Assembly: GCA_034521575.1 (NCBI GenBank)
Contig: JAXHMJ010000005.1
Span: 372,001-436,000, forward strand
Direction of reading: 5' to 3'
Length of the DNA stretch: 64,000 bases
Origin: a candidate division KSB1 bacterium
GTDB taxonomy: Bacteria; Zhuqueibacterota; Zhuqueibacteria; Residuimicrobiales; Krinioviventaceae
In this document: positions 1 through 64,000 of the stretch, piece after piece
Numbering within the stretch: the stretch's first letter is position 1
How the letters are laid out: every line of letters starts with the position of its first letter
Translations under genes and position numbers: made by a program
The notes under the pieces: generated by a model
What the model was told of the DNA's origin: nothing
Databases searched by the model: none
What the model saw: only the letters and a program-made list of their open reading frames with translations

Positions 1-88
1 GTTGCGGTTCTGCATCGGTCTCAAACCAGCCGCAGCTGATTGCAAAAACAGCAAACAGCAGCATCATCAACAAGGGTTTGCGTATCAT
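1..88 (-). CDS. lipoprotein, N-terminal part only
   Basis: Only the first 29 codons lie in the window; the gene continues beyond the left edge. The start reads MIRKPLLMMLLFAVFAISC, a short positively charged end, a hydrophobic stretch and a lipobox-like AISC, so the product is probably exported and lipidated at that Cys. A GGAG Shine-Dalgarno sits a few bases upstream of the ATG. The preceding membrane-protein gene stops only 12 bases upstream on the same strand, so the two are probably one operon. No function can be given from this fragment. Confidence 0.6.
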   Translation of the reverse strand, partial: MIRKPLLMMLLFAVFAISCGWFETDAEPQ

Positions 89-100
89 ACCAGTCTCCTT

Positions 101-1308
101 TTACTCTTCCTGTTCTGCGGGTTCAACAACGGTGACCTTGTCAATCAATGTACTAGAAGGCTGTATATCGGACAAGGTTTCAAACGGGATATCGAACAAA
201 TGTTTAGCCGTGAACAGAAAAATTAAAAAGTTGATAGCAGCTCCCACAATCTGCAGCGGCGGAATAGCAAAGGTACTGAGCAGGTATTCACCGCGCTGCT
301 GCATCCAGTCGGTTTCATCGTGCAGACTTGAGAAAATGCCGGTGTGCTGTTGAATATACTTTTGGGTTCTTCCTTTTGTGTCTGCTGTTCCAGACCGCGG
401 CCCTGAATGATCTGCAGGAGGGTTGGCGTTCCATAGGAGGCAAACAGGAACCAGGACAAACTGCGGACACTGAACCAGACAAAACAGGAAACAGCCAGTG
501 TTCCCCAGATCCCCAGAGAAAAATCCGGCGAATACTGGGCAAACCAGGGAATCAACGATGCGACGAATTCACGGTAAAAGAATATCACTTCTACAAAAAG
601 CACAACAATTTCAATCATTCCGATGCCGATGAGCGAAGAGACGTTTTTCTTTTTCGTCTGTTCCATAAACGTAGACAGAACGGCATAGCTTCCCAGCACG
701 ATAAAAAACAAAAAGATAAACAGCGGAATACGGATCGCATTTTCCGCCAGCATGCTACCGGTGATATTGGAAAAGGCGTCAATCACCAACGGCGTCATCA
801 CATAGGTAAAAATCGTGGCTTCGATGATACACCAGAACAGCGTCAGGGTAACCGCGATCCAGGGCACAGAGGACCCGACCACACCGCGTCCGATTGTGGA
901 CAACAGCCGAAATGGCAGCAGCACCAGATCTTTAATGATGGACCAGAGCCCAACCACAATCACCTTGAGCAGAGCAATCAGCGAGTAAACAAAACTGAAC
1001 AAAAAGCGCAAAATACCGCCCCAAAATGTCACGATCGCCTTGCCCAGGTCCCACCAGGTTACCACCAATGCGACCACAAAGCGCTGCCGGTCATGGCGGA
1101 ATATTACAGTGATAAATGCGGCAATCGTGATCCAGCAGGCGGCAATGAGCGCCAGCACCGGAAGCAGCAGAAACACACGTTTCAACAGCATGAGCACCAT
1201 TGGGTCTGTCTGTCCCCAGCTGAATTGTACAAACTTTTGCTGAAAATAAACCGGGAAAAACAAAACAGACAAAAGGATGTGCAGTATGGAATTGGTTTGA
1301 TTGATCAT
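101..1308 (-). CDS. polytopic membrane protein of unknown function (one frameshift)
   Basis: About 400 residues with many hydrophobic segments (for example VFLLLPVLALIAACWITIAA and IPLFIFLFFIVLGSYAVL), so an inner-membrane protein. I chose the ATG at 1308 because AAGGAG lies 6 bases upstream; longer starts have no such site. Near 355-362 the frame breaks at an AAAA run. With one base restored the protein continues through KYIQQHTGIFSSLHDETD and a last hydrophobic segment to the stop at 101. I recognise no family and no catalytic motif. It is followed closely by the lipoprotein gene at the left edge. Confidence 0.6.
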
Positions 1309-1412
1309 CTTTGTCTCCTTGTTGTTGCTGTATGGTTTTGCCTCGAATGATGGCAGGCGTGAAAGCAGTAAAGCTTCCATCATCATAGGGTATAAAACCA
1401 ACCGGACAATTT

Positions 1413-4276
1413 TTATTCGTTTTCGGAGCTGATAAACTTGCTCTCCGGCGGTCCCAGATAACTGGCTTTCAATCCGCCGGTATCGATCACAATCTTTTGT
1501 AAAACCACGGCGGGATCAACCATCCAGAATTTCACAACATGGGCACCGGGACCGGAGACCGGGTGCCGGGATATATTGCGGATCACATTTCGGCGCACCG
1601 CCTCTTCCCATTCGCGAAATCCAAAATCATTATGGATATTAATGATTTGAGGTTCTTGATCATCAATGGACACGCCATATCGCAGACCCTTGTTATGAAA
1701 CTGCAGGGTGGGTGACACATAGACATGGATATCGACGCTGTCTGCCTGTAAAAAACCGACATCATATTCGAGACGCGGACAGGCATTCCCGGGTGTTTGA
1801 GAATCCGCAGTGACCGGGACCGGAGTCACTGCCGAACCGGTGCGCCCGAGGTTCGGCACAGTCTGCCAGCGAACCGGTGCAATATCGATTTTACGTGAAA
1901 AATGTGCAGCCTCGATCAATACATGAACCATTGCGTTCAATAAAACCATACTAGTTCTTGCCGTTGCTCATTAGAAATGAAACGGACAGGTGCGTCTATT
2001 CGAACAGAATTTTTTCCGCAAATTACGAGTACTTGACCCGTTGTCACATCCTCCGGGACTTTTTCCCAGTCTATAATCACCCATACTCGTTCCTGGGTCT
2101 CGATCGGATTCTCAAATTCTGTCACACAAATCCAGGGTGGTGTTTCAATCACGCATTCCAGGGGTTGCCTGCCGCGATTAAAAAGTTCGATATAAAAAGA
2201 CTGGCGGTTCACCGAATCGAATTCCGGCAGTGCAAGCTTGCGCGAGCCTGTGCTCCATGAATCGGTTCCGGCAACAGAGACACCCAGATCAGCGCGCTCC
2301 GGCAAATCAAGCGTTTCAACCTCGGGCGGCACATCCTTTTCCGGCTGCTGCCAGTAGGTATAGCTGATATGGGTCTGGTTCATCATGTTATTCCATTTGC
2401 CGTCAAGTAGTTCCTTGTTATAATAATACGACAGGGACGTATCTTTGGCAAAAAGAGTTTGAACTTTTTCTGCGAGCGTATTGGTCAGCGCTCTGCCCTG
2501 TTCAGCGTAGAGACGATTCAGGCCAACAGTATAATACATATCATTGAGATTAGCGCAGGCCTTGACCGGATGCAGAACCAGTTGGTAGAACGCGGGCTGC
2601 ATGGATGCCGGCATTTTTTTATAGAGCATCCGGGCTTTTTCTGCGATTTGATTATAGTCACCGACAATACGTTCGAATTCGCAGTAATGATGAAGACTGT
2701 AGGTTTGTGCGGACAAGAGTTCGGGTTTGCGGCGGCTGTTAAATTGGGTATAGGCATCGATGATCTCCGCCACCGGTTGCGCATAATCCGGGCCGAATTG
2801 ATTCTTCACCCATTCGCGTGTATACTCCGGCAGCCGTTCCGCCGGCCATTCGCCCGGATCCCAGGCATAATCCAGAAAAAATTCAATGGGAAATTCCATG
2901 GGCTTTAAATCGCCGACGTTAACCAGCCAGATGCGGTCAACCCCGTATTCATAGGCCAGGTGCATCTGTTCCCAGACCCGTTCGATCTGGGTGGTGTTCA
3001 GCCATTTATAGTTTCGCGGTCCGCCCACATAATCAAAATGATAATAGATCCCATAACCGCCGGAACGCGGTGCATCTGACAATTTAGGCAGTTTGCGGAT
3101 ATTCCCCCAATTGTCATCACAGAGCAACAGAGTGACATCATCCGGAACCCGCATGCCCTGATCGTAATAGGCCTGGACCTCCTTGTACAGAGCCCACAAC
3201 TGCGGGGTTTCGGCAGCGTCTTTTCCGGTCACGTCCTCAATAATCTGCCGCTGGTCCTTTACAATGCGTTCCAGGAGGGCGATATTGGTTTCATCGGACA
3301 TGGCCTTGTCCCCGTCGCCGCGCATGCCTACAGTGACAATGGTTTCATAATCATGCATGCGTTCAATGCCTTGACGCCAGAATTCACGCAGTCTCTGCCC
3401 ATTCTTTTCATAATTCCAGGGGCCTTTTCCAGTCGCGCGCCATTCCGCGTGCGCACGATTCATGGGTTCATGATGAGTGGTTCCCATGACGATACCATAC
3501 TCGTCCGCCAATTCAGGATTGACCGGATCATCCGTATTAAAACTGGCCCACCACATGGCCGGCCAGAGGTAATTGGCTTTCAGGCGCAGCATGAGCTGAA
3601 AAAGCTTTTCGTAAAAACCGGAATAAAAGCCGCCGAAATTTTCCACGGCCCAGCGGCCCAGGGCCGGCTCCTCATCATTGAGAAAAATACCACGATATTT
3701 TACAGCTGGTGTGCCTGCTGTGTGGCGCCCCGGCAGTACATACAATGCGGCCTGATGCGCAACCGGAACGTCAGCCCACCAGTTCCAGGGGGACACGCCG
3801 ATCTGTGCGGAGAGATCGAACATGCCGTAAAACGTAGCGCGCTTGTTGCTGCCGGCAATAACCAATGCCTGGTCAATACCCGGAAACGGATGTTTGACTG
3901 TCTGCAGTAAAAATGTATCCCAGCGGCCGGCAATGCCGGCGACATTGATCTTGTTTTCACGCACAAGTTTATCGATGTGCTGACACCGTCCCAAAGTCCC
4001 GATCAGAACAACCGGACCAGTTTCGGGCAGATCATCCTGAATCAGGCCGGGTTTCACTCCGGTTACCCGTTCAATATCTGTTTGCAAATGCCCGGCCATG
4101 GTAAGAACACCTTTGTAATCATTCGAACTGATCACCAGTGGCGCGGAGTGGTTTTGAACGGTCAGAGGGAATGCATCTTTGACAGGTAAATTGGACACAT
4201 ACAAACGCTGATCCACCGCTCCCAGCATGACGGCGTTCATCAAGACAAGCAATATCATAATGAAGAAACATCTCAT
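1413..4276 (-). CDS. GH115 xylan alpha-glucuronidase, exported (frameshifted near C-terminus)
   Basis: Likely removes (4-O-methyl)glucuronic acid from xylan, the activity of glycoside hydrolase family 115. An N-terminal signal peptide (MRCFFIMILLVLMNAVMLGA) predicts export. Family-typical stretches are visible in order: FLNDEEP, WPAMWWASF, GTTHHEPMNRAHAEW, GMRGDGD and CDDNWGNIRKLP. The main frame ends at 1937; the C-terminal beta-domain continues in another frame (IEAAHFSRKI onward to 1413). Between about 1905 and 1960 two indels are needed; the intermediate frame reads GFIERNG, as expected for the start of the C-terminal domain. Total about 950 residues, normal for the family. The start has a good GGAG site. 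No other xylan-degradation genes are adjacent. Confidence 0.85.
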
Positions 4277-4419
4277 AACGCACTCCTTTAATCTTGAACA
4301 ATCATTGAGAAAAAAACGCGGTAACCTCTGTCACTCGCTGCACAAATCAGGTTCCTGTACTCTAAAGATCTGACATAATCGGCCTGAATAGTAAGAGAGT
4401 ATGCATGGCAGGGACATTT

Positions 4420-4446
4420 CGGTCTGCAACGGGTACCTGCAGACCG
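4420..4446. terminator. 9-bp hairpin just downstream of the 4455-5129 gene
   Basis: A perfect 9-bp inverted repeat (CGGTCTGCA / TGCAGACCG) with a 9-base loop begins 9 bases after the stop of the minus-strand gene. The T-rich side (TTTTATTATC) lies on the plus-strand exit, so as a classical intrinsic terminator it would work better for plus-strand transcription, where no gene is seen. The position suggests an mRNA 3' end structure. Confidence 0.4.
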
Positions 4447-4454
4447 TTTTATTA

Positions 4455-5129
4455 TCATTTACCGGTGTTCAGGGTGATATCCGAGATGGCCACAAAGCGC
4501 TTCGGCAAAGATACCACAAGCGGACGCATGGACGCAAAAGCCTGATCTGCAATTCTCGTTTCGACGACGTACAAAGATTTGCTGCGCTGAAAACAGGTTA
4601 CGACCCACACAGCCGGCTCGGTATCCGGAAACTGTACAGCAAAATAGCTGCCCGCAAGCGTATGCGACACCGGCGTTGCACGCTGCAACACACGGGCTCG
4701 CTGAGCAGTTTCGTATCGGTTCAGGAGATCATTCAACAGTGTAATACTGTACTCGAGTACGGGTTTTTCCGGTACGTGAATCACACCGATACGAGTCCGA
4801 AGCGAGTCCCGTTTCGAGTCCGGATGCATTTCCGCCACCCAGGTTATTTCGTCATACAGTCCGGAATCCGCCCGTGTCTGCGCCAGCAGTGTGTCATGAT
4901 CGACCGGTATGATCTGCCAGTCGGACCGCGGCGCGTGCACGAGAAACCGGAACGGCAGATTCACATAGGCGCTGTCGACGACCGCAATACGGCGCCCTGC
5001 AGGCAGACGTTTCAGAATCCCGGGCGGCTGCGGCAGAATACGCTGCATTTGGAACAGGACCGCCAGGATGACCACCAGTGCGAACAGCAGCACAATCACA
5101 GACTGTATTTCCAGTTTGGCTTTACTCAT
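4455..5129 (-). CDS. membrane-anchored protein of unknown function
   Basis: 225 residues. A single N-terminal membrane segment (about residues 10-28, VIVLLFALVVILAVLF) is followed by a soluble part of about 195 residues, probably outside the cytoplasm. I place the start at 5129 because that ATG overlaps the stop of the upstream sugar-kinase gene by 8 bases, a typical coupled arrangement; the longer reading adds an unlikely Cys/Trp/His-rich leader. No motif is recognised. It is the last gene of the run and is followed by a hairpin. Confidence 0.6.
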   Translation of the reverse strand: MSKAKLEIQSVIVLLFALVVILAVLFQMQRILPQPPGILKRLPAGRRIAVVDSAYVNLPFRFLVHAPRSDWQIIPVDHDTLLAQTRADSGLYDEITWVAEMHPDSKRDSLRTRIGVIHVPEKPVLEYSITLLNDLLNRYETAQRARVLQRATPVSHTLAGSYFAVQFPDTEPAVWVVTCFQRSKSLYVVETRIADQAFASMRPLVVSLPKRFVAISDITLNTGK

Positions 5130-6012
5130 ATGATTCCAGTTCCTCCAGTGCCCATGCCGGCACAGCGCCCCGCCGGGTCGCCACAAACGCGCCCAGCCGA
5201 TTTGAAAATTCCGCAGTATCCGCCAGGGACCGCCTTTCCAGCATAGAAATCATCAATCCCGCAGCAAACGCATCGCCGGAGCCCGTGGTGTCCACAACGT
5301 TCACCCGGAATCCGGGATGTTCAATCTGATCATCGGCTGTCATCAGCAAACAGCCGTCTCCGCCGCGGGTGACAGCGGCCAGTTTCAAATTGAATTTATG
5401 GATGAAATCATCCAAAAAATCAATATCATTTTGCGCGGATGCACCCAGAGCGGTTTTTAGTGTCATGAGTTCATCATCGTTCATCTTTACGCAATCGCAT
5501 AAATGCAGAGACTGCAGCACCGTTTCTTTGACTGTATTATCCCAGCCGCGGATATTGACATCGAACAGCTTTACTGCCGCGTCCATTTCTTCAAGACAGC
5601 GCTGAATGGTTCTTCGGGAAACCGGATTGCGTTGAGCCAGGGTGCCAAACAGCACACCATGCAATCGGGTTGCCAGCGTTTTTAATGAATCGTCCCAGCG
5701 CAAATGATCAAACGCCACATCCCGGGTACAGGTAAAAGACGGCACGCCGTCGGCATTTAGAGTGACGTTGACTGTACCGGTCGGATAGACATCATCCACC
5801 TGTACCGGTTCAGTTTCGACAGACATTTTTTCGACTTTTGAGATCAATTCTTCGCCCGCCTGGTCACGGCCCACCCGGCTGATCAAACAGCTGTTCATTC
5901 CGTATTGTGCGACATGCGCACAAAAATTAGCGGGAGCGCCGCCGGGATAGCGGCCCTCCGGGTACACATCCCAGAGTACTTCACCCAGTCCTGCAACATG
6001 AAACGAGCTCAT
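5122..6012 (-). CDS. PfkB-family carbohydrate kinase, probably fructokinase
   Basis: About 297 residues of the ribokinase/PfkB fold, which phosphorylates a sugar with ATP. The N-terminal substrate signature GGAPANFCAH is present. The C-terminal PfkB signature DTTGSGDAFAAGLM includes the catalytic Asp and the anion hole. FGTLAQRNPVSRRTI resembles bacterial fructokinases, but the sugar is not certain. The start at 6012 follows GAGGG and lies 7 bases after the stop of the PBP gene. The downstream anchored-protein gene overlaps its stop. The neighbouring GH115 suggests, weakly, carbohydrate use. Confidence 0.85.
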   Translation of the reverse strand: MSSFHVAGLGEVLWDVYPEGRYPGGAPANFCAHVAQYGMNSCLISRVGRDQAGEELISKVEKMSVETEPVQVDDVYPTGTVNVTLNADGVPSFTCTRDVAFDHLRWDDSLKTLATRLHGVLFGTLAQRNPVSRRTIQRCLEEMDAAVKLFDVNIRGWDNTVKETVLQSLHLCDCVKMNDDELMTLKTALGASAQNDIDFLDDFIHKFNLKLAAVTRGGDGCLLMTADDQIEHPGFRVNVVDTTGSGDAFAAGLMISMLERRSLADTAEFSNRLGAFVATRRGAVPAWALEELESYE

Positions 6013-6019
6013 ACACCCT

Positions 6020-7989
6020 CTATAAATTCTTTTTAATGCGAACCGCAACCGGCATGCCGGATTGTTCCGGGGTTACCGGTTCACCGGTTGTCGCGTCGAC
6101 TTTTTTAAACTGAATACCGGGCGGAATCGGGAAATCCGTATACGGTTCATTCTGCATAGCCTGTTTCATAAATCGCGTCCAGACGGGCAGGGCCGCCACC
6201 GCTCCGGTCACACCGCTGTTCCATTTTGTTTTCATGGGACGATTGTCATCATATCCCACCCACACTGCGCAAACGAGTCGGGGAGTAAATCCGATAAACC
6301 AGGCATCCCGATAATCATTGGTGGTGCCGGTTTTGCCGGCACAGGGCCGCCGGAATCCCGCAGAGCGCACACCGCGGCCGGTGCCCTGTTCGATCACGCC
6401 GCGCAGCATATCCACCATTACATAACTGGTTTGCGGGTCCACAACGCGGTGACTTTTTGTCTTTTGTTTGTAGGCCAGTTTTTGTTCGGGGGTGAACACG
6501 TCCCGCACCAGATAAGGCTGGTTTGTAGACACCCTGGTTCGCCAGTACTGAATAGGCAGCGGCCATATCCAACGGTCGCACACCGGTGGCTCCCAGAGCC
6601 AGCGAATAATGCGGCTGCAAATCCGATGTAATCCCCATTTTCTTGGCGTATTTGACCACCTGTTCAGGTGAAACTTTATCGATAATTTTGGCAGCCACCA
6701 CATTCACCGATTTTGCCAGGGCCTGTTTTGCGATCAGGGGACCGTGAAAACTCTGTTCATAATTTTCAGGTTCCCACACCTGATCATAGATTTCAAAAGA
6801 GACCGGTTCGTCCACAATTACGGTGGTTGGATCGATCACGCCGCGGTCCAGCGCCGCGAGATAGGTAAACATTTTGAATGCAGAACCGGGAGATCGGTTG
6901 CCGGATACAGCACGGTTAAATGGCGCCCGGCGCCAGCTCGGCGTCCGCCCACCAGCGCCTTGACGGCTCCGGTCTGGGTATCAATCGCCACCAGAGCTGC
7001 CTGGGGATAATTCAGCTTGTCTTCCCAACTTGCTTTAGAATAAGGCGACAATCCCATACGCCGATCCAGTTCTGCCAGTCCCTGCTGTACAGCCTGACTG
7101 GCCGCGTATTGCCAGGAAACTGTTCATACTGGTCTGAATATTTAGTCCGCCGTACATGACCGCGTTCCGCCCCAGTTCATCACCGGCACGCCGGATCACC
7201 TGGTCCAGGAAATAATCCGCATGTCCGTGCATATCATTCATTCGCCGAAATGCCAATTGACTTTCCAGTGCATTATGGCGTTCTTCTTCGCTGATATAGC
7301 CTTCCTCGGCCATGCGTTTGAGCACAAAAGCCTGGCGTTCACGCGCCACGTCCGGATGCCGGTAGGGATTGTAGCGGGACGGCCAACGCGGCGGGATTCC
7401 GGCGAGCATGGAAGCTTCAGCCAGCGTCAGTTCGTCGGCGTGTTTGGAAAAATAAGTTTGCGAGGCCAGTTCAATACCATAAATACCAGATCCAAAATCG
7501 ATCTGATTCACATAGGCCTCCAGTATGGCGTCTTTGCTGAACTGCTGTTCGATCTGCAGAGTGACAAACAGTTCCTGAAATTTTCTCAAAATAGAGCGTT
7601 CAAAGGTAAAAAATAAATTCTTGGACAACTGTTGAGTAATAGTAGAGCCGCCCTGTACCACCTGACCGGAACGCAGGTTTGAAAAACCGCACGCAAGAGT
7701 CCGCGTTTGCTGATTCCATGATGCGAGCAAAATTCTGATCTTCCAGCGCCAGCACTGCGTGCAGAAACTGTTCAGAAATATGTTCCAAAGATACGGGCTG
7801 CCGATTGGACAGGGTTTTGACCAGCCGACCCTGATCGTCGAACAGGCGTGTGGGCCGGTTCAGGGCAATTTTGTCCAGATCATCCGGTATGCGGGGCAGC
7901 CGCATCGCGGCGATAAATGCAGCAGCAGCGGCCACAATTGCGAGCCAGAGTACAATTTTTCCGGCTATATGTAAGGATTTATGGGTCAT
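6020..7989 (-). CDS. mrcA: class A penicillin-binding protein (PBP1A-like), broken by about five frameshifts
   Basis: Bifunctional peptidoglycan synthase. Order of parts: N-terminal membrane anchor (IVLWLAIVAAAAAFIAA), GT51 glycosyltransferase with LEDQNF and GGSTITQQLSKN, then the transpeptidase with the active Ser in RSPGSAFK (SxxK), SVN (SxN) and KTGTTND (KTG). All catalytic motifs are intact, but reading the protein through needs frame changes near 7735, 7680, 7125, 6945 and 6530. Such density in a conserved gene with intact motifs points to sequence errors, although decay cannot be excluded. The start overlaps the stop of the upstream anchored-protein gene by 11 bases. Confidence 0.85.
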
Positions 7990-8857
7990 GGGGTTTCTCT
8001 TTTGGATTTTCCAGTTCCAGAGTATCGTCCAACTGGTTGATGTTTTGGATCAGATATCCGGCAGCAATCTCGGAAGCAAACATCTCGTACAATTTGCTCT
8101 GATTGTCTATCGTCACTTCAAAAACCACTTTGACCCCCTGCTCGGTAACAAAAGGCGAGATCGCGACATGTGTCAGGTTATCGCCCCATTGCACCAATTT
8201 ATAGGGATCATTAACGATCTGCGACTGATAACTGCGCGGCAGATGTTCAAATGCGTTGTAAAACTGTTCAGCCGTCAGCACCCGGCCGTTGAATTCGGAG
8301 AGGCCTTTAAGTTTTGCACCGGATGCGCTCTGTCCGGGATACAATTGCTGCATTGTCACAATCGTTTCGTGCAGGAGGTTATCATATCCATCGACAAAAT
8401 CCGAGACCAGCTGATCGTTCGATTTGCTGAAATGCACGGCATGCCAGTCAGAGTTGCGGGACAGTTTCAGAAACTGCAGATGATCCAGCAGCGTGCGGGA
8501 CTGCTGTACCGGCAGAGTCCGGTAAAAACTTTTAAATTCTTCCGCACTCATGGTTACGGATTGACGTATTGATAGTGCAGCCAGCAAATCATCCAGTCGA
8601 TAAAAAGACATATTTTCCTCCGGCTGCTGCTGCTCAATTCCTTCAACCTCTATCATACCGCTTTGATCTTTTTCCTCCTCTTCCCACAACCGCCCGGTTT
8701 TGGGACGGATCGAATTGGTCAGCAGCATCACTTTGCCGACCGCAATTTCGAAAATATCAAAGGTCAGTTCGGCTGCGATCAACACAATCAGAACAGCAAT
8801 CAGGACACCGGTACGTGAGTTAGGCTTTGGCTTTGTTTTCTTTTTACGGACGGGCAT
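7979..8857 (-). CDS. membrane-anchored protein of unknown function upstream of the PBP
   Basis: 292 residues. A Lys-rich cytoplasmic start (MPVRKKKTKPKP) precedes one membrane segment (about residues 17-45), and the remaining 240 residues are predicted outside the membrane, with Glu/Gln-rich linkers and no Cys motif. I do not recognise a family. The ATG at 8857 is chosen because it lies just after the stop of the M50 protease gene. Its end overlaps the PBP start by 11 bases, so it is probably translationally coupled to the PBP and may work with it at the cell envelope; that is inference from position only. Confidence 0.6.
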   Translation of the reverse strand: MPVRKKKTKPKPNSRTGVLIAVLIVLIAAELTFDIFEIAVGKVMLLTNSIRPKTGRLWEEEEKDQSGMIEVEGIEQQQPEENMSFYRLDDLLAALSIRQSVTMSAEEFKSFYRTLPVQQSRTLLDHLQFLKLSRNSDWHAVHFSKSNDQLVSDFVDGYDNLLHETIVTMQQLYPGQSASGAKLKGLSEFNGRVLTAEQFYNAFEHLPRSYQSQIVNDPYKLVQWGDNLTHVAISPFVTEQGVKVVFEVTIDNQSKLYEMFASEIAAGYLIQNINQLDDTLELENPKEKPHDP

Positions 8858-8861
8858 ATAT

Positions 8862-9746
8862 TTATCCCAGTTTAAAGGGTTCCGGTATAAAGGAAAGTAT
8901 GAATATAATAAAAACAAAACCCGCAATCAAGCGCCGTTTGAGATCAATCGGGGTTGAATCATCAGCGGGCGGCGGATGTTTGCGTCCCCAGATGAGCAGT
9001 ATCAGGAACAACAGTCCCCAGCCCGGATAATTGATCACGGCAACACCGAGAGCGGCCAGAAAAATCATGCTGCCGGCTTTGCCGCGGCGTCCGAACAGAC
9101 TGTAATAAACATGTCCCCCGTCCAGCTGCCCGATTGGCAAAAGATTCAACGCGGTCACAAACAATCCCACCCAGCCGGCGTAGGCCAGAGGGTGCAGCAT
9201 CACATCATAGCCGTCGGAAATCGGTCCCAGAGTCAGATAACTGATGCCTTTGTACAGTAGCGATTCGCCCAAATAAAACGCAGCGTCGGTATTTTCTGTT
9301 GCCGGCACAATATCCGACATGGAAATGCCGAAATACAAAGCCGGAAGTGTAAACGCCAGACCCGCCAAAGGTCCGGCCACACCGATATCAAATAATGCTT
9401 TGCGACTGGGTATAATGCCGCGAATCCGGATCACTGCGCCCAGAGTACCAAAGGGATTCAGAAAAGGGAACGGGATAAAGAAAGGAAAAGTGGCCGGCAC
9501 CCGATACCTGCGGCACATCAGATAGTGACCCATTTCGTGCGAAAAAAGAATCACAATCACCGGCAATGCATACCAAACCCCTCCCATTAAATAGGTGGAT
9601 ATAACGGTCAGCACAAACAGCAATGAATGAACTGACACGGATTTTATACGTTCCCGGCGCAATTCGCGTCGCCGGGTCTCTGAAATAAAACGCGGGAGAC
9701 TATAGTCTATATGATGATAAGGATATTCTCCGATGACAAACCTCAT
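8862..9746 (-). CDS. M50 (site-2 protease family) membrane metalloprotease
   Basis: 294 residues with several membrane segments. The zinc-binding HEMGH (HExxH) lies in FSHEMGHYLMCRRYRV, and the third ligand region is NLLPIGQLDGGH, matching the LDG motif of site-2 proteases. It resembles the EGY1/S2P-like branch without an obvious PDZ domain. Such enzymes cut transmembrane segments of regulatory or signal proteins. The gene overlaps the SAM hydrolase stop by 4 bases (ATGA), so translation is likely coupled. The substrate is unknown; the nearest anti-sigma factor is nearly 40 kb away. Confidence 0.88.
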   Translation of the reverse strand: MRFVIGEYPYHHIDYSLPRFISETRRRELRRERIKSVSVHSLLFVLTVISTYLMGGVWYALPVIVILFSHEMGHYLMCRRYRVPATFPFFIPFPFLNPFGTLGAVIRIRGIIPSRKALFDIGVAGPLAGLAFTLPALYFGISMSDIVPATENTDAAFYLGESLLYKGISYLTLGPISDGYDVMLHPLAYAGWVGLFVTALNLLPIGQLDGGHVYYSLFGRRGKAGSMIFLAALGVAVINYPGWGLLFLILLIWGRKHPPPADDSTPIDLKRRLIAGFVFIIFILSFIPEPFKLG

Positions 9747-10549
9747 TTTTTAAAATACACGTTCACCTGATCACCCATATGAACGTTCAACCGGCGGGCG
9801 GCGTTCCCGTTACATACAGCGATTTCCAAATTTTTGTGACTTCCGATCAAGACCAGGGATTCACCGCTGCTCACATGTCCGTAGGTTTGATCAAGCCGGT
9901 TCCATCTCAATGCCTGCATCTGCACGCAATCCAGCGGTTTATCTTTCAGCCATGTTCCCGGTAGATTGGAGACACAGTTGCCAAAATGGTCGATATAGAT
10001 AATTTCACCGCGGATAGAATCATCGGTGCACTGCGGTTTCGGTGCATAGCCGCGATCGAAATCGGATACTCGTGTTCCCATGCTTAGAAAATCAACGCCG
10101 TTTGACAACCAGGCTGCCGCCGGAGCAAAAATATCACGTCCGTGAAAGGTGTTGCTGACTGTTTTTAAGCGGAATTCAGACCGGTCCAGATGAATCACCT
10201 CGGCGTTCGGATACAGACGGTATACATGCGCAAGCACGCCGTTATCCGGAGCCACCCAGAACTGAGAATCAGCGCGGACCGCGATGGGACGGCGGTCGGT
10301 TCCGACGCCCGGATCGACGACCATCAGGTGCACTGTCCCTTCCGGAAAAAAGGAATGCGCCTGATTGATAACAAACGACGCCGAGCGGATATCGCCCTGC
10401 TGAATGCGGTGCGTAATGTCGATCATGCGGACCCCCGGATTGATCGTGCTGATGACACCTTTAAGAATACCAACATAGGCATCCTGATCGCCAAAATCAG
10501 TAAGCAAGGTGACCGTTCGCGGTTCGTTTACAGGCCTAAAACCTGACAT
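9743..10549 (-). CDS. SAM hydroxide adenosyltransferase (DUF62 / SAM hydrolase)
   Basis: 268 residues of the DUF62 family, which hydrolyses S-adenosylmethionine to adenosine and methionine. Visible family signatures are LLTDFGDQDAYVGILKG near the N-terminus, DITHRI, VVDPGVGTDRRPI and APDNGVLAHV, plus a C-terminal beta-barrel half beginning near GEIIYIDHFGN. Conserved Asp and His residues of the active site are present. It overlaps the upstream kinase stop by 22 bases and the downstream protease start by 4, so it is embedded in an operon. Confidence 0.88.
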   Translation of the reverse strand: MSGFRPVNEPRTVTLLTDFGDQDAYVGILKGVISTINPGVRMIDITHRIQQGDIRSASFVINQAHSFFPEGTVHLMVVDPGVGTDRRPIAVRADSQFWVAPDNGVLAHVYRLYPNAEVIHLDRSEFRLKTVSNTFHGRDIFAPAAAWLSNGVDFLSMGTRVSDFDRGYAPKPQCTDDSIRGEIIYIDHFGNCVSNLPGTWLKDKPLDCVQMQALRWNRLDQTYGHVSSGESLVLIGSHKNLEIAVCNGNAARRLNVHMGDQVNVYFKK

Positions 10550-11199
10550 GTTTTTGTCCCAATCTCATTTTTGATGGTTTTGAGAATACTGTCCATGGAA
10601 TCACGGTTTTCTTCAAAATCATAAGAGTCTGCATTAATCACCAGCACATTAAAATCGTTTTCGATCCGGGCGATCCATTTGTTATAAGCGTCATTCAGTT
10701 CATAAAGATATTCTGTAGAAATATTGCGTTCATAGTCCCGGCCGCGCTTGCGGATTCGGGTGGTCAGTGTCCAGACCGACGCTTTCAGGTAAATGATCAA
10801 ATCCGGTTTGCGTAAAAAATCCGTCATGGATGAAAACAGCTCGAGATAATTCGAATAATCACGGTCCGTCATATTGCCATTCTTATGCAGAATAGCGGCA
10901 AAAATCTCTGCGTCTTCATAGATTGTCCTGTCCTGCACACAGGGACGCGGCGACAGGATCATTCTGCGGTGATCGTTAAAGCGCTGCGACAAAAAATAAA
11001 CCTGCAGATGAAATGACCATCTCTGCATATCACTATAAAAATCTTGCAAATACGGGTTTTTAATCACTTTTTCATAATAGGGTTCAAAACCGAATTCCTG
11101 ACTAATACGCCGCGTCAGCGTGGTTTTTCCAACACCAATATTCCCCGCCACCGCGGCGAAAAAGGAACTGGATTGATTGTCCAAAGAATTAGCTGTCAT
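10528..11199 (-). CDS. deoxynucleoside kinase (dCK/dGK family)
   Basis: 223 residues. It salvages deoxynucleosides by phosphorylating them with NTP. The P-loop GNIGVGKTT lies near residue 20, the substrate/base region includes QDRTIYEDAEIFA (DRS-like motif), and a LID Arg cluster is seen in RIRKRGRDYE. The length fits bacterial dAK/dGK enzymes; the preferred base cannot be read from sequence. It lies 3 bases downstream of the TPR-protein stop and overlaps the SAM hydrolase, so adenosine release and nucleoside phosphorylation are encoded side by side. Confidence 0.88.
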   Translation of the reverse strand: MTANSLDNQSSSFFAAVAGNIGVGKTTLTRRISQEFGFEPYYEKVIKNPYLQDFYSDMQRWSFHLQVYFLSQRFNDHRRMILSPRPCVQDRTIYEDAEIFAAILHKNGNMTDRDYSNYLELFSSMTDFLRKPDLIIYLKASVWTLTTRIRKRGRDYERNISTEYLYELNDAYNKWIARIENDFNVLVINADSYDFEENRDSMDSILKTIKNEIGTKTCQVLGL

Positions 11200-11201
11200 A
11201 T

Positions 11202-13716
11202 TTAATTTTCGCTTCCATACTCTACATCCGGGTCATATAGTCCATTATTATCTGTTATTCTAAAGTAAAAGCCATACTCTTTAGCCAAAGCCTGAACCCG
11301 AACCAGCAACCAGTTATCTCCCTCGCGCAGCGTCACCGGCACAATATACTGATCCGGTGAGGCCTGATCACGAATATTTTTGGTCATTACAAAACGGTCA
11401 TTCAGCCAGACCTTGAGTGTGCCGTTGGTTCCGAATCGCATAAACGTTTTTTTGAACGCTTTGGACTTTATGTTCAGCAAGGCATAGGCGCAGGAATTAA
11501 CAGGGGCCTCTGTGCTTTCTTTCAGGTTCACAAAACCGTCCAGAATACTATCCTCATGCTTTTCCAATGTACCTTTGGCATCCGCTTTTGCTATCCATTC
11601 TTCGATGGGATTATTTTCAGGCCAGAACGTCTGATGCAGGCCCATGGTAATCCTGAACGGCCCGATCACCCGCCAGTCGGATTCCAGCGGCGCACCGACA
11701 CGTTGCAGTTCTTTGCGATACTGCTGATGCTTTCCCAGCTGTTTTTCCCATACACCGAGCGCCACGCCTGTGATAAAATAAAACTCGGAAAAGTTCTGCT
11801 CAGCCGAATGTTTTTGCCAGTCTTTGAAAAAAGAACGTTTTACATAATCGCGTTCAAACGCAACGGGCAAAGCCTTGAAATAAAACTGCCAAAAATCATC
11901 CCACTGAACCGAATTGCTGTAATTAAAGGACATCTGGTCCGGCATCGACTCGGACATTTTTCCGCTATCCTGCGGTTTTTGCCTGTTTAATACCTTGAGA
12001 ACCCAGTGATAATAAGACGCCGGCAGCAGCAGATAGTCGTCCTTTTGCTGCTCAACAAACTGCTGCATCAGAAGAGCCAGAGGTTCATAGTGGCTTTGCA
12101 GCAGCAGACCCAGATATACGGATTGAAATAATCTCTGAAAATCCTGAAAGTTTTTCAACCGCTTTTCAAGTTTTCGTATCTCGTTGTCAAGCTGTTCAAA
12201 CAGTTTGGGATTATGGGGATCAAGATAGTAGAGTGCGATCAGCGGCTGCAGATTCTGATCATTCTGATCCACCAGAGTTTCCAGATATTTTACAGCGCCC
12301 TCCACATCCTGTTCACTCACTTTGATGAGGGCCCGGTTAAACATAAGCTTTTGCTGATAACCATCGTCATCAAATTTGTCAACATACTGGTTGAGAATTC
12401 GTTCCGCCTTGTTGGTTTTATTCAGATCAACATAGGCGCGTATCAGATGGTCGACAGCCGGGAAAAAGTCGGGATTTTTTTCCAGAGCAATTTTGAACTG
12501 CTCAACAGCCGGTTCAATTTCTCCCTGACGCCATAAAACCTCGCCATAGCTGTCATAAGGATTGGCATCTTTAGGGGCCAGGTCAATATAGGTTTCGAGA
12601 ACATTGTAGGCCTTTTTCAGTTCACCGATGGCGGCATAAGAATAAGCCAGCTGGTTGTGCGCCAGTTTATGGTTGGGATTGATTTGGATCGCTCTTTCAT
12701 AAGAACGGATGGCTTTATCGTAATCACGTCCCACCCCGAAATAATAAGAGCCCAGCTCATAATGAGCGCGTACATCCTTGGGATAAAGATGTGTCAATTC
12801 TTCGTAAATTGAAATGGCTTTGATAAAATTTCCACGGTTGAGATTATAATGGGCTCTGATGTAAAGGCTCTCCCGCTCTGTGGTCTTTTCAATATACTCA
12901 ATGGCTTTGTCTATGGGTGATGAACGCATATCATTCGTTTCAAATCCCAGCTCCGCCAGCTGCAGATACGCGGAAGCAAACGTGGTATCCAGCTCAACCG
13001 CGCGTTTGAAATGCCGCCGCGCCGCGGCATGGTTCAGACGTTCGCGCTCTTTGATTCCGAGCGTGTATTGTTCATAAGCCTCAATGGATGATGTGGTCAC
13101 ATCCACCAGCCGGCGGTCTGAACCGGGCATATCCTGCGCATTGACCTCAAGACCGATGCGCAGCTGTTTTGATATCCGATCAACCATAAGCAGCACATGT
13201 TCAAGTTTAGCGCTGTTTTCCCGGATCGTCTGCAAAAGCCGACCGTTTTTAGCATTTAATAACTTGACCTGGCATAAAAGAGAATCTTTTACAAATTTAA
13301 AAGAGCCGAAAATGTACATTTCTGCATTCAACTGACGGGCGATCTTTAATCCGACAGCGGAATCAACCCCGGTTTCGCCATTCAGGGAACGCAATGCAGA
13401 TTCCGCCTGCGATGATAGAGACACATCCAGCTGCCGGGACTGGGAGAGATCTGAAATCAGCATTTCCATAATTCCTTTTTCCAGCCAGTCCAGTTCTGCA
13501 TCGCCGGTTTGGTTATTGAAGGAGAGAATGATAATGTTTTTCTTTACGTTCCCCTGAACTTCAATGGTTTCTATATCCTGTTCTTCGAAAAAGATCCCCG
13601 GCATCCGATGTCAGTTTAATTTTACGGTTCTCATCTTTTTGACAGCGGAATCCCGCAGTTGAGAAAATTAGGCTGATCAGCAGTAAAACTGTTGCGCTAA
13701 AATACAATCTTTTCAT
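11202..13716 (-). CDS. TPR-repeat protein with TolB/FlgO-like N-terminal domain (one frameshift)
   Basis: About 835 residues. The first ~40 (MKRLYFSATVLLLISLIFST, then a Cys) look like an export signal. A domain follows with IILSFNNQTGDAELDWLEKG and a stretch typical of adenylate-cyclase-associated or FlgO/TolB-like modules. Next come at least eight TPRs (for example AHYELGSYYFGVGRDYDKAI and AHNQLAYSYAAIGELKKAYN) and a C-terminal beta domain. The main frame starts at 13604; one indel at the GGGG run near 13600 joins it to the signal peptide at 13716, two bases after the phosphatase stop. It is probably an envelope protein co-transcribed with the regulatory cluster. Confidence 0.7.
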
Positions 13717-13718
13717 AA

Positions 13719-15702
13719 TCATGCTCGTGTTAATTTTGCCATCACCATAGTGATATCATCATGCTGTGCGGCATCACCGGTAAATATTTTAATTTCTTTC
13801 ATGAGTTCGGTTTGTAGCTCATAAATTGATTCTGAATTCCAGTTTTTTAAAAAATTATAAAGTTTTTCTTCACTGTATTCCTGATACTGTTCGTTCATTG
13901 CCTCGGACAAACCATCTGTATAAAAAAACAGAATATCATTTGGATTGATTCTAACGGTTTGTTCCTCGGTTTTTTCGTAAAAGATCGTGTCATTGGTCAG
14001 ACCCAATCCGATACCCGGCGGAATATATACATCGGGGTTATTATCGGAATCATAGCGTTGGACCACCAAAGCATTGTGTCCGGCGCGCACAAATGTAAAT
14101 TCTCCTGTACGTGTATTCAAGATACCGTAAATCATGGTCACGAAAATGCGTTTGTCTACTTTCTCAGACAAAAAAGTGTTCAACCGGCATAACACTTTTT
14201 TCGGCGAATCAATCTCCTGGGCCAGAAAGGTCATCATGCCCTTTAATTCCGCCATATAAAAAGCCGCCGAGGTGCCTTTTCCGGTCACATCGGCAATGGC
14301 GATCCCGATTCGATGCTTGTCCAGACTAAAGTAATCGTAATAATCACCGCCCACTTCGTACGCGGACTGGCAGATTGCGTTAAATTCAAGACCGGAAATA
14401 TCCGGAAACGTATCAGGCAGCAGACGTTCCTGAACACTGCGGGCGATTTCAAGTTCGCGTTTGTAACGTTCCTGTTCTTTTAACTCGATAAGGAGCGCGC
14501 TGTTCCGGATTGCCATTGCAGCCTGCTGGGTGAGGGTCTGCAGAAAAGAAATCATATAATCATCGTAATCACTTCCGCTTTTTTGCGCTCCCAGCATCAG
14601 AAAACCGACCGATTCCCCCTGCGAAATAAGAGGCGCCACCAGACTGACCCGGAATTCCACACCCGCATCCTCGAGCCGTTTGCACACATCCAGATAAGCG
14701 GCAGTTGTTTCTATATCATCTGGTTTGAACGGGGTTTGCCGCACCAGACACTGAAGCCGGGATTCATTATTAATTTCCATAACAATGCGTCCATTCATCC
14801 GGCCCGGTGAAATCCAGGCGGAAACCAACAGGGTGCGTTTTTCTTGTTCCCGCAGTAAGAACAGCACACCCTGTGAAGCGGACATGTTGACCACAATTCG
14901 TTCGCGTGACCATCTGTGCCAGTTTTTCATACTCAACCGCAAAAACCAGATCGTGGGTAAAATCTTCGATCGCAGCTTTTTCTTTCATGCGGCGGATCAT
15001 GTAATTAAAAGAACGCGCCAGATGACCGATCTCATCGCGGGACCGGATTTTAATCTTTAAATTGTACTGTCCTTCCGGAACTTTGAACATGGCCTCTGAA
15101 AGACTGTTCAGGGGCTTTACAATTCGTCTTGCCATGACAATTGACAGCCCCACTCCCATAATGATGGAACCGATGATCAGGTACAGGTTCAGCATCAACT
15201 GACTGTGCACCCGGTTGTTAAATTCAATCAGCGAAAATCCTACATCCACTTTACCCAGCGATTCACTGCCCCAGCGTATTTCCACCGGGATATGATCAAA
15301 ATCATTCCAGCTTTCCCGCGCCACCTGACCCTGAACCAGCCGGTTGACAATATTTTTCTTTTCCTCACGAATAAGATAGGAACTATCGACATCCAGAGGC
15401 GCTGTATCCAGGGCAAACGCAACGAGTTCACGGGATTCATTATAAATTGCAATATAAACCAGATCTTCCCCGGCATCGGATTCCATAATACTATTGATCC
15501 AGTCCTGGTATACATACCATCCTTCGGTCTCTGCAAGCCGGATCGATGCAATTTGTTTGGCAATGCGTTCCATGTTCTGTTCGAGCTGCGCCCGGTCCCG
15601 TTTCACCTGCTGAACGGTGATAAAATGAAAAACCAGCAGCATAATAATCAGAATGATCAATGTAAACGCAGCTGAAATTTTCAGCCATAATTTATTGAAC
15701 AC
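13719..15702 (-). CDS. membrane sensor HAMP-GAF-SpoIIE (RsbU-type) phosphatase (one frameshift)
   Basis: About 650 residues: membrane segment (TLIILIIMLLVFHF), extracytoplasmic sensor of ~140 residues, second membrane segment, HAMP (RRIVKPLNSLSEAMF), GAF-like region and a C-terminal PP2C phosphatase of the SpoIIE type. Metal-binding motifs VGGDYYDYF, ADVTGKG and HDDIT are present. Such enzymes dephosphorylate STAS anti-anti-sigma proteins. The two halves (14770-15702 and 13719-14942) join near 14895 with one indel. The start is a GTG preceded by GAGG, overlapping nothing but close to the radical SAM gene. It is one of four SpoIIE phosphatases in this cluster. Confidence 0.85.
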
Positions 15703-15709
15703 AACAGCC

Positions 15710-17056
15710 TCACAAGATCGAATTCAATTCTTTCACCCATTCTACCAGCATACGACTGTTTTCATAGCCCGTTGTACGTTTCCAGACAGGAAACAGCGTA
15801 TTATTGGTCAACAACAAATCGGAATCCGGGTTCCACAATCCCATTTTTACCGCTCGTCCGGTTTCCCGGGTGCCGGGAATGGGTGAAAATGAAGCGAGTT
15901 TGACAGTGGCGCCCTGATCATGAACAAATCGGACGCTGTCCCGAACTTCCTGCTCATCCTGACCGGGCAATCCCATCAGCACATAAACACCGATATCCTT
16001 GCGCCGATACCCGGCTTTTTCCAGATTTTCAATGGCCCGAACGCACTGGGCATTGGTCACCTTGGACATTTCCAGTTGACGCTGCGCGTTGGACGTCTCA
16101 AAGCTGAGCCGAACCGTGCACAGACCTGATGCGTAAAATAATTCAGCCAGGTCGGCATCCAAAAGTCCCGGCGTCATGCCATTGGGTGTATGCAGCATCA
16201 GCTCGGGCAGCTCGGCAATCTGACGCAGGACCGGTTTGATCAGTTGATCCGGCTGATACAGAAGGGCGTCATCAAAAAACGCCAGGTGTCTGATTTGCTT
16301 TCGTTCGAGCCAGTGCTGCAATTCGGCGATCACATTGTCCGGCGATCGTCTTCGGTATCCGTTGACGAGTCGGCGCGAGGCACAAAAACTGCAGTTAAAC
16401 GGACAGCCGCGGGACATTTGCATGCTTGTTGAATCTGTTTGTGCATACAATTCAAAAGCGGGAAAACCGAGCTCATCGAGATGCCGGTACGTATAATTCC
16501 GGCCGGCGCCGCCTGTCAGTCGCGCCACCTGCCGCACCGCCTCTTGTTCTCCTTCTCCGGTGATCAGAATATCCGGTTTTACGATACGACGCGCGTGCTC
16601 GGGACACAGGGTGGCATAGATTCCACCCAGAATCACGGGCGCCTGCGGAAAAACCTCACGAACCAGGGTAACCATATCACGAACGGCCGGATACCAATAG
16701 GTCATGAATGAAGTCACCAGCACCACATCCGGCGCCGGCATATGATCGAGATGCTGTCGCACCAGAGCTTTCGGCAAACCGTAACGGCAATAGCGTCTGG
16801 GGATATCGCGCAGCACATCGGGTTTTTTGATCTCCTGCCGGATAAATTTGCCGGTTCCATCGTCCCGGCTGCGCGGTTTGTCCGATGCTGCAAGTTTTGG
16901 ATAATGCCGGTCCAGACAATCCAGCAGCTGCACCTGATAGCCGAGATCACGCAAAATCCCGCCGATCTGAAGCAGCCCTAACGGTTTTGTCCAGAAATCA
17001 TAAGCGGCAAAATCGTAAATCCACGGATTTATTAAAAGAACAGAACCACGTTTCAT
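15710..17056 (-). CDS. B12-binding-type radical SAM protein
   Basis: 448 residues. The N-terminal part (LLINPWIYDFAAYDFWTKPLG onward, with VLLDCLDR and VILGGIYATL) resembles the B12-binding domain seen in BchE/MiaB-like radical SAM enzymes. The cluster-binding CxxxCxxC is in MSRGCPFNCSFCASR. The C-terminal radical SAM barrel contains YVLMGLPGQ. The substrate is unknown. Its place between two SpoIIE phosphatase genes, with 5- and 7-base gaps, is unusual and implies co-expression with the partner-switching system. The frame is intact. Confidence 0.85.
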   Translation of the reverse strand: MKRGSVLLINPWIYDFAAYDFWTKPLGLLQIGGILRDLGYQVQLLDCLDRHYPKLAASDKPRSRDDGTGKFIRQEIKKPDVLRDIPRRYCRYGLPKALVRQHLDHMPAPDVVLVTSFMTYWYPAVRDMVTLVREVFPQAPVILGGIYATLCPEHARRIVKPDILITGEGEQEAVRQVARLTGGAGRNYTYRHLDELGFPAFELYAQTDSTSMQMSRGCPFNCSFCASRRLVNGYRRRSPDNVIAELQHWLERKQIRHLAFFDDALLYQPDQLIKPVLRQIAELPELMLHTPNGMTPGLLDADLAELFYASGLCTVRLSFETSNAQRQLEMSKVTNAQCVRAIENLEKAGYRRKDIGVYVLMGLPGQDEQEVRDSVRFVHDQGATVKLASFSPIPGTRETGRAVKMGLWNPDSDLLLTNNTLFPVWKRTTGYENSRMLVEWVKELNSIL

Positions 17057-17061
17057 ATCAA

Positions 17062-18236
17062 CTACTTTATATTGAACAGCATCAGCATGATATCATCCTT
17101 GTTCTCACCTTTGTTGTAGGTTTTCACTTCCCGTACCACAAGGTGAGCCGCTTCTTTAGCGGATTTGTTTCGATGGTGTACAAGCGCTTTTTTCAGCTGA
17201 TCCAAACCGTAAGGATTTTTTGCTTTATCCTCTGCCTCGATAATCCCATCCGTGTAAAGAGCCAGCGTATCACCGCTTTTAATCTCAACTGTCTGCTGTT
17301 TAAAATGATCAAGGGGCATAGCCTCAAACCCGATGATCACATTTTCAGATTCAAGTTCAGTAAATTTGTCCTGATCGGCCTGATAATGCAGGGTGGCGGG
17401 ATGCGCGCTGCCCGAATATTCGAATGTTTTGCTGTTCAGGCTCAACCCGGACCGAAAACATGGTCAAAAACATGCCGGTCTGTCCGAGAATATCACAAAA
17501 AAAAGAATTGATTGCAAACAATATTTCACGCGGGGAGTGGTTTTCACGCACCAGGCTGCCGATTTCACTGCATATTCGGTTCACCACCAGCGCCGCAGTG
17601 ATGCCGTGACCGGTCACATCCAGTATATTCAAATAAACCTGATTCGCAGATGTATCTTTATAAATCGTGCCAAAATCCCCCCCGATGCGAATCATGGGGA
17701 TATGGCAGATGCCGAAATCAAAAGTTAAATCCGAAAAGCTATCCGGGATCAGACTGGCTTGTATCTTTTTCGCAAACGCCAGATCGCGGTCCAGCATATC
17801 GTGGTATTCGTCGATCTTGCGTTTCTGATATTCCAGTTGACGGTCCATTTCCTGGTCATACAACGCCTTGTTGACATGCAGTAAAAAAGCGTTTGAATTT
17901 ACAGGTTTGGTCAGATAATCGATAGCGCCTCGCGAATGGCCTGTACGGCATTGGCGATATTTCCATGTCCCGTGATAATAAGAACCTGTGGTGTTTTTAT
18001 CCTTTTCTTTTGCCGCGCGCAATACACTCAATCCATCCACTGTATCCAGATGCATATCCGTAATCACCAGATTATAGCGGGTGTCCCGGATCATATTGAG
18101 GGCTTTGGCTCCGGACTCGGCGGAATCAACGTTATAGTCTTCTTTAGCCAGCGCCGCACAAAAAAACTTGCGGTTGCCTGTATTATCTTCAACAATCAGG
18201 ATTCGCTGCGGGCTTTTATTATTCTGTGTGTTTCAT
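17062..18236 (-). CDS. response-regulator receiver + SpoIIE phosphatase (several frameshifts)
   Basis: About 385 residues: receiver domain (ILIVEDN at the start, phosphorylation Asp in LVITDMHLD, Lys in YLTKP), a short helical linker and a PP2C/SpoIIE phosphatase (RIGGDF, LDVTGHG, KDDIMLML). Pieces at 17357-18094 and 17062-17445 must be joined near 17415. Compensating shifts near 17985 and 17940 restore VLIITGHGNIANAVQAIREG. The best start is the ATG at 18236, overlapping the upstream phosphatase, if one A is missing near 18218. A phosphorylation-controlled phosphatase acting on the STAS protein is the likely role. Confidence 0.75.
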
Positions 18237-19989
18237 AATCTCCGGTCTGGCCTGTTAACTTTAAACCTAAGAATGTAATATCATCTGATTGAGGGTAACC
18301 CTGACTAAACTGCTGAATACGCGCGATCATTTGATCAGCCAGTTCACGAACACTGCACCCCTGTTTATACATATCATCGACAAAGGCTTCCAGGCGTTCC
18401 TCTTCAAAAAACTCATCGGACGCAGCTTTGGCCTCGGTAATGCCGTCAGTGAACATTATCAGCATATCATGCGGCTGCAGCGTCAGAGTTACAGATTCAT
18501 AGAGTGCATTCTGCATCATCCCCAGAATCAATCCACCGGTTTCCAGTGTATCGAAGGATCCGTCTTTGTGATACAGATAGGGAAAATTATGTCCGGCGTT
18601 GACATAGGTCAGGATCTTTTCCTGACGGTCGATGAGCGCGTAAAAAAAAGTGATAAATTTATCAAAATTGGTATGCGCATAAATGAGATTATTCAGTCGC
18701 TCAATCAGTTCCGCCACATTATTCTGAGACGGGGCAAGCGCATGCAGGGCGGCATGTAAATTGGACATCAGCAAGGATGCGCCCACACCTTTACCGGATA
18801 CGTCGCCGATGGCCAGGGCAAAAAAGCGCTCATTCAACTCAAGACAGTCAAAGTAATCGCCACCGACCATCAGAGACGGCAGGTTAAATCCATACACATC
18901 AAAATCGGGATAACATGGAAATTCGCGTGGCAGCAGCCGGTTCTGAATATCCCGGGCAATGGCCATCTCCTCTTCCAATCGCTGTTTTTCAACCGTTTCT
19001 TTGAACATTCTCGCATTTTCAAGGGAAATCAGGGCTCGACTGCCCAAAGAACTCAGAAAATTGATATCATCGTCAGAAAACCGGCTCTGGGTCACTCGTT
19101 TGCCCAGAGCCAAAACACCCCGGGTTTCATTCTGTGTCCTCATGGGTACGACAAGATCAATCTGATGTTTGCTCAAATCCTGCCATATTGGCGGTGAATC
19201 CGGCTCAAAAGTCATGACAGGGTCGGTTATTCCTGATAACGCATCCAGTACCGTTTTGCTATTAAAATGCGACCAGGCTTTGGAAGATTCGCTGTATCCT
19301 TTGGACAACTTGACGCTAAACACCCCATCCTGCAACAAATAAATCAGGACTTTATGTACGGCCATCTCGCCCATGATTGTATGCAAAAGAATATTGAGAA
19401 TGCGATGGGTATCGAGGGTGGAATTGAGTTCATTGCCGATTTCAAACAATGTATTCAGCATCTGATTCTTTTTGTCCAGGCCGCGGTTGGCTTTGGCAAG
19501 TTCTTTATACATGAGGGCATTTTCAATAGACGTTGCGGCAATATTGGACAGGATATCCAGGAACTCGAGTTCGCTGGAGGAATAAGGCTGACGGGTCATT
19601 TTATCGCCGAAACAGATAGCGCCGACGAAATTATCGGAGCGGCGCATGGGTACCATCAGGTTGATCTGATGAGTTTTGAATAACTTTTGCAATTCGAGGT
19701 CCTGTTCGTCCAGTTCATCGGTGTAGACCGGGTGATCATATGATTTATGAATTCCAACCGTTTGCTGCAGCAAAGAATCCGGCAGCCCTTTCACAGCCGA
19801 TACCCTGAATTCCGGATCGCGGACAATCATCATACCGCGACCGATCATCATGCGCCCCATGGGTGTATACAAACAACTGTTCAAGATTTGATCCGGATTG
19901 AGAGAAGAGTTCAGCACCTGAGCGAGTTCAAACAGGGAGCGCAGCTCCACGCCCTGATAGTCAATTTTTAGCGGTTGCTGTTCATTCAT
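18196..19989 (-). CDS. GAF-GAF-SpoIIE phosphatase
   Basis: 597 residues, soluble. Two GAF domains (about residues 10-165 and 180-330, the second ending FLSSLGSRALISLENARMF) precede a short coiled coil and a PP2C/SpoIIE domain (VGGDYFDCL, GDVSGKG, SDDIT). GAF domains bind small ligands or partners and probably set phosphatase activity toward the STAS protein. It overlaps the RsbW-like gene by 4 bases (ATGA). The last ~10 residues may be a frameshift tail: one missing A near 18218 would end the protein earlier and open the next gene's frame. Confidence 0.88.
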   Translation of the reverse strand: MNEQQPLKIDYQGVELRSLFELAQVLNSSLNPDQILNSCLYTPMGRMMIGRGMMIVRDPEFRVSAVKGLPDSLLQQTVGIHKSYDHPVYTDELDEQDLELQKLFKTHQINLMVPMRRSDNFVGAICFGDKMTRQPYSSSELEFLDILSNIAATSIENALMYKELAKANRGLDKKNQMLNTLFEIGNELNSTLDTHRILNILLHTIMGEMAVHKVLIYLLQDGVFSVKLSKGYSESSKAWSHFNSKTVLDALSGITDPVMTFEPDSPPIWQDLSKHQIDLVVPMRTQNETRGVLALGKRVTQSRFSDDDINFLSSLGSRALISLENARMFKETVEKQRLEEEMAIARDIQNRLLPREFPCYPDFDVYGFNLPSLMVGGDYFDCLELNERFFALAIGDVSGKGVGASLLMSNLHAALHALAPSQNNVAELIERLNNLIYAHTNFDKFITFFYALIDRQEKILTYVNAGHNFPYLYHKDGSFDTLETGGLILGMMQNALYESVTLTLQPHDMLIMFTDGITEAKAASDEFFEEERLEAFVDDMYKQGCSVRELADQMIARIQQFSQGYPQSDDITFLGLKLTGQTGDYETHRIIKARSES

Positions 19990-20462
19990 GAATGCATATT
20001 TCCCGAGTTTACGACTTGCGAATTTTTCTGATTCAGTAAATACTTTACCATTTTCACCTGATTTTTGACGCCGGGATTGATATTATAATCCACTTCGTCC
20101 ATCAATGTTTTGATCAGATATATACCCAGTCCGCCAACCTTGAGTTCGGCCATATACTCTTTCATATCAGGCATTTTAAGCCCTTTGGGATCAAAACCTT
20201 TGCCGTGATCGGTGACGATTAACGTAAATTTATCCAAATCGACTTTGACCAGCACATCAAGTTGATTTTTCTCGCTTTCAGTATCATAAGCATGCTTGAT
20301 CACATTTGTGCAGGCCTCGTCACACGCAAGTTCGATCTTTTCGATATCCTCTTTTCCAAAGCCCACCATTTGGGCGACTTTGGAGACAAACTCGCGAATG
20401 AGCTCAAGATTATCGGTTCGACTCGGGATTTTCAACTGGTATTCCGCTGTTTTGCTAGCCAT
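19986..20462 (-). CDS. RsbW-like serine kinase / anti-sigma factor (HATPase_c)
   Basis: 158 residues of the GHKL ATPase fold. The N box is IELACDEACTNVIKHAY, G1 is DHGKGFDP and G2 is VGGLGIYLIKTLMDEV. In partner switching such kinases bind a target (often a sigma factor) and phosphorylate a STAS antagonist on Ser. The STAS gene lies 26 bases upstream and phosphatases flank both sides, which supports that role. No sigma factor is encoded within the cluster, so the target is elsewhere or is not a sigma factor. Confidence 0.88.
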   Translation of the reverse strand: MASKTAEYQLKIPSRTDNLELIREFVSKVAQMVGFGKEDIEKIELACDEACTNVIKHAYDTESEKNQLDVLVKVDLDKFTLIVTDHGKGFDPKGLKMPDMKEYMAELKVGGLGIYLIKTLMDEVDYNINPGVKNQVKMVKYLLNQKNSQVVNSGNMHS

Positions 20463-20488
20463 GATAATTACCTTCCATCATTCATGGT

Positions 20489-20881
20489 TCAACTCTTTTG
20501 GGAGCTATTCTGTTTTACGGAAGATTCAGCCTCAGAGTTGCGATATAATTTCACAGCTTCCTCTTCTCCGTCCACAATGTCATAGAGGGATGGAAATCCC
20601 AGCAAATCAAATACGCGAAATATCTTTGAAGGCATACAGCACATCTTGATATCACCCTGATTGGAACGGATCGTCTCTACAAATCCCATAAACACACCCA
20701 GGCCTGCGGAACTGATATAATTCAGGTCCTTGAAATTTACAATCAACTTGTACCGGTCCCGGTCGACAAGTTTCTGGATTTCGCTTTCCAACAAAGGCGC
20801 TGTATGCGCATCCAAAAACCCTTCAAGGTAAAGAATCGATAGTTCATCAACATCTTTACAATTTACATTAAAATTTTCCAT
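20489..20881 (-). CDS. STAS-domain anti-anti-sigma factor (RsbV-like)
   Basis: 130 residues. A STAS domain spans about residues 5-105, with the phosphorylation loop YISSAGLGVFMG holding the Ser that an RsbW-type kinase modifies. A short Ser/Gln-rich tail follows. In the unphosphorylated state it should sequester the downstream kinase; the four phosphatases nearby would regenerate that state. The gene is 17 bases from the upstream phosphatase stop with a GGAGG site, consistent with one operon. Confidence 0.9.
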   Translation of the reverse strand: MENFNVNCKDVDELSILYLEGFLDAHTAPLLESEIQKLVDRDRYKLIVNFKDLNYISSAGLGVFMGFVETIRSNQGDIKMCCMPSKIFRVFDLLGFPSLYDIVDGEEEAVKLYRNSEAESSVKQNSSQKS

Positions 20882-20898
20882 TATTTCCTCCGGAATAG

Positions 20899-22982
20899 TT
20901 ATTCCATATCCTTTATCACAACAAATGTCATATCATCATATGCGCGTTCACCATCCAGAAAGGTAAATACAGCATGTATGACCTGTTTCTTGATTTCCAA
21001 AGCGGATTTCCGATGCACGCTTTGCAAAATCTCCGAGAGCCGGTTCTCACCGAATTCTTCTCCATCCGGATTTCGGGATTCGGTAACACCATCCGTGTAC
21101 AGCATCATCGTATGACCTTTCTTCAGGGGTATTGTCACTTCGTCCAACACCGACTTGAAAATTTTACCGCTGTCCAGTCCGAGGCCGAGGCCCCGGGGTT
21201 CAAACCGTTTGCAAAACTCGTCTTCCGAGCTCATAAACAGCACCGGACAATGTCCCGCCCGGCAGAATGTAAACGTATTCGCTTCAGAATCGAGGACTGC
21301 GTACACCACACTGATGAAAATGTTTCTGCTGAAATTCTGGTACAACGTTTCATTGGCGGCGCACATCATGTCTTTGGGCGAGAGATCCGGCCGCGCCAGG
21401 GATTCCATGATGCCCTTGACCTCAGCCATATAAAACGCCGCAGACGCGCCTTTTCCGGAGACATCGCCGATAATTACGCCCAGTTTTGTGGGGGATAACT
21501 TGAAAAAGTCATAGTAATCCCCCCCCACTTCATTCGCAGTGATACACACGGCATCAATGGCGATGCCGGGAAGCGTCGGCATATCTATGGGAAGCAGCTT
21601 CATCTGGGCATCATGAGCAACCTTGAGTTCCTGCTCCAGACGCTCCTTGATCAGCGACTCTTTAACCAGGCGGGCGTTTTCCAGTGCGATCACCGCCTGA
21701 TCTCCGAACGCCCGGAGCATTTCTCCGTCTTCCTGTTCAAATCCGAATTCGTATGTCTTTCCGGCATACAAAATACCAACCACGCGTTCACCCGTAGCCA
21801 AAGGCACGGCAATCAGAGAGCCCAAATCATGTTTCCAATTGCGCAAATGACTGGAATGAGAATTTTTCACCGCCTGATTGGAGGAAAAGGTAGAGCGGTC
21901 ACGGATAATCTTCTGTACCAACGGATCACTGAAACAAACATCTTTATTATCGCGTTCGGTCTGATCCAGCCGACAGGAAGACACCAGCCGGAGCTGCTGA
22001 TCATTTTCATGCTGCAATTCCAGCCATGCAAAATCTGCTTCTGTCACTTTGGTTGTCAATTGAACAATCGTCCGCACCAGTTTATCAACATCAAACTCTG
22101 AACTGACCGCGCGGCTTAAAAAGTGTAACGATGATATTTGCTGCAGTTTACGGTCAAACAACTTTGCGGTAGGCAAATGCGCCAAAAGCGCCAGAAATGC
22201 CACCACCAGATAAACAGATAAAAAAATATTTCCGATTTCAATAAAACGTTCCAGGACCGGACTAAAGGGATAAATCGGGTTGACACCCTGAAATCGGACG
22301 GTAAAATAGATTTGTATGGGGAGCAATAAAAAGCCGCCCCAAAAGCAGCCGAGTTTTTGCTTTTTATTCAAATAGTTGACCCAGGCCACGCGCAATGCAT
22401 TGATGATTATAAAATTGATCACAATGAACAGAATGACCAGCGAAGCCGTTTTCCAGAATGCAGAACCGAATCGTACGCTCTCGTGCGCTACCGGCATGGC
22501 CAGTACGGAATAGAGAACCATCATGATCATCAGCCAGGTAAAATTTCTGGCAGTGCTTTGCTTGCGTTTGATATAAATGAGGTTGCGCAAGGTTCCCAAC
22601 GCAATCAGAATAAATACAGTGGCGAAAAACGCCCAGGAAATCACCAGAATATGATCACTCATCTTTAGGGAGAGCCAGTCCTGATCCATAATGTGATCCT
22701 GGAGAACGTACAAACGATCACCGGACAGGAATAACAGCACAGATGTGAAAGAATCAGGAAAAACAATGACCGCAAACCGCGCAGCACATTGCGGTCCGAT
22801 GACCATTTCTGCTTGTAGACCAGAGGAAGGGACAGGATGAGCATGAAAATGATAAAGTGATCGCGCAAATACAGAATACCATCCACATCCAGATTCCCGG
22901 GTTGAAATCCGAGATACTGGATGGCAGCAGCGAGGAAAAAGAGGAACGGCAACAGCAGTGAAAGACGGCTGAAATGACTCAT
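20899..22982 (-). CDS. polytopic membrane GAF-SpoIIE phosphatase (one frameshift)
   Basis: About 690 residues. Six to eight hydrophobic segments occupy the first ~250 residues (SLLLPFLFFLAAAIQYLGF, VISWAFFATVFILIALG and others). A GAF domain (SSLHFLSRAVSSEFDVDKLV onward) and a PP2C/SpoIIE domain (VGGDYYDFF, GDVSGKG, YDDMTF) follow. The N-terminal piece (22665-23024 frame) and the main frame (20899-22806) join near 22770 with one indel. I use the ATG at 22982 (MSHFSRL) rather than the upstream alternative. It is the first gene of the partner-switching run and probably its membrane sensor. Confidence 0.8.
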
Positions 22983-23033
22983 AAAGGTATCCTGTTTCAG
23001 AACAACAACAAGCTTATCGTGCAAACTTTATAC

Positions 23034-23057
23034 GCGTAACCCGCCTGCGGGTTACGC
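23034..23057. terminator. strong GC-rich hairpin between AMMECR1 and the phosphatase operon
   Basis: A perfect 11-bp inverted repeat (GCGTAACCCGC / GCGGGTTACGC) with a 2-base centre lies downstream of the AMMECR1 stop and 52 bases before the phosphatase start. No clear U-tract follows on either strand, so it may be a pause or 3' end structure rather than a full intrinsic terminator. Confidence 0.45.
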
Positions 23058-23104
23058 ATTCAGAAAAGTTACAGAAACAAATTGGAAAAAACAAGCGCCT
23101 GAAA

Positions 23105-23683
23105 TCAAAACATGTCTTTCTCACTGAAAACCTGTGCGCTGAACACAGACAAGGAAACATTTTCATCCTTCCAGGCCTCTTTATACAGTCCCGCTTTCAT
23201 ACAAGTGTATTGCAGAAAGGTTTCCCGATCCCAGTTGTGCTCCGCCGCAACCTGCGGCAAAAGCAGACCGCTGTACATTCCGGCACGGATCATCAACCCG
23301 TGAGTTCCCACCTCGATTTCATTCACATCCTCTATTTCCCGCAAGGGACTCAATACCGAGATTTCCAGATCGATTTCAGAAAGTTCAGAAGCGGCAACGG
23401 GTTTAAATCGAGAATCTCTCAGCGCAGCCGCTTGCGCCATTTCTTCGACGGCTTCTTTCAGGGGCCGTTTTCCCACCACATAGCCGATACAGCCGCGCAG
23501 TTCACTCTGGTTATGAATCGTAACAAACGCGCCGCGTTGTTCCTCCAGCACCGGCATATCATAGTCCGGTATCTCTTTTTGAGTGCCGATAACCGCACGC
23601 TCTATGGCGCATCTCGCTACGGTGAGCAGCGCCTTTTTTTCATCCTGATTCAAATGATATTCCTGCTTTTGCTGTTCAGACAT
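23105..23683 (-). CDS. AMMECR1-domain protein
   Basis: 192 residues of the AMMECR1 family, shared by archaea, bacteria and eukaryotes, of unknown biochemical function. The hallmark LRGCIGY is present near residue 63, with the conserved ALRDSRFKPV and FLQYTCMKAGL regions. A GAGGAG site precedes the ATG. In other bacteria this domain is often found near MEMO1 or radical SAM genes; neither adjoins it here. Confidence 0.88.
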   Translation of the reverse strand: MSEQQKQEYHLNQDEKKALLTVARCAIERAVIGTQKEIPDYDMPVLEEQRGAFVTIHNQSELRGCIGYVVGKRPLKEAVEEMAQAAALRDSRFKPVAASELSEIDLEISVLSPLREIEDVNEIEVGTHGLMIRAGMYSGLLLPQVAAEHNWDRETFLQYTCMKAGLYKEAWKDENVSLSVFSAQVFSEKDMF

Positions 23684-23943
23684 AAAGTTCTCCTCATTCT
23701 ATTCGATTACAGATTGATCAAACACCTGCGTTCTGTACACCCAAAACGGACGCCCGGCTTTTAGGCGCTCCCGGAGCAGACCGGGCTTTTAACATCAACT
23801 GCACATTACCGGCTCAACGTTCGCCCATCCGGCGTCTTTGAAGGTAATGGCGATGGTACGGCATCCTGGAATCTCTTTATTTCATAAACCGGCACGGCCC
23901 TGGTGAGCCGGGTTTCTTAAAACACCATTCTGCCACACAGGAC
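23684..23943. other. structured intergenic region with a possible gene remnant
   Basis: No complete gene. At 23752-23787 a GC-rich hairpin (GCCCGG / CCGGGC, with an inner GCTCC / GGAGC) is followed by TTTT on the plus side. A second imperfect hairpin lies at about 23886-23917 (AAACC..GGC / GCC..GGTTT on the minus strand). Between them, on the minus strand, 23795-23880 reads openly as EIPGCRTIAITFKDAGW and on to a stop. The preceding ETRLTRAVPVYEIK reads in another frame, so it may be a decayed gene end. I cannot identify it. Confidence 0.3.
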
Positions 23944-23974
23944 TATAAAAAAACCGCGGCGCCGGCCACGGTTT
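23944..23974 (-). terminator. intrinsic terminator of the REC-PAS-GAF gene
   Basis: On the minus strand a 10-bp stem (AAACCGTGGC / GCCGCGGTTT, one G-U pair) with loop CGGC runs directly into seven T. It lies about 40 bases after the stop at 24013, as expected for a rho-independent terminator. Confidence 0.8.
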
Positions 23975-24012
23975 AAATAAACAAGAATTTATGTCTTTAT
24001 CAATGTTTTTTT

Positions 24013-25936
24013 TTAATGTGCTGAATTTCTATTGTGAATCGTATGCTGTGAAATGTTCAAAGACGGATGACGAGGCGACTGTCCGCCGCCTTTGGCCTGA
24101 ACATACATGACCCGGTTGTCAATGGCAATGGCAATTTGACTGGCCAGAATCTCAAGCAATTGGATCGTTTCTACAGTGGGCATCCTGTGGTCCACCGGAT
24201 CATCCGCCATAAAGAAACCAATGATCTTGCCTTCCTGGGATTTGATGGGAATAAGCAAAAGCGCCCAGTTTGGCCACTCGCCTTCATATCCTGAATTTGC
24301 ATCAGCCCCGTAATAAATCTTTTTGAAATGATGCAAGATCGCTTCCCGTCGGTTGACGATAAATGACTTGCCGATTACATATTCCTCTTTGAGAATATCA
24401 CCAAATTGATCCAGATCAAAACACATATCCTGAAGCTGTACCTGCTTGATGCGGTCATCGCAGGCCACGGCCCGGGTTTCCAGCATTTGTGTTTTTTTGC
24501 TGATTAATGCCAGGGAAACCAGATTGAAATCCAGAATCTGTTTGGACGACCAGACTGTTTCTTTCAGCAGATCATCCAGACTGCTCTGAAGTTTAAATAC
24601 ATTATTGCTGGCAAAAAGCTGGCGCAAACACCTGTTTTTGCGCTCAAGAGCATTAAACCGGTAATAGTTTTCAATACTCATACTGACCAGCTGAGAAAAT
24701 AACTCCATATTGTGAAAAGTTTCTTCTGTCGGCACCAGTCCCTCTTTGGGCGTATCCAGCGATATGTAGCCATAGGTAATCTTGTTGCTGTCGGACAACC
24801 GCATCAGCACCATATCTTTATAATGCCAGGGAACATTCTTTTCACGGGCAGCGCCCGGTGCGGATAATGACTTTTGATGATGAATGGTTTTAATGCGTTT
24901 GTGACTCTCGAACAGACGGTCCACGGCATCGCGCGGCACCGTGGTTTGTTTTTGCAGGCTTGCTCCGCTTTTCGAATATCCCACCATGACCTGTTTGATA
25001 TAGGACTGCTTGCGATGATCCAGCAGGGCAATTGTCGAACGCTGAAATTTAAAAACCTGACACACCACTTCAGAAATGCGTTGAAGAAAAATATTCAGAG
25101 GTTCGGAATAACTGGTCTGCACCAGATCCACCAGCTCATTGGTCATCACACGCTGGTCCACTTTGTGTTTACGGGTCAAAGCTCCGGCTGTCTTGTCCCT
25201 GGCCTTGAGAACCCCGCGAAATCCAATAAATCGCGATCCATCAGCGCCGTCATACAACAGCCGAAACCGTACATGCACATGATATCGTTTACCGGTCTTG
25301 TCCAGCATTGTCAGTCGCCGCGTTTTTTGCGAATTCGCCCGGGGTAATGCAATAATATCACGGATAAAAGAAGCTTCATCCTGGTCATCCAGCAGGTCGG
25401 TAATTCTGAACTCGAACAGTTCTTCGCGCGAGTATTTTAACAGTTGTTCAAGCTGCTTGTTTACCGCAAGAAAGCGTCCGTATTTATCGCAGACGAAAAA
25501 ATCACCTTTCTTGCTTAATTTTTTAACGGATTGTGTATCCGATGTCGGGGATGACTTGCTCTGAGATTGAGGCTGTCGTTCGGTATTCTTGACAAATTCA
25601 TTCAACGTGACCAGATAACCTTTTTTCTTTTCGATCAAATCCGAAATACCATAATCTTTGGCGGTCTGCTGCATATCGGTTTCATCCTTTTTCACAGAGA
25701 ACGCAATACGGGACTCGTGTTTAATTGTGGACAAAACCTTGAAAAACGTATTCTTGTTGTCGCGGGCCAGCTCACTGTCCACCAGCACCAAATCATATTG
25801 ATTATAAGAAACGTGTTCCACAAGCTCGCTCAAAGTAAGCGCCGCCCCAACTGAATAGTCACGATCATTGGACAGCAGCATTTGTTTCATTGCCTGGACA
25901 TAAGCCGCATTGGGCATGTGCAATTAAGATATTCAT
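24013..25936 (-). CDS. degenerate receiver-PAS-GAF-GAF protein without output domain
   Basis: About 640 residues. N-terminal receiver-like domain (Asp in LVLVDSE, no clear acidic pair at the start), PAS domain (about 145-250, FFVCDKYGRFLAVN and YSREELFEFRITDLLDD), then two GAF domains (about 265-435 and 450-615). No kinase, cyclase or phosphatase domain follows, so it probably signals through protein contacts. The clean frame begins near 25917-25923; one extra C near 25912 would join it to an ATG at 25936 (MNILIA), giving the expected receiver start. It is followed by an intrinsic terminator and may belong functionally with the partner-switching genes. Confidence 0.7.
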
Positions 25937-26096
25937 TACCATGCTCGTTGCAATTTTATATTTTCTCTATAGTTCAATTTATCAACACCTTAAACCAACA
26001 CCCGCACGGATGCGGCGCCATGTATTTCTCCCTGCAAAAACCAAACCAATTTTTAAGCTTTTTTTCAAAATTTACGTTTAATAAAATGAGATTAAT

Positions 26097-26125
26097 TTGC
26101 ATTTAATGCAGGAATTTATTATAAT
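26097..26125 (+). promoter_or_regulatory. sigma-70-type promoter of the KamA-like gene
   Basis: A perfect -10 TATAAT at 26120-26125 lies 17 bases after TTGCAT at 26097-26102, a weak -35. Transcription would begin near 26132, so an ATG at 26128 cannot be the start; the downstream TTG at 26173 with AGGAGG fits. Confidence 0.65.
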
Positions 26126-26172
26126 AATTGCTGGCTATTCACCGCTCCTTTAAAAACAGAAAGGAGGTTAAA

Positions 26173-27966
26173 TTGTTTGACCCCCACTATACAGAGCGCA
26201 TGTTCAACGCTCACCCGATCATACACGGACTATTGAAAAACGCCTCCTCTATTGAACAGGCTCGTGATCAGCTACTGGAGTATCTGGAAAACCAGACCAA
26301 TTCCCTGAACCGCGATCACGCAAAGAGCCAGCCCTTAAAATGGCATTTACAACATTCCTGTCTGGAAAATTTTCTGAGAATTCTTTCGCCCCGAAGTGAT
26401 AAACTGGCGGGATTCAGTGTCATCGAATTATTATGGAATTTGGCTAAAGGACAGACCTCGGAGCTGCCTGAATCTCTTGACAATGGATTTTTTGAAGAGA
26501 TGATCCACATGTTCAGAGGCTTGTCCGGTGAAAGCGGTGTTTATATCAAGCATAAAGTACAGCCGTTCACTCATCTCAAAGGCCGGGAAGCGGCGCTTGA
26601 ACGGTCGCAGGAACTCGACAAAATTTCAGTGCAGGCCGCTTCATCTTTTAAACGATTTCCAACGGGACTGGATAAAGAGGTAATCAGGAGACGCCATGAA
26701 AACCAAAAACGCATCCGGGATGCATTTGGAGCGTCGGAACAGGAATGGAATGATTACTTGTGGCAAATCCGGCACGTCATCCGGGATTCGAAAACCCTGG
26801 CCGGTTTGATTGAGATTAGCAGCGATGAAAAAAAGGCTATCGATAGTGCCAAAGCCAATCGACTGCCGTTTGGAATTACGCCGTATTATGTTTCATTGAT
26901 GGACAAGGACCCGAGCCGCAAAAATGATCATGCTGTTCGTGCTCAGGTTATCCCCCCGCTTAATTATGTCGAGCTGATGACAGAAAACCGGGCCAACCGG
27001 TCCGACTGTTTTGATTTCATGCATGAACATGACACCTCCCCTATCGATCTGATCACACGCCGGTATCCGCGGATCTGCATCCTGAAACCCTACAATACTT
27101 GCAGCCAGATTTGCGTGTATTGTCAACGCAATTGGGAAATTGATGACGTTCTGGACCGGAATGCCATGGCGACTGAAGAGTCGATTGATGCCGCTGTGGA
27201 ATGGATGGAAGAGCATGAAACCGTATCCGAGGTACTGGTGACCGGGGGTGATCCGTTGATCATGAACACCAAACGCCTGAACCGCGTATTGGAAAAAGTA
27301 GCGCGGATCAAGCATATCGAGCGCATTCGTCTGGGTTCACGCACACCGGTGGTATTGCCTCAAAGATTTACGGATGAACTGGTTGATGTCATCGCCTCGT
27401 ATCATGAACCGGGCAGACGTGAAATGGTATTGGTGACTCATTTCATCCATCCCTATGAAATCACACCGGAATCCATGCAGGCTGTTCAGAAAATCAGAAA
27501 ACAGGGTATGTCGGCTTACAACCAGTCGGTTTTTACGATGGAAAACAGCAGGCGCTTTGAACATGTGGCGCTACGCCGGGCCTTGCGCCTGATCGGCGTG
27601 GATCCGTATTATACCTTCAACACCAAGGGCAAAAAAGAAACCGAAAATTATCGGGTGCCGCTCGCCCGACTAATGCAGGAAATCGAGGAAGAAGCGCGGA
27701 TCATGCCGGGAATGCTGCGGACCGACGAGCCGGTGTACAATGTCCCCCGCCTGGGGAAAAATTACATCCGGGCGCGCCAGCACCATACACTGCTGTCTGT
27801 ATTGCCCGACGGCAGCCGGGTTTATGAATTTCATCCCTGGGAAAAATATTTATCCCTGGTAAACACCTACGTGGATACGGATGTTCCCATCTATAAATAC
27901 CTGGAAAAATTAAAAGAACGCGGGGAAAATCCGGACGATTACCGGACCATCTGGTATTATTATTAG
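26173..27966 (+). CDS. KamA-family radical SAM protein (lysine 2,3-aminomutase-like) with long N-terminal extension
   Basis: About 597 residues. The first ~200 form an extension not found in ordinary lysine 2,3-aminomutase (~420 residues). The radical SAM core has CxxxCxxC in CSQICVYCQRN and the KamA-like VTGGDPLIMNTKRL and RIRLGSRTPVVLPQRFT. A Lys in NVPRLGKNYIR is a candidate PLP site, but the usual Gly-rich PLP motif is absent. I start at the TTG at 26173: AGGAGG sits 5 bases upstream, and the longer ATG lies at or before the predicted transcription start. The reaction is uncertain; a mutase on an amino acid or related substrate is likely. Confidence 0.8.
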   Translation: MFDPHYTERMFNAHPIIHGLLKNASSIEQARDQLLEYLENQTNSLNRDHAKSQPLKWHLQHSCLENFLRILSPRSDKLAGFSVIELLWNLAKGQTSELPESLDNGFFEEMIHMFRGLSGESGVYIKHKVQPFTHLKGREAALERSQELDKISVQAASSFKRFPTGLDKEVIRRRHENQKRIRDAFGASEQEWNDYLWQIRHVIRDSKTLAGLIEISSDEKKAIDSAKANRLPFGITPYYVSLMDKDPSRKNDHAVRAQVIPPLNYVELMTENRANRSDCFDFMHEHDTSPIDLITRRYPRICILKPYNTCSQICVYCQRNWEIDDVLDRNAMATEESIDAAVEWMEEHETVSEVLVTGGDPLIMNTKRLNRVLEKVARIKHIERIRLGSRTPVVLPQRFTDELVDVIASYHEPGRREMVLVTHFIHPYEITPESMQAVQKIRKQGMSAYNQSVFTMENSRRFEHVALRRALRLIGVDPYYTFNTKGKKETENYRVPLARLMQEIEEEARIMPGMLRTDEPVYNVPRLGKNYIRARQHHTLLSVLPDGSRVYEFHPWEKYLSLVNTYVDTDVPIYKYLEKLKERGENPDDYRTIWYYY

Positions 27967-27981
27967 CCCCTTGAAACGAAC

Positions 27982-28002
27982 ACCGGGTTTAGCAAACCCG
28001 GT
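27982..28002. terminator. hairpin between convergent genes
   Basis: A perfect 9-bp inverted repeat (ACCGGGTTT / AAACCCGGT) with a 3-base loop lies between the KamA-like stop (plus) and the LptD stop (minus). There is no long T-run on either side, so it may serve both strands weakly. Confidence 0.5.
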
Positions 28003-28013
28003 CTGTTCCGGAT

Positions 28014-30596
28014 TTAATATCCCAACACACTTGAACGGCCAAAGTGCTGATCATATTTAATATCCTGCAGCACGGCGCCTTGATATTGATTTTAAAATAA
28101 ACCCCTCTGGATCTACCGCTTGGCCGCCATTCCAGATGCGCTTCCCAGCAGTGCAGATCGCGGTAAATCGTAAACTGATGATGCGAAATGGACATCTCTT
28201 CCAGATCATAATGAGCGCTGTACTGAATCCGCCAGTTTGGTGTTAGACTGATTTCAGCGCCGCTGATATCCATGTAATAGCGTTTGATCGGATTATCAGG
28301 ATTACGCTTGTTTAAATTAAAATTAAAACTCACATTCATCCGCCAGAGCACGGACCAGGACTGCATGTCAAAATCGGATTCAAAGCGGTCACCGCGCTTG
28401 AACGCTTCTTCCTCCAGAACATTCAGATCACGTCCTTCTTCTCTGAGCTGCATTTCTTCATAGGATTGCGGCAGATCCTGTTGCGGTCCCGGCTCGGAAT
28501 CGCGGGATTTTTGCCGCCCCTGCAGCCGAAAGCGGACATTGAACTGAAGATTTGTTAAACGCAGAATCCGGCCCTGCTGCCAGCCGCCGTCTGAGAACAG
28601 AAACACGGGGTCCGCATGGTAATCACTGGAATATTCGTAAAAACTATGTGAAGAATTGGCGCTCAGGCTCAGATTGGACATGGGACTGGCCTGCAACGAA
28701 GCGCTCACGTCACTCATTTTCTGACGGTCGGCTCTGAAATTATAGCCGCCGGAAAGATTCAGATTAAACAGATCGTATTTTTTAGCATCCGCGCCCTCTC
28801 CGGTTTTCATCTGAAACAGGTTGCCCATACGCCAGGAAATACTGCTGCGGCCTGATGATGAGGTTCCGGAAAACCGATCGCGTTTTGCGAAACTGCCGTC
28901 AGACTGCCGGACTTTATCATAATAGCCCCAAAAGGATTTTGAAAAATCAGGCTGATAGCTGTAGGAAACGCTTGGCGTGATCACATGCCGAAAGGCGGAA
29001 ACAAAGCCGAATCCGGGAAACATTCCGTAAATCTTGGTATTGGCCGAGGCGCTGTAGGAAAACGTATGCCGCGCGGCAAATCCGCTCTCCGTTTCATAAT
29101 CAATCTCGTCGGTTTTCTCGTTATAAAAATAGTTTTTCTGTTCATCATACCAGTCTTCATTGATATTCAAAGACTGATTGAGCGACAGCCATCCAAAATA
29201 TTTGGTGGGACTGGACATGGAGAGTCCCACGCTATGCCCAACCTGACGGGTGCGGTCTATTGCGACGGAATCCTCGCCGTCAACTGAAACGGCCATAAAT
29301 TCCCGTTCGCTGTTTTGCAGATTCGAGTTGTAGGATACATAGATCGCCTCGTACCAGGCGGGTACACCTCTGTTGGATTCCGATTTGAACGGCTGCATAC
29401 GGCCCAAACGCAGAGATATCTGGGGCAGGATTGAGCTGGTCAGACCGGTTTGCAGATCATGCGTTCGGGTCAGATTGGCGCTCATACTGACTCCCTGTTC
29501 ACGCCAGCGTTTTGTATAGGTGGCATTGGAACGCAGTTCCCGGGTGAGGCGTGTCGCTTAGATTGGTGCTGTAATCTTTGTAAAAGCTGTTATCGCTGAC
29601 AAAATATCCGTTGACACTGAAATTCGACGTCGGATCCAGGGTTTGATTATGCCGCACCCGAAGATCCCAGCGGTTCTGCCGACTGCCGTCGTAATTCTTG
29701 CGGGTCCACGACGCATCAATCGAGCCGTTCAGTTTGTAACGCACAGAATAACGCGTGCTGTTTTTCAGCAGAATTCCGGTGCGTTCAAAAAAGTCGAGAC
29801 TGAGTTTGGTGTCGAAATAATCGTTGGGCGCCCAGTAATAACCTATATTGCGCAGAAACCGCCCCTCGGCATCACTCTGCCCGTAGCGGGGAATCAGAAT
29901 TCCGGAGGTACGGCCTTTTTTATTGGGAAACACCACAAACGGCAGCGCAGCCACCGGAATGTGTCCCAGATACATGACCACCGGTTTGGCGATAACTTTA
30001 TTATCCGGTATCATTTTCATTTTCTCAGCTTGAAAATGAAAATGCGGATTGCTGTCCAGGTCACAGGTGGTATAACTGGAACGGTGAATATGATAAGTTT
30101 TGGAATGTACACGTTTAATTTGCTCGCCCTTGTATTGACCGCCCTCCAGTTCGGTGCGTCCGCGCACCACACGGCCTTTTTCCGTGTCGTAATTGTAATA
30201 CATACGGTCACCGGTCATGCGGTCCCCGGCATCAACCAGCACAGGATAGCCAATTTGCTTGATCCGCATGCTCGAATCCTGCGCCGTACTGTCGGTCTTC
30301 ACCCAGGTGGTATCCGGTATCGGCTCTGCCGTGATCAGTTTTTTGTCCCAGTCCAGGGTAATTTTGCCGGCCTGCAGCTGCATGTTTTTATAGGACACCT
30401 CGGCTTTATGAGAAAAATACGACATGCGGTTTTCTACATCATTGTGTATAATCCGCGCTTTGTAATAGATGGTGGTATCCACTCCGATATCCGCAGACTT
30501 TAGTGAATCCGGAGTCACTGTGGTATCGGGCAGGGTTTGAGAATAGCCTGCACCGCCAAGCGCCAAAACAATGACAAGTAATAGTCTTTTCAACAA
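28014..30596 (-). CDS. lptD: LptD-like LPS-assembly outer-membrane protein (two frameshifts)
   Basis: About 860 residues. A signal peptide (MLKRLLLVIVLALGGAGYSQ) precedes an OstA-like N-terminal domain with YYNYDTEKGRVVRGRTELEGG and HRSSYTTCDL, then a long beta-barrel region rich in alternating aromatic residues. The protein inserts lipopolysaccharide into the outer membrane. Frames change near 29560 (restoring TRELRSNATYTKRW) and near 28075, after which the C-terminus reads VLQDIKYDQHFGRSSVLGY and stops at 28014. The start is a TTG 8 bases after the RarA stop, with AAAGG upstream. Confidence 0.82.
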
Positions 30597-30603
30597 TATG
30601 CCT

Positions 30604-31899
30604 TTACCGTTTTCTGCGTGGCCACAGGTTTTGCAGACGTTCTTTTATTTTGGCCTCAATGCCGTTCCGGGTCGGCCGATAATACACACGTTCCCGGTTC
30701 TCCGGAAAGTAGCTCTGCTCAATAAACCCTCCGTGATCGTGCGGATACTGATACGCCTCCCCGTAGCCGAATTGTTTCATAAGCCGGGTCGGGGCATTGC
30801 GCAAATGCAGCGGCACATCAGGCGCCGGTTTTTTCTGAACATCCTGTTGAGCCTGATTGATCGCCAGATAGGAGGCGTTGCTCTTTTGGGCAGAAGCGAG
30901 ATACGTGGTGGCCTGGGCAAGAATCAGTCGCGCTTCCGGCATGCCGATGACGTTCACAGCCTGGAATGCCGACGTCGCCACCATGAGCGCATGCGGATCG
31001 GCATTTCCGATATCCTCGGATGCCAGAATCACCAGTCGACGCGCAATAAACAGCGGGTCTTCTCCCGCCTCGACCATATGCGCCAGCCAATACAATGCCG
31101 CATCCGGATCAGAGCCGCGCACACTCTTGATGAATGCAGAGATGACATCGTAATGATAATCGCCTTTTTTATCGTACAGCACACTGCGCTTTTGGACGGC
31201 TTGGTGAATAGTTTCGGCTGTAATTTGTTTTGCACCCGATGAGTCAGGTTGAATGAGCTGCGCCGCCAGTTCCAGTGCGGTCAATGCGGTGCGGGCATCA
31301 CCGCCGGACAGGGATATGAGCAAGGTACGGGCATCCGAATTGAGTGTGATCTGTTCCTCCCGCATCTTTTTATCCGAGTTCAGAGCCCGGTCAATTACGT
31401 TACCGGTTTCGTCTTCGCTTAGACTGTACAGCTTGTAAACCTGACAGCGAGACAGCAGGGGCTGATTGACCTCAAATCCCGGATTCTCCGTCGTAGCGCC
31501 GATCAGAAGCAGGGTGCCGTCTTCCACACTGTGCAACAGCGCGTCCTGCTGGGCTTTGTTGAACCGATGAATCTCATCAATAAACAACACGGTGCGCTGC
31601 TGTAGAACCTTGTTTTTCTCCGCCACCTCAATGATTTTGCGGATATCCTTGACACCCGCCGTCACCGCACTCATGACGTGAAAATCAGACCGGGTCACCC
31701 GGGCAATGATACGCGCCAGCGTGGTCTTGCCCACGCCGGGTGGTCCCCACAATATCATGGAGGCAAGCTGATCCGACTCGATGGCATTGCGCAGGACCTT
31801 GCCGGGCTGCAAAATGTGCCGCTGTCCGACAAATTCACTTAGAGTGGTCGGACGCATGCGTTCCGCCAAAGGGCGATATTCTGTATTGAATCCTGACAA
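30604..31899 (-). CDS. rarA: RarA/MgsA recombination-associated AAA+ ATPase
   Basis: 432 residues. It is a clamp-loader-like AAA+ protein acting at stalled replication forks. Walker A is GPPGVGKTT, Walker B/sensor is [15 protein letters not shown], and the arginine-finger region is LLSRCQVY. The C-terminal MgsA domain ([24 protein letters not shown]) is typical. I use the TTG at 31899, which follows AAAGGAG by 5 bases; the longer TTG at 31914 has no site. It appears to be the first gene of a pair with lptD. Confidence 0.9.
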
Positions 31900-32369
31900 A
31901 CAATCTCCTTTCAAGCCTTAAATTTACTATAAAATAACAGAAATTGCAAGCGGGTTGTAATCTTGATTGGGATTGGGAAACGAGGATTGTTCATAAATGC
32001 TATATTTATTTTCATAACCCCGAGCTTTAGCTCGGAAGAAACGAGATCACCACACCCCACTCTTTCGCGAGGGGCTTTAGCCCCAAGTGGATATGAAAGA
32101 GTACATATCTGATTTTACAGGTTTTGCGATATTACGGCAAGCTAAAACACTTGAAATAAGGCTTTCAATAATACGATTTCAGCACACAGCAGCAGACGTT
32201 GATCCGATAACGACAGTTTGTAGCTTTGCATTTTTTATCCCCTGTCCGGGTTGTTTAACTTGTGTTTGTCTTTGTCTTTGCAACCTCAGGCGCCGCAAGA
32301 CATCGCATCAACTACCTTATTAGTTTATTTTATAACATGTTAAACGTTTTTATCCATTTACAAACGAAT
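31900..32369. other. intergenic region with two related GCTTTAGC hairpins
   Basis: No gene is supported. Two short perfect hairpins share the core GCTTTAGC: CCGAGCT-TT-AGCTCGG at 32020-32035 and GGGGCT-TT-AGCCCC at 32071-32084, about 36 bases apart. They look like dispersed palindromic elements. The remainder is AT-rich with no convincing promoter. Confidence 0.4.
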
Positions 32370-32777
32370 TTATTTGAAAAACGCAAACAACAACCCCATA
32401 ATCGCCCCGATTTGACCGATCCAAAAGATAAACATCCATTTGATGAGGTCGGCGCGGGTGTCAGATATTTGATTTTTAACACCGGCAATCTCTTCCGTCA
32501 TGCGTTCATTAACTTTGCCAATTTCTTCTGTCATGCGTTCATTAACTTTGCCAATCTCTTCTGTCATGCGCTCATTGACTTTGGAACTTTCTGTGGTGAT
32601 ACGTTCGTTGACCTTGGATATTTCTTCTGTCAACCGTCGCTCAAATTTTTCTTCCACAAACTCCAACATCTCGTGTTTCCGCTGTTCAACAGATTGATTC
32701 ACAAGACGAAGCAAACTTTCCGATGCGTCTTCGCCCAATTTTTCACGCAATGGTTTTTCTACAGTTAAAGCAGGCAT
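32370..32777 (-). CDS. coiled-coil protein with C-terminal membrane anchor (DUF1640/LA_3696-like)
   Basis: 136 residues. Residues ~20-100 are a charged coiled coil with three near-identical 11-residue repeats (TEEIGKVNERM) and a diverged fourth. The C-terminus is one membrane segment (LIKWMFIFWIGQIGAIMGLL), with very short remaining tail. Sequence and layout resemble DUF1640-type/LA_3696 proteins; no function is known. The ATG at 32777 has GGAGG 5 bases upstream and is preferred to 32789. Confidence 0.7.
   Translation of the reverse strand: MPALTVEKPLREKLGEDASESLLRLVNQSVEQRKHEMLEFVEEKFERRLTEEISKVNERITTESSKVNERMTEEIGKVNERMTEEIGKVNERMTEEIAGVKNQISDTRADLIKWMFIFWIGQIGAIMGLLFAFFK
32492..32623. repeat. 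33-bp tandem repeat inside the coiled-coil gene
   Basis: Four consecutive 33-bp units (starting 32492, 32525, 32558, 32591). The first two are nearly identical, the third differs at several bases and the fourth is diverged. They encode the 11-residue coiled-coil repeats, so copy number may vary by slippage without breaking the frame. Confidence 0.85.
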
Positions 32778-32789
32778 TTCACCCTCCAT

Positions 32790-33157
32790 TTTGATTTTAA
32801 AACATACATCAATTTAAGGATATTTCACATAAATGCAAGAGAAAAAGTCTCAAGGTAAGCAGGTCGAAAAGTCTCAAAAAAACAACTCTGTTGGACAGCA
32901 GTCCGTGCGGCCAGCGGGGTCGTTGAGAGGTGGAACCTCTGTTGATATGCTGCGCCGGGATGCACCCCCGACAAGGAAATAATAAAAACAATCTGCAAAT
33001 CTCCCCTCCTTTTTCAAGGGAAGGGACGTTCGTCAGATGCGGACACAGTCCGGCAGCTGACGAACCGGGGTGGTCCATGCACATTGACCCCTCAAGCATT
33101 CTACATCATGGTCTCTACTGCCCCGATGCTCGCGAGTGACGAACTCGTGAATATGAC
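32790..33157. other. intergenic region, no supported gene
   Basis: Open frames here are short, mixed-strand and low-complexity in codon choice. A CCCCTCC..TTTTTCAAGGGAAGGG stretch near 33002 looks like a common bacterial intergenic repeat. I see no RNA gene or clear terminator. Confidence 0.4.
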
Positions 33158-34961
33158 TCAGGCGGCCTTGCTTTCGGATTCTTCCGTTTCTTGTTTCTGC
33201 GGCACATCGGGCATGTCTTTGTTGAACTTTTTGTTCGTCACCCATTCGAATTTGCGGCGCAGGGTTTTGCTGTAAAATTTCTCCAGCACATCATAATCCA
33301 CTTCCAGTCCCCAGTTGTAATAGACGCGCGGATCGATATAGGATTTCTGACTGGTGCCCAGGTTCAGGGTGCGCTTTTCAGACGCAATGCGTTTCTGCGC
33401 CTTGATCTTGCCCAATAGACGGGTGTAGGCTTTTTCCAGCCGGATCTCGGTGCGTTCCATACGATTTTCTTTTCTTTTCGATGCGCTTTTCGTAACGATC
33501 GCGGTACTTTGCTTTTTGATCGTTCTTTTTAGCGGCTTTGCGTTTTTCATCGCCTTCTTTTTTCAAATCGCGCAGCTGATCCTTGATCTCTTTTTTCAGA
33601 TCCTTGATTTTCTGGATCTGTTCCCGGGTTTTGGCTTCGCGTTCTTTGTAGCGCTGCTGGCGCTCTTTCCAGTTTTTGGGCGGTTTTTTGTTGTGATTAC
33701 ACAGAATCGCGGCTTCGGCATTGGCTTTGTTGGCGGCTTCCCATTTCTTGTACTGAGGATCGGATGCTTTGACATCCGCTTCGACCAGCGTGTCCTTGAC
33801 CACCCGCGTGGCGTGCAGGGTACGGAATACTTTGGCGGAGAGGCCGGTCATGATCTCGGACAAAAACTCGTTGACATTGCGGCTGGAAATGTCGTAAAAC
33901 AGCTGCGGTTTTTTGTAATTGGGATGGCTTTTGCCCATGCGCATACTGGAATTGGACGGACGCGCATGGTCCACCAGTTCCTGCAGATTATCGCGCACCA
34001 CTTGCGGCAGTTCCAGTTTTTTGTTCCAGAGGATCGAATCCTTTCCCAGAAATCTAAACTCCACCAGACCGTCATCGTGAAAGGTGATATGCTCCGGACG
34101 CAGGGTGGTGGCGCCCACGGTATCGGCTTCATCCGGATCTTTTTCATCGCCCACACGCAGGCACAGATAATCGATCAGATAACAGGCGGTGGCAATACGG
34201 CGGCGTTTTGCATGCTCGTCCACCAGTGCGGATTCAATGCGGCTGCGGATTTCCTGCAGGCGCGCGGACAGTTCAATGGCCTTGTCGAATTTACCGGCTT
34301 CGCGTTCCTGCTTGATGGGCGCGGAATCATGCAGCCAGATGTATTTAAACTTGCCGCTCAACTTGTCCTGCCAGCGCGCCACCCACAGCGATTCCGGCTG
34401 CCAGATAATCTCTTTCCATTCATCCGGATCGATACTCTCGGCGTCCGGACTCAGATTCAGAGTCACGTCTTTTTTCTTGGCGCCTTCTTTCCAGCGGCCG
34501 CGCATGGGATGCTTGCCGCGCCCCATAAAGATACCGCTGGGCTCGGTCATATAATTGGCCAGTTCGATACGTTCACCGTCGGCTTCGGCGTGGCCGTATT
34601 CTTCCTTTAGCGCTTCGCGAATCTCTTTGCGTTTGGCCGCGAGTTTTTTCTTTTCTTCTTTGGTCATTGCGTCTCTGGCTTCTTTTTCCCGGCGGACGCG
34701 TTCAATGACCTCGCTGAAATCGATCTGGTCAATACTCAGCGGCTTGTCATATCCGAGACAATCGCTGAAATCCTTTATGAAATTCTTGACAAACACCCGA
34801 TCCTCGACATACGGGGTTCCCAGCTTTTTGGCCCAGGCATAGGCCATTTCTTCCTGCCTGGGATCGAGCTTGATCTTTTCACCGTCGACCCGAATCGACA
34901 GCCCCTGGTACTCCGGCGGTTCCGGTACCAGAATTCCTACATGATGTAATTGTTTGAGCAA
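33158..34961 (-). CDS. eukaryotic-type DNA topoisomerase IB (one frameshift in linker)
   Basis: About 600 residues with the eukaryotic nuclear topoisomerase I layout: N-terminal core domain (GIFMGRGKHPMRGRWK), catalytic core, a charged coiled-coil linker and a C-terminal active-site domain. Counterparts of all five human active-site residues are visible: Arg269 (CLRVGDEK), Lys307 (FLGKDSI), Arg380 (AKVFRTLHAT), His423 (ILCNHNKKPPK) and the nucleophile Tyr in LGTSQKSYIDPR (codon 33338-33340). It would relax supercoils through a 3'-phosphotyrosine link. The linker breaks near 33475 in an A/G-rich run; one indel joins both parts. Known bacterial type IB enzymes are mostly the smaller poxvirus-like form. 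The start is TTG with GAGG upstream. Confidence 0.9.
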
Positions 34962-35105
34962 GGGTCTAACCTCATTTAATGAATTTAATGTGAAAAGAAA
35001 AATAAAGGCTTTTTTATGAAATATGCAAGAGATAATTGAATCCCTTTAAAATTGACAGAGTATAATTAAAATCCAACCGGAATCTCTGATGACCTTTAAA
35101 ATGAA

Positions 35106-35134
35106 TTGACTGATTCTTAAAAATTGTTTACATT
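35106..35134 (+). promoter_or_regulatory. sigma-70-type promoter of the PorX-like gene
   Basis: TTGACT (35106-35111) and TACATT (35129-35134) are separated by 17 bases, 24 bases before the ATG, with AAAGG as ribosome site. The run of closely spaced genes to its right may start here. Confidence 0.55.
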
Positions 35135-35157
35135 ATAGTTTATATCCAAAGGTAATT

Positions 35158-36720
35158 ATGACAAAAGACTCTAAAAAAATACTCTGGGTCGACGATGAAA
35201 TCGACCTGTTGCGCCCACATGTCATGTTTCTGCAAAGCAAAGGCTATGACATGACCACCTTTTCCAATGCCGAAGATGCCATCGACCGCATTAAAAATAC
35301 CTCATTCGATCTGGTGCTGCTGGACGAAATGCTCAACGGCATGGACGGCCTCACCGCCCTGGGCGAGATCAAAAGCATTGATCCGTCGCTTCCGGTGATC
35401 ATGGTCACCAAAAACGAAGAAGAAACGCTTATGGAAGAGGCCATTGGTCAGAAAATCGATGATTACCTGACAAAACCGGTGAACCCCAGCCAGATTCTAC
35501 TGGTCTGTAAAAAAATTCTCGACCGGCAGAAAATCGCCGGACAGCGAATTTCCAGAGATTATTCCCAGGAATTCCAGCAGATATCTGCGCAGCTGCAGTC
35601 GAGTATGGACTGGCAGGACTGGATCGATGTGCATATCAAGCTGTGCACCTGGGATATAGAACTGGATGGACACCCGGATCTCGGATTAAAGCAGACCCTG
35701 TACGATCAAAAGCGCGAAGCCAATGCCGAATTCGGTCGCTTTGTTGAAAACAACTATTATGACTGGATCCATAATGAATCCAGCCCGCCTATGTCCGTGG
35801 ACGTCATTCGCAATTATGTGCTTCCGCAGGTCTCGGCCGGTAAAAATACGGTGTTCATGGTAATCGATGCCATGCGCCTGGACCAATGGATGACCCTGGA
35901 ATCGCTGCTGCATCCGTATTTCCGTATCAATCGCGACTTTTATTATTCGATCCTGCCCACGGCCACACCGTATTCCAGAAACGCGATCTTTTCCGGTTTG
36001 TTCCCCGGCGAAATGCACAAAGAACTCGGCGAATTGTGGAAAAACGCCGAGGACAAGGACGATGTCAGTCTGAACCGGCACGAACTGGAACTGCTGCAGG
36101 CGCAACTGCAGCGCCTGGATATTTCTCTAAAACCCGACCCAAAGTACGCGAAAATACTCGACGTACAAGGAGCCCTGACTCTGTCGCGAAAAATACACGA
36201 TTACGGCAGCATCCCCCTCTCCGCCATTGTATTAAACTTTGTGGATATTCTGGCGCATTCGCGCAGTTCATCGTCCATTATCAGGGAAATGATCCCCAAC
36301 GAATCCGCGTTTCGGTCCACCACGTATTCCTGGTTCGAACACTCGCATATCTTCAAGGCCATGCGCACCCTGGCGGATATGGGAGTCACGGTGGTCATCA
36401 CCTCCGACCACGGCAGCATACGCGGCAAACGCGGCGCCAGGGTGATCGGCGACCGCCGCACGTCGACCAGTCTTCGCTATAAATACGGCGAAAATCTCAA
36501 AGCCGATGACAAGCATGCCATGTTTATCAAAGATCCACGCGATTACAAACTGCCGGCGCGCGGGGTGACCACCAATTATATCATTGCCAAAGAGGATTAT
36601 TATTTCGTGTATCCGACAAACTATCATCACTATCTGAATTATTATGCGGACAGCTTTCAGCACGGCGGTATTTCTCTGGAAGAGGTTGTTCTGCCGGTCA
36701 TAACTTTGGAGCCGAAATAG
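35158..36720 (+). CDS. PorX-like response regulator with PglZ domain
   Basis: 520 residues. A receiver domain (1-125) has the acidic pair in WVDDEID, the phosphorylation Asp in LVLLDEML and Lys in YLTKPVN. A helical middle part (~130-220) precedes a PglZ domain of the alkaline-phosphatase fold (~225-515) with MVIDAMRLDQW, TATPYSRNAIFSGLFP and ITSDHGS, which carry the metal ligands and nucleophile Thr. PorX of Bacteroidetes has this architecture, controls the type IX secretion system, and its PglZ domain is reported to cleave oligonucleotides. No secretion genes are in the window, so only the architecture is certain. tsaE follows after 3 bases. Confidence 0.87.
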   Translation: MTKDSKKILWVDDEIDLLRPHVMFLQSKGYDMTTFSNAEDAIDRIKNTSFDLVLLDEMLNGMDGLTALGEIKSIDPSLPVIMVTKNEEETLMEEAIGQKIDDYLTKPVNPSQILLVCKKILDRQKIAGQRISRDYSQEFQQISAQLQSSMDWQDWIDVHIKLCTWDIELDGHPDLGLKQTLYDQKREANAEFGRFVENNYYDWIHNESSPPMSVDVIRNYVLPQVSAGKNTVFMVIDAMRLDQWMTLESLLHPYFRINRDFYYSILPTATPYSRNAIFSGLFPGEMHKELGELWKNAEDKDDVSLNRHELELLQAQLQRLDISLKPDPKYAKILDVQGALTLSRKIHDYGSIPLSAIVLNFVDILAHSRSSSSIIREMIPNESAFRSTTYSWFEHSHIFKAMRTLADMGVTVVITSDHGSIRGKRGARVIGDRRTSTSLRYKYGENLKADDKHAMFIKDPRDYKLPARGVTTNYIIAKEDYYFVYPTNYHHYLNYYADSFQHGGISLEEVVLPVITLEPK

Positions 36721-36723
36721 AAA

Positions 36724-37155
36724 ATGACCCGGGAAATCATAACATCCAGTCCGGAAGAGACCTTTGAATTCGGCGTCCGTTTCGCGGCTCAGCTGCAGCC
36801 CTCGAACGTGGTGACTTTTGTCGGTGACCTGGGAGCCGGTAAAACCACCTGCATCCGCGGTATCTGCCGCGGACTGGGCGTGACGGATCATATCACCAGT
36901 CCCACGTTCACCCTGATCAACGAATATGAGGGATGCATTCCGGTGTATCATTTTGATTTTTACAGACTGCAGGACAGCGGTGAACTCGGCGACCTGGGAC
37001 TGGAAGAATATTTTGAAAAAAACGGCATTTTCCTGATCGAGTGGCCGGCTGTGGCAGTCGACCTGCTGCCGCCGCGGCGTTACGAGATGCGGCTGTCATG
37101 GGATTTCAGCGCCGATCATCCGAATTCAAGAAAACTGATATTAACCGAACATTGA
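36724..37155 (+). CDS. tsaE: tRNA threonylcarbamoyladenosine biosynthesis ATPase TsaE
   Basis: 143 residues. It is the ATPase subunit of the t6A37 tRNA-modification complex. The P-loop GDLGAGKTT, SPTFTLINEY and HFDFYRL are family hallmarks. It lies 3 bases after the PorX-like stop and 7 bases before tsaB, so the three genes are one operon. Length is normal. Confidence 0.93.
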   Translation: MTREIITSSPEETFEFGVRFAAQLQPSNVVTFVGDLGAGKTTCIRGICRGLGVTDHITSPTFTLINEYEGCIPVYHFDFYRLQDSGELGDLGLEEYFEKNGIFLIEWPAVAVDLLPPRRYEMRLSWDFSADHPNSRKLILTEH

Positions 37156-37162
37156 GAGTTTT

Positions 37163-37828
37163 ATGCTGCACCTTGGAATCGAAACCGCCACACCAACCTG
37201 CGCCGTCGCCCTGTTAACGGACGATACGCTGCTGGCTGAATCCAGACTTAACATCAGAAACGTGCATGCCTCGCGTCTTTTTCAGCTGATCGATTCGCTG
37301 TTCCGCCACGCTGACAGGCGCATGCAGGATCTGAATGCGGTCTCCGTATCCATCGGGCCGGGTTCGTTTACCGGTCTGCGCATCGGTCTGGCTTCCGCCA
37401 AAGGCATTGCCACCGGACTCGATATTCCAGTAATCCCGGTCCCGACATTAAGCGCTCTGGCCCGGCAGGCACCTGCGGAAAATGGACGCCTGTATCCGTT
37501 TATCCGCGCCAGAAAAAACGAGTATTACACCGCGCCCGTGCTGCGCACAGACTGGGACGACCACATCGGTGAGGTGATGATCGTACATCCTGAGAATGTT
37601 GAAGAAAAGCTGAAAACACCTTGTATGCTGATCGGCGACACCCGCGAGTTGAACATTTCGCATCCGGACATTCATATCGCCCCCGCCTTTGCACATCTGC
37701 ATTCCGCTCTGCATGTGGCGCTGACAGGAAGAGACTTGTATCTGCAGGGAGACCTGTCCGAATTTGACACCCTGATCCCGCTGTACGGTCAGGATTTTGT
37801 GGCGGAAAAACCGAAAAAACGCGCCTGA
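37163..37828 (+). CDS. tsaB: tRNA threonylcarbamoyladenosine biosynthesis protein TsaB
   Basis: 221 residues, a catalytically inactive TsaD paralogue that scaffolds the t6A complex. ETATPTCAVAL at the N-terminus and SIGPGSFTGLRIGLASAKG are diagnostic. The C-terminal part is shorter and less conserved, as usual. It is co-transcribed with tsaE. A gap of 90 AT-rich bases follows before accD. Confidence 0.92.
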   Translation: MLHLGIETATPTCAVALLTDDTLLAESRLNIRNVHASRLFQLIDSLFRHADRRMQDLNAVSVSIGPGSFTGLRIGLASAKGIATGLDIPVIPVPTLSALARQAPAENGRLYPFIRARKNEYYTAPVLRTDWDDHIGEVMIVHPENVEEKLKTPCMLIGDTRELNISHPDIHIAPAFAHLHSALHVALTGRDLYLQGDLSEFDTLIPLYGQDFVAEKPKKRA

Positions 37829-37918
37829 CATTTGCAACCTTGATTAAATGCAATTTATTTTTAAATTAATAGTGGCGCTGAACGCATTCAATTTTTAATC
37901 GAATCATGGGATATTATT

Positions 37919-38770
37919 ATGGCCTGGTTTAAACGTGTAAAAACCAATCTACTTTCGCAAAAGAAGAAAGATATACCGGACGGTTTGTGGATCAAATGCA
38001 AAAAATGCGGCGAAGTGCTTTACAAGAACGAACTGGAACGCAATCTGGATGTCTGCAATTACTGCGGTTATCATTTCCGTATCACCAACGATAAATATAT
38101 CAATCTGCTTACGGACAAGGATTCGTTTGAAGAATTTAACAGCAGCATGCGCTCTATGGACCCCCTGAAATTCCGGGACACGGAGCGTTATGCCGATCGT
38201 CTGAAAAAAGCCATGAACAAAACCGGCATGAACGATGCGGTGCGCACCGGTACGGCATTGATCCACAATTTGCCGGTGGTGCTGGCGGTAATGGATTTTC
38301 ACTTTATCGGCGGCAGCATGGGATCGGTGGTGGGTGAAAAAATCGCCCGCGCCATAGATGTGGCGCTTGAACGGCGCCAGCCGTTTATCGCCATTTGCGC
38401 ATCCGGCGGTGCGCGTATGCAGGAATCCGCCTACTCGCTGATGCAGATGGCCAAGACCTCCTCCCGCCTGGCCAAGCTCTCTCAGGCCGGTCTGCCGTAT
38501 ATTTCGATTCTCACACATCCGACCACCGGCGGTGTGACTGCCAGTTACGCGTCTCTGGGGGATGTCATCCTGGCGGAACCGGAAGCCCTGATCGCATTTG
38601 CCGGCCCCCGGGTGATCAAACAGACCATTGGACAAGATCTGCCGGAAGGTTTTCAGCGCTCCGAATTTATGCAGAAACACGGTTTTGTCGACGCGATTGT
38701 CCCGAGAAACGAACTGCGGGACGCGGTGACCCAATTATTAAACTTTTTTCTCGACCCTCAAACTTTTTGA
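37919..38770 (+). CDS. accD: acetyl-CoA carboxylase carboxyltransferase subunit beta
   Basis: 283 residues. With AccA it transfers the carboxyl group from biotin to acetyl-CoA, the first step of fatty-acid synthesis. The four-Cys zinc finger is at residues 27, 30, 46 and 49 (CKKC, CNYC). The crotonase-like core has ICASGGARMQES and THPTTGGVTASYA. Length is normal and the frame intact. surE begins 12 bases later. Confidence 0.95.
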   Translation: MAWFKRVKTNLLSQKKKDIPDGLWIKCKKCGEVLYKNELERNLDVCNYCGYHFRITNDKYINLLTDKDSFEEFNSSMRSMDPLKFRDTERYADRLKKAMNKTGMNDAVRTGTALIHNLPVVLAVMDFHFIGGSMGSVVGEKIARAIDVALERRQPFIAICASGGARMQESAYSLMQMAKTSSRLAKLSQAGLPYISILTHPTTGGVTASYASLGDVILAEPEALIAFAGPRVIKQTIGQDLPEGFQRSEFMQKHGFVDAIVPRNELRDAVTQLLNFFLDPQTF

Positions 38771-38782
38771 ACAGGAACGATT

Positions 38783-39549
38783 GTGAAAATACTGCTGACA
38801 AACGATGACGGCATCGACGCCCCCGGTCTTGCAGCGCTGCGCGAGGCCGTATCCGAAATAGCCGAGGTGCTGGTTGTGGCGCCCGAAACCGAAATGAGCG
38901 CGGTCGGACACGCCATCACCCTGAGCGATCCGCTGCAGATCAAAAAACGTTATAAAAATGAAGAGTTTTACGGATACGCGGTGAACGGCACGCCGGCGGA
39001 CTGTGTGAAAATCGCCTACTGGGCGCTGCTGCGCGATGAACCCAAAACCGGATCTGCTCATTTCCGGGATCAACCAGGGTTCCAGATACCGGGATCAATG
39101 TGATCTATTCCGGCACGGTTTCCGCCGCCACCGAGGGCGCTATCCTCGGCATCCCCTCCATTGCCATGTCCCTCACCTCCTATACGTGGAAGAATTTTTC
39201 CACAGCAGCGCACTTTGCTCGCGATCTGGCGCAGACGGTCAAAGACCATCCGCTGCCGAAAGGCGTGTTTTTGAATGTCAATGTGCCGGCTGTGGAAGAA
39301 AAAAACATACAGGGGGTGCGCATCACCCGGCAGGGCCATTCCAACTGGATGGACGATTATCATATGTACAAAGCCCCGAACAAACGCGAATATTATTGGC
39401 TGGTGGGCGAACGCCGGGAGATACCGGACGATGACAATATTGATGACGGCGCTATTGAACAGAACAAAATCTCGATCACACCGATACATTATGATTTGAC
39501 TTTTTATCCGCTGCTGGAAAAAATGAAAAAATGGGATATTGAACGCTAA
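38783..39549 (+). CDS. surE: 5'/3'-nucleotidase SurE (two compensating frameshifts)
   Basis: About 255 residues of the SurE phosphatase family, which dephosphorylates nucleoside monophosphates and short oligo- or polyphosphates. The metal site NDDGIDAPG is at the start and VNGTPADCV near residue 70. Between about 39045 and 39085 the frame is lost and regained; corrected reading gives [11 protein letters not shown], then [12 protein letters not shown]. The stop overlaps the guaA start by one base, so translation is coupled. Confidence 0.88.
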
Positions 39550-41090
39550 TGCAGACACCGTTGGAAACGATTATTGTACTGGATTTCGGCTCCCAGTACA
39601 CCCAGCTCATCGCGCGCCGCATTCGCGAGCTCGGGGTGTATTCGGAGATCAAACCCTACTATACACCGGTTTCGAAACTCAAAGCTGAAAAGCCGGCGGG
39701 TGTTATCCTGTCCGGCGGTCCTGCCTCGGTTTACGCCGGGGACGCGCCCATGCCGGATACGGATATTTTATCACTAAACTGTCCGCTGCTGGGGATCTGC
39801 TACGGTCTGCAGGTTGCGGCACATCTAAGCGGCGGTTCAGTCACCAACGCCCCCCGGCGGGAATACGGGCGTGCGGAAATTTTTGTGGACGATCATTCCG
39901 ATCTGTTTTACGATCTCCGGGATGAATTAACCGTCTGGATGAGTCACGGCGATCACCTGACCCAGATGCCGCCCGGTTTCGAACGCATTGCGCATACGGA
40001 AAATTCGCCCATTGCGGCCATGAGAAACAAAGACGCCAGCATATTCGGCATTCAGTTTCACCCGGAAGTGGTGCACACCCCGAACGGCAAAGAGATTCTG
40101 GCAAATTTCGCCTACCGGATCTGTAAATGCTCCGGAAGCTGGAACGCCGAGGCGTTTGTGGATACCACCATTGCTTCCATCCGAAAACAGGCCGGGACCA
40201 GCAAAGTGTTGTGCGCCCTGAGCGGCGGAGTGGATTCCACGGTGGCCGCTTATCTGGTGGGACAGGCAGTGGGTGAGCAGCTCACCTGTGTGTTTGTCGA
40301 TACCGGACTGCTGCGCCAAGACGAAGCCGCCCAGGTCTGCGGCTATTTTGAAAATGCGGATTTTGAATTTATTCACGTGGACGCCGACGAACGGTTTCTC
40401 TCCAAACTGGCCGGCGTGGTGGACCCGGAAGAAAAACGCAAGATCATCGGGCACGAGTTCATTCGCGTATTTGAAGAACAGGCCAAATCTATCGGCAAAA
40501 TCGATTACCTGGTGCAGGGCACCCTGTATCCGGATGTCATTGAAAGCGTATCCGTGCGCGGCCCGTCTGCAACCATCAAATCGCATCACAATGTGGGCGG
40601 ACTGCCGGAAAAAATGGGACTCAAACTCATCGAACCGCTGCGTGAGTTGTTCAAGGATGAAGTCCGGCGCGTTGGACACCAGGTGGGCGTTCCGGATATG
40701 ATTCTGCGCCGGCATCCCTTCCCGGGTCCCGGACTTGCTGTACGCATTATCGGAGATATTACGCCGCAGCGTCTGGACGTTCTGCGGGAGGCGGACGCGA
40801 TTTTCATTGAAGAATTGATCAACACGGAATTATACGACAAAATCTGGCAGGCATTCGCGGTTCTGCTGCCCATCCAGACCGTCGGCGTGATGGGCGATGA
40901 ACGGACGTATGAAAACGCTGTCGCGCTCAGAGCCGTGACCAGTCTGGACGGGATGACCGCCGACTGGGCGCATATCCCGGACCCGGTGCTGGCGCGTATT
41001 TCCAACCGCATCATCAACCAGGTCAGAGGAGTCAATCGGGTGGTTTATGATATCAGCTCCAAACCGCCCGGAACCATTGAATGGGAATAA
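39549..41090 (+). CDS. guaA: GMP synthase (glutamine-hydrolysing)
   Basis: 513 residues. It converts XMP to GMP using glutamine and ATP. The class I glutaminase has Cys in [10 protein letters not shown] and the His/Glu pair in QFHPEVVHT. The ATP pyrophosphatase loop is [13 protein letters not shown], and the dimerisation domain ends with PPGTIEWE, the typical C-terminus. Length and frame are normal. glmS follows after 15 bases. Confidence 0.97.
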
Positions 41091-41105
41091 AACAGGAGTT
41101 TTTAT

Positions 41106-42936
41106 ATGTGTGGCATTGTAGGCTATATTGGCAGTCAGGAAGCTGTACCCATTCTTATGAACGGGCTCAAACGCCTGGAATACCGGGGGTATGATTCAGC
41201 CGGTATTGCTGTTCATAAAAACAACGCCATTTCAATAGAGAAACAGGTCGGAAAAATCGTCAATCTGGAAAATGCCCTGAACGGTCACGATATGCGTTCA
41301 ACATCGGGGATTGCACACGCGCTGGGCCACGCACGGCGAGCCCAGCCAGGTGAACGCGCACCCGCATACCGCTGACAACGGCAAGCTGGCCGTGGTGCAT
41401 AACGGTATTATTGAAAATTACGAAAAACTGCGCGCCGAACTGCAGTCACGCGGACATCAATTCATCACGGAAACCGACTCTGAAACACTGGCACATTTAT
41501 TCGCCGAATGTCTGCATGACGGCTGTGACTTTTTTGACGCTGTGCGCATCAGCCTGTCCAAAGTCGTAGGCACCTACGGCATAGTGGTGATGCATGCCGA
41601 TTATCCTGATATGATCATCGGCGCGCGCAAAGGCAGTCCGCTGGTGGTCGGGCATGGACAACATGAGTATTTTATCGCATCGGACGCCGCGCCCCTGATC
41701 GGACACACCACGGACGTCACGTATCTGGACGACGGCGAAGTGGTTTCACTGACGCGCGATAAAATGACCGTGCGCACGATTGACGACAAACCGGTGGTCA
41801 AATGCGTGGATATCCTGGATTCGGACCTCACCGAGATCGAAAAGAGCGGCTATGATCATTTTATGCTCAAAGAAATTATGGAACAGCCGCAGACCATCCG
41901 GAACAGCATGCGCGGCCGACTGATGCCGGACGAAGGCACCACCAAGCTCGGCGGCATTCAGTACGATTTTGATTCTCTGCTCAACGCCCGCCGGGTGGTC
42001 ATGACCGCCTGCGGCACATCCTGGCATGCCGCGCTGCTGGGCGAATATATGTTTGAAGATTTTCTCGGTATTCCGGTCGAGGTGGAATACGCCTCGGAAT
42101 TCCGCTACCGCGATCCCATTCTCGGACCGGACTCGGTGGTTATTGCCATCAGCCAGTCCGGCGAAACCGCGGACACCCTGGCCGCCATCCGCGAGGCCAA
42201 ACGCAAAGGCAGCAAAGTGTTCGGTATCTGTAATGTAGTGGGCTCTTCGATCGCCCGCGAAACCGATGCCGGGGTTTATCTGCACGCCGGCCCCGAGATC
42301 GGTGTGGCCTCGACCAAAGCGTTTACATCGCAGGTTGTGGTGCTCACCCTGATGGCGCTGCTACTGGCGCGCAAACGCTCCACCTCGCATTCCAAGGGCA
42401 TGGAAATCGTCAAGGCGCTGCAGGAACTGCCCGGTCAGATCAACACCGTGCTTGAGCGGTCGGATGAGATCAGAAGCATTGCCGAAGAATTTCAGGATGC
42501 CCGCAACTTTTTATATCTGGGCCGCGGCTATAATTATCCGGTGGCCATGGAAGGCGCGCTCAAACTCAAGGAAATCTCCTATATACACGCTGAAGGCTAT
42601 CCGGCAGCAGAAATGAAACACGGTCCTATCGCCCTGATTGACGAGGACATGCCGGTGGTGTTCATCGCAACCAAAGATTCCATCTATGACAAAGTGATGA
42701 GCAATATCGAAGAAGTCCGGGCGCGCAAGGGCCGGGTGATCGCCATTGCCACAGAAGGCGATACGGAAATCAAAAATCGCGCCGACCGGGTTGTATATGT
42801 GCCGCAGACGCTGGAAATGCTGAATCCGCTGGTCACTATCATTCCGCTACAGCTGCTGGCCTATCATATTGCGGTCTTGCGGAATTGCGACGTGGATCAA
42901 CCCAGGAATCTGGCAAAAAGTGTAACTGTAGAATAA
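41106..42936 (+). CDS. glmS: glutamine-fructose-6-phosphate aminotransferase (one frameshift)
   Basis: About 610 residues. It makes glucosamine-6-phosphate for cell-wall and lipopolysaccharide precursors. The nucleophile Cys2 is in MCGIVGYIG, and [12 protein letters not shown]-like sequence follows ([15 protein letters not shown]). After one indel near 41325 the frame reads [12 protein letters not shown] and continues through two SIS domains ([22 protein letters not shown]) to the typical end [11 protein letters not shown]. No glmS ribozyme is apparent in the 15-base gap upstream. Confidence 0.93.
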
Positions 42937-42954
42937 TTTAACCGGAGGCAAAAG

Positions 42955-44807
42955 GTGTTCAGGCAACGAGTCATATATTCTATTTTATTAATGATCCTCT
43001 TTTCTCTACTGCTTTCAGTTGATGTGCAGGCACAACAGGATCCGGAACAACTGTTCAGCAACGGTGTAATCAACTACCGCAACGGTCAGTATCAGCAGGC
43101 CATGCAGCTGTTCACAGACCTGTGTGAACAGTTAGCGGACAATCCGCATATCACATCCGGACTGTTGATGGCGGCCAAGACAGCGGAACAGCTGCAGGAT
43201 CACGAACTCACACGCACCTATGCGCGCCGGCTCATCCAGGAATATCCCGGCAGCCGTTACTTGAGCGACGCCTATTATATTATGGGCTGTTCGTACGCAG
43301 AGCAGAACAGCGACCGCGACGCTCTGACCTATCTGGCCTATGCTGTGGAAAACGCCCGCACACGCAAACTTTTGTATCTGAGTGAAGAAGCGGGATTGCA
43401 ACTCTGCCGCGCGCGCGTGGACAAGGATATCGTCATTGCGGTGTACCGGCACCATGTTATCGAACCACGCCAAACGCATCCTGACCCTTGTGGTCAGCTG
43501 CGTATCTGTGCAGGCGGCATATGGAAAAAGCAGATCATGTGATCGGGTCTTTTCTGGACACGCGTCCCTCCTCCCGCTATGAAAAACTGGCTCAAACTCT
43601 GCGCGACTCTTTTGAATCAAATCCGCCGGTTGTTCATATCGGCGTGGTACAGCCCATCACCGGGATGTTCGGCCCGGAAGCCGATCAGTTCCTCAAGGGT
43701 CTGGCCATGGCCTTGCGGGACAATCGCAAGGTACGGGACAAAATAAAGTTTGTGCTCAAAGACTCGCAGGGCAGCCCTATTCACACGGTGGAATCCGCGA
43801 AACAGCTGACCCGGCTGGAACCGCTCTCACTGATGATCGGGGAACTGGAATTCGGCAACTCGGCGATCACAGCGGGATTTGCCAGCACAACAGATATTCC
43901 TCTCATCATCCCCATTGCCACAGGAACATCAGAACTGGCCGGCATGGGCGAACGCGTTTTTCAGGCCAATCAGGACCTGGAAACCCGTGGACGTGCGCTG
44001 GCCGAGTACGCCTATAACCATCTGAATTTTCACACCTTTGCGGCGCTGGCCCCGGCTGACGACTATGGACACAGCATTACCGACGCATTCCTGAAGCATG
44101 TCGATGAACTCGGCGGCCAGGTCATTTCACAGCAATGGTATTATCCGGGAACCGAAGATTTCAAGCGCCAGCTGCAGACGATCCGGCGGGCCGCATTCCG
44201 CAATGCATTCCGGGATTCCATCCGGGCCATGAACATTCCAGTCACACAGCAGCGCATTGATTCCCTGTTTGCCGCGCAGAGCGATCTGTCCAAAAAAGAA
44301 TCAGAGGACGAAGAAGGCCTCATCGAAAATGACAACATTGCGGCAGGCGCGATTGACGGTTTTTTTCTGCCGATTTACAAAGAGGACATTCCGTTTGTCC
44401 TTTCCCAGATGGCGCTGTTCAACATCAAAGCGCGGCCGCTGGGCGGCACCTATTGGAACAATCTCGACGTCCTGCGCAGCCAGAAACGCTATGCCGAGGG
44501 TGCGGTGTTTACCACTGGTCTGACCATGCTGGACACCGATCCGGAATACCGAAAATTTATCAATGACTTTCGGCGCGCCACCTCCCAATCCCCCACACAG
44601 GCTGCACTGTACGGCTACAATATCATGACACTGATAATCCATGCCGTTGAACAGGGTTACACCACGCGCGATGCCATTTTGAGCTATCTGGAAAACACCC
44701 GCAATTTTGATGTGATCGGCGGTGAAATTACGTTTGATACAGATCATGTCAACCAGGCCGTCAATATTCTGGAATTTCGGCAAGGCAACATTGTGTCCGT
44801 TAAATAA
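42955..44807 (+). CDS. exported TPR + periplasmic-binding (LpoA/LivJ-like) protein (one frameshift)
   Basis: About 615 residues. A signal peptide (IYSILLMILFSLLLSVDVQAQ) precedes a TPR region (NYRNGQYQQAMQLFTDL and DAYYIMGCSYAEQNSDRDAL). A type-1 periplasmic-binding domain follows (IGVVQPITGMFGPEADQFLKG, FAALAPADDYGHSI). The order matches LpoA, an outer-membrane activator of PBP1A, and some amino-acid-binding proteins; there is no clear lipobox. One indel near 43485 joins the two frames. The start is GTG with GGAGG 6 bases upstream. No ABC permease or ATPase is adjacent, which favours an envelope role. Confidence 0.72.
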
Positions 44808-44854
44808 ATTCGTTCGGGACACCGCTTGTCTCGCTAAACCTGCTTGGAGTCGAT

Positions 44855-45673
44855 ATGGAAATTTGGAAAGCGATTGTCCTGGGAGTTGTTCAGGGTCTGA
44901 CGGAATTTTTGCCGGTCAGCAGTTCCGGGCATCTCGTGCTGGGAAAACATCTTTTGGGACTAACGGAAACCGGGATTGAATTTGAAGTATTTGTGCATTT
45001 CGGCACACTGCTGGCCGTGTTTACAGCGTTTCGCAAAGATATCAAAGATTTGGCGCTGGTGTTCCTCAGGCTGTTTACCCCGGCATTTTATAAAGACGGA
45101 GTTCGGAGCCGGTACCGGAATGATGTGTCGCTGCGCATGCTGGTGTTCATTTTTATCGGATCCATACCGGCCGCGATAGCGGGACTGACGCTTGAAAGCG
45201 AGATCGAGTCTATTTTCAGTTCTCCGCGCTTTGCCAGCGGTATGCTCCTGGTCACGGCCTTTATCCTGGCGCTGACCTATTTTGTCAAGCGCACTGACAA
45301 TCAATTGAAACTGAACAATACATTCATTATGGGACTTGCACAGGCGCTGGCCATTCTACCGGGCATCTCCAGATCAGGATCGACGATCGGGACCGGTTTA
45401 TTGCTCAAAGTGGAAAAATCCGAGACCGCGCGGTTTTCCTTTTTGTTGGCCATACCGGCTATACTCGGCGCCACTCTGTTGAAAACATTTGACCTGGCGC
45501 AGGCAGGCATCAGCAGTCAACAAATGCTGGAACTGGGCATCGGCTTGATCGCCGCCTATATCTCGGGTTTTCTGGCGATTGAAACCCTTTTGGCTGTTGT
45601 ACGTCGCGGTAAATTGTATCTGTTTGCTCCCTACTGTTTAATTATCGGATTGCTCGGATTGATTCTCTTGTAA
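44855..45673 (+). CDS. uppP: undecaprenyl-diphosphatase UppP/BacA
   Basis: 272 residues with about eight membrane segments. It recycles the lipid carrier for peptidoglycan and other envelope polymers. The two hallmark motifs are present: GLTEFLPVSSSGHLVL and LPGISRSGSTIGTGLL. The start is an ATG after a TGGAG site. Its end is 16 bases before the non-AUG start proposed for holA. Confidence 0.95.
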   Translation: MEIWKAIVLGVVQGLTEFLPVSSSGHLVLGKHLLGLTETGIEFEVFVHFGTLLAVFTAFRKDIKDLALVFLRLFTPAFYKDGVRSRYRNDVSLRMLVFIFIGSIPAAIAGLTLESEIESIFSSPRFASGMLLVTAFILALTYFVKRTDNQLKLNNTFIMGLAQALAILPGISRSGSTIGTGLLLKVEKSETARFSFLLAIPAILGATLLKTFDLAQAGISSQQMLELGIGLIAAYISGFLAIETLLAVVRRGKLYLFAPYCLIIGLLGLILL

Positions 45674-45689
45674 ACGAAAGGAGGCCGTT

Positions 45690-46694
45690 ATTTCAGGCAA
45701 AACAGACAGAAACAGGTTATTCGCAGACCTGAAACAGAACAAATTAGCTCCCATTTATCTGTTTTACGGACAGGAAGATTTTTTGCTGCGGGAATATACC
45801 AACCGGGTTCTGGACGTAGCCCTGGAAGAAGGAGCGGAAGATTTTGACTATGATATCTACTATGGCAATGAAGCGGACGGACTGGCGATCAACAATGCAG
45901 CCATGTCCATGCCCATGTCTGCATCACGACGGGTGGTGCTGGTGCGCAGCGGTGAATTTTTGAACGCCAAATCAATAAAACTGCTGGCCCGCTATTCAGA
46001 GAATCCGTCTCCCTCCACTTGCCTGATTCTGCAGTTCAAATCATTCAAACGCACCGGTAAAGAACAGCGCACGCTCTACACAAACAGTTATGCCGTGGAA
46101 GCACGCCCCTTATTCGACAACCAGGTGCCGGGCTGGATCAAGCATTATATCAAACAGCAGAACCTGCAGATCACGGACGAAGCCGTGTATTTTCTGCACA
46201 TCAATATCGGCAATTCACTGCGCAATCTGGCTTCGGAAGTGGAAAAAATCAAGCTCAACATCGGAGACCGCCGTGAAATTACGGCTGCGGATGTAGAGGC
46301 GGTGGTCGGGGTATCCAGAGAATATAATGTGTTTGAATTCTGCGACACGATCGTGGAACGAAAACTGAGCAAAGGTCTCGACATCCAGTCGCGTATGCTG
46401 CAGCTGGGTGAATCTCCTATCGGCATGCTGGTGATGTTGACACGCCATTACACCATTATGCTTAAACTCAAGTATTTACTGCAACAGAATAAAAAAAAGC
46501 CGGAAATTGTTAAAGAATTAAGACTCAGTCCGTATTTTGTTGATAATTATATACGGCAGTCCCAACAATACACAATTAGTCAGCTTGATCAGGTGTTTGA
46601 ACATCTGCTGACAGCGGATGTTCAACTGAAAACCAGCTACCAGCCCCCCAGACTGGTAATGGAGATTCTGATTTTCAGGCTGATGCGCTTGTAA
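45690..46694 (+). CDS. holA: DNA polymerase III delta subunit HolA, probable ATT start
   Basis: About 335 residues. It is the clamp-loader delta subunit, which opens the sliding clamp. The conserved start IYLFYGQEDFLLREY lies upstream of the first ordinary start codon (TTG at 45783), so translation must begin earlier. No ATG, GTG or TTG occurs in that frame after the preceding stop. An ATT at 45690 has GGAGG 5 bases upstream and is the best candidate. The rest (VPGWIKHYIKQ, YNVFEFCDTIVERK) fits the family. A base error changing ATG to ATT cannot be excluded. Confidence 0.82.
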   Translation: MSGKTDRNRLFADLKQNKLAPIYLFYGQEDFLLREYTNRVLDVALEEGAEDFDYDIYYGNEADGLAINNAAMSMPMSASRRVVLVRSGEFLNAKSIKLLARYSENPSPSTCLILQFKSFKRTGKEQRTLYTNSYAVEARPLFDNQVPGWIKHYIKQQNLQITDEAVYFLHINIGNSLRNLASEVEKIKLNIGDRREITAADVEAVVGVSREYNVFEFCDTIVERKLSKGLDIQSRMLQLGESPIGMLVMLTRHYTIMLKLKYLLQQNKKKPEIVKELRLSPYFVDNYIRQSQQYTISQLDQVFEHLLTADVQLKTSYQPPRLVMEILIFRLMRL

Positions 46695-46703
46695 AAAGTT
46701 ACA

Positions 46704-46731
46704 GGAACTTTACAAAATGGGTAAGATATAA
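46704..46731 (+). promoter_or_regulatory. candidate ECF-type promoter ahead of the sigma gene
   Basis: GGAACTT at 46704-46710 matches the -35 element of sigma-E-like factors; 16 bases later comes TATAA, close to the sigma start at 46737. If used, transcription would begin at or very near the start codon. Autoregulation of ECF sigma genes is common, but this is inferred from one motif. Confidence 0.35.
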
Positions 46732-46736
46732 ACAAT

Positions 46737-47360
46737 ATGGCAAACGCCCGGGAAAGAAAACCGAACGACAACGGCAAACAAGTAAGCGATGAAGAGCTGA
46801 TCAAGCGATTTCAGGATGGCGATGTGTCTGCATATAATATAATCGTTAACCGATACAAGGACCAGCTGTTGAATTTTGCTTACCGGTTTCTTGGAAATAC
46901 GGAAGAAGCTCAGGATGTGGTACAGGAAACATTTCTTCGGTTGTTCAGAAACAAGCACGCGTATCGTCAGATTGCCAAGTTTTCCACATGGATTTACACC
47001 ATTGCCGGGAATTTGGCAAAAACCGAGCTGCGTAAGCGCAAACGGCGTAAAATCGTTTCCATTACAGATATGGGATTTGAAGATAAAGAATATGACCTGG
47101 AAGATGAAGGTGCGGATACATCCAGACGCGCTGAATCCGTGATGACGGAACAGATTATTCAGCAGGCTATAGATGAACTGATGCCGCGTTTTCGTCAGGT
47201 GATCATTTTACGAGATATTCAGGAACTTTCTTATGAAGAAATAGGTAAGATATTAAACATCCCACTGGGAACGGTGAAATCACGAGTCAATCGGGCTCGT
47301 CTCAAGCTGCAGTCGAAACTGCAGCATATAAGGAGTAATCAAACGCAGCAGAACAATTGA
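46737..47360 (+). CDS. ECF RNA polymerase sigma factor (RpoE-like)
   Basis: 207 residues. Region 2 (YKDQLLNFAYRFLGNTEEAQDVVQETF, WIYTIAGNLAKTELRKRKRR) and region 4 (RQVIILRDIQELSYEEIGKI, PLGTVKSRVNRAR) are complete. It directs RNA polymerase to stress-type promoters. It is followed 7 bases later by a zinc-binding anti-sigma gene and then by an HtrA-like gene, the usual layout of envelope-stress operons. Confidence 0.93.
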   Translation: MANARERKPNDNGKQVSDEELIKRFQDGDVSAYNIIVNRYKDQLLNFAYRFLGNTEEAQDVVQETFLRLFRNKHAYRQIAKFSTWIYTIAGNLAKTELRKRKRRKIVSITDMGFEDKEYDLEDEGADTSRRAESVMTEQIIQQAIDELMPRFRQVIILRDIQELSYEEIGKILNIPLGTVKSRVNRARLKLQSKLQHIRSNQTQQNN

Positions 47361-47367
47361 GGTGCCT

Positions 47368-48016
47368 ATGATAAAATGCGACAAATGCAGATCGAATTTG
47401 TCTGCCTTTATCGATGATGAAACAAGTGAACAGGAAGCGATTCGTATCAAAGAACATCTGGATGCATGTCCAGGTTGTCAGGAACAGGTCAACGCCCTGA
47501 AATCAGTGCGCACATCTCTGAAATCACTTTTTAAAATTCAGGCTTCACCGTCATTTGATATTATTTTGCGTGACCGGATCAGACGGGAAATGCGCAAACA
47601 CAGCAGCCGTTTTTCTCCGGCCCTTTTTCCGCGGTTTCGGGTACCGGCATTTGCCGCAGCAGCGGTGGCCGTACTCCTGATCGGCATGCTGATCGGCGGC
47701 ACTCTGCAGCAGACTCCCCCTTCCCAATTGGCTCGAACAGGATCGAGAAGACGCATTGCAAACCCTGCTAAGCAAGCGTACTGAAACCGATGTCAGTGCT
47801 GACAGCAATGCAGACGGAGAGCCGGTCCGGGTCATTTATTTTGTCAATGCCGACGGACAATTGCAGCAGATCAATGAGCGGCAGGTCGTTACCGTCAATT
47901 ACCGATTATCAAATGAGCAGTCCATCTCCCGCCGGTCCCAGCCGGACAGCGACCTAAAATCTTCAGGGATCCGGGGTATGGTCAGACAGGCAAATATTCA
48001 AACGGTGAAATTCTAA
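47368..48016 (+). CDS. zinc-type anti-sigma factor with one membrane segment (one frameshift)
   Basis: About 215 residues. The ZAS motif HxxxCxxC is at His30, Cys34 and Cys37 (EHLDACPGC), with an extra CDKC pair at the start. A membrane segment (AAAAVAVLLIGMLIGG) separates this cytoplasmic end from a periplasmic tail with YFVNADGQLQQINER. The frame breaks near 47740 and continues with LLSKRTETDVS to the stop at 48016. The ATG at 47368 has GAGG 5 bases upstream. It should hold the ECF sigma inactive. Confidence 0.82.
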
Positions 48017-48026
48017 GAGACGTACT

Positions 48027-49196
48027 ATGAAGAAATCGTTTCCCCTTCTCTTGCGAATGGCAGCAGCAATTTGTTTACTGGCGCCTCAAGTGCTTCAGGC
48101 AGATGCAAACACACTGGCCAATATTCAAAAGGACATCAAACAGGTGATCCAAACGGTCGAGCCTTCCATTTTTTCCATATCGGCGCGACATGCGTATCAG
48201 ATTAATAAATCCCAGAGCAGCGGCCAGAACCATTCCTCATCCAGCCAAACCTATGAAATTGTGACCATGGCGTCTGGAATTTCAATCGATTCCTGTCATA
48301 TTATTACCCAGACACCTGCGGTGGCCGGCGCACGAACGGTCAGTGTCACCCTTCCGGACGGCAGCGAGAAACAGGGCGAGGTGATCGGCTCGGACGACAA
48401 GCACGGATTTTCGATCATCCGGGTCAAAAATGCAACATTTCCCTCTGTGTCCATTGCCAATTCAGATCATGTGGGAACCGGTTCGTTTGTTCTCATCATC
48501 GGCAATTCCCTGGGCGTCTCCCCGGTCGCCTCACTGGGCTTTGTCAACTGCCTGCGCTCCGACGGGATGATCCAGATCTCACTGAACCTGGCCGCCGGCA
48601 GCACCGGCGGCGCTGTGTTCAACACCAAGGGACAGTTTGTCGGTATCCTGTCGCCCGGCATGACCCGTGCCAATTCCGACTATTCCGTTATGCAGCCGCG
48701 TGAAACCATTCTTGCTTATCCGGCCAATCAAATCATCCAGTCCATGTCCTCTATTATTGAAAACGGACACAAACCCAACGGGTACCTGGGAATCCGCGGT
48801 GAAGACTGGCCCGGCAAACTGGGCGGCACTCATGTTGTCGGGGTCACACCGAACAGCCCGGCAGATCAAGCCGGTCTTCAGGTAGGCGATATTATACTTT
48901 CATTCAACAGCCACAATATTACAGCAACCTATGATCTTGCGCGCACCGTGCGCCACCATCAACCGAATGACAGTGTACAACTTCGAATCCTGCGCGGCCA
49001 TCAAGTCAAGACCGTCAATCTTGAGCTTGGTCAGGCGCCGAAAAACGATCAAATGATCCCGTTTGAACAGTTTTTACCCAAGGAACAGAGTATGAGGCCG
49101 GCATCCAATGCAGGCACATCCGAACAGAATTTCCTGCTCATGCGCATCCACCAGCTTGAAAAAGAACTCAAGCTGTTAAAACAAATGGTGCAATGA
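48027..49196 (+). CDS. HtrA/DegP-like protein with PDZ domain, catalytic triad lost
   Basis: 389 residues. A signal peptide (LLLRMAAAICLLAPQVLQA) precedes a trypsin-like domain (~30-240), one PDZ domain (YLGIRGEDWPG, NSPADQAGLQVGDIILSFN, ~250-345) and a C-terminal coiled coil (LMRIHQLEKELKLLKQMV). All three positions of the protease triad are changed: His to Pro97 in IITQTPAV, Asp to Gly127 in DDKHGFSIIRV, and Ser to Thr193 in GSTGGAVF. It is probably a pseudoprotease that binds proteins or peptides. It is 10 bases after the anti-sigma gene, suggesting a sensor or chaperone role in that pathway. Confidence 0.85.
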   Translation: MKKSFPLLLRMAAAICLLAPQVLQADANTLANIQKDIKQVIQTVEPSIFSISARHAYQINKSQSSGQNHSSSSQTYEIVTMASGISIDSCHIITQTPAVAGARTVSVTLPDGSEKQGEVIGSDDKHGFSIIRVKNATFPSVSIANSDHVGTGSFVLIIGNSLGVSPVASLGFVNCLRSDGMIQISLNLAAGSTGGAVFNTKGQFVGILSPGMTRANSDYSVMQPRETILAYPANQIIQSMSSIIENGHKPNGYLGIRGEDWPGKLGGTHVVGVTPNSPADQAGLQVGDIILSFNSHNITATYDLARTVRHHQPNDSVQLRILRGHQVKTVNLELGQAPKNDQMIPFEQFLPKEQSMRPASNAGTSEQNFLLMRIHQLEKELKLLKQMVQ

Positions 49197-49377
49197 CCTG
49201 TCATAAAGGTCCTCGTAAATCCGGTCAAGCCCCGGATGGGGGTACTTTGAAAAGCCGCCGGCAACCCATGTTCAAGCTCAAAATCTTTTCTCCCTTGAAT
49301 ATATTTGCCAATAAATGTCCATATCTGCTTGTGAATACAAATTCTTCTTTGCGGATGCAGGTCGATTAATGTTTTTA

Positions 49378-49406
49378 TTGACTTTTTTGACGCAATTTTT
49401 TAAATT
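49378..49406 (+). promoter_or_regulatory. possible sigma-70 promoter of the zinc-ribbon/rdgB pair
   Basis: TTGACT at 49378-49383 and TAAATT at 49401-49406 are 17 bases apart and 38 bases before the ATG of the small protein gene. The region 49197-49377 before it shows no gene. Confidence 0.45.
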
Positions 49407-49444
49407 ATAAATCTGTCTATCAATGAATAAAATGGAGCATCATC

Positions 49445-49642
49445 ATGGCAAAAAATCAAAGTTTTGCACAAAAAATCGCCAAATCCGCAGGACAAACCAA
49501 ATCCCATTGTCCGGAATGTGGCGAAGCTTTCCGTTCTCTGCACGTCATCGATACGGTGCGCAATGAAAGAGATACCGGATACAAATTTCAGGAACGCTAC
49601 ATGCGTGTCTGCAAGTGCAACGAAAATGAATTAAAAAGCTGA
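49445..49642 (+). CDS. small zinc-ribbon-like protein
   Basis: 65 residues. Cys22 and Cys25 (HCPECGEAF) and two late Cys (RVCKCNE) could bind one zinc ion. Lys-rich N-terminus, no membrane segment. I know no named family. It ends 2 bases before rdgB, so it is co-transcribed. The clean frame, own ribosome site (GGAG) and likely promoter support a real gene. Confidence 0.75.
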   Translation: MAKNQSFAQKIAKSAGQTKSHCPECGEAFRSLHVIDTVRNERDTGYKFQERYMRVCKCNENELKS

Positions 49643-49644
49643 AC

Positions 49645-50256
49645 ATGACCTCTGTCCCCGGACTTTTGGTCGCCAGCAAAAATCCAGATAAAATACGTGA
49701 AATATCAAATGCCCTGAGCGGTCTGCAGCTTTGCATCGTGTCCATGTACGACGTACCGGCTCTTCCGGATGTGGACGAAGACCGGGATACGCTGCAGGGC
49801 AATGCCATCAAGAAAGCCCGGGAACTGTCCCGGGCCGCCGGTCTGCCGGCGCTGGCCGACGATACGGGACTGGAAGTAGACGCCCTGAACGGCGCCCCCG
49901 GGGTATATTCAGCCCGTTACGCAGGCCCCAACGCCCGATACGAAGACAATGTAACCAAACTATTAACCGAAATGCAGGGCAAACGCGACCGCACCGCGCG
50001 CTTTCGCACCGTCGCCGCCCTGGTCTGGGGCGACCACGTTCGAACCGTAGAAGGCGTATGCGAAGGAGAGATTCTCACGGAACGCCGCGGCGACGGCGGA
50101 TTCGGTTACGATCCGGTGTTCTATATTCCGGAATACAATCAGACCTTTGCGGAAATGTCCCTTTCCCTGAAAAACAAAATCAGCCACCGCGGCAAGGCCA
50201 TCGGCAACATCAAACCCATGGTGATGGAGCTGCTGCAGGATTTGCCGAACGATTGA
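49645..50256 (+). CDS. rdgB: dITP/XTP pyrophosphatase (RdgB/HAM1)
   Basis: 203 residues. It removes non-canonical purine nucleotides such as dITP and XTP. Family motifs are ASKNPDKIREI, GNAIKKAREL, ADDTGLEVDALNGAPGVYSARYAG, GFGYDPVFYIPE and SHRGKA. Length and frame are normal. It closes the conserved block; accessory genes begin after it. Confidence 0.95.
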   Translation: MTSVPGLLVASKNPDKIREISNALSGLQLCIVSMYDVPALPDVDEDRDTLQGNAIKKARELSRAAGLPALADDTGLEVDALNGAPGVYSARYAGPNARYEDNVTKLLTEMQGKRDRTARFRTVAALVWGDHVRTVEGVCEGEILTERRGDGGFGYDPVFYIPEYNQTFAEMSLSLKNKISHRGKAIGNIKPMVMELLQDLPND

Positions 50257-50453
50257 ATCCAAAATGAAGAGTTCGAATCTTCTCCCCGACCAGAACCGAT
50301 TTCAAAGAAACCTTGGCTCTTTTCAAGATAAGCATAATACACGGATGACACAGGTACACACGAATTTACGCAGATAAAACATATTACGACCTCACCTTTT
50401 GTATAAAATAATATCCAAATCCCCCCTCTCTGATGTGAATCAGCATCATTGCA
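50257..50453. other. intergenic region with tRNA-3'-end-like fragment and repeat phrase
   Basis: At 50266-50290 the sequence AGAGTTCGAATCT, then CTCC..CCGAC, closely matches the T-arm and 3' acceptor strand of the tRNA-Pro at 55402. A weak hairpin (GAACCGATTTC / GAAACCTTGGCTC) ending in TTTT follows, much like the tRNA-terminator unit further right. At 50338-50378 an ACACGGATGACAC phrase recurs near 56294. No gene is seen. Confidence 0.4.
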
Positions 50454-50483
50454 TAACAGTACGTACTGCAGTACATACTGTTA
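50454..50483. promoter_or_regulatory. 30-bp palindrome, possible operator (copy 1)
   Basis: TAACAGTACGTACTG is followed directly by its near-perfect reverse complement (14 of 15 positions). The same architecture recurs at 55253-55280 with consensus AACAGTAYRTACT, two bases, AGTAYRTACTGTT. It lies about 180 bases before the AbrB/PIN pair. Confidence 0.6.
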
Positions 50484-50601
50484 TCCTATGATATATATTT
50501 TTGTTATTATTTATCTTAAATACGTTTTTTCTGACACATAACAGTGCATAACTGATCATAGAAGCATTTTTCCTCTTCTCTTGATAACATCAATTTTAAT
50601 C

Positions 50602-50630
50602 TTGACTTGTCCTATAAATATTCTTACTTT
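50602..50630 (+). promoter_or_regulatory. weak promoter candidate of the AbrB/PIN operon
   Basis: TTGACT at 50602-50607 is followed 17 bases later by TACTTT, a poor -10; TATAG lies a few bases further. It is 36 bases before the antitoxin ATG. Confidence 0.3.
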
Positions 50631-50665
50631 TATAGAAAAGTACGACTTTTTTATTGGAGTAATAC

Positions 50666-50890
50666 ATGAATAGTTCAACCATTACAAAAAAGGGACAGAT
50701 TACCATACCCAAAAAGCTGCGGGATGAATTTGGAATTGAACCTCACGACAAGGTGGTATTTGTCCGGCGCGGCGATGTTTTGGTACTAAAACCGGTCAAA
50801 GATATCTATTCAGTCCGGGGTGCTGTTAGAGTAAACAAAATTCAGGATTTCAACAAAATCAGAAGATACGGTACGCAAGTCAAATGCTGA
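50666..50890 (+). CDS. AbrB/MazE-type DNA-binding antitoxin
   Basis: 74 residues. The swapped-hairpin AbrB fold is clear in STITKKGQITIPKKLRDEFGI, followed by HDKVVFVRRGDVLVLKP. It probably binds its own promoter and neutralises the PIN toxin encoded next. The stop overlaps an ATG of the toxin frame (ATGCTGA), so translation is likely coupled. TTGGAG precedes the ATG. Confidence 0.85.
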   Translation: MNSSTITKKGQITIPKKLRDEFGIEPHDKVVFVRRGDVLVLKPVKDIYSVRGAVRVNKIQDFNKIRRYGTQVKC

Positions 50891-50901
50891 GCGGATTGCA
50901 G

Positions 50902-51438
50902 ATGAATAGAATTTTTATTGATACCAATCTGTTTCTCAGATATATAACCAATGATGTGCCCGAACAAGCGGAATATTTTGAACGTCTTCTGAATCATGCC
51001 CATAATGGCAGCATTTTATTAATGACCAACACGCTTGTGATTGCCGAGATTGTTTGGACACTCAAATCCTATTATGCTTTTTCAAAGCAGCAAATTGACA
51101 AGACCGTCAGTTCGATTGTGGCATCAAACGCGATAGAGATACCGGAGCGTCAAATTCTTCTTCAGGCACTGGAAAATTTTAATACACTGAATATTGACTT
51201 TACAGATGCCTACATTGGCTCCTGGATGCAAGACCGCGGTATTTCTGAGATATATACGCTGAATGTCAAAGATTTCAGACGTATTTCGGGAATTCGGATT
51301 GCAGATATACCGGAATGTCCCCGGGAGTTGAAGCACTTTCGTTTAAAAGATGAATCAGTCTTTCCAATTCTTCCTCTGTGGGTTTTTGCCCTCGAAGCGT
51401 GCGGAAAAAGACAGGCGGTTTTTCAACAATCATGTTAG
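50902..51438 (+). CDS. PIN-domain toxin (VapC-like) with an unusual C-terminal tail
   Basis: 179 residues from the ATG at 50902 (MNRIFIDTNLFLRYI), where PIN proteins usually begin; an in-frame ATG at 50884 overlaps the antitoxin. Acidic residues of the RNase centre are seen in FIDTN, VIAEIVWTL and NIDFTDAYIG. The PIN fold ends near IADIPE. The last ~40 residues (CPRELKHFRL onward) are not typical and may follow a sequence error or fusion with a remnant, since the opposite strand is also open there. It likely cuts RNA when freed from the AbrB-type partner. Confidence 0.78.
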   Translation: MNRIFIDTNLFLRYITNDVPEQAEYFERLLNHAHNGSILLMTNTLVIAEIVWTLKSYYAFSKQQIDKTVSSIVASNAIEIPERQILLQALENFNTLNIDFTDAYIGSWMQDRGISEIYTLNVKDFRRISGIRIADIPECPRELKHFRLKDESVFPILPLWVFALEACGKRQAVFQQSC

Positions 51439-51549
51439 AAAAAACTTGCGCACTCAAAATAGAATGGTTATGTTTAAGCGTGCGACAGACATTATTCATA
51501 GAATATCATGCTGGATAATGTAATATATAACCAATAACAACTTTGAGCT

Positions 51550-52745
51550 ATGAAAAAACCTATTCAAATCGCAATCACCTGTCTTGTGCTGGTTAAACTC
51601 CTGACCGCACAAAACGGAACACGCGTTGCATGTTCGCCCCCCCTGTCCCGCAATCAGAAACACCTCCGGCTTTGCAGGCAAAGATCCGAGGTATGCTGAC
51701 AGGTTCCGCAATAGGCGATGCTGCCGGCGGACCGGTAGAGTTTGTTGATCCGCCGTTGCGCAGTTATTGGAGCACCACTCAAGCAAAAATAACCCCAAAA
51801 GGTATCCGGGAATTGGCAGGTCGCTTTAAGCTGAGCCCGTATCCAAAGGATGCAGAACCGTTTGCTCAATGGGAACCCTATGGTCAGCCAGGCACAATAA
51901 CAGACGATACCCGATTTAAAATGATCTTTATGAATGCCCTGAAAACCTGTAACGGTGAATTGACGGCAGAGCATTTTGCGGGTTCAGTGATGAATTTCAG
52001 AAATGATCTCCCGCCCAGGTATAAAGATAAATATGATGAATGGATTCCTGAAATCGCGTACGCCACAAACTGGCTATTGGGGAAGACACAAAATGCCTAT
52101 CCGCCGGAGAGAATCTGGGGCGGTATCCCGACCATGATGGGACAAATGCCGTTTATACCTGTAGCAGCCCTGAATCCGGGTGACCCGGAGTGGTGCTATA
52201 TCAAAACCTACGAGTTGGCATACTTTGACAATGGTATCGCCAGGGATATGAATTCCGCACTTGTTGCCGGACTGGCCCGGACACTTCAATCCGATGGAAG
52301 CTGGAATACATTTGAAAAGGCAATGCGAAGCGTTGATCCCTATGCATATAATGAGGTTTTATATGTCGATAGACCGTTAAATCACTGGCTTGATCTGTCA
52401 CATGAATGGGTTAAGCAGGCTGATAAAAATATTGCAAATTTGTTTACTATACTTGAAAAAAATCTAAAGGCCCGATACTGGTGGGAAGCCTGGGTTCCCA
52501 TCGTTGTGGTCATGTCTTGCGCTGAAATAGTTGAATATCATCCTCTGGCCTCAATGCAACTCGTGCTCGAATTTGGGCATGATACCGATTCATATGCTCA
52601 GGTCATGGAAGTGTTTTGGGAGCCATACATGGAGCAGAAATCTGGCCAAAGAGACATGCGGGATATCGTAAATAAAAGGATGAAAGAACAATTCAATCAA
52701 AATATTAACGATTGGATGCACCTGATCAATCAACATTCACAGTAA
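51550..52745 (+). CDS. exported ADP-ribosylglycohydrolase-family protein (frameshift in C7 run)
   Basis: About 398 residues. The fold removes ADP-ribose from proteins, nucleic acids or small molecules. Metal and substrate motifs are GSAIGDAAGGPVEF, TITDDTRFK, ALVAGLA and FGHDTDSYAQVM. An upstream ATG at 51550 encodes MKKPIQIAITCLVLVKLLTA, a signal peptide, but in another frame; one C too many or too few in the seven-C run at 51637-51643 joins it to the main frame (which alone could start at 51630). Export is unusual for this family. Neighbours are a toxin-antitoxin pair and an SGNH lipoprotein. Confidence 0.82.
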
Positions 52746-52914
52746 AACATTACCGGTCTGCTAAAACAGATGCATCAGTCCGAAAAAGACACCGGGTCAT
52801 CAAACGGACAACATATTTTCCCAATACAGACAAGAGCTCCCTGCACAAACACAATGATATCTATTATTTGAGCGTGCGACAGGCAGAGACGCCGGAACAG
52901 AACAAAAAACACAA
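52746..52914. other. intergenic, no gene seen
   Basis: Open frames are short and low in bias. A GAGCGTGCGACAGGCAG phrase at about 52870 resembles AAGCGTGCGACAGACAT at about 51477, possibly a short dispersed repeat. Confidence 0.3.
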
Positions 52915-53031
52915 GTGACACGATTTATCCCAATCATGCTACTCCTGCAAGCCTCTTGTCATGCGTTTAGCGGGGCGCTTTCCGGAGATTGCTTTAAAGG
53001 TATCACATCTTTTCCGGGAATGAATGTCTGA
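52915..53031 (+). CDS. possible 38-residue lipoprotein-like peptide
   Basis: A GTG frame reads as a short signal peptide, MTRFIPIMLLLQASC, ending in a lipobox-like Cys, then 23 residues to a TGA. There is no strong ribosome site. It could be a real small lipoprotein or the remnant of a larger one. Confidence 0.25.
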   Translation: MTRFIPIMLLLQASCHAFSGALSGDCFKGITSFPGMNV

Positions 53032-53080
53032 AATGTGGTTGTTATTGTATCATTGTTTGGTTACTTTGTGGAGAGCCCGA

Positions 53081-53791
53081 ATGCGAGACCAGGTTATCAG
53101 CACTTTAATATTCACAGCCCTGTTGTTGTTTCCCGGCTGTGCAAAGAACCTCATGATGGAAAAAGACGACATCAAATTCACCTATCTGGCCCTGGGAGAC
53201 TCTTATACCATTGGAGAAAGCGTTGACGCCTCGCAGCGATATCCGGTGCTTTTGACGGACAGCTTGCGTAAAGCAGGTTATCCGATGGACGATCCTGTGA
53301 TAGTTGCACGAACCGGCTGGACCACCGATGAGCTGGCCGCCGGGATCAGAACAGCCGATTTATCCACCCCCTATAGTCTGGTCTCATTGTTGGTAGGTGT
53401 AAACAATCAATACCGCGGCCGGGATGTTGAAAATTACCGCATTGAGTTCCGCTCCCTGCTTGAACAGGCAATCACATTTGCCGGGGGCCAGGCCGAACAT
53501 GTGTTTGTGCTTTCCATCCCCGATTGGGGAGTAACGCCGTTTGCCGCATCACGCGACCGGGAGCAAATCGCCGGAGAAATTGATCAATACAACGCCGTGA
53601 ACCGCGAGGAGACGCGAACGCGCGGCGTTCTGTATATCGATATCACGCCCATCTCCAGACAGACCGCAGAGGATCCTGCCTTGATCGCTGATGACGGTCT
53701 GCACCCTTCGGGAAGAATGTATGCGGCCTGTGTCGAGTTGGCGCTGCCTGAGATAAAAACCATATTAAACCGAATAAGACAGCCCAAATGA
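53081..53791 (+). CDS. SGNH/GDSL-type hydrolase lipoprotein
   Basis: About 236 residues. A lipoprotein signal (MRDQVISTLIFTALLLFPGC) places it in the envelope. SGNH blocks are present: LALGDSYTIGE with the nucleophile Ser, the Gly of ARTGWTTDEL, the Asn of VGVNNQY and the DGLHPSG Asp/His pair. It would hydrolyse an ester or thioester, substrate unknown. The ATG at 53081 follows GGAG by 6 bases; the earlier ATG at 53024 adds a leader without a site. Its stop overlaps the kynureninase start (ATGA). Confidence 0.85.
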   Translation: MRDQVISTLIFTALLLFPGCAKNLMMEKDDIKFTYLALGDSYTIGESVDASQRYPVLLTDSLRKAGYPMDDPVIVARTGWTTDELAAGIRTADLSTPYSLVSLLVGVNNQYRGRDVENYRIEFRSLLEQAITFAGGQAEHVFVLSIPDWGVTPFAASRDREQIAGEIDQYNAVNREETRTRGVLYIDITPISRQTAEDPALIADDGLHPSGRMYAACVELALPEIKTILNRIRQPK

Positions 53792-55056
53792 ATGTCTCTC
53801 ACAACACGGATCGGGAATATGCCCAAAAGCTGGATGAGCAGGACCCTCTCCGCTCTATCCGCGATCGGTTCTATATCAATCCCGATGAAATATATATGGA
53901 CGGCAATTCTCTAGGACTGTTGTCCAAAGACGCGGAAGCCAGTCTGGCCCGCATAGTCGATGAATGGAAACAGCTCGGAATCAACGGCTGGATGCATGCC
54001 CAAACGCCCTGGTTTACCTATGCCGAAAAGCTGGCCGCGCAATTTGCGCCATTAGTCGGCGCAGAGCCAAAGGAAATTATTCTGCATGCCTCAACCACGG
54101 TCAATCTGCATGCACTGCTTGCGACCTTTTATTTACCGCAGGGAGAAAAAAGAAAAATACTGATCGAAAGCCATGCATTTCCTACAGACAGATACGCCGT
54201 TCAAAGTCAGTTGCAATCAAAGGGGTTTGATCCACAACAGGATTTAAAAAAAGTGGACACTCTGGATGAACGCGATGTGATCGATGCCATGACCGGTGAT
54301 GTGGCGCTCATTCTTTTGCCGTCAGTATTGTACCGCAGCGGACAATTGCTGGACATCGAGCGGCTTGCAACAGCGGCGTACGAGCGTGAGATCGTCATTG
54401 GTTTTGACTGTTCCCATTCTGTCGGCGCCGTACCGCATTCGTTTTCGAATCTATACGTAGACTTTGGCTGCTGGTGTACGTATAAATATTGCAACAGCGG
54501 TCCCGGCGGGATTGCCGGCTTGTACGTCAATCAAAAACATTTCAATAAAAAACCGGCTCTGACCGGCTGGTTTGGCTCCGCTAAAGAAAAACAGTTTGAC
54601 ATGTCTTATCAGCTCGAGCCGGCCGGGAATGCCGGTGCCTGGCAATTGGGCACCCCGCATATCCTGAGTCTGGCTCCGCTGGAGGGGGCACTCCACATCA
54701 TCAATGAAACAGGCATTAACACCATTCGTGAAAAATCTCTGCGGTTAACCGACTATCTGATGTTTCTGATTGACCGCGAATTGACTCCCTATGGCTTTGA
54801 GATCGTTACGCCTCCGGAACCAGAGCGGCGCGGCGGTCATGTGGCACTCACACATGCAAACGCCGTACAAATCAACAAAGCGCTGAAAGCAAAGGGGATT
54901 GTTTCGGATTTCAGGTTACCGGATATCATCAGACTGGCACCTGTTGCCCTGTATAACACGTTTTCAGAAGTCTGGCAGGTGGTTCGGACCCTAAAGACCA
55001 TCATGCAGACAGGTGAATACCGGAACTATCAAAGCGAACGCGGAATTGTTGCCTGA
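53788..55056 (+). CDS. kynU: kynureninase
   Basis: 422 residues. A PLP enzyme cutting kynurenine to anthranilate and alanine. MDGNSLGLLS near the start, FDCSHSVGAVPH with the PLP-binding Asp, and the Lys in CTYKYCNSGPGG are characteristic, as is GWFGSA. Length is normal and the frame intact. No other tryptophan-catabolism gene is in the window. Coupling with an SGNH lipoprotein is unusual. Confidence 0.93.
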   Translation: MNVSHNTDREYAQKLDEQDPLRSIRDRFYINPDEIYMDGNSLGLLSKDAEASLARIVDEWKQLGINGWMHAQTPWFTYAEKLAAQFAPLVGAEPKEIILHASTTVNLHALLATFYLPQGEKRKILIESHAFPTDRYAVQSQLQSKGFDPQQDLKKVDTLDERDVIDAMTGDVALILLPSVLYRSGQLLDIERLATAAYEREIVIGFDCSHSVGAVPHSFSNLYVDFGCWCTYKYCNSGPGGIAGLYVNQKHFNKKPALTGWFGSAKEKQFDMSYQLEPAGNAGAWQLGTPHILSLAPLEGALHIINETGINTIREKSLRLTDYLMFLIDRELTPYGFEIVTPPEPERRGGHVALTHANAVQINKALKAKGIVSDFRLPDIIRLAPVALYNTFSEVWQVVRTLKTIMQTGEYRNYQSERGIVA

Positions 55057-55252
55057 AACCTTCATTCCGCAGGAACGGGGGTGCGTATTTCTTTCCACGT
55101 TTAATCCATTCTAAAAATAATTGGAAAAATAATAAAATATATTTGCAAATTAAAAACAATTAACAATGTTTTATTCAAACCGGTAAGACGATCTCTGCAA
55201 CATCATTATGAATCTACAGTCTCACCTGCCGTCCGGATATTAATGATAGGAA

Positions 55253-55280
55253 AACAGTATATACTCTAGTATGTACTGTT
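55253..55280. promoter_or_regulatory. 28-bp palindrome, possible operator (copy 2)
   Basis: AACAGTATATACT, two bases, AGTATGTACTGTT: 12 of 13 arm positions pair, and the arms match copy 1 at 50454-50483. It lies about 120 bases upstream of tRNA-Pro in an otherwise gene-free AT-rich stretch (55057-55401). Confidence 0.6.
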
Positions 55281-55401
55281 CTTTACAATAACTTTTTAAA
55301 CATAAGGTCTGTTTGTTCAATCCACAATCCGCTTGACAATCAATTAAATTTGCCGTATATTAACAGACTTTTGTGCAAAGTCCTTTCTCAGCACTCAATT
55401 A

Positions 55402-55476
55402 CGGGGTGTAGCGCAGCCCGGTTAGCGCGCCTGCTTTGGGAGCAGGAAGTCGAGAGTTCGAATCTCTCCACCCCGA
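55402..55476 (+). tRNA. tRNA-Pro (UGG)
   Basis: 75 bases. The acceptor CGGGGTG pairs with CACCCCG, the D-arm contains AGCGCAGCCCGGTTAGCGC, the anticodon stem is CCTGC/GCAGG with loop TTTGGGA (anticodon TGG), and the T-arm is GAGAG-TTCGAAT-CTCTC. CCA is not encoded. It is followed by an intrinsic terminator and by the tRNA-derived array. Confidence 0.95.
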
Positions 55477-55488
55477 CTTGTTGAAAAT

Positions 55489-55517
55489 GCCAGTAGACAA
55501 TTTACTGGCTTTTTTTT
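55489..55517 (+). terminator. intrinsic terminator of tRNA-Pro
   Basis: GCCAGTA / TACTGGC, a 7-bp stem with a 7-base loop, followed by eight T, 12 bases after the tRNA end. The same hairpin, with identical flank, recurs at the far end of the array (about 56243-56271). Confidence 0.9.
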
Positions 55518-55525
55518 ATTTTGGC

Positions 55526-56271
55526 GTCCGACAAGCGCGTTCCGATGCATCGGAAAAGTCGAGAGTGCGAATCTCTCCACCCCGACGCGTAACAACAAGC
55601 CAGTTTATTCACACTGGCTTTTTTTTATCATCTGTCCGACAAGCGCGTTCCGATGCATCGGAAAAGTCCAGAGTGCGAATCTCTCCACCCCGACGCGTAA
55701 CAACAAGCCAGTTTATTCACACTGGCTTTTTTTTATCATCTGTCCGACAAGCGCGTTCCGATGCATCGGAAAAGTCCAAGTGCGAATCTCTCCACCCGAC
55801 GCGTAACAACAAGCCAGTTTATTCACACTGGCTTTTTTTTATCATCTGTCCGACAAGCGCGTTCCGATGCATCGGAAAAGTCCAGAGTGCGAATCTCTCC
55901 ACCCCGACGCGTAACAACAAGCCAGTTTATTCACACTGGCTTTTTTTTATCATCTGTCCGACAAGCGCGTTCCGATGCATCGGAAAAGTCCAGAGTGCGA
56001 ATCTCTCCACCCGACGCGTAACAACAAGCCAGTTTATTCACACTGGCTTTTTTTTATCATCTGTCCGACAAGCGCATTCCGATGCATCGGAAAAGTCCAG
56101 AGTGCGAATCTCTCCACCCCGACGCGTAACAACAAGCCAGTTTATTCACACTGGCTTTTTTTTATCATCTGTCCGACAAGCGCGTTCCGATGCATCGGAA
56201 AAGTCCAGAGTGCGAATCTCTCCACCCCGACTTGTTGAAAATGCCAGTAGACAATTTACTGGCTTTTTTTT
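55526..56271 (+). repeat. seven-copy tandem array of tRNA-Pro-derived units with terminators
   Basis: Units begin at 55526, 55634, 55742, 55848, 55956, 56063 and 56171 (period 106-108 bp). Each holds GTCCGACAAGCGCG, a 16-base palindrome TTCCGATGCATCGGAA in place of the anticodon arm, AAGTC, a T-arm-like AGAG-TGCGAAT-CTCT and the acceptor end CCACCCCGAC. A hairpin AGCCAGT / ACTGGCT and eight T follow. The 5' half of the tRNA is missing. Copies are nearly identical, with single-base losses in the third and fifth. The last unit ends with the same terminator as the true tRNA. Open reading frames through it are by-products of the repeat. Confidence 0.92.
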
Positions 56272-56376
56272 GCTCTTTTCGAACCGGGCATGGAACCCGG
56301 ATGACACTGATACACGCAGAGAGCACCCGACCATTCGTGTCGTCCGCGTCATGCGTCGTCTTTTGAATCTTCCGGT

Positions 56377-56712
56377 TCAGCGCGTCCGTTCTGATCGGTT
56401 TTGGCGTTCTCTGATGCGTTCGGCCAGGCGTTCTCGGGCTTCCTGTTCCGCGGTTTCCCGGTCATCGTGCCATTCCGGAAAGTTCCAGGTTCGGGCCATT
56501 TCCAGGGCCTTGTCTTTATCCGGTTCGGTTTTGGTGAGCCGGCGGCCGGTATGCCGGAGTACCCAATGCTCATTCTCCGAATCCCAGGTCATGGTCACCT
56601 GAGCTTCATAAACGACGGCGGAAAGCAAACCCTGTGTCTCTACCGGACGGCGTCCGCGCAGATTTTTGGTGCGAATACAACTGCCTTTGTATATATCTTT
56701 GACAATTAGCAT
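56377..56712 (-). CDS. small hypothetical protein
   Basis: 111 residues, with a middle part reading VTMTWDSENEHWVLRHTGRR and a strongly charged, helical C-terminus (about residues 75-111, rich in Glu and Arg). A weak GGAA site precedes the ATG. No family is recognised. The high-GC coding style matches the chromosomal genes more than the AT-rich island to its right. Confidence 0.5.
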   Translation of the reverse strand: MLIVKDIYKGSCIRTKNLRGRRPVETQGLLSAVVYEAQVTMTWDSENEHWVLRHTGRRLTKTEPDKDKALEMARTWNFPEWHDDRETAEQEARERLAERIRERQNRSERTR

Positions 56713-56949
56713 AATAGATTCCGTTGTTTAGTGTTTTAATAAAATATAGTAAAAGTTTTCAAAAATGCAAACACCATCCCCGGAATATCAAGCGGATTCA
56801 TTCAATCCCTTCTGAAAAGTTCTACAGATGTAATCAATCGTCATGATATAAAATTAAACTTGACTCTGTGTTAAGATTTTTTATATTTACTGTTGTGCCT
56901 AATTGCAAGAAATATTCTACACGATAATTAACGATTAAAACTTTATGAC
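56713..56949. other. AT-rich intergenic region
   Basis: Sequence turns AT-rich from about 56820, marking the left edge of a compositionally distinct island. No gene is seen. Confidence 0.35.
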
Positions 56950-57243
56950 ATGAAAAACTTAAAATTCGAAAAATCTCGATTGATTTTAAATTTGACTGAC
57001 AATAAGAATATGAAATTATTTCGTGCGATGAATATTGCCTTGATAATTGGAGGACTAAGCCTGATTCTGACATTTCTCTATCTGATTGTAAATTTGGACA
57101 AAGCGGATAGATTAGTTCTATATTGTATGCCAGGATTTGTATTTGGATTGGTTCTAATGATTCTTTATGCGATTGGACACCAAAGACTGAATAAGATTAA
57201 GAAACAACGAAGATTTGAGAAATCAATTTTTTTGGGTCAATAG
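56950..57243 (+). CDS. small membrane protein in AT-rich island
   Basis: 97 residues with two membrane segments (MNIALIIGGLSLILTFLYLIV and MPGFVFGLVLMILYAIG) and basic ends. No family is recognised. Codon use is strikingly AT-rich, as in the two following genes, suggesting recent transfer. An ATG at 57010 (MKLFRAMNI) is an alternative start. Confidence 0.5.
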   Translation: MKNLKFEKSRLILNLTDNKNMKLFRAMNIALIIGGLSLILTFLYLIVNLDKADRLVLYCMPGFVFGLVLMILYAIGHQRLNKIKKQRRFEKSIFLGQ

Positions 57244-57277
57244 TTATTATAGTTGTATAAAATTAAAATCTAATGTT

Positions 57278-57460
57278 ATGTTGACTAAAAATGCTGTAAG
57301 GCAATCAATTGACAATCTTCCTGATTCATTTACAATTGATGAGCTTATTGAACAATTAATATTTGTAGAAAAGATTGAAGAAGGCATTAGACAATCGGAT
57401 GAAGGTAAAACTATTTCAAACGATGATGTGAAAAATATGATTGAGAAATGGTCAAGTTAG
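57278..57460 (+). CDS. antitoxin partner of ParE-like toxin
   Basis: 60 residues from MLTKNAVRQSI. The short helical region FTIDELIEQLIFVEKIEEG and the acidic C-terminus (DEGKTISNDDVKNMIEKW) are typical of small antitoxins that pair with RelE/ParE toxins. The toxin frame begins 13 bases before its stop. An earlier ATG (57215) is unlikely. Confidence 0.75.
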   Translation: MLTKNAVRQSIDNLPDSFTIDELIEQLIFVEKIEEGIRQSDEGKTISNDDVKNMIEKWSS

Positions 57461-57747
57461 TTTGGACTGAATTATCAATAGAAGATTTAAAAGAAATCTT
57501 TGACTACATAGCAAAAGATTCTGTGCGATATGCGTCAATCACAGTGAATAAAATCTACAATCGAGCACAAGATATTATTGACAATCCTTATGTTGGACGG
57601 GTAGTTCCAGAAATAAATATAAAAATCATCAGAGAAGTGATTTCTGGAAATTATCGGATTGTTTACAAAATAATTAATGAATTTCAAGTTGATATTTTAC
57701 GAGTTTATCATTCAGCAAGATTATTAAAAGCTGATAGATTGAGATAA
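57448..57747 (+). CDS. RelE/ParE-family toxin
   Basis: 99 residues. WTELSIEDLKEIFDYIAKDS, NPYVGRVVPEI, REVISGNYRIVYKI and DILRVYHSARLL are the standard blocks of ParE/RelE toxins. The overlap with the antitoxin gene indicates a type II module. ParE members poison gyrase and RelE members cut mRNA; which applies cannot be read here. Very AT-rich. Confidence 0.88.
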   Translation: MVKLVWTELSIEDLKEIFDYIAKDSVRYASITVNKIYNRAQDIIDNPYVGRVVPEINIKIIREVISGNYRIVYKIINEFQVDILRVYHSARLLKADRLR

Positions 57748-57766
57748 GCAACATAGGCACAACATG

Positions 57767-57875
57767 CAATATACGTAAGCCGCGGGATTATGGGTAAATT
57801 AAACTTTTGTACATTTACTCAAAGTTGTAACGGTTTGATAGGTTGGAGCTTCGAAATCCCGGCCTACGCATATTG
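57767..57875. repeat. long imperfect inverted repeat behind the toxin gene
   Basis: The left arm at 57767-57789 (CAATATACGTAAGCC, GC, GGGATT) pairs with the right arm at 57855-57875 with two mismatches and a 2-base bulge, enclosing about 65 bases. It may be a mobile-element end or an attC-like recombination site; there is no exact GTTRRRY/RYYYAAC pair that I can confirm. Confidence 0.6.
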
Positions 57876-57884
57876 TAAACCGTT

Positions 57885-57950
57885 GGCGCCGGTTCCCCTC
57901 GTCAGCTGCTGACCCCCCCTAGGCGGACTGACACCCGGCGCCATTTTTTT
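57885..57950 (+). terminator. long-stem terminator downstream of the ParE module
   Basis: GGCGCCGG (57885-57892) pairs with CCGGCGCC (57935-57942), enclosing an inner GTCAG/CTGAC hairpin, and a run of seven T follows. It faces the plus strand, closing the toxin operon. Confidence 0.7.
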
Positions 57951-57954
57951 ATCC

Positions 57955-58772
57955 CTACTTTATCACGACAACCTCAAACGCATCATACAGTCCGTAATTT
58001 AGCAGATCATAGGGATAAAAGGGCAACCCTGTCCTTTCCAGGACCCCGGATTTAAATTCGTGGCCGGCACCACAGTCCAGCCCTGCGAAGCCGGTTCAAG
58101 ATGAAAATTTCCCAAAAGACACACAGGTTCCGAAGGTGTTCCGTCCATGCGCAACGGGTCGGAACAGGCAATCACTTTGCCGTTTTTCAGATAGCGGGAT
58201 AAAAGCCTGTAAAAGGGCCACAGAGAGACGACCGAAATAATCATTCAGCACCTTATAATGATCCCACCAGGGCGTTTGATATGAAATGCCCTGAGGAAAG
58301 TCATGTTTGCGCTCACCGGCGAGATTTATATAAGCGAGGCGCTGGTTCATAAAATTCACACCCAGGGTGTGCTTCCAGTCGCCCAAACGCTTCATATCCT
58401 CAAAGGTCAATTCCCACCCGGCTGCGCCACAGGTTTCGGACAATGCACGCTCGCGGCCAAGCTGGTTGGCAATGCTGGCCTGTTCCTTTACAGCGCGCAC
58501 ATTGCCGAACTGATCCGGGCGCTCCTCATGATTATTGAACAGCATATCAATCGCCAGCTGTTGATGCCAGGCGTACAGGGCCATGTTATCACCGCCGTGT
58601 TGCGGGTTGGGCAGCCGTGTTCCCAATAATGTCCGGTCCAGTCCAGATCGTGTTTTTCAGTATATTCATACCAGGGAACGGACCAGTTCTCGATAAAAAG
58701 CTCCAGCAGCAGCTAATAATAATTATGCCGCACCTGGCGCCAACCGTCGCCTTCTTCAAACAGCGACGGCTT
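57955..58772 (-). pseudogene. glycoside hydrolase remnant (GH106-like)
   Basis: The minus strand reads KPSLFEEGDGWRQVRHNYY, an in-frame TAG, LLLELFIENWSVPWYEY, and after one shift PNPQHGGDNMALYAWHQQ, SETCGAAGWELTFEDMKRL and SYQTPWWDHYKVLNDYFGRLS. It then jumps, in other frames, to LLGNFHLEPASQGWTVVP and PFYPYDLLNYGLYDAFEVVV before a stop. The SETCGAAGW block and its surroundings resemble GH106-like alpha-L-rhamnosidase relatives, normally over 800 residues. Loss of both the N-terminal domains and an internal segment makes real decay likely, not just sequencing error. It begins directly behind the patatin stop. Confidence 0.7.
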
Positions 58773-59579
58773 TTAACGCAAATCGGAGTTCAGCCGTTTG
58801 CGGAATTCATTCAAATCCGGCTCAACGCTCTCACGAATCTGCTCTTCCTTGTGAAAATCCAGAATTCCGATATTGGTCAAATCGGGGGCGATATAATAAT
58901 CCACTTTGCTGTGTTCCAGCTGATGCTGGATCAGGGCATGTTCCAGAGTCTGAAACGTGCCCATGACGCTGTCGAACATACTCGGGATGCGTTTGTTTTT
59001 GACCGGCGCAATCTTTCCGCTGACATCAATCGCGATCAGATAATCGCATTGATCACGAATGATCTCGTGCGGCAGGGGATTTACCGCGCCGCCGTCGACC
59101 AGCACCCGGGTGCCGCGTTCCACCGGTTCAAAAATGCCGGGGATGGACATACTGGCGCGCACCGCCGAGATGAGATCACCTCGGTCCATGACCACCTGTT
59201 CCTGACGCCAGTAATCCGTGGCCACCACATACAGTGGAATCTTTAGCTGTTCAAACAGTTCTATTCCGATATGCTCCTGAAAAAACTCGCGAACAGCCTT
59301 GCCCTTGAGAAACGCCTTGCGGGTGAACAGGGAGATATCTATTAATTTTGAAAACTCAAATAATCCAATCTCGTCCAAAAGTTCCTGCATGCGCGTTCCG
59401 GAAAATCCCGCGGCGTAGAACGATCCCATAATCGCACCGATACTGGTTCCGGAAATGACCACCGGTTTGAGTTCAAATTCATCCAGTACTTTGAAAAAAT
59501 CAATCATGCACAGTCCGCGCGCCCCGCCGCCGCCGAGCGCCAGACCGATGCGCGGTTGTTTTCTGCGTTTAAATAACAT
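58773..59579 (-). CDS. patatin-like phospholipase (RssA family)
   Basis: 268 residues from the ATG at 59579. The oxyanion hole GGGGARGL, the nucleophile elbow GTSIG and the catalytic Asp in VDGGAVNPLP are all present, so it should hydrolyse lipid acyl esters. No signal peptide and no second domain. GAGAGG precedes the start. It lies 16 bases after the phosphoesterase stop, so the two are an operon. Confidence 0.9.
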   Translation of the reverse strand: MLFKRRKQPRIGLALGGGGARGLCMIDFFKVLDEFELKPVVISGTSIGAIMGSFYAAGFSGTRMQELLDEIGLFEFSKLIDISLFTRKAFLKGKAVREFFQEHIGIELFEQLKIPLYVVATDYWRQEQVVMDRGDLISAVRASMSIPGIFEPVERGTRVLVDGGAVNPLPHEIIRDQCDYLIAIDVSGKIAPVKNKRIPSMFDSVMGTFQTLEHALIQHQLEHSKVDYYIAPDLTNIGILDFHKEEQIRESVEPDLNEFRKRLNSDLR

Positions 59580-59595
59580 AAAATCCTCTCCCCTG

Positions 59596-60492
59596 TCAAT
59601 CATCTGAATACAGACCCGGCTCAACGTGCCAGTCCAATTCATGATAACGCCAGTTCAGTTCATCTCCGTTTATATCAACCACAACAAATCCCTCTTCAAA
59701 GCCGGCGCGCGCACCGGTCCACCAGCGGGCGGAAACTGCACCGCCGGTGACAAACAGCGTGTTTTTCCACTGAATAGATTCCACCACGTGCAGATGGCCC
59801 TGCAAAACCAGCTTGACATTGTAATCATTCAGAACCTCGAGCACCGGTTTTGAATTGACAATCACCATTCCTGAATCATTGCCGGCGGTTGCACCCTGCT
59901 GAATCTGGGTGAACACGCTGAGAAACGGGATATGTGTGAACACCACCACCGGTGTGCCGGGTTCCAGAGCCGCCAGATCCGATTTCAGCCAATCCAGTTG
60001 CAGCGAATCGATATGACCGTAATATCGGCGTTCCGGCGTATATGCGACCGCATCCAGACAGATAAAATGCCATCCCTCATAATCGAAAGAATGATAGGTG
60101 CGGTCATATCCCATCACGTGCCGGAACATGGCTTTCCCGTACAGAGGATGCTGCGGAGAGACGCCGCTTTTTTCATACAGTCCAAACACTTCGTGATTCC
60201 CCAGTGTATGAAACACCGGCATCCCGAGTTGTTGGGTGAGATCATTATACATCGTGAACAGACTGTCGGCGCGACTCTGCCGAACCCCCAGGGCATCCAT
60301 AATCAGATCATCGCCGGTGATCACAAAATCCGGGCTGATTTGATTGACGGTTTTGATAGTTTCAAGATATCCTTCACCGGCTTTGCGTTCCGGCTGGACA
60401 TGGATATCTGTCATAAACACAAAAGAAAAAGAAGCGTGTTCTGCAGCGTTCAGACCGAGCGCCAGAACCAGCATAACACTCAATCGTTTCAT
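59596..60492 (-). CDS. exported calcineurin-like metallophosphoesterase
   Basis: 298 residues. Signal peptide MKRLSVMLVLALGLNA. Metal-binding blocks TDIH, TGDD, GNHE, THIPF and GHLH form the two-metal phosphoesterase site. It would act outside the cytoplasm on a phosphomonoester or diester; substrate unknown. A GGAGGTGAT site precedes the ATG. Confidence 0.88.
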   Translation of the reverse strand: MKRLSVMLVLALGLNAAEHASFSFVFMTDIHVQPERKAGEGYLETIKTVNQISPDFVITGDDLIMDALGVRQSRADSLFTMYNDLTQQLGMPVFHTLGNHEVFGLYEKSGVSPQHPLYGKAMFRHVMGYDRTYHSFDYEGWHFICLDAVAYTPERRYYGHIDSLQLDWLKSDLAALEPGTPVVVFTHIPFLSVFTQIQQGATAGNDSGMVIVNSKPVLEVLNDYNVKLVLQGHLHVVESIQWKNTLFVTGGAVSARWWTGARAGFEEGFVVVDINGDELNWRYHELDWHVEPGLYSDD

Positions 60493-60566
60493 ATCACCTC
60501 CATCTGGATAAGGTAAGCCTTTCCATTCTAAAACAGTAACAAATTCCTGCGTATTTCCTGTCCGAT

Positions 60567-61650
60567 TCAGGCAATGCCGGCAAGCGCATGGATACGCCGG
60601 ACCACCTGCAGTGAATCATGCGTGCGCGCGACCCAGTCGGCGCCCTGTTCGCCTGTTTTCCGACGCCGATCAGGCTCCCGGATCAGCGGCAAAAGCCGGG
60701 CGTACAGGTTTTCCGCATTAACCGGGACAAAGGGATGATCCGGATAGCGCGCTGTAAATCCCTCCGCCAGACAGGACGCCACCGGAATGTGCATGGCCAG
60801 AGCTTCCAGAGCGTTGATGCCGTATCCGAGATCGCCGATCTGATCGACGAAAAGATCACAGCTTTGTTTGGCCTGCATGGCCTGATCATACGGCATATTT
60901 TCAATTAAAACGGTTTGCGTGTTTTCATCGCGTTCCAGTTGTTCGAGCACCGGAATGATCAGATCACTGCCTTTGGCGGCGCGGTTGGTGGGCGCATGAC
61001 CGATACGCACCGGCTGTGTGTTGTCATGATGCTGATGGCGCTGCTCAAGGGAAACATCAAAGGGAAAAGGGATATGCCGGATATCCGGGTGCAGATGAAC
61101 GTGATCAAACTCTACGCTCAGATTAAGATCACTTTCCGCATCGATTTCCGGAATAACACCGCGCGTGCGCAGATCGCTGCCGGTGTAACAGCAGATCAGC
61201 ATGCAGCCTTTTGCATGCCGGCGCCGCACAAAATCGCCGCTGCGGTACAGCCCTGATCCCGCCGTCCAGCTGGATCACATCAAAGTGGTCCAGCGCATAC
61301 TTACGAACCGCGCGTTCGATGCGCGGCTTCCACAGCCGGTCGCGCCACCGGACAAACACAGCCTCAGCGCGACTGTGGGGCGTCCAGGTGACGGGAATCT
61401 GTTCCGGTCTGCAAAGTTGGTTGCTGATCATCAGTTTATCCGGATGGGAAACGAGTTGTTTCACACGCCGTACCAGCGGCATGTCAATAAACGGGAGATT
61501 CAGGCAGATGTCGGAAAAATAATTGCGCTGGTCACTGAACAGCGTGACCAGCCGGCTGTCATAGCCAAGCCGGCGCTCCGCCTGTACAAAATGCCCCGGC
61601 ACACCCGAGGTATTGGCCGGAGCGATATGAAGAATACGGGGCTTTAACAT
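60567..61650 (-). CDS. glycosyltransferase family 4-like protein (one frameshift)
   Basis: About 360 residues. The N-terminal part (ILHIAPANTSGVPGHFVQAERRLGY) and the C-terminal part (IGHAPTNRAAKGSDLIIPVL, DLGYGINALEALAMHIPV) match two-domain GT-B enzymes. The Glu of the ALEALA block should contact the donor sugar. The frame changes near 61245, after which the sequence reads LYRSGDFVRRRHAKGCMLIC. The start at 61650 (MLKPRILHIAP) is chosen over 61701 because the family begins there. Confidence 0.8.
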
Positions 61651-61823
61651 ATCAGAACTCCATAGCGAAAATCCGCAGTTGAGATCAAGTCGCGCCCACA
61701 CGCGCAGAAAACCTGCGCTGCATCCGGGCCCGATCGGCCATCATCCTGCCTTGCTTCGGGGCTGAAACAAAAAAAGCAACCCTGTTCAAGAGCTGCTATA
61801 GCATTGATGCGTCGAAACTGCAG

Positions 61824-61895
61824 TGGGCCCAGTAGGATTCGAACCTACAGCCAACGGATTATGAGTCCGCTGCTCTACCATTGAGCTATGGGCCC
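61824..61895 (-). tRNA. tRNA with CAU anticodon (Met or lysidine-type Ile2)
   Basis: 72 bases. Acceptor GGGCCCA/TGGGCCC, D-arm GCTCAATGGTAGAGC, anticodon loop CTCATAA and T-arm GTAGG-TTCGAAT-CCTAC. The acceptor begins G-C, so it is not an initiator. Elongator Met and Ile2 (CAU read as AUA after lysidine modification) cannot be told apart by eye. CCA is not encoded. Confidence 0.93.
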
Positions 61896-62012
61896 CGTTC
61901 GTATCAAGTCTTTTATAATAAGAATAAAAATAATAAAATTCAAGTTTTTTTAGCACAGGGTTAAAAGGGCAGGGCGAACGCATGACAATGTTTTACATTG
62001 GCAACATTATTC

Positions 62013-62041
62013 TTGACTTTGATGTGAGAAAGCGTTAAAAT
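62013..62041 (+). promoter_or_regulatory. sigma-70-type promoter of the lipoprotein operon
   Basis: TTGACT (62013-62018) and TAAAAT (62036-62041) are separated by 17 bases; each matches five of six consensus bases. It lies about 170 bases before the LpoB-like start. Confidence 0.6.
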
Positions 62042-62209
62042 GTCTAAAATATTAGCGGGGCAGCGAAATAAAGGAACGCTTTTGAAATGTTGAAACCTAA
62101 AATGTTTATCAGAGATATTTTACCTTTAATGTCGGTATTTCACAGAAACAATGGCAGGACGAGCCATTGTAAACAACTAGAATTCGATGAGACTTGGGAG
62201 ATCAGGGTT

Positions 62210-62833
62210 ATGAAAATCAGCGTTAGAAAAAAAGTTATCGGTGTTGTATCGTTAGTGTTAATGACAGTTGTGCTTTTCAGTTGTGCGGGCAGTTCCCGAA
62301 GTGTATCACGAATGCGCGCGGATGAAGCAACAGACATCAGCGGGCGCTGGAATGACACAGATTCCAGAATAACCGCCGAAGCCATGGTTCGGGATGTATT
62401 ATCCCGTCCCTGGCTGGGCAATTTTGTCACGGCAAACAATGAAAAACCTGTGGTGATTGTGGGCAGCATACGCAACAAGAGCAGTGAGCATATTCCTGTC
62501 GATGCATTTATCAAGGATATTGAACGTGAGCTGATCAACAGCGATCAGGTGAGCTTTGTGGCCTCTTCGGAACAGCGGGAGCAAATCCGGGAAGAACGTC
62601 TGGATCAGCAGAGTTTTGCCTCCATGGAAACCGCCAAACAGCTGGCCAATGAAACCGGCGCCGATTATATGATGCAAGGGACAATAAATTCCATTGTCGA
62701 TTCGTTTGAAGGTAAAAAAACTGTCTTTTATCAGGTCGATCTGGAGCTCATTGATCTTGAAAAAAACACCAAAGTATGGATGGGTGATAAAAAAATCAAA
62801 AAACTGATCGAACAGGACAGATACGGCTGGTAG
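62210..62833 (+). CDS. LpoB-like penicillin-binding-protein activator lipoprotein
   Basis: 207 residues. Signal peptide with lipobox (LVLMTVVLFSCAGSSRS). The family stretches VIVGSIRNKSSEHIPVDAFI, LINSDQVSFVASSEQREQI, ANETGADYMMQGTINSIVD and KVWMGDKKIKKLI match LpoB, which activates PBP1B-type synthases, and relatives found outside Enterobacteria. I start at the ATG at 62210 because the signal peptide begins there; an upstream in-frame ATG at 62087 has no such signal. The next lipoprotein gene follows after 32 bases. Confidence 0.85.
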   Translation: MKISVRKKVIGVVSLVLMTVVLFSCAGSSRSVSRMRADEATDISGRWNDTDSRITAEAMVRDVLSRPWLGNFVTANNEKPVVIVGSIRNKSSEHIPVDAFIKDIERELINSDQVSFVASSEQREQIREERLDQQSFASMETAKQLANETGADYMMQGTINSIVDSFEGKKTVFYQVDLELIDLEKNTKVWMGDKKIKKLIEQDRYGW

Positions 62834-62865
62834 GTTCTGCATTCATGAATTGATCTGGAGGATCA

Positions 62866-64000
62866 ATGCGAAAAAGACTCTTTTACTGTACGACGGCTGT
62901 GGTTTTCGGGCTGATACTGGCCTGTTCCAGTATGCGCACCAATGTTGCGTATTTCGAGCCTGTAAAAACACACTTGAAGCAGGCTGACTATGAACAGGCC
63001 ATTGCATTAGTCGATCAGGGACGAGAACGCAACGAGTACACCAAAAAAGACCGTGCTCTTTTTTATTTGGACAAGGGAGCGCTATTGTACTATCAGGGCA
63101 AGTATCAAGAAAGCATTGAACACCTTAACCAGGCTGAGCAGGCCATGGAAGAACTGTTCACTCAAAGTGTTTCCAAAGCTGCGACCTCGCTCCTGTTAAA
63201 CGATAACGCTCTTCCTTACTATGGCGAAATTTACGAAATGCTGTATGTCAATATATTTCAGGCGCTGAACTATCTCAACCTTGATAATATAGACGGTGTG
63301 TACGTGGAAGCGCGTCAGATCAGCAATAAATTGCAGGAATTGGAAGACAAATACGCAGAGATGATATCTGACATGAACAAGTCAGAAGATTCCAAGGTCA
63401 AAATTCAGGCAGACAATATAAAATTTCATAATGATGCGCTCGCCCATTACCTGAGCTTCCTGGCATTTCGAATGACAGGAGAGGTAGATAACAGCCGCAT
63501 TTCGCTGGCCAATCTCAGACAAGCGTGGCAGACTCACAGAGATGTTTATGACCACCAGCCTCCTGCTTTTCTTCAGCAACAGTTTAAAACCATGTCATCA
63601 AATATGATGAAATGGGAACGCGAACTCGAGGATACACGTCTGGCATGCATGGTATTCACAGGGCAGGCTCCGACAAAAGAAGCGGTCGGCGGCAAAATCA
63701 CAACCTATAAGAACATGATCGGTATCAGTGTTCTGGGATCACCGGTTCCCAATGCAACCTATCCGTTTCCGGGCATGGAAGAGGGCTACCATTTTAAATT
63801 TTCGCTACCGGTGCTGAAAAACAACGGCTCTGAGGTTAAGCGCATTCGTGTCATTGTGGACGGAAATCCGATGGGCAATCTGGACCTGCTGGAAAACATG
63901 GGCCATATCGCCAAACATACGTTTGAGATACGCCGAAACATTATCTATTTCAAAACCATTACCCGCACCGTGGTCAAAGGCCTGGCTGCCGCAGAAGCAA
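62866..64000 (+). CDS. TPR lipoprotein of COG3014 type, partial at right edge
   Basis: 378 codons in the window, continuing beyond it. Signal peptide MRKRLFYCTTAVVFGLILAC with a lipobox-like LAC. Two TPR-like units (YEQAIALVDQGRERNEYTKK and ALLYYQGKYQESIEHLNQ) precede a long helical region and a C-terminal beta domain (EGYHFKFSLPVLKNNGSEVK). Proteins of this type occur beside LpoB-like genes in several phyla, as here, but the function is unknown. GGAGG lies 5 bases upstream of the ATG. Confidence 0.82.
   Translation, partial: MRKRLFYCTTAVVFGLILACSSMRTNVAYFEPVKTHLKQADYEQAIALVDQGRERNEYTKKDRALFYLDKGALLYYQGKYQESIEHLNQAEQAMEELFTQSVSKAATSLLLNDNALPYYGEIYEMLYVNIFQALNYLNLDNIDGVYVEARQISNKLQELEDKYAEMISDMNKSEDSKVKIQADNIKFHNDALAHYLSFLAFRMTGEVDNSRISLANLRQAWQTHRDVYDHQPPAFLQQQFKTMSSNMMKWERELEDTRLACMVFTGQAPTKEAVGGKITTYKNMIGISVLGSPVPNATYPFPGMEEGYHFKFSLPVLKNNGSEVKRIRVIVDGNPMGNLDLLENMGHIAKHTFEIRRNIIYFKTITRTVVKGLAAAEA

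Follow-up and report, generated by a model that had tools for sequence, protein, structure and literature searches.

Organisation of the tRNA-Pro locus

Seven tandem repeat units lie directly 3' of a tRNA-Pro(TGG) gene, and in the same orientation, in the window, by which we mean the whole 64-kb stretch of DNA analysed here; the source genome comprises 5.26 Mb in five contigs. The features of the locus are as follows.

50262..50292, + strand: remnant resembling the 3' end of tRNA-Pro, directly 3' of rdgB
55333..55361, + strand: promoter-like site TTGACA-17-TATATT, 5' of tRNA-Pro, with 11 of 12 consensus positions matched
55402..55476, + strand: tRNA-Pro(TGG), the parent gene (Aragorn; Rfam, 69.2 bits)
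55489..55517, + strand: T1, the intrinsic terminator of tRNA-Pro, GCCAGT...ACTGGC followed by T8
55526..55626, + strand: unit 1, with the hairpin at 55540-55555, the tRNA 3' block to 55585 and then terminator T2
55634..55734, + strand: unit 2
55742..55840, + strand: unit 3, tRNA-like part shorter
55848..55948, + strand: unit 4
55956..56055, + strand: unit 5, CCCC minus one C
56063..56163, + strand: unit 6, GCGCA replacing GCGCG ahead of the hairpin
56171..56271, + strand: unit 7, ending with a copy of T1 and abutting unique downstream sequence

A preliminary description of this DNA had reported seven units of about 108 bp behind tRNA-Pro, and these are confirmed both by the positions at which the palindrome TTCCGATGCATCGGAA starts (55540, 55648, 55756, 55862, 55970, 56077 and 56185; n = 7) and by TRF (score 1384, 97% matches, 6.8 copies). 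Successive unit lengths are 108, 108, 106, 108, 107 and 108 bp, followed by the last unit. Besides the seven array copies, no perfect palindrome of 16 bp occurs in the window, and eight terminator-like sites are found at the array vs 1.7 expected from shuffles, while no promoter-like site comparable to that of tRNA-Pro could be found in units 2-7. An open frame crosses the array, yet the units of 106-107 bp shift this frame and a coding repeat was rejected. An assembly artefact is unlikely, since the array lies in a contig of 2.6 Mb and units 1, 3, 5, 6 and 7 each carry private differences. One C is missing from the CCCC run in units 3 and 5, and unit 3 is shorter still; these losses may be sequencing errors, and because a change from CCCC to CCC resembles a homopolymer error, the true copies may be even more alike. 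The near-identity of the copies supports the earlier proposal of recent expansion or homogenisation.

Alignment of the units with tRNA-Pro reveals that each is a copy of the tRNA cut at its 5' side and running from the D-loop onward, beginning in the D-arm with GTCCGACAAGCGCG where the tRNA has GCCCGGTTAGCGCG. From the tRNA they keep the D-loop with the 3' D-strand, the variable loop, the greater part of the T-arm and the entire 3' end; neither the 5' acceptor strand nor the 5' D-strand is present. Thus, of the earlier definition of a unit as a tRNA 3' half plus a terminator, the terminator stands in each unit, but the copy starts at the D-loop and not at the anticodon. As had been described, TTCCGATGCATCGGAA occupies the place of the anticodon arm in all seven units, with tRNA sequence resuming at the variable loop, and the T-loop TTC is changed to TGC in every copy: position 55 is G in all units and T in the tRNA, so that the loop reads TGCGAAT in 7/7 units and TTCGAAT in the parent. 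The tRNA-like part of each unit ends with the tail CGAATCTCTCCACCCCGA, which matches the final 18 nt of tRNA-Pro exactly in five of the seven units and is interrupted by one missing C in the other two. Unit 1 has the GTCGAGAG of the tRNA, where units 2-7 have GTCCAGAG. Terminator T2 ends units 1-6 and a T1 copy ends unit 7; T1 and T2 differ over much of their sequence and have the GCCAGT/ACTGGC stem and the T-run in common.

Aragorn and Rfam call a single tRNA-Pro and no tRNA in any unit, none of which has a complete cloverleaf, in agreement with the earlier statement that these are not spare tRNAs. A further proposal, that the array is a decoy for tRNA-processing enzymes, found no support, as no unit has the 5' acceptor strand and position 55 is G throughout. 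When compared with shuffled sequences, the tRNA-like part without its terminator folds no better than the shuffles (z of -0.5 to -1.2), and whole units reach a z of only -2.3.

Source genome and relatives

A search for the unit elsewhere in the source genome found no further copy, and exact matches to the palindrome are likewise limited to the array. A REP or other dispersed palindromic repeat is thereby ruled out, the palindrome and the unit being confined to one place. Other resemblances were also discarded: Rfam matches to MicC are weak and due to chance, as is the likeness of T2 to a stretch near an rRNA operon, and a viral origin of the palindrome was rejected, the five IMG/VR matches being at chance level and none of them tRNA-half-like.

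The genome does contain a second array, 3' of tRNA-Arg(TCT) on contig 3 (L013 1501-1860; G000:C3:49553). It consists of two degenerate tRNA copies, altered at the 5' side and with a period of 136 bp, the first of which has the same terminator as the tRNA; there is no hairpin at the anticodon position. None of the other tRNA loci checked in the source genome has such an array.

In three relatives (G008, G013 and G019) the gene order is rdgB-tRNA-Pro, and at that place the window has the remnant listed above. With a remnant behind rdgB and the intact tRNA-Pro 5.1 kb downstream, the locus has been rearranged. The region is flanked by toxin-antitoxin pairs on either side, a MazE-like antitoxin with a PIN toxin at 50666-51438 and, at 57278-57747, a ParE-family toxin preceded by a small ORF. 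Positions 50305-50370, after the tRNA remnant, resemble positions 56270-56325, after the array (GCTCTTTTC...CGGATGACAC), perhaps as members of a small repeat family or through an old duplication.

The tRNA-Pro array unit is absent from 60 relatives, where the only matches are tRNA 3' ends, which suggests that the array is young or short-lived. Among order-level relatives, G010 has one decayed copy, from the D-loop onward and with a terminator, 3' of tRNA-Pro; G020 has one unit 3' of tRNA-Arg(TCT) with the hairpin TCCGCC...GGCGGA at the anticodon place; and G019 has tandem tRNA-Pro-like copies with a 137-bp period at a contig edge (L255 1-420; G019:C336), probably another array of this kind cut by the assembly. 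Such units therefore come and go within the order. Conservation in relatives, on which the preliminary description would have judged the array, is thus lacking for the exact array; similarly built units are nevertheless found again within the order and, as discussed below, across phyla.

Distribution of similar arrays and the hairpin at the anticodon position

A pattern of two T-arms, separated by a T-run and too near each other to leave room for a complete tRNA, was scanned against 84,980 species genomes, and at least 118 loci were found where fewer than one would be expected by chance according to our own arithmetic. Among the matches listed, the first T-arm lies in a tRNA and the second does not in 76/146, and 24/146 are two complete tRNAs. 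A stricter scan yielded at least 65 arrays with at least 105 units from many phyla, at least 20 of the arrays having two or more units; the array count is a lower bound, as the scans used one T-arm sequence. Among the matches listed, arrays occur in Flavobacterium and other Bacteroidota, in Alphaproteobacteria and in Caldisericaceae, among others, and their parent tRNAs belong to many different families. The units are regularly spaced at 90-136 bp. A terminator-like hairpin with a T-run is present in 55/103 units of 65 arrays from other genomes, compared with 8/390 random places in the same loci; hairpins and terminators were scored by simple criteria, and in about half of the units elsewhere the simple test did not detect a terminator. 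Rfam found no family beyond tRNA on the window or on 18 array loci. A class-wide pattern search returned two matches, of which one is due to chance and the other consists of two complete tRNAs, with a pattern that would miss both arrays of the source genome. The T-arm pattern also matches 21 viral contigs. An origin of the units by reverse transcription was considered, since they end at the transcript end, and was dropped because copied stretches elsewhere extend beyond the T-run.

Repeated tRNA tails might also be read as relics or decoys of attachment sites, with tRNA 3' ends duplicated by tyrosine integrases and the palindrome serving as a recombinase core site. Such 3' ends are standard integration targets (PMC9897764), and the array has both a tRNA-Pro remnant and toxin-antitoxin genes in its vicinity. 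Nevertheless, no tyrosine-integrase gene is present near the tRNA-Pro or the tRNA-Arg array, integrase-like ORFs occur in 5/117 array loci, which is about background by our estimate, the spacing is regular both here (108 bp) and elsewhere, and the arrays follow many tRNA families. The hairpin loops, mostly of 3-5 nt, would also be unlike overlap regions of 7-8 bp. We rejected attachment sites of integrative elements for the window array and regard this origin as highly improbable.

A perfect hairpin with a stem of at least 6 was found within 45 nt 5' of the T-arm in 91/156 non-tRNA T-arms among the matches listed. Leaving out the tRNA-Cys loci of Flavobacteriaceae, it is present in 36/98 units, where dinucleotide shuffles predict 3.4%, and in 29/65 loci vs 3.6 expected. 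Its most frequent position is exactly 8 nt 5' of the T-arm, which is that of the anticodon arm; the hairpin thus recurs at this position far above chance. In an alignment of hairpins from 13 loci including the window, 90/90 cells pair, and at five of the seven stem pairs both partners vary; as the 13 rows were selected for having a hairpin at that place, it is the spread of stem sequences and not the paired percentage that is independent evidence. The wide distribution of these arrays and the replacement of the anticodon arm by a hairpin seem to be undescribed in the open-access papers searched.

In the Flavobacteriaceae, a unit 3' of tRNA-Cys is kept in 24 species of several genera, its AATTTTT...AAAAATT hairpin and spacing persisting while its copy number ranges from 1 to 15 across the Flavobacterium species counted. 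Paired changes are several in the terminator of tRNA-Cys itself and a few in the unit hairpin. Flavobacterium fryxellicola (L131 797-2320) has 15 units of ~90 bp after tRNA-Cys, some of them with extra GC-rich hairpins inserted 3' of the T-arm, and in a tRNA-Met array (L152 1474-1640) some units have a second hairpin inside the T-loop.

These observations bear on the main rival to the reading that we favour below, namely that the arrays are neutral debris: a tRNA 3' end and terminator duplicated in tandem by chance, amplified by slippage or unequal crossing-over and tolerated because of its position behind a terminator, the hairpins being a by-product of fold-back synthesis. The absence of the array from close relatives, the variable copy number in Flavobacterium and the 5' truncation and partial decay of the units are consistent with such an origin. 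However, a hairpin that returns to the same position across unrelated tRNAs and phyla, far more often than expected by chance and with paired changes, the persistence of the Flavobacteriaceae tRNA-Cys unit and the retention of terminators argue against it, and we consider debris possible but rather unlikely. Hairpin-type arrays might even form a distinct, phylum-spanning class of non-coding RNA element, a truncated tRNA copy with a fixed-position hairpin (often TCCCGA/TCGGGA) for an anticodon arm. Selection would then keep these elements downstream of tRNA genes for the sake of their read-through RNA, which would bind a conserved partner or control the ends of the tRNA transcript. We regard this more speculative reading as rather unlikely.

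A plausible role and comparison with known tRNA-linked repeats

In E. coli, the little-studied tRNA-linked repeats (TLRs) have been known since 1978 and include the tyrT/V repeats with rttR (Egan and Landy 1978; Rudd 1999; cited in PMC8144298). They are defined by 18-19 bp at the 3' side of the repeat that exactly match the 3' end of the gene they follow (PMC8144298). Judged by its sequence, the window array is a TLR of the E. coli kind: it has the position that characterises TLRs, directly behind its parent and in the same orientation, and the same script that finds 19 nt of identity at 178, 356 and 534 in tyrT/V finds 18 nt in the window. TLRs are also co-transcribed with their parent gene; in the window the promoter-like site lies 5' of tRNA-Pro, with none found in units 2-7. 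The preliminary description had called tyrT a loose analogue; the relationship holds, but tyrT is the founding member of the family into which the array fits.

We hypothesize that the locus is a seven-copy TLR array whose terminators catch read-through and insulate what lies downstream, with small RNAs as a secondary product and copy number set by unequal recombination, and we regard this as the probable explanation. Its support comes from the 18-nt tail identity, a layout like that of rrnB and the stem and T-run common to T1 and T2; from the excess of terminators in units of other genomes, the above-chance hairpin at the anticodon position and the stem changes on both sides; and from the second array at tRNA-Arg(TCT) and the single units in order-level relatives. 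The absence of the array from 60 relatives, the weak folding z, the units elsewhere without a terminator and the hairpin-less tRNA-Arg array count against it. A polymerase that passes T1 would meet up to seven more terminators in series, and the product of read-through would be a short and probably unstable RNA in which the hairpin is followed by a T-arm-like hairpin and the terminator. The array would thus mainly shield downstream genes from the strong tRNA promoter, small RNAs being a side product of read-through, as has been demonstrated for rrA, rrB and rrF of E. coli. With its hairpin, the truncated copy can probably fold alone, neither pairing with the tRNA nor posing as one, while unequal recombination would raise and lower the copy number and keep the units alike. 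Most likely, then, the units would be backstop terminators from which short hairpin RNAs are released only on read-through; terminator insulation and short tRNA-like RNAs, both suggested at the outset, are each possible and mutually compatible.

In a rival reading, the array would be a source of regulatory small RNAs or sponges, which read-through and cleavage by nucleases would set free to bind RNAs or proteins. There are precedents in 3'ETS-leuZ and in rrA, rrB and rrF, three TLRs of rrn operons. Each of these three is flanked by a pair of terminators and arises when T1 is read through, and they bind Hfq and CsrA (PMC8144298); the terminator closing each unit, the multiple near-identical copies and the conserved Flavobacteriaceae unit also fit. 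On the other hand, only the tRNA-derived part and the hairpin are common across taxa, units 2-7 have no promoter within them, and the 19 TLRs in E. coli tRNA operons have no known function (PMC8144298), which makes this reading improbable.

TLRs in Bacteroidota, Alphaproteobacteria, Caldisericaceae and others, together with their recurrent architecture, offer material for comparison by which debris, terminator back-up and small-RNA function can be told apart. They also caution against annotating repeated tRNA tails behind tRNA genes as integration scars by default.

The TLRs of E. coli tyrT/V and the window array are alike in lying directly 3' of a tRNA gene, in tandem, with a tRNA tail of 18-19 nt closing each repeat. 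They differ in unit size (178 bp in tyrT/V and 108 bp in the window), and the window array further departs from E. coli TLRs in that its tRNA-derived part extends back to the D-loop, a hairpin stands in for the anticodon arm, every unit is closed by a terminator of its own, there are seven copies instead of one to five, and CCA is not encoded. The location of the units between terminators is that of the small RNAs of the rrA/rrB/rrF type, and E. coli rrnB, read directly, has the order 5S-T1-rrB-5S tail-T2. Both kinds of locus thus run from parent gene to T1, unit, copy of the parent's 3' end and T2, although rrA, rrB and rrF have a 5S rRNA parent, are single copies and bind Hfq and CsrA, whereas the window array has a tRNA parent and is known from sequence. 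The 3'ETS-leuZ sponge, as cited in PMC8144298, likewise comes from the 3' side of a tRNA transcript, but it is not a repeat and, as far as cited, has no copy of a tRNA 3' end.
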